From: an uncultured Opitutia bacterium
GTDB lineage: Bacteria; Verrucomicrobiota; Verrucomicrobiia; Opitutales; CAJWYM01
Assembly: GCA_913049555.1 (NCBI GenBank)
Contig: CAJWYM010000033.1
Span: 1-40,558 of the forward strand
Reading direction: 5' to 3'
Length of the DNA stretch: 40,558 nt
Positions 1 through 40,558 of the stretch are shown piece by piece. Below the pieces are notes generated by a model. That model saw nothing but the letters and a program-made list of their open reading frames with translations. It made no database searches and had not been told where the DNA came from. Every line of letters begins with the position of its first letter. Within the stretch, counting starts at the first letter, position 1. Made by a program: the position numbers and the translations under genes.

Positions 1-406
1 TATCGTTTATTCTAATTTGAACTGCGATTCCATCAGCACTTTTTTTGATTTCCAACTCACTGGGAAAAATGGTTAGATTTCCACTTTTAGGAGCGACAAA
101 TTGCCTTACAGCTGGGTACAAAGAACCAGGATGCATACCAAATTTACTGACAAAGCCATATTTAAAATTATTGAATTGGGTGTTCCACCAGGTTGCCTTG
201 AGTTCATCGTAAACATCATACAATATCAACGAATCCTCCTCCTCTAAATATCCGAAAAACCAACCCTCTTTTCCTTGTTCACCAGAGAACGAAAGGTGCG
301 AGGAAATCGTATTTTTGCAGTAAAGATTCGAAGAAACTATCCAAATGAAAACAATGATTGTAATCCAGTAGGAGATGAGACCTTTTTTAGAATTAGAATG
401 AAACAT
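1..406 (-). CDS. Exported protein of unknown function, truncated by the left edge
   Basis: An open frame starts at an ATG at 406 on the minus strand and runs off the window after about 135 codons without a stop. The N-terminus has basic residues followed by a hydrophobic segment (ISYWITIIVFIWIVSS), so it is probably a signal peptide or membrane anchor. The visible part is rich in aromatic residues and ends in beta-strand-like segments; the pattern HPGSLYPAVRQFVAP resembles what is seen in beta-sandwich proteins of PVC polysaccharide loci, but I cannot assign a family. It lies downstream of the GH110 gene on the same strand, 178 bases away, and may share its regulation. No function is claimed. 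Confidence 0.6.
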   Translation of the reverse strand, partial: MFHSNSKKGLISYWITIIVFIWIVSSNLYCKNTISSHLSFSGEQGKEGWFFGYLEEEDSLILYDVYDELKATWWNTQFNNFKYGFVSKFGMHPGSLYPAVRQFVAPKSGNLTIFPSELEIKKSADGIAVQIRIND

Positions 407-408
407 TT

Positions 409-584
409 TTATGTCTTTTAATTAGGGATTTGATTGCCAACAGACCATGGACTGAAGCAAGGTTGAAATTATTAAAGGTGGATTTATAACTTCTTTTTTT
501 TCACTCCATCTCATTCTCGAGCGTTCCTAATATTCAAGTTTTTTGGAACGAAAAAAGAACTTGATACAAAAAGAAGATGTGGAT
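409..584. other. Intergenic region with a potential hairpin
   Basis: This is the gap between the GH110 stop and the exported-protein start, both on the minus strand. It contains an inverted repeat, CGTTCC at 522-527 and GGAACG at 545-550, with a 17-base AT-rich loop. On the minus strand it is not followed by a clear T run, so I do not call it an intrinsic terminator; it could be a processing or attenuation structure. Confidence 0.3.
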
Positions 585-2348
585 TCATTGAGGAAGCATC
601 AAGTCGGAGCTAACGCTCTGGAGATCAGCATTTTTTAACTCTTCAGTCTTGAATATGTTATTTAAAGTGCTCTCATGAAAAATGTTGTCTTCAATCCTGA
701 TATTTTTGGAATGACTCAAGTCAATAACAGGCCGATCGTTGTGGACAGCTTTGTAGTTTTCATTCTTTTTAATTTCGTTTCCTTCAAAACAAAACCCGTC
801 TATTGAAAAACCATATAAAATTGCATTTTCGAAAGTATCGAAGACATTGTCTCTAATTGTAATATTTTTATGAAAATAGTGTTCCGATCGATACTTTTTT
901 TCTATTTCTGGATCGATAATGATGACTGCTTTGCCCCAAGGACCATAATTACAATCGTGAAAATAATTATTTTGAATCAAGATCTCTCTAACGGGACCAC
1001 TCTCAAACCAATTATTAGTGTCTCCGGAAATTTTAATGGCAGCTCCTGATGCAGATACATGGTTATTCTCTATGAGAACTTTACCCCTTGTAGTGATTAA
1101 AAATCCCCTAGCCCGATTGTTCCTTGCTGTGCATCCATGGATAATTAAATTTGGAATCCATGTTGTATTTTCCATAACAAACCCAATATCCACCGAGTCA
1201 GCAATTTCATTTTTAAAAGATACGACTGCAAAATCTTTGTTTAAAAAATGCAAGGACTCCATTTCATTTTTAGAAACCGATTGGAATGTTTTAGGATTTA
1301 CAAATTGAACAGAGTCTCCCGAAAATCCAATCTCCACCCCCTTTTGCTCTGAGTGTACCAATTCAAGAATGAGTGTCTTAGGATCCAATTTTTCCTTAAT
1401 TCTAGTGTAAATACCATGTATGTTGGCAGGGTCATCCAATTGATTCTCAAACAAACAATTTTTCAACTCTACAACTCCTTTGCAGGAAACAAAATGAGTG
1501 GCATCTACGGTTGTAGAAAACAGTCGATTGGATCCCTTCTTTGGAGAAACAGAACAATTGTCCAATTTTATATTTTCGGTAAATTGAGCGATCACCCCCA
1601 TTGCTCCTGCATGATGAACATGAACATTGTTTAAAAGAACATTGGAACTGTTTTTAATAAAGATTCCAGGGCAATTCCTTTTGTAATGCCGCAGAATTAA
1701 CTCATTGCCTACAGTAGGTCTTTTATTGAAGGGATAATGAATGCGGACAATCCCCTCAGAAATCGAATCAAATTTTATGAACTCAGTCTTTATAAAACCA
1801 GAACCACAGCCATCTCCGCTTAAATAAGCTGGAGCTTTAGTCCGAGGATCCATTTCAAAAATACCATCCACTAATTCCTCCTCATATCCCTCCCCCAGAA
1901 ATAAAAGCTTATCCCCCTTGACTCTATATGGATAATCCGGAGAAATTTTGATAACAATAGAATCTTCATGGGTCTCACAGACAGTTCCTTGAGAATAAAA
2001 AGGTCTTTTCCAGTCAATGGAAAAGTTTTTCAATTCAATATGCCGGCAATTATCAATGATAAAAGGAGTGATTTCGCCATGATATATGAACTCAGATCCA
2101 TTCCCCTCAATAGTTAAATGGTCGAAATCACTCATCAAAGCTGGGCTTCTCTTTAAACTGTCGAAATTATTAGATACATAAAAGAATTCTTCCCGACAAA
2201 AGTCTGAGTAAAAATGATACTCTCCCTTCTCAAATTCGATTTCAGATTTTAGATTTTCATTAGAATGGATTGAATTTAAGGATCTAAAAAGCTCTAAAGT
2301 GGTATCTTTGCTTTTATCAGAATTAGGTGAGAGTAAAATTTTATTCAT
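585..2348 (-). CDS. GH110 family alpha-1,3-galactosidase-like right-handed beta-helix protein
   Basis: The 587-residue product matches the GH110 pattern: repeated beta-helix rungs, SIDWKRP near residues 110-116, GAMGVIAQ near 248-255, VDATHFV near 281-287 and an acidic pair D305-D306 in QLDDPANIHG. GH110 enzymes are inverting exo-acting glycosidases that remove terminal alpha-1,3-linked galactose; characterised marine members act on carrageenan-type oligosaccharides and others on blood-group-B-like glycans. There is no signal peptide, so the protein should be cytosolic and act on imported oligosaccharides. It is divergent from the sugar ABC transporter, and a perfect inverted repeat lies 8 bases upstream of its ATG, suggesting shared control. 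No Shine-Dalgarno sequence is visible. The family call is from remembered motifs; the exact substrate is inferred. Confidence 0.85.
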   Translation of the reverse strand: MNKILLSPNSDKSKDTTLELFRSLNSIHSNENLKSEIEFEKGEYHFYSDFCREEFFYVSNNFDSLKRSPALMSDFDHLTIEGNGSEFIYHGEITPFIIDNCRHIELKNFSIDWKRPFYSQGTVCETHEDSIVIKISPDYPYRVKGDKLLFLGEGYEEELVDGIFEMDPRTKAPAYLSGDGCGSGFIKTEFIKFDSISEGIVRIHYPFNKRPTVGNELILRHYKRNCPGIFIKNSSNVLLNNVHVHHAGAMGVIAQFTENIKLDNCSVSPKKGSNRLFSTTVDATHFVSCKGVVELKNCLFENQLDDPANIHGIYTRIKEKLDPKTLILELVHSEQKGVEIGFSGDSVQFVNPKTFQSVSKNEMESLHFLNKDFAVVSFKNEIADSVDIGFVMENTTWIPNLIIHGCTARNNRARGFLITTRGKVLIENNHVSASGAAIKISGDTNNWFESGPVREILIQNNYFHDCNYGPWGKAVIIIDPEIEKKYRSEHYFHKNITIRDNVFDTFENAILYGFSIDGFCFEGNEIKKNENYKAVHNDRPVIDLSHSKNIRIEDNIFHESTLNNIFKTEELKNADLQSVSSDLMLPQ

Positions 2349-2356
2349 ATTTTATT

Positions 2357-2380
2357 ATATATACTATTATTAGTATATAT
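2357..2380. promoter_or_regulatory. Inverted repeat, probable operator of the GH110 gene
   Basis: Perfect inverted repeat with 10-base arms, ATATATACTA at 2357-2366 and TAGTATATAT at 2371-2380. Written around a 6-base centre it is ATATATACT-N6-AGTATATAT, the same layout as the repeat at 2586-2615. It sits 8 bases from the GH110 start codon and occupies the place where a ribosome binding site or -10 element would be expected. It could be a repressor site; AT-rich promoter sequence is the alternative. Confidence 0.6.
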
Positions 2381-2585
2381 CAATTTATTTTTAAATCTTT
2401 TTTTATTTTTAAAATAAACATTCATGAAAAAATCCTCATGGATTATAAAATTCTATAAAACAAAGAATGCTCTATTCAACTTGAAAATAACCATATATGG
2501 CTCTATTTAAAGGGAGACCTTCATCCTTGAATACCGATTATAAGTTTGAAATTAGGAGCGGGCAAAAAATTTAATTGCTAAAGTT

Positions 2586-2615
2586 ATTATATATACTTTA
2601 TTTAGTATATATAAT
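2586..2615. promoter_or_regulatory. Inverted repeat, probable operator of the sugar ABC transporter operon
   Basis: Perfect inverted repeat with 12-base arms, ATTATATATACT at 2586-2597 and AGTATATATAAT at 2604-2615, around a 6-base centre. The right arm overlaps the ATG of the substrate-binding protein gene at 2614. Core half-sites TATATACT and AGTATATA are identical to those at 2357-2380, with a centre-to-centre distance of 232 bases (about 22 helical turns), which would be compatible with looping by one regulator. Confidence 0.6.
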
Positions 2616-4095
2616 GAATAAATTGATTATTTTTTGTATTTTTATGATTTTAATGGGGTCTTTGTATATCATTTTGACAGAGCCACACTCTGATGATTCG
2701 ATCCCGACTCTGTATTGGGTTACAGACGCCAATCCGACTCGTTATCAACAAATAGAGCTTTTTCATGATTGGTTGATTCAAAACAAACATACCACTCCAG
2801 AGGGTAATGCCATCGTTCGAATAAAATTAGAAACAGGGGGCATTGATAATAAAAAGCTAATCCATGGGGTGTCTGGGGTTGCCGGCGATCTGATTGATTT
2901 GTCTGACATCGATCAATACCAAAAATTAGGAATCCTTGAAGACGTAACAGAACAAGGAAAAAGTTTAGGCTTTGATATCCATCAAACTTTTCCATCTCTC
3001 AAACCGAGTCTGTACTTTAACGACAAACAGTATGGTTATCCATGCAATGTGTCTATTCATTCATGCTGGGTAAATAGTGAGACTTTTGCAAAATTAGAGA
3101 TGGAAGCCCCTCCTGAAAAATGGGATGTAGAAACTTTCGAAAAAATAGGCAAGGAATTCGTCTTAAAAGCAAACAAAGAAAAAGAAAGGCAGGAAGTGTT
3201 CTTTATGAACAAGCCCTCTGATTGGCTTTTAATTCCCTGGTTGACAACTCTTATTCGATCTATGGGGCAATCTACATTCAATGAAACGTTGACAGACTCC
3301 ACTCTAGATCAAGGGGCTTTTGCGGAAGCTTTGAGATTGAACCTAAAATGGGTAGAAGAGGATCATTTGTTTCCATCCAGTGCAGAGGCCTCTTCATTCA
3401 ATTCAGAGGGTGGATTTGGAGGATCTTTAATGTCTTTATTTCTTGAAGGCAACTATGGGATGATAACGACCGGAAGATGGGTATTGGTCAGACTGAGAGA
3501 CTTAGAGGAGCCCCCTAGAGTAAGTGTCAGTCGTTATCCTTTTAAATATTTTGAAAACTCAGTGGTTATGACCCGGGCAGCCTGTATCTACAAAGGGAGC
3601 AAACATAAAAAATTAGCGGCTTTGTTTCTATCCTTCTTGGCTTCTCAGACCTACAATGAACAAATCGTCCAGTGCGCAGATGCCCTTCCCTCCAATCCCA
3701 AATACTTGCATTCTAATGAATTTCTGAAACCAATCCATTTTCCAAATGAGTGGGGAGCTCACGAAGTTCCTGCTAGAAGCGCTCAGGAGATTTCCATAGC
3801 GGAAACCAAGAGTCCTTATATTTCCTACTCTAGTATTGTCAAAGTGATTCGGGAAGCCGATGAAAAAGTCCAAAATCATATTTCCGAACCTGTAGAAGCT
3901 GCCAAAGAGGCAAATTTAGCAATTAGGGAGGAAATTCAGAGAAACTTAAAGCACCGTCCTAAACTGAAGAAACAATTTGATAAAGATAAATTTCGGCAAA
4001 ATCAAATCAATCGAATGAAAGAAAACGGAGAAAAAATTCCAACTTCACTGATCTCCAATCCTTTTTACAAAAAATATTACAATGACAAAAAATAA
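2614..4095 (+). CDS. Sugar ABC transporter substrate-binding protein (family 1)
   Basis: A binding protein for oligosaccharide import. The N-terminus has an uncleaved-looking hydrophobic segment (LIIFCIFMILMGSLYIILT) without a lipobox cysteine, so it is probably membrane-anchored. The middle resembles MalE/UgpB-type proteins: PTLYWVTDANPTRYQQIELF near the start, an FNSEGGFGG stretch, GNYGMITTGRW and KLAALFLSFLAS typical of the second lobe. About 60 highly charged residues at the C-terminus (PKLKKQFDKDKFRQNQ) extend beyond the usual fold. The frame is open back to a TTG at 2575, but those 13 codons lie within the inverted repeat, so I prefer the ATG at 2614 although no ribosome binding site is seen. 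It overlaps the next permease gene by 14 bases. Confidence 0.82.
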   Translation: MNKLIIFCIFMILMGSLYIILTEPHSDDSIPTLYWVTDANPTRYQQIELFHDWLIQNKHTTPEGNAIVRIKLETGGIDNKKLIHGVSGVAGDLIDLSDIDQYQKLGILEDVTEQGKSLGFDIHQTFPSLKPSLYFNDKQYGYPCNVSIHSCWVNSETFAKLEMEAPPEKWDVETFEKIGKEFVLKANKEKERQEVFFMNKPSDWLLIPWLTTLIRSMGQSTFNETLTDSTLDQGAFAEALRLNLKWVEEDHLFPSSAEASSFNSEGGFGGSLMSLFLEGNYGMITTGRWVLVRLRDLEEPPRVSVSRYPFKYFENSVVMTRAACIYKGSKHKKLAALFLSFLASQTYNEQIVQCADALPSNPKYLHSNEFLKPIHFPNEWGAHEVPARSAQEISIAETKSPYISYSSIVKVIREADEKVQNHISEPVEAAKEANLAIREEIQRNLKHRPKLKKQFDKDKFRQNQINRMKENGEKIPTSLISNPFYKKYYNDKK

Positions 4096-5560
4096 GGAAT
4101 TCAAAAACACTTTGTTAGGCCTCGCATTCTTATCTCCCAATATACTTGGCTTTTCAATTTTTACAATCTTTCCACTTGGTTTCAGTTTAGTGATGGCTTT
4201 TAGTAACTGGGACTTATCCCAACATAATATTTTCCATTCCAATCCAATTCACTGGGTATTCTTCGACAACTTTTCTGCTTTATTGAGTTCCAACGAATTC
4301 TGGAAATTCTTTAAAAATACACTTTTTTTCATGTTGGGAATCCCTGTTAGTATCGCTGGGAGTTTGATGGCAGCAATCTTACTTAATCAGGACTTGAAAG
4401 CTCCTTCTAAGAAAATCAGAAATCAACTTATCCTTGGTTCTTTACTGATTTTAGGAATCATCGTTACGATCATGACAGGTTTAAAAGCAAGTGTCATTTC
4501 AATATTTTTAAGTTCTATTTTTACTTTGATTTTGATGGGTGGATTGTTAGGGGGTTCCACTCTGTATAGAACCCTCTTTTATACTCCGCATTTCACTGCG
4601 GGTGTTGCGACCTTTATTTTATGGAAAAAACTATACAATCCTCAGAGTGGACCATTGACTAATTTTCTTCAACCGGTGCTAGACCATGTAAGCATTTTCA
4701 TTGAATTTGTTGGCAGTGAAAATATTGGATTTTTGAAGTATGCAGCTGCTACTCTTTGCTTTTTATCCCTTTCTTATGGATTAAAAACGATCTTAAAAAT
4801 GAGAAAAGAACTGGAATTAGGAAATGGGAGTTTCGCAATCGCCTATTTTTTATCCGCGTTGCCCTCTTATTTCATTGTGAAATGGTCTCCAGACAACCCA
4901 GTATCAGCAGTTTTACAAATCATCCTAATCGGAACTTTGTTCTATTATTTCGCATCCTTTTTTAAAGTCTCGAAACCAAAGACTCCAATAGATGATGGAA
5001 TCGGGAAAGCGATATGGATTGGATTTATTTCCATGACTGCGCAATTCATTTTGATCGGTTTGTGCAATCTTTTCCAAAATATTCCTGCAATCATGCAAAG
5101 TCCACTTTCGACCCCCAATTGGTTGACGGATTATAATTGGGCAAAACCCTCTTTGATGTTTATGGGATTTTGGGCCTCCATCGGTTCCAATCAAATGCTC
5201 CTGTACCTTGCCGCCCTCTCCAATTTATCACCAGAACTTCAAGAAGCTGCAGAAATTGATGGGGCTTCAAAATTTCAAAAATTTTGGAATGTAACCTGGC
5301 CTCAATTGGCACCAGTAACTTTCTTTATTTCTATTATGGCTGTGATTCAAGGCATGCAAGGAGGATTTGAGGTGGCAAAAACTATGACTGGTGGAGGACC
5401 CGCAGGGGCAACTACAACGCTTGAGTATTATATCTACGACGAAGGGTTTGCATCAGGAAGACTTGCTTATGCCTCGGCAATCTCTTGGGTCTTATTTGCA
5501 ATGATATTCCTTCTGACTCTATTTAATTGGCGGTTTGGGAACCGTTTTATAGATGAATAA
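4082..5560 (+). CDS. Sugar ABC transporter permease, MalF-like, with enlarged membrane domain
   Basis: First inner-membrane subunit of the sugar importer. The EAA loop that docks the ATPase is clear at about residue 388 (EAAEIDGASKFQKFWNV), followed by a conserved C-terminal half with MTGGGPAGATTTLEYYIY. At 492 residues it is much longer than the roughly 300 usual for this family. The extra material lies between the first membrane helices (ending AILLNQ, about residue 104) and the usual TLYRTLFYTP segment, and again before the EAA half, and contains additional hydrophobic stretches such as LILGSLLILGIIVTIMTGL. MalF of enteric bacteria also carries an insertion, but that one is a periplasmic domain rather than extra helices. 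The start overlaps the binding-protein stop by 14 bases, implying translational coupling. Confidence 0.82.
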   Translation: MTKNKEFKNTLLGLAFLSPNILGFSIFTIFPLGFSLVMAFSNWDLSQHNIFHSNPIHWVFFDNFSALLSSNEFWKFFKNTLFFMLGIPVSIAGSLMAAILLNQDLKAPSKKIRNQLILGSLLILGIIVTIMTGLKASVISIFLSSIFTLILMGGLLGGSTLYRTLFYTPHFTAGVATFILWKKLYNPQSGPLTNFLQPVLDHVSIFIEFVGSENIGFLKYAAATLCFLSLSYGLKTILKMRKELELGNGSFAIAYFLSALPSYFIVKWSPDNPVSAVLQIILIGTLFYYFASFFKVSKPKTPIDDGIGKAIWIGFISMTAQFILIGLCNLFQNIPAIMQSPLSTPNWLTDYNWAKPSLMFMGFWASIGSNQMLLYLAALSNLSPELQEAAEIDGASKFQKFWNVTWPQLAPVTFFISIMAVIQGMQGGFEVAKTMTGGGPAGATTTLEYYIYDEGFASGRLAYASAISWVLFAMIFLLTLFNWRFGNRFIDE

Positions 5561-5641
5561 TAATTGCATCCATATTCCCAATGATCCATGCCTTCAAGCT
5601 TGTCTAAAAGAGTGAAAAAATAGACCCAAATCAAATGATTG

Positions 5642-5698
5642 GTCCGTTAAAATTCCTCAATCCTTATGAAAACCATCATTAAAACGGACATTGAGGAA
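5642..5698. repeat. Two interleaved inverted repeats between the permease genes
   Basis: GTCCGTT at 5642-5648 can pair with AACGGAC at 5683-5689, and TTCCTCAAT at 5653-5661 can pair with ATTGAGGAA at 5690-5698. The two pairs interleave, so in RNA only one hairpin could form at a time; a true pseudoknot is unlikely because there is no linker between the 3' strands. It lies in the 164-base gap of the transporter operon, a place where differential expression or processing would act. Confidence 0.4.
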
Positions 5699-5724
5699 AA
5701 TTCTCGAATTTAATTAAATTTCAA

Positions 5725-6549
5725 ATGAAAAGATCAAAATCACAATTCGTTCTCAATAATTTAGTTCTCACACTAATAAGCCTACTCTTGTGCTTGCCGT
5801 TTATATGGATGATCCTGACAAGTCTAAAACCTCTGGAGGATGTCGGCAAAGCGGAATGGTGGCCCAAAATATTCTTGTGGAGTAATTATAAAACCATTTT
5901 CACCACTGAACATATCCATTATGGTCGATGGTACTTCAACAGCTTATTTATAGCATTCTGCGTAACTTTTTTACAGGTGATTACCAGCTCTTTGGCTGCC
6001 TTTGGATTCAGTCGGATAAAATGGAAATGGAGGGATCGCATCTTCTTGTTGTATTTAGCAACTATGATGGTTCCAGCTCTCATCTTGATGATCCCGAACT
6101 TTCAGATCATGATAGAAATGGGGCTGATAGACTCTTACTTGGGTCTCATAATTCCAGCATCTTTCAGTGCATTTGGAACTTTTTTAATACGACAGTTTAT
6201 GATGAGTATTCCGAAATCATTTGATGAAGCGGCGGAGATCGATGGTGCTAACTCTTGGCAAGTTTTTTGGCAAATTATTTTACCTCTCTCAAGGCCTGGT
6301 TTGATTACTCTGACGATTTTCACATTTATGGGAAATTATAACTCCTTTTTTTGGCCAATAGTGATGCTTAAAAGTGAGCACAAATACACCCTGCCAATTG
6401 GTCTGCTTTTTTTCGAATCTTCCCAAGGTCAACAAACAAACTTACTGATGGCCGCAATCACCATGTCTGTTATTCCTATGATTTTAGTTTTTGTTTGTTT
6501 GCAAAAGCATCTAGTCAAAGGAATCCAATTAGGTGGAGTTAAAGGATAG
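5725..6549 (+). CDS. Sugar ABC transporter permease, MalG-like
   Basis: Second inner-membrane subunit of the oligosaccharide importer, 274 residues, the usual family length, with about six hydrophobic segments. The EAA loop is at about residue 168 (EAAEIDGANSWQVFWQI) and the region following it (FTFMGNYNSFFWPIVML) is typical of MalG. It pairs with the longer permease encoded upstream, but 164 bases separate them, in contrast to the overlap between the binding protein and the first permease. No ATPase gene follows, so the ATP-hydrolysing subunit must be supplied from elsewhere, as with shared MsmK-type ATPases. Confidence 0.87.
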   Translation: MKRSKSQFVLNNLVLTLISLLLCLPFIWMILTSLKPLEDVGKAEWWPKIFLWSNYKTIFTTEHIHYGRWYFNSLFIAFCVTFLQVITSSLAAFGFSRIKWKWRDRIFLLYLATMMVPALILMIPNFQIMIEMGLIDSYLGLIIPASFSAFGTFLIRQFMMSIPKSFDEAAEIDGANSWQVFWQIILPLSRPGLITLTIFTFMGNYNSFFWPIVMLKSEHKYTLPIGLLFFESSQGQQTNLLMAAITMSVIPMILVFVCLQKHLVKGIQLGGVKG

Positions 6550-6827
6550 AAAAGATCCAATCCAATTTTAAAAGTTCAAAAAAACTGGGTGAAAAAATAA
6601 AAAGATTATCCAGTACATAAGACAGATAGTCTATTGGGAATTGACCCCTCTTATTTATAATTAGGATTCATCATTTTTAACTTTATTAATTTTCACCAAT
6701 ATGAATACCATGGTTTTAAAATCGAATTGCGTATTTTAGAGTTGGGAGCACAGGACTCTTTTCTTTAGATTTTTCATTTTTGCGTATTCTCTTAGGTCCA
6801 TTTCTGTTATTATTGAAACTTTTATTC

Positions 6828-8309
6828 ATGAACAGACTCTCAACATTTTCACTGCTGCTACTCATTTCAATCCTTTGTCCATTGCATCCATTGAAATCTG
6901 ATGAAATGAAAGTTACTTCTTTACAGGAGGTGCTTTACACGGTTTTAAAAAACAATCTAGATCTTAAAATCTCACGCTTGGAGCCAATTTTAAAAGAACA
7001 AGATCGAATCATTGCAGATGCAGAATTTTCTACAATCTTCAACACAAGTGTTGGAGTTGATTCTAGTGAGAATAAATCCACTTCGAATGCTGTTGATTCT
7101 TTTCAAACTAAAGTAGGCCTGCAAAAGAAATTACCTGTAGGAACTCAATTTTCAATCCAAGGAGAACAGACAGAGACTGAAAATTCTACAAGCGCTTCCA
7201 TAGAGAATAATTCTAGCGTTGGGATCTCTATAAATATCAGCCAACCTCTCCTGAAGAATTTTGGAACTAAAAATAATTTATCCAATGTTTGGAGAGCAGA
7301 GAATGAAGTTGAAATTTCGAAATTGAACTACATGAAATCCATTCTTGATTTGATTCAAATAGTGGAGAAAAGGTACTGGAATTTGGCCTTACAATATGCA
7401 CGATATTCTCTTTCCAAAAGCACGGTAGCTGTTGCGGAAAGCCTAGTCAATGAGACTATAGAAAGATCGGCCGCTGGAATGTCAACCCAGTTGGATGTTT
7501 TACAATCGAAAGCAAATTTATCAAATCGCAAGGAACAAATTCTAGAAATTTCTAATGCAGTAAAGAATGCTTCAGATCAGTTGCGAGTCGACATGGGAAA
7601 TCTGTCCCCGATTTTAAATACCGAAGACGTTATTATTGAGAAGCTGCCAGAACCAACAAAGACCATACCAGAATTGTCCAATGCTTGGAGTCAGGCTTTG
7701 GCGACTGATTTGGAACGAAGAATTCAGCAAGCAAACCTAAAGGGCTTGGGTTATGATCAAGAAAAACTCAAAAATGAGACCCGCACGGATTTGAGTCTAG
7801 TTGCAAATGGAAGTTCCAGTGGAAATTCCACAGACTCTTGGTCCAATGCTTTTGGCAACTCGATCGATCGTGAAAGTTACAACTGGGGAATCGGATTAGA
7901 ACTAAAGATTCCTTGGGGAAACAGAATTGCGGGTGCCAACTTCAGCAAAATAAATTCTCTGATAGAGAGAGAATATTTACGTTTGGAGAAGTTGGATCAA
8001 AATTTATATCAAAAGGTTCGATCTGAATGGAGGAGTCTCCGTTTTGGAATCGAGAGATTGCAAACAAATCGTGAGTCTAGAGAGCTCGAAGAACAAGTTT
8101 TTGAACAAGCAAAAGTCCAATATAGAAATGGATTGGTCTTATTCCGATTTGTACAAGAGGCTCAGGACTCCTTGAATCGGGCAAAGATTTCAGAATTGAA
8201 TGCATGGATTGATGTTCTGAATTCAAGAGCGGATCTATCCCGACTCGATGGCAGTCTACTCAAGCGATTGGATATCGAATTAAATTTTAAGGACGAGCCC
8301 AATTATTAA
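6828..8309 (+). CDS. TolC-family outer membrane efflux protein
   Basis: Outer membrane channel of a tripartite export system. A signal peptide is visible (MNRLSTFSLLLLISILCPLHPLKS). The rest is long amphipathic helix interrupted by beta segments, with the internal repeat typical of TolC: VEKRYWNLALQYARYSLSKS in the first half and VRSEWRSLRFGIERLQTN in the second, and the QVFEQAKVQYRNGLVLFRF motif near the end. The frame extends upstream to a TTG at 6780, but the ATG at 6828 gives a proper signal peptide and is preferred, making about 493 residues. It opens an operon with the adaptor, ATPase and two permeases, only 8 bases before the next gene. Confidence 0.87.
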   Translation: MNRLSTFSLLLLISILCPLHPLKSDEMKVTSLQEVLYTVLKNNLDLKISRLEPILKEQDRIIADAEFSTIFNTSVGVDSSENKSTSNAVDSFQTKVGLQKKLPVGTQFSIQGEQTETENSTSASIENNSSVGISINISQPLLKNFGTKNNLSNVWRAENEVEISKLNYMKSILDLIQIVEKRYWNLALQYARYSLSKSTVAVAESLVNETIERSAAGMSTQLDVLQSKANLSNRKEQILEISNAVKNASDQLRVDMGNLSPILNTEDVIIEKLPEPTKTIPELSNAWSQALATDLERRIQQANLKGLGYDQEKLKNETRTDLSLVANGSSSGNSTDSWSNAFGNSIDRESYNWGIGLELKIPWGNRIAGANFSKINSLIEREYLRLEKLDQNLYQKVRSEWRSLRFGIERLQTNRESRELEEQVFEQAKVQYRNGLVLFRFVQEAQDSLNRAKISELNAWIDVLNSRADLSRLDGSLLKRLDIELNFKDEPNY

Positions 8310-8317
8310 ATAAAGTT

Positions 8318-9583
8318 ATGGCAAAAAAGAAAAAGAAATCCTACAAGAATATTGGCTTAAGTTTCTTAATCCTTTTGATCGGATGCGGTGTTTACTACTT
8401 CTATAAATACAAGCAAAATGAAGGCATTGAAGTGACTATCGGCAAGTCTTCGAAAGGAAATATAACCCGGATCGTAACGGCAACTGGTAAAATTTTTCCT
8501 GAAATTGAGGTTCGAATCTCTTCAGAAGTTGCTGGAGAAATAGTGGATTTGCCCGTTTTAGATGGGATGAAAATAAAAGAGGGAGATTTACTAGTGAGGG
8601 TGAATCCAGATACACTAGAAGCTCAGGTCAAACAACAGGAGGCTGCTTTCAATGCAACGAAAGCCAATGCGGCCCAAGCAAAAGCCCAACTTTTGAAAGC
8701 ACAGTTAGATATTCGCCGGACCCAGACTTTGTATGACAAAGGCTTCAGCACCGAGGATACAATGGATCAAATGAAGACTAGTTTAGAAATTGCTAGAGCC
8801 TCCCATGAGGCTTCCCTATTTCGAATCAAACAACAGGAAATGCAACTCAAAGAAGCCAATGACGAATTGAACAAAGCAAGCACTTTTTCCCCCATTGAGG
8901 GAACAGTCATCGTATTGAATTCTGAATCAGGAGATCGAGTTGTTGGAACGGGTCAATTTGCTGGCACAGAAATAATGCGTTTGGCAAACTTAAACAACAT
9001 GGAAGTTCGGGTGAATGTGTCCGAGGCGGATATCGTTGAAATTAAGATTGGCGATCCAGCAGATATTGAAGTAGATGCTTTGCCAGATCAGAGTTTTGAA
9101 GGAATGGTCACTGAAATAGCAAACTCCGCTAATACTCGGGGAGGAGGAAGTCAGGAACAACTCACAACTTTTGAGGTTAAAGTAAAACTAATTCATGTAG
9201 ATGAGAGATACAGACCTGGGATGACGGCAACAGCCAATATTAAAACCAAGACCATTCAAGATGTTGTAAAAGTTCCATTACAAAGCTTGACCGTTCGAAC
9301 TAAAGATAAGATTGAAGCCCAGCTTAAGGATAAAATACCGGCTGATTTTACAGGAAAAGACAGTTTGTTTCGGGTTGTTTTCATTCGGGAGAACAATCAG
9401 GCAATTTTAACTCCTGTTCAAACAGGGTTGTCAGACAGTAAGTTTATCGAGATTTCTAAGGGCTTGAAGGAAAACGTTGAAATCATTACCGGTTCTTATG
9501 GTGCATTGACGCGAAAACTGGAACACAAATCAATGATTTTCCTAAAAAAAGAATCAAAAGATTCAAAACAAAAGAAAAAGTAA
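8318..9583 (+). CDS. Periplasmic adaptor protein, HlyD/MacA family
   Basis: Membrane fusion protein linking the inner-membrane ABC pump to the TolC-like channel. The layout is: basic N-terminus, one membrane anchor (residues ~10-28), lipoyl half (GKIFPEIEVRISSEVAGEI), a long coiled-coil hairpin (~95-190, including TLYDKGFSTEDTMDQMKTS), second lipoyl half (ASTFSPIEGTVIVLNSESGDRV), beta-barrel and membrane-proximal domains. The length of 421 is ordinary. The C-terminus is strongly basic (LKKESKDSKQKKK). Its position between the TolC-like gene and a MacB-like ATPase makes the MacA-type role secure; the cargo is unknown. Confidence 0.88.
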   Translation: MAKKKKKSYKNIGLSFLILLIGCGVYYFYKYKQNEGIEVTIGKSSKGNITRIVTATGKIFPEIEVRISSEVAGEIVDLPVLDGMKIKEGDLLVRVNPDTLEAQVKQQEAAFNATKANAAQAKAQLLKAQLDIRRTQTLYDKGFSTEDTMDQMKTSLEIARASHEASLFRIKQQEMQLKEANDELNKASTFSPIEGTVIVLNSESGDRVVGTGQFAGTEIMRLANLNNMEVRVNVSEADIVEIKIGDPADIEVDALPDQSFEGMVTEIANSANTRGGGSQEQLTTFEVKVKLIHVDERYRPGMTATANIKTKTIQDVVKVPLQSLTVRTKDKIEAQLKDKIPADFTGKDSLFRVVFIRENNQAILTPVQTGLSDSKFIEISKGLKENVEIITGSYGALTRKLEHKSMIFLKKESKDSKQKKK

Positions 9584-9592
9584 GTTTAAGAG

Positions 9593-10279
9593 ATGAATTC
9601 TCCTGTTATAGAAATTGTTGGAGTTAAGAAGATCTACGATTTAGGCGAAACAGAGGTTCGAGCATTGAATGGAGTGGACCTTCAAATCGTTGAGAATGAC
9701 TACATGGCGATCATGGGACCCTCTGGAAGCGGAAAGTCAACCATGATGAATCTTTTAGGTTGTTTGGACACCCCCTCTGAGGGTCAGTATCTATTTGCTG
9801 GTGAAGATGTCGCAGAGATGACCGATGACGAATTGGCAGACATAAGAAATAGAAGAATCGGTTTTGTCTTTCAGAGCTTCAACCTTCTTGCAAAAGCAAC
9901 CACTCTAAGAAATGTAGAATTGCCACTAGTGTATGCAGGTTTGCATCCAGACACTAGAAGAGAGAGAGCTAAAGAAGCCCTCGTAAAAGTCGGCCTGTCC
10001 GATCGCATGACTCATCGCCCTAATGAATTGTCTGGTGGACAAAGACAAAGGGTTGCAATAGCGAGAGCTCTTGTAAACAAGCCTTCTATTCTTTTAGCAG
10101 ATGAACCCACTGGGAACCTGGATTCCAAAACCGGAGAAGAAATCATGGCTTTGTTTGATCAATTGCACCAGTTGGGGAATACGATCATTTTAGTGACTCA
10201 CGAAGATGACATTGCAATGCATGCCAAAAGATGTGTTCGTCTGAGGGATGGAATTGTGGAGTCTGATAAAAAGATCTAA
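9593..10279 (+). CDS. ABC transporter ATP-binding protein, LolD/MacB type
   Basis: ATPase of the efflux system, 228 residues. Motifs in order: Walker [10 protein letters not shown] (~42-50), Q-loop FVFQSFNLL, signature LSGGQRQR (~142-149), Walker B ILLADEP followed by TGNLDSKTG, and switch histidine in LVTHE. The TGNLD motif and length are typical of the MacB/LolD/FtsE group that powers mechanotransmission through FtsX-type permeases rather than transport through a channel. The gene abuts the next one with no intervening base, so the two are almost certainly co-translated. Confidence 0.92.
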
Positions 10280-11545
10280 ATGAAACAACTGGGCTATGAA
10301 ATTGTTGAATCGATCGCTATTGCAATCGAGCAAGTTTATGAACATAGAATGCGATCCTTATTGACAGCCCTCGGGGTGATGATTGGTATTATTGCGGTGA
10401 CATTGATGGGTTCTGCAATCCGAGGGATTGACGTAGGATTTACTAGCAATTTATCCATTTTAGGTATGAATACCTTCTATCTTGAGAAATGGCCATGGAA
10501 AGATGTGGGAGACAATTGGATCCAATACAGGAATCGACCTCCGATACCAGCTAGTTACAGTGAAAAATTGAATAACTCGATTTTATCTACGGAAAATTCA
10601 AGTTTGATCATCGCAGTTCCTATGGTGAAAAACCGCAGGAAAATATCAAAGGACGACCGAAATATCCAGGGAGTTGAAATCATAGGAACCAATGCAGACT
10701 ATCCATTGGTCGACAATGCTGAAATCGAGTTGGGAAGATTTTTATCTGAGGTTGAAGTTCTAAGAGGAAGAAATGTGGTTGTCTTGGGACACGAAGTGGC
10801 TGCATCCCTATTTCCTGAGGATTTAGAAGAGTCTATTGGTGCCTACGTAAACATACAAGATATCAAATATAAAGTAACCGGAGTTTACAAGAAGCAAGGT
10901 TCTGTGCTGGGGATTGGTAATTTTGATAAGAACGTTCTTATGCCTTTGCCCTCAATGAGAAAGTTTTTTGTTAGTAAAAGATATCATTCAGCAACGATTA
11001 AAATACAAAAAAAAGAGGAAGCCTCTTTTGAGGACGCAACAGATGAGATCACAGGTGCAGTGAGACTGATTCGAGGCTTAAAACCTGGGCAAAAAGATAA
11101 CTTTTCCATCAACCAGTCTACTGCAGTTGCAGAAGAAATTGCACCTGTTAAAAGAGGAATTGCGATCGCCGGTTTTGGAATTACTGGACTGGCATTGTTT
11201 GTAGGCGCAATTGGTATTATGAATATTACCTTTGTCAGCGTTCAAGAGCGGACTAAAGAAATTGGAACGAGAAGAGCCATTGGTGCTAGAAAGCGAGCCA
11301 TCCTGATACAATTTTTGATGGAAGCCAATATGATCTGTTTGATTGGAGGAATCATCGGGGTATTCATATCCTTTTTAATCAAGTTGGTGCTGCAGCGATT
11401 TATCCCAGAATTCCCTCTAATCATGTCGGGTCAATTGATTTTAGTTGCTATGTTGGTTTCGGTTTTAACTGGAATTGGTTCTGGAATCGCTCCAGCTTGG
11501 AAAGCCTCTCGACTAGATCCCGCTGAGGCTTTACGTCATGAGTAA
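10280..11545 (+). CDS. ABC transporter permease, MacB/FtsX type (first of two)
   Basis: MacB-like membrane subunit without a fused ATPase. One N-terminal membrane helix (SLLTALGVMIGIIAVTLMG), a large periplasmic domain (about 45-290), then three C-terminal helices with the family motif IGIMNITFVSVQERTKEIGTRRAIGARKRAI. The C-terminus, PAWKASRLDPAEALRHE, is the conserved end of the FtsX family. It is 421 residues, starts immediately after the ATPase stop and overlaps the second permease by 8 bases. With the second permease it probably forms a heterodimer, where canonical MacB is a homodimer. Confidence 0.9.
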   Translation: MKQLGYEIVESIAIAIEQVYEHRMRSLLTALGVMIGIIAVTLMGSAIRGIDVGFTSNLSILGMNTFYLEKWPWKDVGDNWIQYRNRPPIPASYSEKLNNSILSTENSSLIIAVPMVKNRRKISKDDRNIQGVEIIGTNADYPLVDNAEIELGRFLSEVEVLRGRNVVVLGHEVAASLFPEDLEESIGAYVNIQDIKYKVTGVYKKQGSVLGIGNFDKNVLMPLPSMRKFFVSKRYHSATIKIQKKEEASFEDATDEITGAVRLIRGLKPGQKDNFSINQSTAVAEEIAPVKRGIAIAGFGITGLALFVGAIGIMNITFVSVQERTKEIGTRRAIGARKRAILIQFLMEANMICLIGGIIGVFISFLIKLVLQRFIPEFPLIMSGQLILVAMLVSVLTGIGSGIAPAWKASRLDPAEALRHE

Positions 11546-12797
11546 CTTGAATAACAAAAAGAACCAAATTCGAAAAGCCGATTTATTTATTTTGGCTATT
11601 GGGTCCTTAGGATCTAACAAATTGAGAACCATCCTTACAATTTTAGGGGTCTCAATTGGGGTATTTTCTGTCATCGGTGTGATGACTGGATTGACTGCTG
11701 TAAAAACAAATATTAATGAAGGTTTAAACTTTCTTGAAGCAAGCGTTTTCCAAATTAAAAGAGAACCATCTATGCAGTTTTTTGGTAAAAAATCCAATTG
11801 GCGTAAGCGTCCGAAAATCAATCCTCAGCAAGCGGATCAATTCAAAGAAGCGATGGAAGAGGAAGGGATTCCTGTTACCTTAATTGCAAATGACGGCGGT
11901 GAAAGAATTCAGTATAAAAATAAAAAAACCTCTCCAAGAGTCACCGTCATAGGAACCAATGAAAATTATTTAATCACTAATAAGTTTGAGCTAGAATATG
12001 GCAGGAATCTAACTAAAGGAGATTTGGCCTTCAACCGACCTGTTGTAGTTATAGGAAAAGAAATTGAACAGGAACTTTTTCCTATTGAAAATCCTATGGG
12101 CAAGCGGGTTTTAGTTGAGGATGATTGGTATGAAGTGATTGGTATTTTAAAAGAAAAAGGAGAACGATTTGGATCCAGTATGGACAATATAGTAATGATT
12201 CCTTTGACCAAGTTTGTGGAGATTCATTGGAACCCATGGCGAAGCATGCAAATATCTGTTCAAGCCCCTTCAACGATAGAGATGGTTGCAACAAAAGACC
12301 TTGCTGTTGGGAAAATGAGATTGGCCAGAGGTTTAGAGCCAGAAGAGAAAAATGATTTTGAAATCAGTTCTAATGATTCTGCTCAAGAAGCTTTCAATAA
12401 GATTGCTTTTGTTGTTTCCATTGGAGGATTGCTCATCAGTTCGATCGCTCTTCTGTGCTCTGGTATTGGGATTATGAATATCATGTTGGTCAGTGTCACA
12501 GAAAGAACCCGAGAGATTGGTATTCGTAAATCCCTTGGAGCAAGGAAAAAGGATATCCTGTATCAATTTTTAATAGAATCAGTCTTTCTTTCTGAAATGG
12601 GAGCTCTTTTAGGAATTATTCTTGGCCTTGCGGCTGGGAATATATTTGCATTCCAAATGAATGTTTCTGTTATGATCCCCTGGGGATGGGTATTTACTGC
12701 GGTTTTCAGTTGTTCCGTAATTGGCATCGGATTTGGATTGTACCCGGCTTGGCACGCAGCTAATTTAAAACCCGTTGATGCTCTTCGCTATGAATAA
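11538..12797 (+). CDS. ABC transporter permease, MacB/FtsX type (second of two)
   Basis: A paralogue of the preceding gene with the same design: N-terminal helix (RTILTILGVSIGVFSVIGV), periplasmic domain, and C-terminal helices carrying IGIMNIMLVSVTERTREIGIRKSLGARKKDI, ending PAWHAANLKPVDALRYE. The two proteins agree closely in the cytoplasmic coupling segments but little in the periplasmic domains, as expected if the pair handles asymmetric cargo or adaptor contacts. Its ATG lies within the end of the first permease gene. The operon ends here; no obvious strong terminator follows before the convergent gene at 12907. Confidence 0.9.
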   Translation: MSNLNNKKNQIRKADLFILAIGSLGSNKLRTILTILGVSIGVFSVIGVMTGLTAVKTNINEGLNFLEASVFQIKREPSMQFFGKKSNWRKRPKINPQQADQFKEAMEEEGIPVTLIANDGGERIQYKNKKTSPRVTVIGTNENYLITNKFELEYGRNLTKGDLAFNRPVVVIGKEIEQELFPIENPMGKRVLVEDDWYEVIGILKEKGERFGSSMDNIVMIPLTKFVEIHWNPWRSMQISVQAPSTIEMVATKDLAVGKMRLARGLEPEEKNDFEISSNDSAQEAFNKIAFVVSIGGLLISSIALLCSGIGIMNIMLVSVTERTREIGIRKSLGARKKDILYQFLIESVFLSEMGALLGIILGLAAGNIFAFQMNVSVMIPWGWVFTAVFSCSVIGIGFGLYPAWHAANLKPVDALRYE

Positions 12798-12906
12798 AAG
12801 AGCTTTCAGTTTACAACCTTAACGAGCAATAAGTTGGAATTTCAGAGGATCCGCGTAATTTAATTAAAGTTATTGAATCTAAGTAAGTAAGAGAGAGCCA
12901 ACGCTT

Positions 12907-13419
12907 TTACTCATTACGAATATCTGATAAAGTAGAATTAAACATATCGGCCATAATGCCGCTTCCTTCAGGTTCTAAACTAAACTCATATTCTTCAGAA
13001 ATTTCACTGTCTGATCCTTTGGACTTTTTATTCTTTTTATTTTTCTTGGGACAGTACTTTTTCTTAACATCCAAAGTAAGCGTAGAGAATAAATGTGCGT
13101 ATTTTTCAGATAAATTGTGCAAGTCGTATCGAAACTCTTTTCGATTGATTTTAAAATACAAATGGGTTGAAGAAACACGATCAATTGTAACAAGAATTTT
13201 TTTTCCCGCATTGTTCTCAATTGTCATGGAACGATCTAGGATGTCATCAGGGAGTTTCCCATAGAGTTCCTGATGGATAAAATCGTTTTTAATTTTTTCT
13301 TGGATTACATTCCAGTCAGAAATGTTTTTTTCCTTGAATTTCGACTTATTGGAACCAAACAATGAATGATTGGTGAAAAAAATTAAAAAAAATGCGAATG
13401 TAACCTTTGTGATACTCAT
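12907..13419 (-). CDS. Small exported protein with possible SHD1-like domain
   Basis: A 170-residue protein with a clear signal peptide (SITKVTFAFFLIFFTNHSLFGS). The middle (about 65-115), including SMTIENNAGKKILVTIDRV and FRYDLHNLSEKYAHLF, resembles the short beta-rich SHD1-like module common in exported PVC proteins, where a strand pattern of the type TDxxGRxIxAxL is followed by VxLxxLSxxD. A lysine-rich linker (KKNKKNKKSKG) and an acidic tail follow. No enzymatic residues are recognisable. It is convergent with the efflux operon and has no obvious partner. The domain assignment is tentative; that it is a real secreted protein is more secure. Confidence 0.6.
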   Translation of the reverse strand: MSITKVTFAFFLIFFTNHSLFGSNKSKFKEKNISDWNVIQEKIKNDFIHQELYGKLPDDILDRSMTIENNAGKKILVTIDRVSSTHLYFKINRKEFRYDLHNLSEKYAHLFSTLTLDVKKKYCPKKNKKNKKSKGSDSEISEEYEFSLEPEGSGIMADMFNSTLSDIRNE

Positions 13420-13644
13420 AACAAAACAGTTGAACTTAGAACTGAGGTCCTAGATTTTAACTGGGCTCGAAATGAGTATTAACTTTATTTAGTGAAATAA
13501 AAATTATTATGTCAAATAATAAATATAATTTTTAACTATTAATTTGCAAGAATTGGTAAAATAATAGGAAGAACACTCCCAAATTTAAAAATAAATAAAC
13601 ACTCATTTTTCCTCTTTTTTTGATCTTTTGTTTTAAATAAACCA

Positions 13645-15045
13645 TTACCCACACATCACTTTACCGTCAGAGAGATCATAATAAGCGACCATGTAGGGAT
13701 GAGATTCATCGAAAGTAGTGAGAGGCCTTGGGTCTGATACCAATCCCGAAGCCCTATTATTTTTTCCTTCAGTATTAGAAAAATCATCTCCTAATTCCTG
13801 TCTCCAATATTCAATTCTTTTTCTCAAAGTTTTCACAATCTCCGGATTCTCCTGAGCGACATTCTTTTCTTCGCCGGGATCTAAACTTAAATTGTACAAT
13901 TCCTCAACATCCTCAGGGTCTAACCAGACACCATTTTTAGGACTTCTACATACATGAAGCTTCCAAGAACCTGCGCGCAGGGCACAAAGATTATTCATAC
14001 CATAGAAAACAAACTCATCCCGAGGCGGTGATTTATCAAATTCTGCCCGGAGAAGGGGTTCTAAATTTACGCCATCAATTGTCCTTGATTCATCCAAATC
14101 GGCTCCAATTACAGAAGCCAAAGTAGGTAAAAAATCAATCGAGGAAACGATCTCTGAGCAGGTGGTTGCGGCAGGGATCATCCTCGGCCATTTCATAATG
14201 CATGGCACCCGAAATCCACCATCCCAAGTCGTTGATTTTCTCCCTCTTAATTCTCCATTCGAACCTCCCTCATCTCTTGCTCGGGAACCATTATCACTGG
14301 TAAATATAATCCATGTGTTTTCTACAATTCCTAACTTTTCCAACTCATACTCAAGCATTCCTAAAACCCAATCAATACATGCTACTGCTCCACCATAGCC
14401 ACCATTTTTAGAATTTTTCAGGAAATGTGCAGGAACAAACAGAGGCACATGAACATACATATGAGCAAGATAAAGGAAAAATGGGTTTTCCGGATCTTTT
14501 CGTATAAATGAAAGGCTTTCTTGCAAATAACGTTCTGTGAGTCCTCTCTGGTCGGGTTGCTCTTGAATGACATCTTTATCTTTGATCAAAGGCAAAGGAA
14601 CTTCGATTTTTGTACCCCTCTGGATACCCATGTCGTTGCTGTATGGAAGACCATAATACTCATCAAATCCAAAATTTGTCGGTAGGAATTCTTTTTGATC
14701 TCCACAATGCCATTTGCCAACATGCTTCGTCCTGTATCCACTTCTCTTCAATGTACTCGCGATTGTTTCTTCATCAGGATTCAAACCATTTCTAGATCCG
14801 GGGAACAATACAGCACCTCCATCAAAGTCCCCAAATCCAATTCTTGGAGGATAGCATCCTGTCATCATAGCTCCTCGAGAAGGACTGCAAACACAGGAGG
14901 CCATATAAAAATCTGTGAATAACATACCCTCTTGAGCCATCTTATCTAGGTGTGGAGTTTCATTTAGCTTGGATCCATAACAACCCAAATCTCCATATCC
15001 TAAATCATCACAATTAATTAAAATAATATTTGGTTTTTCGCTCAT
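13645..15045 (-). CDS. S1-type sulfatase, cytosolic
   Basis: A formylglycine-dependent sulfatase of 466 residues that removes sulfate esters from sugars. The N-terminal metal site is clear (NIILINCDDLGYGDLGCYG) and the modification motif is C53-S-P-S-R57 followed by TG at 62-63, so C53 would be converted to formylglycine. GKWHCG near 110 and the TSDNG segment (ending at about 253) complete the active site. There is no signal peptide, unlike most polysaccharide sulfatases of marine PVC bacteria, so it should act on imported oligosaccharides. It is divergent from an AraC regulator and close to a GH2 gene. The exact substrate cannot be told from sequence; galactose or N-acetylgalactosamine 6-sulfate are possibilities. 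Confidence 0.9.
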   Translation of the reverse strand: MSEKPNIILINCDDLGYGDLGCYGSKLNETPHLDKMAQEGMLFTDFYMASCVCSPSRGAMMTGCYPPRIGFGDFDGGAVLFPGSRNGLNPDEETIASTLKRSGYRTKHVGKWHCGDQKEFLPTNFGFDEYYGLPYSNDMGIQRGTKIEVPLPLIKDKDVIQEQPDQRGLTERYLQESLSFIRKDPENPFFLYLAHMYVHVPLFVPAHFLKNSKNGGYGGAVACIDWVLGMLEYELEKLGIVENTWIIFTSDNGSRARDEGGSNGELRGRKSTTWDGGFRVPCIMKWPRMIPAATTCSEIVSSIDFLPTLASVIGADLDESRTIDGVNLEPLLRAEFDKSPPRDEFVFYGMNNLCALRAGSWKLHVCRSPKNGVWLDPEDVEELYNLSLDPGEEKNVAQENPEIVKTLRKRIEYWRQELGDDFSNTEGKNNRASGLVSDPRPLTTFDESHPYMVAYYDLSDGKVMCG

Positions 15046-15081
15046 TTATTGCCTTCTTTTGAATTTGATTACGAGTTGTTT

Positions 15082-15144
15082 ATAGATATAATAATACCCT
15101 AATCCAAATCAAAAATAACATATCTATTATTGATATTTAATATC
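15082..15144. promoter_or_regulatory. Inverted half-sites in the sulfatase/AraC divergent region
   Basis: ATAGATAT at 15082-15089 is the inverse complement of ATATCTAT at 15120-15127, 38 bases apart centre to centre, and a further short palindrome GATATT-T-AATATC lies at 15132-15144. Both fall in the 110-base gap between the sulfatase and AraC starts. They may be regulator half-sites, but the DNA is very AT-rich, so chance matches are plausible. Confidence 0.3.
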
Positions 15145-15155
15145 TCCTCTGAGTC

Positions 15156-15938
15156 ATGATCCATGTCCGAAATGTTTTGCTTGTTCCGTGTATGCCCTTA
15201 CAGATGCCCAGCCACGAACACGAAATTTATGAATTGCACTTTATCATAAAAGGAAAAGCTTTCTATAAAACAGAGAAAAGACCTTTCCATTTAGAAGCTG
15301 GAGATATTTCGATTACTTTGCCAGGAGAGAGACATTCTCTGGTTCCTGCAAAAGAATCCATCGATACGGCTCAATACATTGTTTTTTTTGAAATTCTAGG
15401 AAGTGAGGACGAATTACTCAGAAAACAAATTCATCATTTTAGAGCAAACTACAAAAAAATCTTTATTGGATTAGAAAAAATTCCCGAATTCAGTCAAATT
15501 CACCAAAATAGGCAGTTACAATGTGCCTACCACACAAAAGCGCTTGAAGTTTCTTTCGCTTCCATTCTCTACAGTGCACATTCCCAGAAAAAATCCATAC
15601 CCAACTGGTTGAATCTGGCAATTCAGGAAATGCACCATAATATCCACAATAATATAAATATAGAACAAATTTGTCTCCATATCCAAGTGAGTGCCTCTCA
15701 CCTTAGTCGAGAATTTAAACATCATTTCGGCAGAACTCCCCTACAATATTTTCAATCCTTGAAAATCCACATGGCAAAAAGTTATCTGACCGAGAAAAAC
15801 CTAACCATCTACCAGATCTCTGATTTACTCGGATATGCAAACGAATTTCATTTCTCCAGATCGTTTAAAAAACACACGAAAATTTCCCCAAGTGCCTATC
15901 GAAACTCAACAAAAATTGGAGAAACTATTCCTGACTGA
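15156..15938 (+). CDS. AraC-family transcriptional regulator, cupin sensor domain
   Basis: A 260-residue regulator. The N-terminal half is a cupin-type sugar-sensing domain (HEHEIYELHFIIKGKAFYKTE, then LEAGDISITLPGERHSL). The C-terminal ~100 residues are the double helix-turn-helix domain, with HIQVSASHLSREFKHHFG as the first HTH and TIYQISDLLGYANEFHFSRSFKKH plus SPSAYR as the second. It is divergent from the sulfatase gene and convergent with the GH2 gene, whose last codons it overlaps by 14 bases. The likely role is induction of the sulfatase (and perhaps GH2) by a sugar intermediate. Confidence 0.9.
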   Translation: MIHVRNVLLVPCMPLQMPSHEHEIYELHFIIKGKAFYKTEKRPFHLEAGDISITLPGERHSLVPAKESIDTAQYIVFFEILGSEDELLRKQIHHFRANYKKIFIGLEKIPEFSQIHQNRQLQCAYHTKALEVSFASILYSAHSQKKSIPNWLNLAIQEMHHNIHNNINIEQICLHIQVSASHLSREFKHHFGRTPLQYFQSLKIHMAKSYLTEKNLTIYQISDLLGYANEFHFSRSFKKHTKISPSAYRNSTKIGETIPD

Positions 15939-18816
15939 TATACTTAATTAAATTGCAAAGCAATTTGTCCGCGACCGGATCTTTACCTAGGTTTTCAACA
16001 ATATAAAGAGTGGTCAAAATCATTTTCCCAGCTCCATAATTTTGAGCGACCATATCGGTTCCCCACCAAGCATCTCCTGGCCCTACATAATTCTTTTTGG
16101 CATCGTCCAAGTTTGGAAAACGATCGAAGGCAATAGAGGTAATCATTTTATCGCCTTCCTCTGCGTGCATACTGTGCCATGGACTCAAATTCTCATACAC
16201 TTCCACCATGGATTGGTGAACTGGCAAACCTTCAAAAACTGGATGATCATGAGCCATGTGCAATATCCCGTCCCAAAGGCCTGTAGCTCCTCTTAAAGTT
16301 GGTTTTGTCGGCAACCAATCCTCCCCTTTGAAGCCTTCTTTCTTATCATAACTTTTAGGACCCATGGGAACTCTTTCTTTTCCAGGAACCTGTAAGTAGA
16401 TTGCCTTGCCCCCTTTTTTCACAAACGCATTTAAACTTTTAGTAAACTCAAAATCACCCACTCCATTCCAATCTTTGATGTGCCCAACGACTACTAGGGT
16501 ATCCAAAGAGGTTTCTACTCCAAAATTAGAGACTGCAACGTTTTTGCCCTCAAAAAAAGATTTCAATTGCCCTCCTGGATCTACAACAGCCACCGAATCC
16601 ATGGATGGTTGTAAATCCTCATTTTTGATCACCATAAAAGATTCTTTAGATTCACTCAGCATAGCACCAGAATCGTCTTTCAATAAAATTTCTACCTGAT
16701 AATTGCCTTCAAAATTATGAGTCTCAAAAACTTCAGAATAGAACAGCTCACTTCCATTTATTAGGTTGGATTGCAATCGATTGCTTTTTAAAACTTCCCC
16801 TTGAGGGTTTGAAACCTTGAGTTCCAAAGTCCCTGAAATCTCTTCAAATTCGTTGATTCCAATAATCTCTAATTCAGCATCTTCTCCAGCATAAATATTG
16901 CGAGGTAAAATTCTGAGAACGGTTTGACGTGGTTGATTGGCTGCTTTTGTGCCCTCAAAGGCTTCTTGCTTCGGATTTCTCCAAAGATCCAAAATGCCTG
17001 CTCCAATAATCCAGTTGCCCGCAGTCAAAGCGTGAATACAATAACCATTTACCGTTGGATTGCAACGAGCCGCCTCCATCATACGGCGGTTTGCTGCACC
17101 ATGCACTTTTTGCTGCTCTAAATAAAATGCACTCAGATTTTCAAAGATAGCCTCATATCCTGCTTTTCGGAAAACCACTTCTGTCTGTGCATGCAACTTT
17201 TTGTGGTATTTATAAGGAGGAGTGATTGGGTTTCCTTTTTTCTCAAACTCCAGATTGTTTGCAGCTAGATCTCCTAGGCTTCCATAGCCTAATTCTGAAA
17301 CAAAAGACATCCTTCCTGGAACCACATTTTTTCCAGGGGTTTTTATAACCTTCCCCATGGCCTCCTTTTCTTCCTCCGTTTTTCCAATGACTAGGAACGC
17401 ATCAAACTTATTCTGATTGATATTAGGTCCTGGGTAATGATGAATATCATTGAATGGAGTCGGCTCATATTCATAGGGTAAATAAAGGTTCGCTCCATAT
17501 GCCCAGCCACCGGACTCATCCAAAATCAATCGAGTCGGATCTAACTCTCTAGCTTTTATGGACATTGGATGGAGCATATTCATCAATATGGGTCGATGGA
17601 GTTCATTAAAAAGCTCCCATTGAACCACACAGGCTCTATTTCTATCTCTAAGAATCGATTCCCTCAATTCAGTCTCCACTCTTCTAGGCAAATAAGGAGA
17701 GGCATTGGGTTTACCCATGCATTCAACGACCAAGCTCCCGACAACCAGAACTCCCATTTCATCTGCAAGATCCAACCACATTTTTGAGGGGGGTTTTCTC
17801 CATGGACGAATCATATTGAAGCCACATTCTTTAGCCAACTGGATTTCCCGTATTGCCATTTCACGACTGTCAGGATTCGCAAGCTTTACTGGATACAAGG
17901 CTTCAAAGAAAGTAGCTTTTAAAAACAGGGGCTTTCCGTTGAGCTGCAACTGTTCGTTGCGAATTGTAAATTCTCGCATCCCAAAATTTTCCAGCTTACA
18001 TTCTAACAAGGTCCCCTCTCTTAAAATTCGAGAGTCTACCTGATAAAGAAATGGATTTTCAGGACACCAGTAAGTTGCATCCTCTAAATCAATACGCAAA
18101 GATGATTTGTTGATACCAGGATTCAACTCCATTGTTTCTCGGAGAGTGACTTTTTTTTCACCCTCAACCTTAGAAAAGATTGTGACCTCTAAATCAATCT
18201 TTTGCTTAGAACGATGGGTGTTGTGGATCTCATAATGCAAATCCACAGAGTCCTCTGATAAATGGGTCTCAATAAAAAGATCCTTGTGGTGAATTTTGTC
18301 CGTAGCCTCTAAGCAGACAGACTGCCAGATACCCCCAGTATAGGCACCCCTCCATTGGGGCGTTTGCATAGGGCCCATTCCGTCGATCACTTGATCTGTC
18401 ATAGTAACCGGACCGACTACACGGAGGGTCAAGACATTCTCTTTTTCATAATCTAAAAGATGCTCAATATTAAACTGAAATGGAGTGAATCCTCCCTCAT
18501 GAAAACCCAAAACCTCATCATTAAGATAAACTTCCGCCAAATAATTGACCGCATCAAATTTTAAATAAACAACCTTTTCTTTCCAATCCTCGGAAAGCTC
18601 AAACTTTTTCTGATAAAAAGCAACGCCCTCGTAGTCTTCTTGGATCTCCTCCCAACAACAGGGAACCGAAATCCTCTGACATTTACTATGAGCTTCAAAG
18701 ACCCTTGAATTCATCCATCCAGCTTCGCGACCTTCATTGGAAGCATCGAATAATATATTCCATTCCCCATCCAAGGATAAATTCATATTTTCTAAAGTTT
18801 TTGGATTCCCTAACAT
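15925..18816 (-). CDS. GH2 family glycoside hydrolase (beta-galactosidase-like), cytosolic
   Basis: A 963-residue enzyme. The GH2 order is visible: sugar-binding jelly-roll domain (LDGEWNILFD at ~16-25, YLKFDAVNYLAEVYLN at ~84-99), immunoglobulin-like domain, then TIM barrel with N404-E405 in WELFNELH as acid/base and E508 in FVSELGYG as probable nucleophile. From about residue 740 there is an extra domain resembling the glutamine-amidotransferase-like fold found at the end of some PVC glycosidases. There is no signal peptide. Beta-galactosidase is the likely activity, although GH2 also holds beta-glucuronidases and mannosidases. Together with the sulfatase and AraC gene it forms a small catabolic locus. 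The 3' end overlaps the AraC gene by 14 bases. Confidence 0.85.
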   Translation of the reverse strand: MLGNPKTLENMNLSLDGEWNILFDASNEGREAGWMNSRVFEAHSKCQRISVPCCWEEIQEDYEGVAFYQKKFELSEDWKEKVVYLKFDAVNYLAEVYLNDEVLGFHEGGFTPFQFNIEHLLDYEKENVLTLRVVGPVTMTDQVIDGMGPMQTPQWRGAYTGGIWQSVCLEATDKIHHKDLFIETHLSEDSVDLHYEIHNTHRSKQKIDLEVTIFSKVEGEKKVTLRETMELNPGINKSSLRIDLEDATYWCPENPFLYQVDSRILREGTLLECKLENFGMREFTIRNEQLQLNGKPLFLKATFFEALYPVKLANPDSREMAIREIQLAKECGFNMIRPWRKPPSKMWLDLADEMGVLVVGSLVVECMGKPNASPYLPRRVETELRESILRDRNRACVVQWELFNELHRPILMNMLHPMSIKARELDPTRLILDESGGWAYGANLYLPYEYEPTPFNDIHHYPGPNINQNKFDAFLVIGKTEEEKEAMGKVIKTPGKNVVPGRMSFVSELGYGSLGDLAANNLEFEKKGNPITPPYKYHKKLHAQTEVVFRKAGYEAIFENLSAFYLEQQKVHGAANRRMMEAARCNPTVNGYCIHALTAGNWIIGAGILDLWRNPKQEAFEGTKAANQPRQTVLRILPRNIYAGEDAELEIIGINEFEEISGTLELKVSNPQGEVLKSNRLQSNLINGSELFYSEVFETHNFEGNYQVEILLKDDSGAMLSESKESFMVIKNEDLQPSMDSVAVVDPGGQLKSFFEGKNVAVSNFGVETSLDTLVVVGHIKDWNGVGDFEFTKSLNAFVKKGGKAIYLQVPGKERVPMGPKSYDKKEGFKGEDWLPTKPTLRGATGLWDGILHMAHDHPVFEGLPVHQSMVEVYENLSPWHSMHAEEGDKMITSIAFDRFPNLDDAKKNYVGPGDAWWGTDMVAQNYGAGKMILTTLYIVENLGKDPVADKLLCNLIKYISQE

Positions 18817-19117
18817 ATTGGCTCTTTTATTTAAAATAATTCAATTGATTGATATTTAGTACGATTGTACTACTTTTTAAATATGTCAAACTCGCAGCTC
18901 AATTTAGTTCCATTTATAACGGATAATGTAAAAGAAAATGAGATTCAAACAAAAGAGATCAGAGCGAAATGAAGGATGGTATTCTGAAATAGAACCTTTT
19001 AGTTCTAGTGAGGAATTCGGGTTTATATAAAATTTTATACTCAAAAACAAAGGGACTCTTTCTATCCAGTCTATCCTTAAAATTCATTTTCTTAGAATGG
19101 ATTCTTAATAGCTACAC
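18817..19117. other. Intergenic region between GH2 start and G3E GTPase stop
   Basis: About 300 bases without a supportable gene. The left part is the promoter region of the GH2 gene and contains the palindrome at 18857-18872. The rest is AT-rich with no convincing ORF, RNA or terminator that I can see. Confidence 0.5.
18857..18872. promoter_or_regulatory. Palindrome upstream of the GH2 gene
   Basis: TAGTACGATTGTACTA, a 16-base sequence with perfect 6-base arms around GATT, lies 40 bases upstream of the GH2 start codon, where an operator or activator site would be expected. It shares the TAGTA/TACTA letters with the twin repeats at 2357 and 2586 but in inverted order of arms, so I do not treat it as the same site. 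Confidence 0.35.
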
Positions 19118-20401
19118 TCAATGAGAATCAGAAAAACACGCTTTTAACTTTGAGGCGATTGTCTCTTTATCTAAATCAATACCAATAAAAACAATTTCCT
19201 GACGGCGATCTCCATATTTAGGCAACCAACGTTCCAGAATTTTTTCCGAAACTTCATCCATGGTCTTCCTACCCCTATCCACCTGTGTGATCTCCCAATC
19301 CGCCAAATAATCAGCTCGCATAATCTTGCCAGCAATGGAGACAAAACCCATTCGTTTCGAGTTATCATCCGTCCAATAAAATCCTTTAGCTCTTAAAACA
19401 CCGGTAAGCCCTTGGCGCATTAATTTTAGAAATCGAGACTCCGTAAAAGGTCGACGCGCATTGAAAACAAAAGTATCCAATCCATAATCTTTATGATCAT
19501 GGCTATGTTCGTGACTATGATCATGACTGTGTTCGTGACTGTGTTCGTGGCTGTGTTCGTGGCTGTGTTCGTGGTTGTGTTCCAATTTTTCATCCTTTTT
19601 AGCGTCCGGTCTATTTTGATGAAGAGAACGCTCCCAACCAGAAGCACTTAAAGTAATTTTTTCATTGAAATGAGAACGATTCAAAACCTCCGAAGTTGGA
19701 ATCTTTCCAAATTGACAAGTCCACTTCTGAGCGTGGGGATTCAATGATTCTAGGTAGGAAAGAAAGCGTTCCCGACTTGAAATATCCAAACAATCCTCTT
19801 TATTCAATATCAAAAGATCCGCACATTCCACTTGTTCTATCAACAACTCTTCAAGGGGCTTTCTTGGATCACTGTGTAAAAGATGCTTTCTTCGAACTTT
19901 TCCTGTATTTTCATCAGAACTCAGGTACAACTCAAGATTGCCTCCATCGAGGACTGTAATCATGTTGGAGATCTTTAAGAAATCGGTGCCACTTCTGCCA
20001 AAATAATTGATAGAATAAATAGATTCCAGTATGGATTTAGGTTCTGCAACTCCAGTAGCTTCTATTAAAATATGATGCGGTTTTTTTGTTTTCCAAATCT
20101 CCAGCAATGCATCCAGAAGATCCGTTTGAATGGTGCAGCAAATACAACCCCCTTGCAATTCTAACATTCCAGCAATCGGACCCTCCAATTGTTTCAGTTC
20201 ATTATGAATTAGAGATGCGTCAATATTTACATCTCCCAAATCATTTACAATCACAGCAATCTTAGAACTCCCTTGAGCTTCTCTCAGTATCCGATTCAAA
20301 ACGGTGGTCTTTCCTGAACCTAAAAACCCACTCAGAACAGTGACCGGTATTTTTTGCTCTTCACTCAGATGTATGTCTTCATTCCATCTTAAAAAATCCA
20401 T
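19118..20401 (-). CDS. G3E family (COG0523/CobW-type) metallochaperone GTPase
   Basis: A 427-residue P-loop GTPase that loads or allocates metal, probably zinc. Motifs: Walker A GFLGSGKTT (25-33), the metal-binding CxCC motif C86-I-C88-C89, ILIEATG, and the NKED base-specificity motif (200-203). Between the GTPase domain and the CobW C-terminal domain lies a His-rich stretch (275-303) made of HS/HE and HD repeats, giving about 15 histidines. The C-terminal domain (~310-427) contains RPFTESRF and KGFYW as in YjiA/YeiR proteins. It is divergent from a Zn/Mn-type ABC transporter operon, which supports a role in zinc homeostasis rather than cobalamin synthesis. Confidence 0.88.
   Translation of the reverse strand: MDFLRWNEDIHLSEEQKIPVTVLSGFLGSGKTTVLNRILREAQGSSKIAVIVNDLGDVNIDASLIHNELKQLEGPIAGMLELQGGCICCTIQTDLLDALLEIWKTKKPHHILIEATGVAEPKSILESIYSINYFGRSGTDFLKISNMITVLDGGNLELYLSSDENTGKVRRKHLLHSDPRKPLEELLIEQVECADLLILNKEDCLDISSRERFLSYLESLNPHAQKWTCQFGKIPTSEVLNRSHFNEKITLSASGWERSLHQNRPDAKKDEKLEHNHEHSHEHSHEHSHEHSHDHSHEHSHDHKDYGLDTFVFNARRPFTESRFLKLMRQGLTGVLRAKGFYWTDDNSKRMGFVSIAGKIMRADYLADWEITQVDRGRKTMDEVSEKILERWLPKYGDRRQEIVFIGIDLDKETIASKLKACFSDSH
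19493..19579 (-). repeat. Tandem repeat encoding the His-rich loop of the GTPase
   Basis: Imperfect 12-base units of the type GTGTTCGTGGCT (plus strand) are repeated several times in frame and encode alternating His with Ser, Glu or Asp. Differences between units are mostly at third codon positions or swap Glu for Asp, so the encoded pattern is kept. Such a repeat can change length by slippage, altering the number of metal-binding histidines. Confidence 0.75.
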
Positions 20402-20713
20402 TGGGTTACATTAACTTGAAAATACAAAAAGAGAAGAAAAACTATTAAAAATAAAAAAACCTACAAGGCCCAAAAAAATTCTATCAAAAGTAAAAATAGG
20501 AATTTCTAAGCGAGAATAGAAAAGTTTGATGTTCTATGTTAACTATAAATTAAATTCTAAAAAATGAATCCCGAGGATTTAGAAGAATTTTTAAAGATCC
20601 ACTTTTACCCAAAGACTATCATGTCCCTCTCCTTTTGTGTCTTCAAAAGGTTGATATTCCTCGAAAGACCCTTGACTTTGATTAGTCAAAGTAATTTATT
20701 TGACATTTAAAAT
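20402..20713. other. Divergent intergenic region between the GTPase and metal transporter operon
   Basis: 312 bases holding the promoters of both divergent units. The only structure I can point to is the 18-base palindrome at 20675-20692. Small ATG frames within it stop after a few codons, so no extra gene is called. Confidence 0.5.
20675..20692. promoter_or_regulatory. 18-bp palindrome, probable metal-regulator operator
   Basis: ACTTTGATTAGTCAAAGT has perfect 7-base arms around TTAG. It lies 22 bases upstream of the first gene of the metal ABC operon and overlaps a TTGACT sequence that could serve as a -35 element. The size, symmetry and position fit a DtxR/MntR- or Fur/Zur-type site, but I do not know this exact sequence as a described box. 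Confidence 0.55.
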
Positions 20714-21280
20714 ATGAAATTTTTTCTCCTCAAACAAATTTGCTTTCTATATTGGAGCCTAGCAATTATCGCCGTACTTGTTTGTGGATGTTTATCGATT
20801 TTCCAAGAAAGAATAATCGAAGGGAGATTGCATTTATTTGACAATGATCGCTTTCAAATGAGCGATTTCGTATGCGGTATAAATCATGAGGCGATGGATT
20901 CAAAGTCGCCAGCATTGAAGAGTAAATCACCGTTAGGTGGTCAATTAATCAATCAACGTATCATTTGCTTTTCTCCACTTCGTGCCTTAGAGGATAAAAA
21001 TGAAGCTTCCTCAGACTTTAGAAATTTCCACACTCGCTCGAATGTAAGAAATTTAAATTTCTGGGAGATTCCTCAACTCGCTGAATTAGCAAAAACTTTC
21101 TTAAACAATCGACTTTGCATTCAAAACAGCAAATGGAATAAAATTTTCAATTTTTCTTGCCTAAATACAGCCAGTGATTTTTTCAATCCTTGGGTTGAAA
21201 GGGCTCCCATAACTTCCACTTTCAGCTCTCATTTAGATTTAGGACTAAACGCTCTCTCCAGGAATCCTTATATGGGGTGA
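20714..21280 (+). CDS. Hypothetical exported protein or lipoprotein
   Basis: A 188-residue protein that I cannot assign. It begins with a hydrophobic segment (LYWSLAIIAVLVCGCLS) whose LVCGC could be a lipobox, so it is probably a lipoprotein or membrane-anchored. The rest has scattered cysteines (FVCGI, IICFSP, RLCIQ, SCLNT) and no recognisable domain. It is the first gene after the palindrome and 56 bases before the metal-binding protein gene, so it is likely co-regulated. A role in metal delivery is a guess from position only. Composition is coding-like, but confirmation by homologues is lacking. Confidence 0.5.
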   Translation: MKFFLLKQICFLYWSLAIIAVLVCGCLSIFQERIIEGRLHLFDNDRFQMSDFVCGINHEAMDSKSPALKSKSPLGGQLINQRIICFSPLRALEDKNEASSDFRNFHTRSNVRNLNFWEIPQLAELAKTFLNNRLCIQNSKWNKIFNFSCLNTASDFFNPWVERAPITSTFSSHLDLGLNALSRNPYMG

Positions 21281-21336
21281 ATTCAAGTAAAAATACAAAT
21301 TGATAAATAACTTACTTAAATAATCGATCCAAAAAC

Positions 21337-22347
21337 ATGAAATCAAAGTTTTCTTTAGTAATAATCGCTTCTCTTTGCCTAACAACCCTGATGACCTTTC
21401 TTGGTTGTAAGAATCCCACTGAAAAAAATACTCAGAAGCTCGAAGTGGCATCTCAAAATGATCCTTTGAAAATCACAGCGACCATTGGTATGGTAGGTGA
21501 TGTTTTAAGAAACATTGTTGGCGATCATGGGAATGTAGACATTCTAATTGGGCAAGGGATCGATCCGCATCTATACAAAGCAAGTCGTGGAGACGTTGTA
21601 AGTCTAATGGAAGCCGACATTATCTTTTACAATGGAACTTTATTAGAGGGTCAAATGGGAGATACTCTTGTTAAAGTATCCACATCCGGCAAACCTGTCT
21701 ATGCAGTTACAGATAATTTGCAAAATCAGGAAAACTACTTACTGACAGACGAAGAAAATCACTACGATCCACACGTATGGATGGACGTTCAAGGATGGAT
21801 GAGTGCCACTGAGGTCATGGTTGATGCTTTAAGCAAATTGGATCCTAAAAACGCATCTACATACACATCCAATGCTGAAAAATATAAATCTGAACTTTCT
21901 AAACTAGACACTTATGCAAAGGAATCCATCGCTACGATTCCTGAAACTCAAAGATTCTTAGTGACTGCCCACGATGCTTTCGGATATATGGGTCGAGCTT
22001 ATGGATTGGATGTTCGGGGTATTCAGGGTCTAAGCACTGAATCAGAGGCTGGAGTTCGAGATATTGAAGAGCTGATAGATTTTTTAGTACAACAAAAAAT
22101 TCCCTCTGTCTTTATAGAAACTTCCATAGCTGCCAAAAATATAAAAGCACTGATTGAAGGTGCTAAAGCAAAAAATCTGGAGGTCTCCATCGGAGGAGAA
22201 CTCTTTTCTGATGCTATGGGAGCCGCCGGAAGCTACGAGGGAACCTACATTGGAATGATAGATCATAACATCACAACCATTACGCGCGCATTGGGCGGTC
22301 AAGCCCCAGAAAAAGGAATGAATGGTTTGTTGTCACTAAGCCATTGA
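21337..22347 (+). CDS. Metal ABC transporter substrate-binding lipoprotein (TroA/ZnuA-like)
   Basis: A cluster A-I metal-binding protein of 336 residues. The signal peptide ends in a lipobox (MTFLGC). Likely metal ligands are His in GIDPHLYK, His in YDPHVWMD, His in VTAHDAFGYMGRAYGL and Asp in LFSDAMG. The third ligand being HDAF rather than the SEGAF type of PsaA/MntC groups it with TroA/ZnuA-like proteins that bind Zn, Mn or Fe. The long His-rich loop of ZnuA is absent (the region before YDPH is short and acidic), so zinc specificity is not certain. It is followed by the ATPase and two permeases of the same importer. Confidence 0.88.
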   Translation: MKSKFSLVIIASLCLTTLMTFLGCKNPTEKNTQKLEVASQNDPLKITATIGMVGDVLRNIVGDHGNVDILIGQGIDPHLYKASRGDVVSLMEADIIFYNGTLLEGQMGDTLVKVSTSGKPVYAVTDNLQNQENYLLTDEENHYDPHVWMDVQGWMSATEVMVDALSKLDPKNASTYTSNAEKYKSELSKLDTYAKESIATIPETQRFLVTAHDAFGYMGRAYGLDVRGIQGLSTESEAGVRDIEELIDFLVQQKIPSVFIETSIAAKNIKALIEGAKAKNLEVSIGGELFSDAMGAAGSYEGTYIGMIDHNITTITRALGGQAPEKGMNGLLSLSH

Positions 22348-22414
22348 TTGCATAGATCCATGATTTATAGGAGGAGATTTAAAACTTAAAGAGACTTAAT
22401 AACAGGATCCAATT

Positions 22415-23221
22415 ATGACAGCAGCCGTTCCAGCACCTCTCCCTAAATCAAAGATCCTCAATCCACAAAGCGCTGCATTGCATATTCAAGACCTAACCGT
22501 CGCTTATCATAGTAAGCCAGTCCTTTGGGATGTAGATTTGTCGATACCGGAGGCCAAGTTAGTAGGAATCGTAGGCCCGAATGGAGCAGGAAAAAGCACC
22601 CTCATTAAAGCCTGCTTAAATCTCCTTCCTAAAACAAGCGGAGCCGTTCAGGTGTTTGGCAAAAGCTATGAAGAGCAACGTTCCATGATCGGGTATGTTC
22701 CTCAAAGGGAGAGTGTAGATTGGGACTTCCCAGTATCCGCTTTAGAAGTGGTTGCGATGGGACTTTATGGAAAAATAGGTTGGTTCCGCTCAGTAAAAAG
22801 TCGTCACAAAAAACTGGCAAAAGAGGCTTTGGACCGAGTCGGAATTGCAGACTTGGCCGACAGACAGATCAGTCAGCTCTCCGGAGGGCAACAACAAAGA
22901 GTTTTCCTGGCTCGAGCCCTCGCCCAAGACACCCGAGTCTATTTTATGGACGAACCTTTTGCAGCTGTCGATGCTGCGACAGAAAGAGCGATTATCGAAC
23001 TTCTCAAAGAGTTTAAGTCCTTGGGTAAAACCTGTTTTGTTGTGCACCACGATTTGGCAACGGTTTCTCAATATTTTGATTGGACGGTGCTTCTCAATAT
23101 GAGAATCGTGAAATCTGGACCAACAGAGGAAGTTTTTACTAGGGAAAACTTATCCAAAACCTACGGAGGAAAACTTACCATTTTAGAAGAGGCTAGCAAT
23201 GCTCTGCGCATCACCCACTAA
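22415..23221 (+). CDS. Metal ABC transporter ATP-binding protein (TroB/ZnuC-like)
   Basis: ATPase of the Zn/Mn importer, 268 residues. Walker A GPNGAGKST (~54-62), PQRESVDWDFPVSALEVVAMG (Q-loop region typical of metal importers), signature LSGGQQQR (~155-162), Walker B VYFMDEPFAAVD and the switch histidine in VVHHDLATV. A short Pro/Ala-rich N-terminal leader precedes the domain. The gap from the binding protein gene is 67 bases and the next gene begins 18 bases after its stop. Confidence 0.92.
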   Translation: MTAAVPAPLPKSKILNPQSAALHIQDLTVAYHSKPVLWDVDLSIPEAKLVGIVGPNGAGKSTLIKACLNLLPKTSGAVQVFGKSYEEQRSMIGYVPQRESVDWDFPVSALEVVAMGLYGKIGWFRSVKSRHKKLAKEALDRVGIADLADRQISQLSGGQQQRVFLARALAQDTRVYFMDEPFAAVDAATERAIIELLKEFKSLGKTCFVVHHDLATVSQYFDWTVLLNMRIVKSGPTEEVFTRENLSKTYGGKLTILEEASNALRITH

Positions 23222-23239
23222 AACTTTTGGACGAATTCT

Positions 23240-24676
23240 ATGCTTCTTAAAGTTCTGTTTGTTTCATTCCCCTTTTTTTTGCAACCGATCCTCGGTTCTG
23301 CTTCAGATCACTTGGGGACTTCCTTCATCCATTTTAATTTTAAAGATTTCTTAGAAGTTATAAGCTTGGCCAATTATAACACTCGACTTGTGATCTTAAG
23401 CACCTCCATTCTTGGGATCGCCTCAGGATCTATTGGTAGTTTTTTGCTTTTACGCAAAAGGTCTTTAATTGGGGATGCAATTTCGCATGCCTGCCTGCCT
23501 GGAATAGGCATTGCATTTTTAATTATGACCGCCCTTGGCAATACAGGTAAATTCCTGCCAGGACTGCTTTTGGGGGCTAGTATTAGTGGGTTTGTTGGAG
23601 TTCTGGTAGTCATGGCTATTCGAAATACAACCAAACTTAAAGACGATGCAGCCATGGGAATTGTCCTGAGTATTTTCTTCGGACTCGGAGTAGCCCTATT
23701 GAGAATTATTACAGAGATCCCGGGTGCAAGTGCAGCCGGTTTAGAATCCTTTATTTATGGTAAAACTGCATCCATTGTTCTGTATGATTTTTGGTTGATT
23801 TCACTGGTTGCAATTTTGGTTACAGTGGCTTCTTTTATATTGTTAAAGGAGTGGACTCTTTTATGTTTTGATTCAGGCTACGCGGCCACTCAAGGATGGC
23901 CTGTTTATGCATTGGACCTTTCTTTATTAGTAGGGATCACTCTGGTGACCGTTATCGGTCTACAATCTGTAGGTCTCATTCTAATTATTGCCTTTTTGAT
24001 TATTCCTCCATCAGCAGCTCGATTCTGGACCGAGAATCTAAAGAAAATGCTAATAATCTCAAGCGTTTTAGGAGGACTCAGTGGATGGGTAGGAGCGACG
24101 ATGAGTGCGCTTTTTCAGAATTTACCGGCTGGTGCAGTCATCGTTTTAGTAGCGACCACAATCTTTATTTTCAGCATGCTTTTTGGAACTTCAAGAGGCC
24201 TTTTAATTCGTTTTATAAAGCATACAAAATTAAATCGAAAAATTGGGCGAGATCACCTTATGCACTCTTCTTACGAGGTTCTGGAGGAGATGGCGATGCA
24301 TGAAAACAGAATGATTAACAATCAAAAAATAAAAAGGTCTCGCTTATTACAAAGAAGATCATGGATGGATACCGAACTAAAAAGTCTCATTCATACCTCG
24401 AAAAAGAATGGACTCATTGAAAGATACACCGACGAATATATTTTGCTCGGGGAAGCTGGATTTGCAGAAGCCGCCAGAACTACAAGAAATCATCGACTTT
24501 GGGAAATGTATTTAATTGAGTACGCTGAAGTAGCACCGACAAATGTGGATCGAGGGGCGGATTTAGTGGAACATGTTCTCGGTGCAGATATCGTTCGAAT
24601 GCTAGAAAGCAAGATGAAAACCTCCCCTTACATGTATATCCCTAATCCACACTCAGAATCAGAGGGGCTTTCCTGA
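23240..24676 (+). CDS. Metal ABC transporter permease fused to a DtxR-like domain
   Basis: A 478-residue two-part protein. Residues ~1-320 are an ABC-3 family permease with about eight to nine hydrophobic segments, including LLRKRSLIGDAISHACLPGI and the conserved VGLILIIAFLIIPPSAARF. Residues ~330-478 are cytoplasmic and resemble the DtxR/MntR group: a winged-helix-like part (MDTELKSLIHTSKKNGLIER, LGEAGFAEAARTTRNHRLWEMYL) and a helical part (GADLVEHVLGADIVRMLESK) that corresponds to the metal-binding and dimerisation domain. Such fusions occur in TroC-like permeases of PVC and related bacteria. The domain may sense metal and gate transport or act as a membrane-tethered sensor. It abuts the next permease gene with no gap. 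Confidence 0.88.
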   Translation: MLLKVLFVSFPFFLQPILGSASDHLGTSFIHFNFKDFLEVISLANYNTRLVILSTSILGIASGSIGSFLLLRKRSLIGDAISHACLPGIGIAFLIMTALGNTGKFLPGLLLGASISGFVGVLVVMAIRNTTKLKDDAAMGIVLSIFFGLGVALLRIITEIPGASAAGLESFIYGKTASIVLYDFWLISLVAILVTVASFILLKEWTLLCFDSGYAATQGWPVYALDLSLLVGITLVTVIGLQSVGLILIIAFLIIPPSAARFWTENLKKMLIISSVLGGLSGWVGATMSALFQNLPAGAVIVLVATTIFIFSMLFGTSRGLLIRFIKHTKLNRKIGRDHLMHSSYEVLEEMAMHENRMINNQKIKRSRLLQRRSWMDTELKSLIHTSKKNGLIERYTDEYILLGEAGFAEAARTTRNHRLWEMYLIEYAEVAPTNVDRGADLVEHVLGADIVRMLESKMKTSPYMYIPNPHSESEGLS

Positions 24677-25603
24677 ATGGAATGGTACAATTTAGATACT
24701 TGGATCGTAATCACAGGGGCGCTTTGTGCATCCGCTTGTGCCATTCCAGGGTGCTTTTTAGTGCTTAGACAAATGAGTATGATGGGAGATGCTATCAGCC
24801 ATGCCGTTTTACCGGGTCTCGCAATTGCATTCATGATCACCGGTTCTCGATCGAGTCTTTCCATGTTTGTCGGGGCTGCTGTAGTCGGTGTATTAACAGC
24901 TCTTTTCAGTCAATGGATTAGCCAGTTCGGTAAAGTGGATCGCGGGGCTTCCATGGGGATTGTTTTTACAAGCCTTTTTGCACTTGGATTGATCCTTATT
25001 GTCCAAGCCTCGAATCACGTTGAATTGGATGCGAGTTGTGTTCTTTACGGAGCCTTGGAGCTGACTCCCTTGGATCTTTGGCATTGGGAATTCTTGGGTC
25101 TATCTTTCAAGGCGCCAAGAGCTGCCTGCGTTTTAACAATGATACTAGTCATTAATATCACTGTCATCGGAATCTTTTACAAGGAATTCAAGATAAGCTC
25201 TTTTGATCCCGCTCTGGCAAAAACTCTCGGTATTCACTCAGGTCTTATTCATTATCTTCTGATGACTATGGTTGCCATAACCACTGTAGCTGCTTTTGAA
25301 GCAGTTGGAAGCATCATTGTGATTGCCATGTTAGTCGTTCCAGCAGCTACTGCTTACTTGCTCACTGAGAACTTAGTAATCATGATGTTCGTGAGCGTAT
25401 TTTTCTCAATCGCAGCTGCCATTTTAGGGCATATTTCAGCGATCCTTGTTCCTAGTTGGTTTGGATTAAATAGCACCTCCAGCTCGGCTATGATTGCAGT
25501 TATGGCCGGTTGTTTGTTTCTTATTGCCTGGATTTTCGCACCCAAACAGGGACTGCTTCAAAACTATTTCATAAAATCAAAGTCTCATAATAAAGCCAGA
25601 TGA
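24677..25603 (+). CDS. Metal ABC transporter permease (TroD-like)
   Basis: The second ABC-3 permease of the Zn/Mn importer, 308 residues, with about eight hydrophobic segments and no fused domain. Family motifs: LRQMSMMGDAISHAVLPGLA near 34-54, MGIVFTSLFALGL, and AVGSIIVIAMLVVPAATAYLL near 216-236. It begins immediately after the stop of the fused permease. With the latter it should form the heterodimeric channel. No strong terminator is seen in the 318 bases that follow. Confidence 0.9.
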   Translation: MEWYNLDTWIVITGALCASACAIPGCFLVLRQMSMMGDAISHAVLPGLAIAFMITGSRSSLSMFVGAAVVGVLTALFSQWISQFGKVDRGASMGIVFTSLFALGLILIVQASNHVELDASCVLYGALELTPLDLWHWEFLGLSFKAPRAACVLTMILVINITVIGIFYKEFKISSFDPALAKTLGIHSGLIHYLLMTMVAITTVAAFEAVGSIIVIAMLVVPAATAYLLTENLVIMMFVSVFFSIAAAILGHISAILVPSWFGLNSTSSSAMIAVMAGCLFLIAWIFAPKQGLLQNYFIKSKSHNKAR

Positions 25604-25921
25604 GGCAATCGGAAATAAGATTCAAGCAAAAGAGCTTTTAGAGAAATCACTTATAAAACCTAAAACTGGACTTTTTGGTTCCATGAAGGATTTTTATAAA
25701 TCATTGCAAGCGAATCTATGAAACTAAAAACAAAGTTTTAATGAGTAATTTGGGATAAAAATCAAAGGCTTTGTAGATTCATTTGACTCCAAATAGGAGC
25801 AAATATTGTCACAATTCCACAGGAAATTTCTTGAAATTAAGGGACTCAATTCTTTTGGATTCAAAGAGTCGAATCAATTCCGACTTAAGAGCAGGAACCT
25901 GAATACTACACCGATCCGAAC
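25604..25921. other. Convergent intergenic region between metal permease and nusB
   Basis: 318 bases between two genes whose 3' ends face each other. The only structure noticed is a bulged inverted repeat around GACTC and GAGTC near 25843-25871, too weak to name as a terminator. No ORF, RNA gene or repeat is supported. Confidence 0.45.
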
Positions 25922-26371
25922 CTAGTGTTGGGCTTCCCTTAAGGGTCTTTTAATATCTGCAGACATGGCATCTAAGATTCCATTAATAAAACGCTTAGAA
26001 TCGTGAGAAGAAAAAAGTTTCGTCAAGTCAATGGCCTCATTGATTGTGACAATAGGGGGAATATCTTTGCGAAATTTCATTTCGTAAGTAGCCAACCTTA
26101 AGATACTTAAATCAACACGTCCAATTCTAGACATCTTATAATTCTCGGCACGTCTCTCGATCTCTGCATCTAATTCCTCGACTTTTTCAACAATTCCATG
26201 AACCAGTTCTTCTCCAAATTGAAAATAAACTCTTGGTTTTTCAAGATTATCAAAAAACTCCATCATCGCATGAGCGAGTATTTCAGGCCTATTAATTTCC
26301 CAAGAGTAAATAAATTGCAATGCATGAAAGCGGTTGTCTCGCCTTTGTGACTTCTTTATCTGTTTTTCCAT
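25922..26371 (-). CDS. nusB: Transcription antitermination factor NusB
   Basis: A 149-residue all-helical protein with the NusB pattern: RRDNRFHALQFIYSWE at the start, IERRAENYKMSRIGRVDLSILRLATYEM in the middle and IVTINEAIDLTKLFSSHDSKRFINGILD near the end. NusB binds the boxA element with NusE (S10) for rRNA antitermination. It is the last gene of the operon and overlaps ribH by 16 bases; ribH-nusB adjacency is common in bacteria. Confidence 0.93.
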   Translation of the reverse strand: MEKQIKKSQRRDNRFHALQFIYSWEINRPEILAHAMMEFFDNLEKPRVYFQFGEELVHGIVEKVEELDAEIERRAENYKMSRIGRVDLSILRLATYEMKFRKDIPPIVTINEAIDLTKLFSSHDSKRFINGILDAMSADIKRPLREAQH

Positions 26372-26835
26372 TTTCGTCTTAATTCAATCATTTCTGCAGC
26401 TGCATTTGCAAACTGAAAACCGCGATTCATAGTTCCTTCGATTCTTTCAATAGCTTGCTCTCTGGTATCTGTCACAATAATTCCGTTGATAATAGGAATC
26501 TCCGTTTTGATGGACAAATCTTGTAAAGCTAGAGAGGTGCTCTGCCCGACTAGATGATGATGATCCGTGCTGCCCTTAATGACCACCCCTAGAGTAATAA
26601 TACACTCTAGATCATAAATTCCGTTGGTTAAGAGTGAGGCAGCAACAGGAATTTCATTGGATCCGGGAGTTCGTTCCAAAGTTAACAAAGACTCGGGTTG
26701 ACCATAAGATGCAAGGGCCTGAGACACTTTCTCAACCAGATTGTCAACCAAGGCTTGATTGAAACGGGCAGCAACAATTCCGATTCTAGCAGAACTGAGG
26801 TCCCAGCTCATAGGTTTGGGAGAATCATCACTCAT
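26356..26835 (-). CDS. ribH: 6,7-dimethyl-8-ribityllumazine synthase
   Basis: The penultimate enzyme of riboflavin synthesis, which condenses the ribityl-aminouracil with dihydroxybutanone phosphate. Motifs include IGIVAARFNQALVDNLV, the substrate site TPGSNEIPVAA, GVVIKGSTDHHHLV (containing the catalytic His) and IVTDTREQAIER. The usual GxxxGNKG near the C-terminus is replaced by EGTMNRGFQF, so this is a divergent member. It overlaps ribB by 4 bases at its start and nusB by 16 bases at its end. Confidence 0.92.
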   Translation of the reverse strand: MSDDSPKPMSWDLSSARIGIVAARFNQALVDNLVEKVSQALASYGQPESLLTLERTPGSNEIPVAASLLTNGIYDLECIITLGVVIKGSTDHHHLVGQSTSLALQDLSIKTEIPIINGIIVTDTREQAIERIEGTMNRGFQFANAAAEMIELRRKWKNR

Positions 26836-27935
26836 AAGTTTACTTGGTCTACGATTTCTAGGTTGTAGCCTTCTAGGGCAACGACTTTTTTCCGCTTAGA
26901 AGAACTGAGAAGACGAATCTTCCTAATTCCAAGTTGGCTCAAAATTTGAGCGCCTAATCCGTAGTCGCGAAAGTCCATACGCATTTTTTGTATAGGGCCT
27001 CTTGAGTTTTCATCCACAATCTCAACGCCCCCGTTGTTTTGCTTGATATATAAGAGCACTCCTTTTCCTTCTTTTTCAATTCTCTTGAGGGTAGCCTGTA
27101 CTGGACTGGATTGATTTTGAGAGTTCACACCAAATACATCCTCAAATAAATTCTCACTATGAACCCGAACTAAAGTAGGCTCCGCAGTGATTTTTCCTTT
27201 TACTAAAGCAAAGTGCTGACGACCATCCAAAACACTCTTAAAAGCATGCAATTTAAATTTGCCAGAGGAGGTATTCAAATCAGTCACAGCGATCTGTTGC
27301 ACCAAACAATCTCTTTGGTGGCGATATTCAATCAAACTCGCAATCGAGATGAGTTTCAGTCCAAATTTCTTTTTGAATGCAATCAACTCTGGCAATCTGG
27401 CCAAAGTTCCATCATCATTCAAAATTTCACAAATCACGCCACTTGGGTGTAAACCTGCTAATGAAGATAGATCGACAGCCGCTTCAGTATGACCTGCTCT
27501 CTGCAAAACCCCACCGTCGCGAGCTCTTAAGGGAAAAATATGACCCGGTTGCACCAACATGTCTGGAGTGCTCAAGTCATTGCCTAAAAGATTGATTGTT
27601 GCAGCACGATCATAAGCACTGATCCCTGTTGTGATCCCATTGGCAGCATCTACAGAAACCGAAAAATCCGTTTGTTGAGATTCTCGATTGTCTTGAACCA
27701 TTTGTGAAATCCCCAACCTGCGAAGCTGATCGTTCATCATGGGAACACAAATCAGTCCTCGGGCATGCAAAATCATTTGATTCACTAACTCAGGAGTCGC
27801 TTTGGAAGCAGCCATAACAAGATCTCCCTCATTTTCACGATCGGCATCATCAGTCACTATCACCAGCTTACCTGCGGCAATATCAGCTATTGCATCTTTT
27901 ACTGGATCAAAAGCATCCTCATAATCATCTTCCAT
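26832..27935 (-). CDS. ribB: 3,4-dihydroxy-2-butanone 4-phosphate synthase with degenerate GTP cyclohydrolase II domain (RibBX-like)
   Basis: Residues ~8-205 (numbered from the ATG at 27935) are a complete DHBP synthase domain: DDADRENEGDLVMAA, SVSVDAANGITTGIS, PGHIFPLRARDGGVLQRAGHTEA. The remainder corresponds to GTP cyclohydrolase II but its zinc site is gone: where the family has SECLTGDVFG followed by CDCG, this protein has SENLFEDVFG followed by NSQNQSS (~260-277). The domain is also shortened. It should therefore supply dihydroxybutanone phosphate but not open GTP. The frame extends upstream to a TTG at 28037 within the methyltransferase gene; the ATG at 27935 better matches the family start. 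Confidence 0.9.
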   Translation of the reverse strand: MEDDYEDAFDPVKDAIADIAAGKLVIVTDDADRENEGDLVMAASKATPELVNQMILHARGLICVPMMNDQLRRLGISQMVQDNRESQQTDFSVSVDAANGITTGISAYDRAATINLLGNDLSTPDMLVQPGHIFPLRARDGGVLQRAGHTEAAVDLSSLAGLHPSGVICEILNDDGTLARLPELIAFKKKFGLKLISIASLIEYRHQRDCLVQQIAVTDLNTSSGKFKLHAFKSVLDGRQHFALVKGKITAEPTLVRVHSENLFEDVFGVNSQNQSSPVQATLKRIEKEGKGVLLYIKQNNGGVEIVDENSRGPIQKMRMDFRDYGLGAQILSQLGIRKIRLLSSSKRKKVVALEGYNLEIVDQVNL

Positions 27936-27999
27936 ATAAGTAAAATAGTGCAAAAGGCTTTTGAGGTCAACCGACCTCTTAGGTAAATTTTGAGGATTC

Positions 28000-28752
28000 T
28001 TAACTCCGTTCAAAGGATCCACTTTTCCGAGCGACAATCCATAAAAAGTTCCAAGTCACATGCAAGGGATGATTGAACTTTTTTATAAAGGGTCGAAGGT
28101 TGAGGGTTTTATTTTTTAAGGTCGCTCCAGTATTGTGAATACTCCTCAAAACACTTTGTAAATTTACGTATTTATATGTATTTTTTTTTTGCTCTAGATC
28201 GAGAATAGAAAAACCATCCGCTTCGAAAAGACTTTTCCACTCATCCGCAGTTTTCCAGCTAAAAGGCTGGATTTCAGGGATCCATTCATAGAATTCATAG
28301 AGAGTCGGAGCAATGGGAATACAATGAATGGATAATCCAGCCGATCTTAAATTTGAGTGAAAGGGAAAAACCTTTTTGGGAGAAAAATAAGGAGCCCACT
28401 GTAAAAGGTTTGTGGAAGTGATGACATCATATTTCTGAACTTCATCCTCAGAATTCTCCTTCCATGCATCCAAAACTTGATATTCAACTCGATTGGATTG
28501 CAGCTTAGATTTTGAAACCTCAATCATAGCCGGATTCACATCACTGACCGTATAATTTTTAAACCCTTTTTTTAGCCATATCCGAGTCCAATTTCCCGTC
28601 CCTGCACCTATTTCCAATATCTGAGCCGATAAATCAATCCTTGAGATACGACCTTGAACCCAATCAATCGCCTCTTTTTGGGGAATGGCACTGGAATCAT
28701 AAGTCCTCGCTTTTTTATTAAAACAGACTGTCTCTGGGGACGGTTTAGTCAT
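28000..28752 (-). CDS. Class I SAM-dependent methyltransferase, BioC-like
   Basis: 250 residues. The N-terminus VCFNKKARTYDSSAIPQKEA matches the BioC opening; the SAM site is ILEIGAGTGNWT (~45-56), followed by SDVNPAMIEVSK and YDVITSTNLLQWA. Near the end LRSIHNTGAT resembles the LRxLKxTGA element of malonyl-ACP O-methyltransferase BioC, which starts pimelate synthesis for biotin. No bioH or other biotin gene is next to it. It overlaps hisA by 4 bases, so is in the operon. BioC is the best guess; another small-molecule methyltransferase is possible. Confidence 0.72.
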   Translation of the reverse strand: MTKPSPETVCFNKKARTYDSSAIPQKEAIDWVQGRISRIDLSAQILEIGAGTGNWTRIWLKKGFKNYTVSDVNPAMIEVSKSKLQSNRVEYQVLDAWKENSEDEVQKYDVITSTNLLQWAPYFSPKKVFPFHSNLRSAGLSIHCIPIAPTLYEFYEWIPEIQPFSWKTADEWKSLFEADGFSILDLEQKKNTYKYVNLQSVLRSIHNTGATLKNKTLNLRPFIKKFNHPLHVTWNFLWIVARKSGSFERS

Positions 28753-29522
28753 CTACGATTGAATTGTACACACTCATCATAAGTCAAACCATTCCCACCA
28801 AAGAGGTCCAAAGAAGAGCCCACTGCAACATCTACAGAACCCTCGCTTAAACTTTGAACTCGCTCAAGATCTGAATAGTCTCGAACCCCGCCGGCATAAG
28901 TGACAGGAATTTCCACCCAATCACTCAATCTCTGGATGAGTTCAATATCCATTCCTTGACACTTGCCTTCAAAATCAGCGGCATGCACTAAAAATTCAGA
29001 ACAATAACCAGAGAGATAAGACAGATTTTCTTTAGAAATTGAAAGATTTGTCAAGGTTTGCCATCGATTCATAGCAATGACCCATTCCCCGGGGTTTGTT
29101 TGCTTACAACTCAAATCAATGACCAAGCGATCGATACCCACCTGACTCAATAAAAGATCTAGATTGGATTGTAGAAATTCACCATTCTGATTGAACAACC
29201 ATGAGGTAACAATTACATGACTGGCTCCCGCAGCAATATATTCCTCCGCATTCTGGTCATTGATACCCCCTCCAATTTGCAAACCATTATAAAAAGCACC
29301 AAGAGCTTCCTTAGCTGCTTCCTCATTCCCACTTCCTAGCATGATAACGTGTCCACCTCCGAGATGGTCTTTTTTATACCTATCCGCAAAGTATCCTGAA
29401 CTTTGATCACTTATAAAGTTTGTAGTCAATCCACTTTCATCTTCTTTCAATGTAGATCCTACAATCTGCTTCACTTTGCCATTGTGCAAATCTATACAAG
29501 GTCTAAATAATGACTTCTTCAT
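28749..29522 (-). CDS. hisA: Eukaryote-type HisA (ProFAR isomerase)
   Basis: 257 residues that match the fungal and plant HisA (yeast HIS6) form rather than the usual bacterial one. Diagnostic segments are RPCIDLHNGKVKQIVGSTL, LQIGGGINDQN, VIVTSWLFNQNGEF, LVIDLSCKQTNPGEWVIAMN, EFLVHAADFEGKCQGMD, VTYAGGVRDYSDL and VGSSLDLFGG. The catalytic aspartates are D11 and D136. The enzyme converts ProFAR to PRFAR in histidine synthesis. No other his gene is in the window. It overlaps the methyltransferase gene by 4 bases and follows dgt by 12 bases. Confidence 0.9.
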   Translation of the reverse strand: MKKSLFRPCIDLHNGKVKQIVGSTLKEDESGLTTNFISDQSSGYFADRYKKDHLGGGHVIMLGSGNEEAAKEALGAFYNGLQIGGGINDQNAEEYIAAGASHVIVTSWLFNQNGEFLQSNLDLLLSQVGIDRLVIDLSCKQTNPGEWVIAMNRWQTLTNLSISKENLSYLSGYCSEFLVHAADFEGKCQGMDIELIQRLSDWVEIPVTYAGGVRDYSDLERVQSLSEGSVDVAVGSSLDLFGGNGLTYDECVQFNRR

Positions 29523-29534
29523 TCTTAAAAATTC

Positions 29535-30890
29535 TTATCTTAAAATTGCGCCCGGTAAGGAAATTCCTTTGAGCTTTTTATAAGTATTTACTGCAAAAGA
29601 ATCCGTCATCCCAGAAACATAATCCAGGATTTTCATCAATGAATCATAGGGGGAGTCCGTTTCCTTTATATTGGAGAGAAATTGATCTGGAATTAGTTTG
29701 AGGATCATACTGCTTCGGGCGGAAACCTTTTCAGGTCTTCGAACTTCATCGATTGCAGAAACATAAATATCTAAAAGCCCTGAAGTTACTTCGAAACCTG
29801 CGGCCTCAATTTCGGTAGCCCTGCGATCTGAATAAATCCTGTTGATAGAAATCTGAGTGATTTCATTCAAAACCGATGATGAGGGGATGAGGGACATAAG
29901 ATCCTGATGGACTTCTCCTTCTAAAAGCGCTCCATCGAGCTCTACAAACTTATCCGCTATTTCCTGAACTAGGTAGCCCAGAGTCGTAGCTCTAAGATAA
30001 TCTACCTTATTTTTGTCCTCCTTGATGGATTCTAATATTCGCTTATCAAATCCCTTCCCCAATATTTCTAACAACAGACTTTCTACTTCCTTATAAGTGA
30101 CCAAGCCCAAACGAAAACCATCTTCAAAATCAACAATTCTATAAGTAATATCATCCGCTGCTTCTACGATAAAGACTAAGGGATGGCGACACCACCAAGA
30201 TCCGGATTGCGATCGATTGCGCAATCCTGTTTTTTCTGCGACCTCTGCAAATAAATTTTTCTCACTTTGAAAAAAGCCAAATTTTTTTGTCGCTGCCGAA
30301 GAATCCACTCCTTCCATAAGAGATTCTACAGGATATTTCATGAAAGCGCCAAGCGTGGCGGATGTTAGTTGCATGCCTCCTCGATTGTCAGGCATCTGAA
30401 GTTTCGTCAGCATTCGAAAACCCTGAGCATTCCCCTCATAGCGATAGACATCTGATTTTTCCTTTTCGCTCATTCCAATAGCCATCCGTTTTGCAATCTC
30501 AGAACTTTCAAACCAATAGCGAATCGCATCCTCACCGGAATGACCAAACGGTGGATTTCCGATATCATGGGCCAAGGCAGCTGCAGAAACAATCGATCCG
30601 ATGTCGGATTCATGGATATTTTCTAGCTGATGTTTGTGACACAACCGAGTGCCGACATTGTAACCAATAGATCTAGCAATCGATGCTACCTCAAGACTAT
30701 GAGTCAAGCGTCTTCGAACATAATCATTGTGAGACAAAGGATGGACCTGTGTTTTATCCTGCAGCCTCCGAAAAGCCGATGAAAAAATGATGCGATCATA
30801 ATCAATGTGAAATGGAGATCTCCCTGTGTGTCGGTCGGATATACTAGAACGTCCCAAGCGATGCTCACTTAGTAATTGCTGCCAATTCAT
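29535..30890 (-). CDS. dgt: Deoxyguanosinetriphosphate triphosphohydrolase (dGTPase-like HD protein)
   Basis: A 451-residue HD-domain hydrolase. The N-terminal signature RSPFHIDYDRIIFSSAFRRL and DKTQVHPLSHNDYVRRRLTHSLEVA give H64 as a metal ligand, and AALAHDIGNPPFGHSGEDA gives the H108-D109 pair and H117. The family removes triphosphate from dGTP or other dNTPs and so controls nucleotide pools. It overlaps the OleB-like gene by 4 bases. Confidence 0.9.
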   Translation of the reverse strand: MNWQQLLSEHRLGRSSISDRHTGRSPFHIDYDRIIFSSAFRRLQDKTQVHPLSHNDYVRRRLTHSLEVASIARSIGYNVGTRLCHKHQLENIHESDIGSIVSAAALAHDIGNPPFGHSGEDAIRYWFESSEIAKRMAIGMSEKEKSDVYRYEGNAQGFRMLTKLQMPDNRGGMQLTSATLGAFMKYPVESLMEGVDSSAATKKFGFFQSEKNLFAEVAEKTGLRNRSQSGSWWCRHPLVFIVEAADDITYRIVDFEDGFRLGLVTYKEVESLLLEILGKGFDKRILESIKEDKNKVDYLRATTLGYLVQEIADKFVELDGALLEGEVHQDLMSLIPSSSVLNEITQISINRIYSDRRATEIEAAGFEVTSGLLDIYVSAIDEVRRPEKVSARSSMILKLIPDQFLSNIKETDSPYDSLMKILDYVSGMTDSFAVNTYKKLKGISLPGAILR

Positions 30891-31768
30891 GATTTCAAGA
30901 AGGTTTCAATTTTGAACTCGATCGAACCAGCCTCATCTTCTAACACATAATGGCCAGCATCTTTTAGGTAATCGGCCTCTGCATTTGGGAATCGAGATAC
31001 CCATTCGTGATAAAAGGAATCATCGAAACAAAAATCTTTGCCACCCCAGATAATTTGCATTGGCTTGTCAGCCAGCTTGGACAACTTTTGATCGATCTGT
31101 TCCAAACGATTATAACTCTTGTGGCAGGAACAAAGCGGTATATCTTGAACAAACCGCCAAGTGGCAATCCTATTTTTCCAGGAATTATAGGGGAGCAAAT
31201 ATCCCTCTTTTATCGATCGGGACATTTTCTTAGTGACAGACATCCAGGTTGCAGGCCAAGCAAAAGCATTGAAGGCTCGAGTGATGAACTCACCCACAAC
31301 GGGGGTTTTACAAATGCGAATTCTCAGAGGGATCCTTTTGGATAAAAATGCAGCCGTATTTAAGATTGTAATTTTCTCAACCGCCTCCATATGTTCTGTG
31401 GCAAGTCCCATACCAATGGCACCCCCCCAATCATGAACAATCAAACTAAACTTCTGGACTTCAAGATGAGAGAGTAAGCACTCTAAATTTCGAATATGAC
31501 GGGACAGGGTGTAGGGATATTCTTGGGGTTTGTCCGAGAGCCCACATCCAATATGATCGGGCACAATGCAACGATAGCCAATACTAGATAAGTGCTTGAC
31601 CAAATTTCTATAATAAAAGGACCAAGTAGGATTGCCGTGCAACATCAAAACAACCGGTCCCTCTCCCTCGTCCAAATAATGGCAACCATTCCCATCAGGC
31701 AAAGAAAAACGATTGCTAGAAAAAGGGTACTCGACCCGCAAGTGAATTGGAATGGCTTCATTCTCCAT
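30887..31768 (-). CDS. oleB: OleB-like alpha/beta hydrolase (haloalkane dehalogenase superfamily)
   Basis: 293 residues that follow the OleB pattern closely: HGNPTWSFYYRNL (N46 and W49), DHIGCGLSDKP, the nucleophile elbow VHDWGGAIGMG with D113-W114, NTAAFLSKRIPLRI, LLPYNSWKNRIATWRFVQDIPL, WGGKDFCFDD and H273 in DAGHYVLED. OleB decarboxylates beta-lactones to cis-olefins in long-chain hydrocarbon synthesis; it usually occurs with oleA, oleC and oleD, none of which is in this window. There is no signal peptide. It is next to dgt with a 4-base overlap and downstream of exbD. A true haloalkane dehalogenase is the alternative, but the specific motifs favour OleB. Confidence 0.8.
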   Translation of the reverse strand: MENEAIPIHLRVEYPFSSNRFSLPDGNGCHYLDEGEGPVVLMLHGNPTWSFYYRNLVKHLSSIGYRCIVPDHIGCGLSDKPQEYPYTLSRHIRNLECLLSHLEVQKFSLIVHDWGGAIGMGLATEHMEAVEKITILNTAAFLSKRIPLRIRICKTPVVGEFITRAFNAFAWPATWMSVTKKMSRSIKEGYLLPYNSWKNRIATWRFVQDIPLCSCHKSYNRLEQIDQKLSKLADKPMQIIWGGKDFCFDDSFYHEWVSRFPNAEADYLKDAGHYVLEDEAGSIEFKIETFLKS

Positions 31769-31811
31769 AAGATTCTAATGATGGAGAACTAAAACCACAG
31801 TGTCAAAATGC

Positions 31812-32216
31812 TTATTTAGCTTTTAACTTCACATCTTCGGCACCTGAAAAATAGGCGATATCCATTAGCTGAATCGCAAGACTAGAGGAGGACTGGTCCT
31901 CAGCTTCTATAATAATGTGTTTTTGATTATTCATTATCTTCGCCTTAATTAAAGATTCAGCAGAGTAAATAGAAAGCTTTTTACCTCCGAAAGAAAAGGA
32001 ACCGTTTTGGTGAAGAGTAATTAGAACCGGCTTTCGTTTTTCCTCGATCTTGCTTTTTAGTAAATCTGGGGTTGAGGTGGTTAGCCCTGTCTCATTTACA
32101 ATTGCAGCCGTTACGATAAAAAAGATCAATAAAATGAAGATCAAGTCGATCAAAGGAGATAAATTAATTTCATTTTCCTTTTGTCTAGATTTATAAAATA
32201 TTCGTTGCCTTTTCAT
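31812..32216 (-). CDS. ExbD/TolR family biopolymer transport protein
   Basis: A 134-residue protein from the ATG at 32216 with one N-terminal membrane helix (PLIDLIFILLIFFIVTAAIV) containing the conserved proton-channel aspartate, then a periplasmic domain (LITLHQNGSFSFGGKKL, IIIEAEDQSSSSLAIQLMD). It energises outer membrane processes together with an ExbB/TolQ partner and a TonB or TolA protein. The partner gene is absent here, since the next gene upstream is divergent. An upstream extension of the frame to 32285 is less likely because it adds a non-family segment. It heads the operon that continues with oleB. Confidence 0.83.
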   Translation of the reverse strand: MKRQRIFYKSRQKENEINLSPLIDLIFILLIFFIVTAAIVNETGLTTSTPDLLKSKIEEKRKPVLITLHQNGSFSFGGKKLSIYSAESLIKAKIMNNQKHIIIEAEDQSSSSLAIQLMDIAYFSGAEDVKLKAK

Positions 32217-32320
32217 TGAAAAATCAGATAATATTAATACAGTTCTTATTGAAACAAAATAATTCATTTTACCCAAAATTAACAAATTCCCTGACTGATA
32301 TGAATAAGGAAGGATTCGCT

Positions 32321-33235
32321 ATGGAAATACGAATGAACCGCTCCCAGAAGATCATTTTATGCAAGTTATTAATTGCATTCGGCTGGGTCGATCAGGAACT
32401 GCATGCTAAAGAAAGTGTATTGGTAGAGGAACTTCTGAAGGATGGGATGGAAATCAGTAATGAGGAACAACTAGAAGTCCAATTACACTCTGAATATCCC
32501 TTGTCTAAAGCTGAAGTGATCCATCTGATCCGGTGTTTTCGAATAGAATACAAAGATGAAAAATTAATTGAGCTAGCACTCGAATGGGTTTCTAAATTGA
32601 TAAAAGCAGATGGTAAAATTTTAGATTCAGAAAAGGAACTTTATGACAAATTAGTCCTAGAACTTCATAAAGATCCGATTTCTACAGAATTTAGCTCAAG
32701 TTTCAAGACCGGACACACAAGAACGCCTTTCCGAATGCAAAAAGCTCTGGGTCGTGAACGACATTTGGATGATTACCTGAATAATCCAGTCTATTTTCGA
32801 GTTCGACGATTTTTCATAGAAAAAGAAATCTCCTTAAATATAGAGGAAAAAACACTTAAAGGTCTTTGTTTGTCAGCCACTCTGATAGCACACCTTCATT
32901 CTCGGATAAAGACTCTAAATAGCAAAATCTATCGAGAATTTTGTCAGAATTCTCCTAACTGGTATTCGCTTTCAAATTCTGAAGCTGAGGCAATTTTACA
33001 CATTTCTATTGAACTGGAAGAGAATCTCTACAATCCCAAGAATCATTGTAGACGCTTGGCTCAATACCTCAATCAATCCAATCGGGAAAAATTCGTATGT
33101 TTGCTTTTAGATCTTGCCTATGACTACTCTTCGGATTCAACGATCCAGAAAGAAGTGAAAAAGATGGCACTTTATTTAAACATTGAGGAGTTGTTTGTTT
33201 ATGAAAAGGTCAAAAAGAAACAAAAAGCAGTTTGA
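32321..33235 (+). CDS. TerB-like protein of unknown function
   Basis: 304 residues from the ATG at 32321, chosen because AAGGAAGGA precedes it by about 7 bases. The N-terminal ~120 residues form a TerB/DUF533-like helical module with two acidic metal-site-like turns: LLIAFGWVDQELHAKESVLVEE and KLIKADGKILDSEKELYDK. The following ~180 residues are helical and unrecognised, with RFFIEKEISLNIEEK. TerB domains occur in membrane-stress and metal-response proteins, but no specific function can be assigned. It is divergent from exbD and convergent with tatA. Confidence 0.7.
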   Translation: MEIRMNRSQKIILCKLLIAFGWVDQELHAKESVLVEELLKDGMEISNEEQLEVQLHSEYPLSKAEVIHLIRCFRIEYKDEKLIELALEWVSKLIKADGKILDSEKELYDKLVLELHKDPISTEFSSSFKTGHTRTPFRMQKALGRERHLDDYLNNPVYFRVRRFFIEKEISLNIEEKTLKGLCLSATLIAHLHSRIKTLNSKIYREFCQNSPNWYSLSNSEAEAILHISIELEENLYNPKNHCRRLAQYLNQSNREKFVCLLLDLAYDYSSDSTIQKEVKKMALYLNIEELFVYEKVKKKQKAV

Positions 33236-33240
33236 GCATC

Positions 33241-33257
33241 TCTATTTACAAAATAGA
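33241..33257. terminator. Possible hairpin between terB-like and tatA genes
   Basis: TCTATTT at 33241-33247 pairs with AAATAGA at 33251-33257 across ACA, directly after the TerB-like stop and in a convergent gap. There is no run of T after it on either strand, so it is at best a weak terminator or RNA end-protecting stem. Confidence 0.3.
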
Positions 33258-33327
33258 TCTAATTAGAAAAACCGATTAGACTAAAGGACTGAAACTACCA
33301 AACCCTAAATGAAGATTGGTTGGAGGG

Positions 33328-33588
33328 CTAGTTTTTAAGAGGGTCGGATTCTTTAGTCTTCTCGAGTTTTTGATTCTTGATGGGCTCATTTTCGATAGAA
33401 GAGTTAATTTCTTTCTCAACATCGGAGGTGGCCTTTTTAAATTCGCGAATAGACTTTCCCATAGATCGGCTAAGTTCAGGCAAACGCTTGGCACCAAAGA
33501 GTAATAATACCACAAACAAAATCGCTACAATTTCAAATCCATTTAAATTTGGTAGAAAAGCAAAGTTTGAATTCAACTCAATATTCAT
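33328..33588 (-). CDS. tatA: Sec-independent translocase TatA/TatB-type subunit
   Basis: An 86-residue protein with the Tat pore-subunit layout: short membrane helix GFEIVAILFVVLLLFGAKRLPELSRSMGKSIREFKKA followed by a charged tail. The FG hinge and RLPELSRSMGKS amphipathic helix are the TatA/E signature. TatA assembles the channel that exports folded proteins with TatC, which is not nearby. No other Tat gene is in the window. Confidence 0.92.
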   Translation of the reverse strand: MNIELNSNFAFLPNLNGFEIVAILFVVLLLFGAKRLPELSRSMGKSIREFKKATSDVEKEINSSIENEPIKNQKLEKTKESDPLKN

Positions 33589-33629
33589 AGTGTAAATTAA
33601 CTATAATAAGCGATAGATTGCAAATTATT

Positions 33630-33821
33630 TTATTGAACCTCTAACTCGCAAGTAGGATCCAATTCTTTCGGCTTCTCATTCATGATTATAAAGGCGCCTA
33701 CAAAATCCATAAGGGATCTGGATTTCTGGATTTTAACTCCATTGCTGTCGATTTTTGTAGTGGTACAACTGACAAACACGGACATGATAAAGAGGGTCGT
33801 TACAAGAGTTAGATATTTCAT
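33630..33821 (-). CDS. Small predicted lipoprotein
   Basis: A 63-residue protein with a lipoprotein signal (LVTTLFIMSVFVSC) and a Cys at 19 followed by TTTKIDSNGV. No homology recognised. It shares a 94-base divergent region with lexA, so a LexA-type site there could in principle affect it as well. Being short and AT-rich it could be a chance frame, but the lipobox and start are good. Confidence 0.6.
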   Translation of the reverse strand: MKYLTLVTTLFIMSVFVSCTTTKIDSNGVKIQKSRSLMDFVGAFIIMNEKPKELDPTCELEVQ

Positions 33822-33894
33822 AGTTCGTTTATTCTTCTCTGAATAAGCTCAATGACAAACAAAAAAATGAAATCTTTTCTTGCAAGTGTATTTA

Positions 33895-33915
33895 AATTCA
33901 CTAGTTTTATGAATT
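33895..33915. promoter_or_regulatory. Inverted repeat abutting the lexA start codon
   Basis: AATTCA at 33895-33900 and TGAATT at 33910-33915 form an inverted repeat with a 9-base centre, ending just before the lexA ATG. LexA usually represses its own gene through a site near the start, so this is a candidate autoregulatory site. The exact consensus for this lineage is not something I can confirm. Confidence 0.4.
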
Positions 33916-34560
33916 ATGAAAGAGATTACAGCAAAACAAACCTCTGTGCTGGTTTTCATCAAAGATTTCCTTCAGAACAAAGGTTTCTTTCCTAGTTACA
34001 GGGATATACAGGATGCTTTCAATTACAAAAGCATCAATGCAGCAGTCCGACATGTAGAGGCTATTGAGAAAAAAGGCTTTATTAAAAGGATTCCTGGACG
34101 TGCTCGAGCGTTTGTTTTTACAGACAAATGGATTAAAGAAGATGATGAAATTCCTGAAAACGCACAGGAAGTAGTCTCCATTCCATTGTATGGAGCTATC
34201 CCAGCGGGATACCCAGATCGCGTAGAAAGCGCTGGAGAAATTGACCAGATACAGGTAGACATTCAAACAGCAGGAATTCAAAGAGCTACCCAAAGCTATG
34301 CACTCAAAGTAAGAGGAGATAGTATGATCGATGCGGCGATTTATGATGGAGACACAGTGATCGTTGAAACGGGTATAGCTAGAGACGGTGACATTGTAGC
34401 TGCTTTAATTGATGAAGAAACGACCCTCAAACGCTTTATCCACAAGTCAGGCGAACATCCCTATTTGAAAGCAGAAAATCCAGATTACCCATCGCTCTAC
34501 CCAGTAGAAAATTTAGTGATTCAAGGGATTGCCAAGGCGGTGGTTAGAAGCTTGAATTAG
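33916..34560 (+). CDS. lexA: LexA SOS-response repressor
   Basis: 214 residues. The N-terminal winged HTH has the family layout (FFPSYRDIQDAFNYKSINAAVRHVEAIEKKGFIKR). The autocleavage site is A97-G98 in LYGAIPAGYP, the catalytic Ser is S136 in VRGDSM and the Lys is K172 in EETTLKRF. It represses DNA-repair genes until RecA filaments stimulate self-cleavage. The gene is monocistronic, with the palindrome at 33895-33915 before it and a probable terminator after it. Confidence 0.94.
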   Translation: MKEITAKQTSVLVFIKDFLQNKGFFPSYRDIQDAFNYKSINAAVRHVEAIEKKGFIKRIPGRARAFVFTDKWIKEDDEIPENAQEVVSIPLYGAIPAGYPDRVESAGEIDQIQVDIQTAGIQRATQSYALKVRGDSMIDAAIYDGDTVIVETGIARDGDIVAALIDEETTLKRFIHKSGEHPYLKAENPDYPSLYPVENLVIQGIAKAVVRSLN

Positions 34561-34878
34561 AAATTTCTATCTACTCTTTGGGAGTGTTTTTTTAAAGTGT
34601 GTCAGTCATGAGATTTTAGAGTGTACACCGTCCTTCAAATTTAAAAGCGAACGGGTCTACTGCAGCTTTGCAATTTCTAATAGGCACCGACCATTTTTTA
34701 GAAATTTTGTCCAAACCTAAGTTCATGTTTTTCTGAATAGATTGCTTCTGGAAAACCTTTTGAATTGAGAGGATTTCTTCTAGATTTAAAAAAGCTTTAG
34801 ATTAGGGATCATCTCTAATTTCATCTTGCCTTAAGAAAACCCATCTTAAATTGCACGTGAAATTTTGGACGAATAATA
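34561..34878. other. Convergent intergenic region between lexA and the DUF1080 gene
   Basis: 318 bases. The lexA side holds the short terminator; the rest has no ORF of note and I see no tRNA or other RNA fold. It separates the housekeeping block from the second sugar locus. Confidence 0.45.
34573..34593 (+). terminator. Probable intrinsic terminator of lexA
   Basis: ACTCT at 34573-34577 pairs with GGAGT at 34581-34585 (one G-U pair) and a run of seven T follows at 34587-34593, 12 bases after the lexA stop. The stem is short, so termination may be modest. Confidence 0.5.
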
Positions 34879-36225
34879 CTAGAACTTTGTTAAAACAATA
34901 TTTCGGAAGGAGCCTTTCATCGGACGTCCGGCATGGCATTGAAGGCCTATTAGGCCTTTAAGTCTAATATTTTTATGATTGTCCGTAACATCAACAGCCA
35001 GTCTTCCATTGACGTAATGCTTCAATCGATTTCCTTTCACAACTATTTTATAGGTATGCCACTCACTAATATCAACAGGAGCAATTGGTTCTGTTTTTCC
35101 AACAACCCTCGGTTTGCCGTTTCCCTTATCAACGATTGCCTTAGTGCCACTTTTAGCAACAATTTTACGACCTGTTCCTTCTGAGTAAAGCATTCCACAA
35201 TATTCAGCTCTTGGATGACAATCACATTGATTGCCAATCAGTGAGAAAGTTTCTTTATTAGAATATTGAGCCCGATACATCATACCCGAATTATTCTTAC
35301 CTTCGATTTTAGCATCATAACTCAACTCAAAGTCAGCCACCTCACCCTTCCAAACAAGAAAAGAATTTCTTTTAATTTTCTTATTAAATGTATCACACAC
35401 TATCACTCCATCTTGCACTGACCATAATGAGGGGTCGTATTCCCAACCATCCAGTGACTTTCCATCAAATAAAGCGATTGGCTCTGGCTGCGAAAACCTC
35501 TGATTTTCTGATTTTCCTCCATCCTTTAATATTACTCGATAAAAGCCACCGTTTTGATCACATGTTACAAATCTTCCTGCATCATCTTCTGTCAAACCTA
35601 CCCATGATTTCTCAGTCTCCTTAGGAACAGAATACAAACGTTCCACTTTAAAACCATCGTTGACAGTTATATCTTGACCATCAATGGACTTTCTATGATT
35701 TTTTGGCCCTTTAATTGGATTATTCAATGTTTGCCCCCAAGGGTCACTCCCATATTGAAAAACTTGCACGGCAGGTTTCAATTTCTCATCCAACGGAACC
35801 TTCCAACTGCTATCAGTCTGTGCAACTAATTTTTTATTTATAAAAAACTTGGCAACAAGTCCTGCAATGCCATTTACATCTATGGCATCAACAATAATTT
35901 CATTCATACCTTTTATTATAAATTTTTTGACAGGAACAAATGAAGGATATTTCCAATCTTTATTCACAAATACTTTTTGCCCATTTATACAAACAGTGGC
36001 ACCAATATTACAAGCGACTGCGAGAGGATCTTCTTTGATATTTCCGGAAACAGTGATCGTTTTAGAAAACTTTACCTGCTCATCAGTCTTAGCTGTTAAA
36101 TCACTCCAAATCGAATGAGTATCCGCATTAAGGGTTATGGATAATGATAACGAAAAGCAAAGCGCTAAAGTTGTTGTAATTTTTGGTTTTTTCACGAGGT
36201 GTAAGGTTTGGTTTTTTCGAATCAT
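34879..36225 (-). CDS. DUF1080 (3-keto-disaccharide hydrolase-type) protein with remnant of a PVC beta-propeller
   Basis: 448 residues. A signal peptide is likely (TTTLALCFSLSLSITLNA). Residues ~36-140 are a beta-sandwich of the kind that precedes PVC dehydrogenase propellers (INGQKVFVNKDWKYPSFVPV). Residues ~190-232 (DGFKVERLYSVPKETEKSWV, EDDAGRFVTCDQNGGFYRV) match just the first blade of that propeller, which then stops. Residues 248-448 are a complete DUF1080 lectin-like domain (PIALFDGKSLDGWEYDPSLW, SGMMYRAQYS, CGMLYSEGTGR, EWHTYKIVVKGNRLKHYVNG). DUF1080 proteins bind or cleave 3-keto-glycosides. It is the last gene of the minus-strand sugar operon, 16 bases after the Gfo/Idh gene. Confidence 0.82.
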   Translation of the reverse strand: MIRKNQTLHLVKKPKITTTLALCFSLSLSITLNADTHSIWSDLTAKTDEQVKFSKTITVSGNIKEDPLAVACNIGATVCINGQKVFVNKDWKYPSFVPVKKFIIKGMNEIIVDAIDVNGIAGLVAKFFINKKLVAQTDSSWKVPLDEKLKPAVQVFQYGSDPWGQTLNNPIKGPKNHRKSIDGQDITVNDGFKVERLYSVPKETEKSWVGLTEDDAGRFVTCDQNGGFYRVILKDGGKSENQRFSQPEPIALFDGKSLDGWEYDPSLWSVQDGVIVCDTFNKKIKRNSFLVWKGEVADFELSYDAKIEGKNNSGMMYRAQYSNKETFSLIGNQCDCHPRAEYCGMLYSEGTGRKIVAKSGTKAIVDKGNGKPRVVGKTEPIAPVDISEWHTYKIVVKGNRLKHYVNGRLAVDVTDNHKNIRLKGLIGLQCHAGRPMKGSFRNIVLTKF

Positions 36226-36241
36226 GAGTATAAAATTAGTC

Positions 36242-37399
36242 CTATTTAAATTGTTTAGCTCCAGTCAATTTCCATGCTTCATTGTTAGCAGAGCCAATCA
36301 CAGCCTGGCACACCTTTTGAGTTTCCAATGCATCTGCAAAAGTTGGGTTGGTTGGTTTACCCTCCGCTAAGTTTATAAAATAATCGGCAACATGGTGAAC
36401 AAAAGTGTGCTCATATCCTATCTGCGTTCCCGGGATCCACCATTTGTCCATATAGGGCATATCAGCATCTGAAACATGAATAGATCTCCAACCACGAAGA
36501 ATAGATTCATCTCGATAATCAAAATATTCCAAGCGATGAAGATCATGAAGGTCCCATCTAATCGAAGCATTCTCTCCATTAATCTCGAAAGTAAACAATG
36601 CCTTGTGTCCTCTTGCATAACGAGTGGATTCAAAATTCCCAAGGGAACCATTCGCAAAGCGGCAGAGAAAACTACAAGCATCGTCAATCTTTACTGATTC
36701 TACTTTATTTGTCCCTTGATGCACTCTCTCTTTAATAAAAGTTTCCGTCATTGCACTGACATTCTCAATCGATCCATTCAACCACATAGCGGTATCAATA
36801 CAATGTGCCAACAAATCACCTATGACACCTGAACCCGCCTCATTTGAATCGAGTCGCCATAGACCGGCTCCTCCTTGAGGAAGGTCTTCAGAGATCGTCC
36901 AATCCTGTAAAAAATTGGAACGATAATGAAAAATCTTTCCCAGTCTGCCTTCGTCAATCAACTGTTTAGCCAAAGTCACAGCAGGGGTCCTACGATAGTT
37001 ATACCAGACTGTGTTAGGCACACCTGCATCCTCGATGCACTTCACCATCTCCTCACCCTCTGCGACATTCAATGCCAATGGCTTTTCACAAAGAATCGCT
37101 TTGCCTGCTTTCGCTGCGGCAATTGCAATCTCTGCATGAGAATTATTCGGCGTGCAAATATCAATCGCATCAATGTCATCTCGTTCGATCAAAATTCGCC
37201 AGTCTGTCTCTGTGCTGTGATAGCCCCATTGATTGGCAAATTTCTGCAACTTATCCTTGTTCCTACCACATACAGCTTTCAACACAGGCTGGTGTTCTAA
37301 ATCAAAAAAGTTTCCAACTGTAGCATATGCATTAGAGTGCATTTTACCCATTAACCCATAACCGATGAGCCCGATATTATATTCTTTTTTATTTTTCAT
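36242..37399 (-). CDS. Gfo/Idh/MocA family sugar oxidoreductase
   Basis: A 385-residue NAD(P)-dependent dehydrogenase. The N-terminal Rossmann motif is [17 protein letters not shown] and the conserved lysine is in the [11 protein letters not shown] motif. [19 protein letters not shown] gives the expected D-x3-H active-site pattern, followed by the beta-sheet domain with [19 protein letters not shown]. Together with the TIM-barrel isomerase upstream (22 bases away) and DUF1080 protein it fits a 3-keto or inositol-like sugar oxidation route. No signal peptide. Confidence 0.9.
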
Positions 37400-37421
37400 T
37401 CTACTAAATCAATGTTAAATA

Positions 37422-38462
37422 TTAATTAACCCAACCGTGTTCATTCCGAACCTTTATCATCACTCCTAGAATACTCTCCCAAGTCTCCGGCTTGGTCATT
37501 ACCTCATTAGGAAACATACAGCCATCCCAACAAATATGGCGAATCGACTTTGTTAATTTGCCCTGTTCATTACGGAGCCAATAACCTGCGTCTCTGACTA
37601 TATCTAATTTTCCATTGGGATCATCAGGCAAACAATGACGTCCTGTTTTGTCATGAGAACCACTACCAAACACAGTCGCATCATTTTGTGCGACATGGAA
37701 ATCAATAGTATAAGGTCGTAAGACTTTAGTTATTTCCTCTAAAGATTCTTTCAAAACCGACTCGTCTTTCCAATGATAGTCTTCCGGCAACACTCTGCAT
37801 TCAGGTGCATTGTATCCGAGCAAATACAAAAGCGTATGGGCCATATCTGCTTGGAAGCCAAAATTGTCACGTTCAACAGACTTTAGTATTTCCTCAGCAG
37901 CTGTCCAACTGTGGATACCTCCCCAACAAATTTCTCCTTCAATGGCCAACTTTTCACCAAAATCATTTGCTATATCACAAGCTTCTTGAAAAGTTTTTAC
38001 AATTTTAGCATTACTTGCTTTAGGATCCTTAGCCCAAGTCGCAGGATCAACAGATGTATCAATCCGAATCACACCTCCTTTACGAACCCCGAGTTCCTTT
38101 AAATGAGAAGCGATCTCACAAGCTTTTCGAATCTGGGTGATAAAAGAAAAACATTCATCCGCGGAACCCATTGCTGAACCCCCTCCAGCAGGCGCCCAAA
38201 CAGGTGCAACTAAACTGCCTATTTCTAGGTCTCTACTTGTGACCTTATCTGACAGCACTTTCAAATCATCTAAACTCGAATCAATAGACACATGTGGATC
38301 CAATAAAAATAAATCAATCCCATCGAAATGGACGCCATCGACCTCTGCATTTGCAGTGTAATCAAGCATTTGGTCCAAACCAATAATAGGGTCGCCCTCT
38401 TCTTCTCCTTTGCCAACAACACCAGGCCAAGCTGCATTATGAATTTTTGGAAAATTGTTCAT
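37422..38462 (-). CDS. Xylose-isomerase-like TIM-barrel sugar isomerase/epimerase
   Basis: 346 residues of the AP endonuclease 2/sugar isomerase superfamily. Metal-ligand segments are visible: LAIEGEICWGGIHSW (Glu), GFQADMAHTLLYLLGY (Asp and His) and DFHVAQNDATVFGSGSHDKTGRHC near the end. It has no signal peptide. It follows the bicupin gene with 14 bases between and precedes the Gfo/Idh gene; this trio is a common PVC sugar catabolic layout. The substrate is unknown. Confidence 0.85.
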   Translation of the reverse strand: MNNFPKIHNAAWPGVVGKGEEEGDPIIGLDQMLDYTANAEVDGVHFDGIDLFLLDPHVSIDSSLDDLKVLSDKVTSRDLEIGSLVAPVWAPAGGGSAMGSADECFSFITQIRKACEIASHLKELGVRKGGVIRIDTSVDPATWAKDPKASNAKIVKTFQEACDIANDFGEKLAIEGEICWGGIHSWTAAEEILKSVERDNFGFQADMAHTLLYLLGYNAPECRVLPEDYHWKDESVLKESLEEITKVLRPYTIDFHVAQNDATVFGSGSHDKTGRHCLPDDPNGKLDIVRDAGYWLRNEQGKLTKSIRHICWDGCMFPNEVMTKPETWESILGVMIKVRNEHGWVN

Positions 38463-38476
38463 ATTTATATTCTTTT

Positions 38477-39721
38477 TTATTTTTTAGTTGGAGCAGTTGG
38501 ATTTACTTCAGGTCCAAAATATCTCAGAGCGACAAGGTCTTCAGTTGTAGAGGTATTCTCAAAGACAACCCCTCTCTTCGCCGCTTGTTCCGAGCAAAAA
38601 ACTTCATCCTCTGTAAGGTCATGGAAGCGGATTAATTTAGGACAGTTCAAATTGAGATTATTCATTTTCCCTTCCCCCTGTGTCACATACAAACCGTAAG
38701 CACCATTGTCATGAATAATACATTTCGTCCCGGGACTGATTGTTAATTCTTTTGCGGTAAAAGGCTGTGCTTCTTTCACCTTACCATAAACAACCCATTT
38801 ATCGACATATCCTTCATTCGCAGTATCGCCAATGCTTATGGGTTGTAAGAAATGATCCCTTTTAAAATTCGGATTTACATTGGCCCCCCAGTCTAACTGC
38901 TCAATAATATAATCAATATCTTGATGATGCGCTGAGGGCACATCTTTAACGAGCAAAGACCAATCAACAGCCCGACCTTCAACTAACGATTGATACATCC
39001 CAAAAACATCTGAACCCCATTGAGGCTCATAAGTTAAAAGTGATCCAGGTGCGTGGAGAATACACGGTGGCAACAACCAACCCGTGCCAACTTCAAGGCG
39101 ATAGGCCTGAGATAAATTAAGAATACCGTTATCGCCTCTATTCCAATTCAGTAAACATTTATACAACTGATCTTTCGTAGTCCCAGGTATAAGTCCAAAA
39201 AAGGTGTAAGGGAAATTGTTACCAACATTATTTTGTTGGGGAGGAAAATAGTAAGACTCTGGTTTACCCTGCAAACCTAACAATGCCGATTGTTCATCAT
39301 TCTGGTGCATATGAAATGGTATAGGTCCCATATTATCAAAAAATTTACTGTAAACTGGCCAGCGACTGTATTTACTCCAGATAGATTCCCCTATTAACTC
39401 GGCCCCCAATGCTTCCACGGCATCTTTTAACAAAATCCGCGAATCGTCTAAGACAATATAACTTAACCCTTCATCTGCTTCGCGGTTTTCATTAGCAGCT
39501 TCAGTCGTTGAGGCAAACCAACGTTCATCTATCCCTCCACGATCCAAACCAAATGCATATAAATCATCTGGATGTAACTTGAGCCGCTTTCCTGGCTGTA
39601 AGAATGAACGAGGAACCCAACAAGGCGCTAATCGCAAAAGACCATTATTCTTTTCTAGTTCTTGTTCCATGCATTGCTGAACATTTTTATCGGTAACTTT
39701 AAGATCAGTAATTTTTTTCAT
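38477..39721 (-). CDS. Cupin protein related to class I mannose-6-phosphate isomerases, function unknown
   Basis: 414 residues with features of a bicupin. The metal-site-like segment PIPFHMHQNDEQSALLG and GTGWLLPPCILHAPGSLLTY, and later SPGTKCIIHDNGAYGLYVTQGEG, fit a cupin pair. N-terminal conserved-looking text is PGKRLKLHPDDLYAFGLDRGGIDERW. Overall the layout recalls phosphomannose isomerase type I but the PMI active-site motifs are not complete, so I assign only the fold. It opens the operon, divergent from the PAS-AraC regulator, with a 181-base regulatory gap. Confidence 0.65.
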   Translation of the reverse strand: MKKITDLKVTDKNVQQCMEQELEKNNGLLRLAPCWVPRSFLQPGKRLKLHPDDLYAFGLDRGGIDERWFASTTEAANENREADEGLSYIVLDDSRILLKDAVEALGAELIGESIWSKYSRWPVYSKFFDNMGPIPFHMHQNDEQSALLGLQGKPESYYFPPQQNNVGNNFPYTFFGLIPGTTKDQLYKCLLNWNRGDNGILNLSQAYRLEVGTGWLLPPCILHAPGSLLTYEPQWGSDVFGMYQSLVEGRAVDWSLLVKDVPSAHHQDIDYIIEQLDWGANVNPNFKRDHFLQPISIGDTANEGYVDKWVVYGKVKEAQPFTAKELTISPGTKCIIHDNGAYGLYVTQGEGKMNNLNLNCPKLIRFHDLTEDEVFCSEQAAKRGVVFENTSTTEDLVALRYFGPEVNPTAPTKK

Positions 39722-39902
39722 GAGAAATTTTATGTTTTGAGTTTTGTGTTATGAGCATAGTTAAAATCTGAATACATTTAATAGTCCTGAGATGGAAGAG
39801 AATGGAATTGACTCAAATCATACCACAAAGATTAATATTTGTTTTTAAAGATATTCTTTTTATTTTTTGTATTTTCGTCAAATAAGTATAAACCTATAAA
39901 TA

Positions 39903-40558
39903 ATGAAAAACACCGAACACCATTTTTTTTCTAATCTATGTCCAAACTCAAACAGGTTTAAGCTCTTCGATTTCATGCCCAACATCTTCTATTTTATTAA
40001 AGACAACGAAAGTACATTTATGGGCGCAAACGATGCATTGAGCAAAATGCTTGGGCTTCAAAATCAAAAGGACATCATTGGTAAAAAAGATAAAGACTTC
40101 TTCCCGCCTTATTTAACAGAAAGATTTCTAGAAACAGATAACAAGGTTTTAAATGAGGGCAAGACTGTCAGCGGTATGGAATTACTCTCAAATGCAAATC
40201 AAACTATCGACTGGCATTCTACAGTTAAAACCCCCCTCTATTCAAAAAATGGAGAAATTATTGGTCTAGAAGGATTCACTCGTTTTATAAAAGGCGCAGA
40301 TTTAACACAGTTGCCCTATCCTAAAATATATAAGGCGATCGAATTTATACAAAACAACTTCAAGGACAAAATAAATATCAAAAACCTATCGGAAATTTCT
40401 TGTTTATCGGTGAGCTCATTTGAACGTCATTTTAAAAAACATTTTAAAATGACCCCTCTTAGATATATCAGAAGAATGCGAATTAACGAAACTTGCAGTG
40501 ACTTACTCAATACAAATAAATCCCTCTCTCAAATAGGGCTTGATGCAGGATTCTGTGA
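39903..40558 (+). CDS. PAS-domain AraC-family regulator, truncated by the right edge
   Basis: The frame opens at ATG 39903 and runs 218 codons to the window end without a stop. Residues ~18-135 are a PAS-type sensor (LFDFMPNIFYFIKDNESTFM, DIIGKKDKDFFPPYL, EGFTRFIKG). Residues ~140 onward are an AraC domain with LSEISCLSVSSFERHFKKHF as the first HTH and the start of the second (SLSQIGLDAGFC). It faces the sugar operon and probably controls it. The last part of the second HTH lies outside the window. Confidence 0.9.
   Translation, partial: MKNTEHHFFSNLCPNSNRFKLFDFMPNIFYFIKDNESTFMGANDALSKMLGLQNQKDIIGKKDKDFFPPYLTERFLETDNKVLNEGKTVSGMELLSNANQTIDWHSTVKTPLYSKNGEIIGLEGFTRFIKGADLTQLPYPKIYKAIEFIQNNFKDKINIKNLSEISCLSVSSFERHFKKHFKMTPLRYIRRMRINETCSDLLNTNKSLSQIGLDAGFC

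Follow-up and report, generated by a model that had tools for sequence, protein, structure and literature searches.

Genes and Palindromes of the Intergenic Region

The window analysed in this study is a stretch of 40,558 bases that makes up the entire contig C33. A glycosidase gene and a sugar ABC transporter operon diverge from a 265-bp intergenic region with a G+C content of 21%, and a palindrome lies at each end of this region (Table 1). The left gene was assigned to GH110 by its matches to PF23763 (1.7e-19), PF23764 (2e-12) and PF13229 (1.5e-13). The start of the solute-binding protein gene at 2614 is backed by the colinear N-termini of two paralogues, which are about 50% identical and are encoded on contigs C1 and C18.

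Table 1. Coordinates of the genes and predicted regulatory features (positions are those of the window unless contig C51 is named).
Feature	Position	Strand	Remarks
GH110-type glycosidase	585..2348	-	GLAA-B beta-barrel I and II domains, right-handed beta-helix
Sigma-70-like promoter of GH110 (predicted)	2354..2383	-	TTGATA-18-TATAAT, proposed from an 11/12 consensus match only; overlaps operator 1
Operator 1 (predicted)	2357..2380	.	ATATATACT-ATTATT-AGTATATAT, at the GH110 promoter
Operator 2 (predicted)	2586..2615	.	ATTATATATACT-TTATTT-AGTATATATAAT, overlaps the solute-binding protein ATG at 2614
Sugar ABC transporter solute-binding protein	2614..4095	+	Start backed by the aligned N-termini of two paralogues
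ABC transporter permease (BPD_transp_1)	4082..5560	+	Overlaps the solute-binding protein gene
Second ABC transporter permease (BPD_transp_1)	5725..6549	+	Operon probably shared with the preceding transporter genes
GntR-type regulator (candidate)	C51:14896-15957	-	GntR-type DNA-binding domain and LacI/GalR-type sugar sensor

The two palindromes were found with exactly the positions and sequences given in an earlier description made without database searches (the sequence-only reading). Site 1 lies 8 bases ahead of the GH110 ATG (2348-2346, minus strand), and site 2 has longer arms than site 1. Read in one orientation, the two sites are identical at 25 of 29 positions, and their centres are 232 bp apart. 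A search of the window allowing up to three mismatches returned both sites against 0.02 matches expected, and two matches occurred in no shuffle.

Palindromes can arise by chance in AT-rich DNA, or a single one may have been copied by a local duplication without function. The base composition of the intergenic region is in keeping with such an origin, and at least one perfect palindrome with 9-bp arms was present in 16% of 3000 dinucleotide shuffles of that region. Two such palindromes were present in 1.2% of the shuffles, but a pair sharing both arm and spacer was present in none of the 3000. In addition, the likeness of the two sites spans the palindrome while the centres differ, and the exact motif is found nowhere else in 3.1 Mb. 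Chance or functionless duplication is thus a highly improbable origin for the pair.

At the GH110 gene, the arms of the palindrome make up parts of both the -35 and the -10 hexamers of the predicted promoter. Since the palindrome coincides with this promoter-like sequence, a protein bound to it would exclude RNA polymerase. Transcription of GH110 is predicted to start at the ATG or just ahead of it, which would give a leaderless message. Leaderless initiation had been suggested for both genes in the sequence-only reading. The GH110 promoter fits this suggestion, with its -10 hexamer TATAAT followed by AAAATATG, but the transporter start does not: a TATAAT at 2610-2615 overlaps the transporter ATG, and the promoter reading used for GH110 fails there. 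The absence of a Shine-Dalgarno sequence, to which attention had been drawn, holds at both starts but is nothing special, as only 4 of the 29 starts in the window have a motif of the GGAG/GAGG/AGGA type. With motif-like sequences at so few starts, the genome appears to depend little on Shine-Dalgarno sequences.

Upstream of the paralogous operons on C1 and C18, no such palindrome is present. An operator common to the transporter paralogues was therefore rejected, and the absence also counts against the interpretation preferred below. The C18 operon (L008:1-8152) lies beside the gene of an AraC-type regulator, which is a different type of regulator, and beside a glycosidase-like gene and a sulfatase gene, so that C18 has a paralogous sugar cluster.

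Matches in the Genome and a Third Site

The exact motif TATATACT-N6-AGTATATA occurs in the 3.1-Mb genome solely at the two sites in the window, so that the palindrome was rejected as a genome-wide repeat. That the genome has two perfect sites and no more, each at one of the divergent starts, agrees with the proposal of the sequence-only reading that one regulator serves both units. Many scattered matches with no link to carbohydrate genes, which would have spoken against that proposal, were looked for across the genome and did not turn up.

The sole near match in the genome is a third site at C51:16016-16037, with two mismatches to the motif; a control pattern searched at two mismatches likewise yielded one match, and this counts against the preferred interpretation. 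The third site lies between a GntR-type regulator gene and a divergent operon that encodes a GH110-like beta-helix protein and a sulfatase. The half-site AGTATATAAAAATG abuts the ATG of the C51 regulator, which is the same placement as that of AGTATATATAATG at the transporter gene. When the pattern was relaxed to WTATACYNNNNNNRGTATAW, a widening made once the third site was known, the matches without mismatch were the three sites only, genome-wide. Matches to WTATACYNNNNNNRGTATAW with one mismatch were no commoner than those to a reversed control pattern.

There are four GntR-type genes in the genome, and no such palindrome is present upstream of the other three. The sequence-only reading had pointed to LacI, GntR or ROK regulators encoded just left of the window. 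GntR as the kind of regulator is supported but the place is not, as the window is the whole contig and the candidate gene lies on contig C51.

A related palindrome, TTATACTTTGTCTTGTATAA, is present at G000:C11:12596-12615 (L080). It lies ahead of a sulfatase gene, 7 bases from the ATG, and this gene diverges from that of an AraC-type-looking regulator. This palindrome has one mismatch to the relaxed pattern and so may be due to chance.

The Candidate Regulator

A profile of the C51 regulator and six homologues (seven sequences) matched solved structures in both halves: the GntR domains were those of YvoA and AraR, and the sensor domains were of the LacI/PurR/CcpA type, the sensor matches having E values down to 1.9e-18. 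Among these seven aligned sequences, Pfam GntR was found in all and Peripla_BP_3 in six. The N-terminus has a GntR winged helix-turn-helix: PF00392 matched the C51 protein with an E value of 5.3e-6 and 26.4 bits, slightly under the 27-bit cut-off, and scored 29.8 bits, above the cut-off, in the genome search. The C-terminal LacI/GalR-type sugar-binding domain was recognised with the profile, the match of the C51 protein alone being weak (3huu, E value 1.5e-4). The likeness to the DNA-binding domain of AraR is weak as well, with an E value of 0.079 for the single sequence and 7e-8 for the profile.

Both palindromes in the window are very probably operators of this one dimeric, sugar-responsive AraR-type regulator, which would repress the glycosidase and the transporter until a sugar binds. 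This reading draws on the sites themselves and their near-uniqueness, on the third site, which lies by the regulator gene, and on the related sites and the GH110 link in relatives described below. The gene context with GH110 points to galactosides rather than L-arabinose as the likely sugar of the regulator. The location of the regulator gene away from the window genes counts against the proposal, as does the low identity (23-32%) of its homologues.

The operators might instead belong to another regulator, encoded in a part of the genome that was not assembled or lies beyond the contig end. The window starts at a contig end with its left neighbours beyond it, the genome is 95% complete and the third site is imperfect, all of which would suit such a protein. 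Against this, the sole further genomic match of the type lies at the promoter of a GntR/LacI-type regulator, and distant relatives share the geometry. A different, unseen regulator is thus unlikely.

Sites Upstream of Regulator Homologues

Homologues of the C51 regulator, 23-32% identical and mostly full length, were found in genomes of the order and the phylum and among named metagenome genomes of the PVC group; contigs were scanned for them with a three-sequence alignment. Within 300 bp upstream of 13 homologues, the pattern TATA[C/G]-Nk-[G/C]TATA was found with k=8 in five cases, including the window's own genome, and with k=7 in one. No site with any other k from 0 to 20 was found upstream of these 13 homologues, and dinucleotide shuffles averaged at most 0.013 sites per k. 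Once duplicates were removed there were 38 homologues in total. Of these, 10 had a site with k=7 or 8 in 12.4 kb of upstream DNA, compared with three sites in 158.7 kb of flanking DNA, so that the upstream density is about 40 times that of the flanks. At least one of the three flanking sites precedes a GH110-like gene adjoining the regulator. Under the strict pattern, 28 of the 38 homologues had no k=7 or 8 site, some with SYLT helices among them, and this counts against the proposed regulator, as does the lack of such a site directly upstream of distant GH110 and solute-binding protein homologues. A scan of the named genomes with the transporter protein gave no match.

The sites at relatives lie 20-130 bp upstream and have variable centres. 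For example, the site of a Victivallales homologue, TATAATATATAC-N8-GTATATATTATA, has perfect 12-bp arms, lies 36 bp upstream and is nearly the motif of the window, and the site at homologue L102 has an offset of -35. Among the homologues with a k=7 or 8 site, a SYLT recognition helix was paired with TATAC (4 of 4) and a SYMT helix with TATAG (4 of 4). These numbers are small; five cases gave rise to the rule, and the three added later agreed with it.

The link to GH110 recurs in two relatives. First, TATAG-N8-CTATA sites are present in G128 (contig C39) ahead of a GntR gene and of two GH110-like genes. Secondly, a GntR homologue in G053 (contig C13) clusters with a 39-40% identical homologue of the window GH110, a large prepilin-like protein and sulfatases, an arrangement similar to that at C51 in the window's genome. 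Proteins of 1045-1216 amino acids with a prepilin-like N-terminus adjoin a GntR/LacI-type regulator in three genomes (L009:8857-12126, L095:7827-11477 and L099:3913-7050), and GH110-like genes, sulfatase genes or both lie near the genes of these three proteins.

The placement of the sites also bears on a possible role of the palindromes in RNA, as start-codon hairpins that control translation or sense temperature. The transporter leader, folded alone, forms a 14-pair stem that includes part of the start codon (-14.0 kcal/mol, z -3.1), and the GH110 leader folded alone reaches -8.1 (z -1.9). However, any palindrome folds. The C51 site lies about 60-80 bp from the regulator ATG and the fold of that leader is not unusual (z -0.46), and the position and centres of the sites at relatives vary. 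In addition, the palindrome would lie outside the GH110 mRNA if the overlapping promoter drives this gene. A hairpin or riboswitch was rejected because a search of Rfam gave no match and the placement of the sites at C51 and at relatives is left unexplained; we consider this mode of action very improbable.

Comparison With Described Regulators

The presence of operators at regulator, glycosidase and transporter genes is ordinary for sugar repressors. The architecture of the C51 regulator is already known as well, being that of the AraR subfamily. AraR of Bacillus subtilis, a GntR family member of the AraR subfamily, regulates arabinan-degrading enzymes and sugar uptake as well as its own gene, and binds some promoters cooperatively at two in-phase boxes with formation of a small DNA loop (PMC4218819). 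Like AraR (PMC4218819), the C51 regulator combines a GntR winged-helix N-terminus with a LacI/GalR-type sensor C-terminus, and the palindromic operators predicted here are, as in AraR, at the promoters of its own gene, a glycosidase and a transporter. In contrast, AraR boxes resemble ATTTGTACGTACAAAT, while the sites described here are TATAC-N8-GTATA, in which AC stands before GT with eight bases between. Because the sites do not follow the AraR-box consensus, the C51 regulator is called AraR-like in architecture, and orthology to AraR is not claimed.

In the HutC/FadR subfamily the GntR motif is NyGTNxACNy, with GT before AC and 2-4 bases between, and where a GntR divergon has separate sites, two in number, each generally lies by the operon that it controls (PMC4494728). 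The window resembles these double-site divergons in having divergent operons and two sites, each near its own operon. GntR operators are located in the promoter of the regulator's own gene and in those of operons with a linked function, and the sites predicted here are placed likewise. The AC-N8-GT polarity of the palindrome and its spacing differ from the HutC/FadR motif, and that subfamily has a different type of sensor domain. NanR of E. coli, another GntR protein, binds (GGTATA)3 direct repeats (PMC8012715). The predicted GntR-type control of sugar genes in the window would likewise use half-sites containing GTATA, but here the half-sites are inverted, unlike the direct repeats of NanR.

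In another family (f11) of the same order, a palindrome that shares all 16 specified bases, TATATACT-N6-AGTATATA, is found immediately ahead of the arsR start codon. It differs in its surroundings, which are an arsenic-type operon and an ArsR-family gene, and the resemblance is probably convergent. In L018-L028 and L031 of f11 the conserved palindrome often has a central TTGACA and lies just upstream of an ArsR-family gene that is followed by an ArsP-type permease gene or arsC. Two f11 genomes have two overlapping copies of the palindrome, 16 bp apart. The f11 palindrome is probably an ArsR operator identical to the window motif.

The window sites might then be bound by an ArsR-family repressor too, given the perfect or one-mismatch matches in about 11 f11 genomes, which in the loci read were located at arsR starts and in several cases had the central TTGACA. 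However, none of the three sites adjoins an arsenic gene, and only one weak match to the f11 ArsR (E value 1.7e-4) was found in the window's genome, within a longer frame that resembles an ArsR-methyltransferase fusion. The genome has no close homologue of the f11 ArsR, so ArsR was rejected as the regulator and the common sequence is most simply read as a convergent AT-rich operator. There is very little chance that the window sites belong to an ArsR repressor. A palindrome alone does not identify its protein, and the match at f11 arsR is a warning in this respect.

Proposed Regulation

The AraR-like regulator of C51 could act as follows. Without inducer, a dimer of the regulator would bind both palindromes, and as a repressor rather than an activator it would keep the glycosidase gene and the sugar ABC transporter operon from being transcribed. 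The separation of the two sites equals 22.1 turns at 10.5 bp per turn and is near in phase, a single value that is weak evidence at such a distance; the DNA loop between them that the sequence-only reading had raised is possible. The inducer would probably be a galactose-containing oligosaccharide set free by GH110, and its binding would release the regulator from the palindromes. The third site probably brings the regulator's own gene and the divergent cluster of GH110-like and sulfatase genes under the same control.

If this is true, polysaccharide use in this uncultured Verrucomicrobiota lineage would have a first regulator-operator pair open to testing, and a GH110 glycosidase would be tied to its own importer. 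The motif and the recognition-helix rule would then allow regulons to be predicted for many AraR-like regulators of the PVC group. It would also mean that a GntR winged helix reads half-sites with a polarity opposite to that of the textbook motif.

A broader proposal is more speculative, and we put it forward as a possibility that may well prove wrong. A widespread and undescribed PVC group of AraR-like regulators may read outward-facing TATA[C/G]-N7/8-[G/C]TATA sites where GntR proteins classically read GT...AC, and the choice between C and G would depend on a single recognition-helix residue (SYLT or SYMT). The operator arms in the window would double as the -35 and -10 elements of a promoter for a leaderless message, and one palindrome would thereby set the promoter, repression and the translation start. 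No description of the operator motif was found in the literature searched, where the motif itself brought up unrelated matches only.

Other Features of the Window

A second carbohydrate cluster at 13645-18816, which has no palindrome, contains a sulfatase gene, the gene of an AraC-type regulator (15156-15938) and a GH2 glycosidase gene. The single frame at 23240-24676 encodes a permease-regulator fusion, in which an ABC-3 metal permease and an iron-dependent-repressor dimerisation domain (Fe_dep_repr_C) are combined, and it is adjoined by ZnuA-type and ABC genes.
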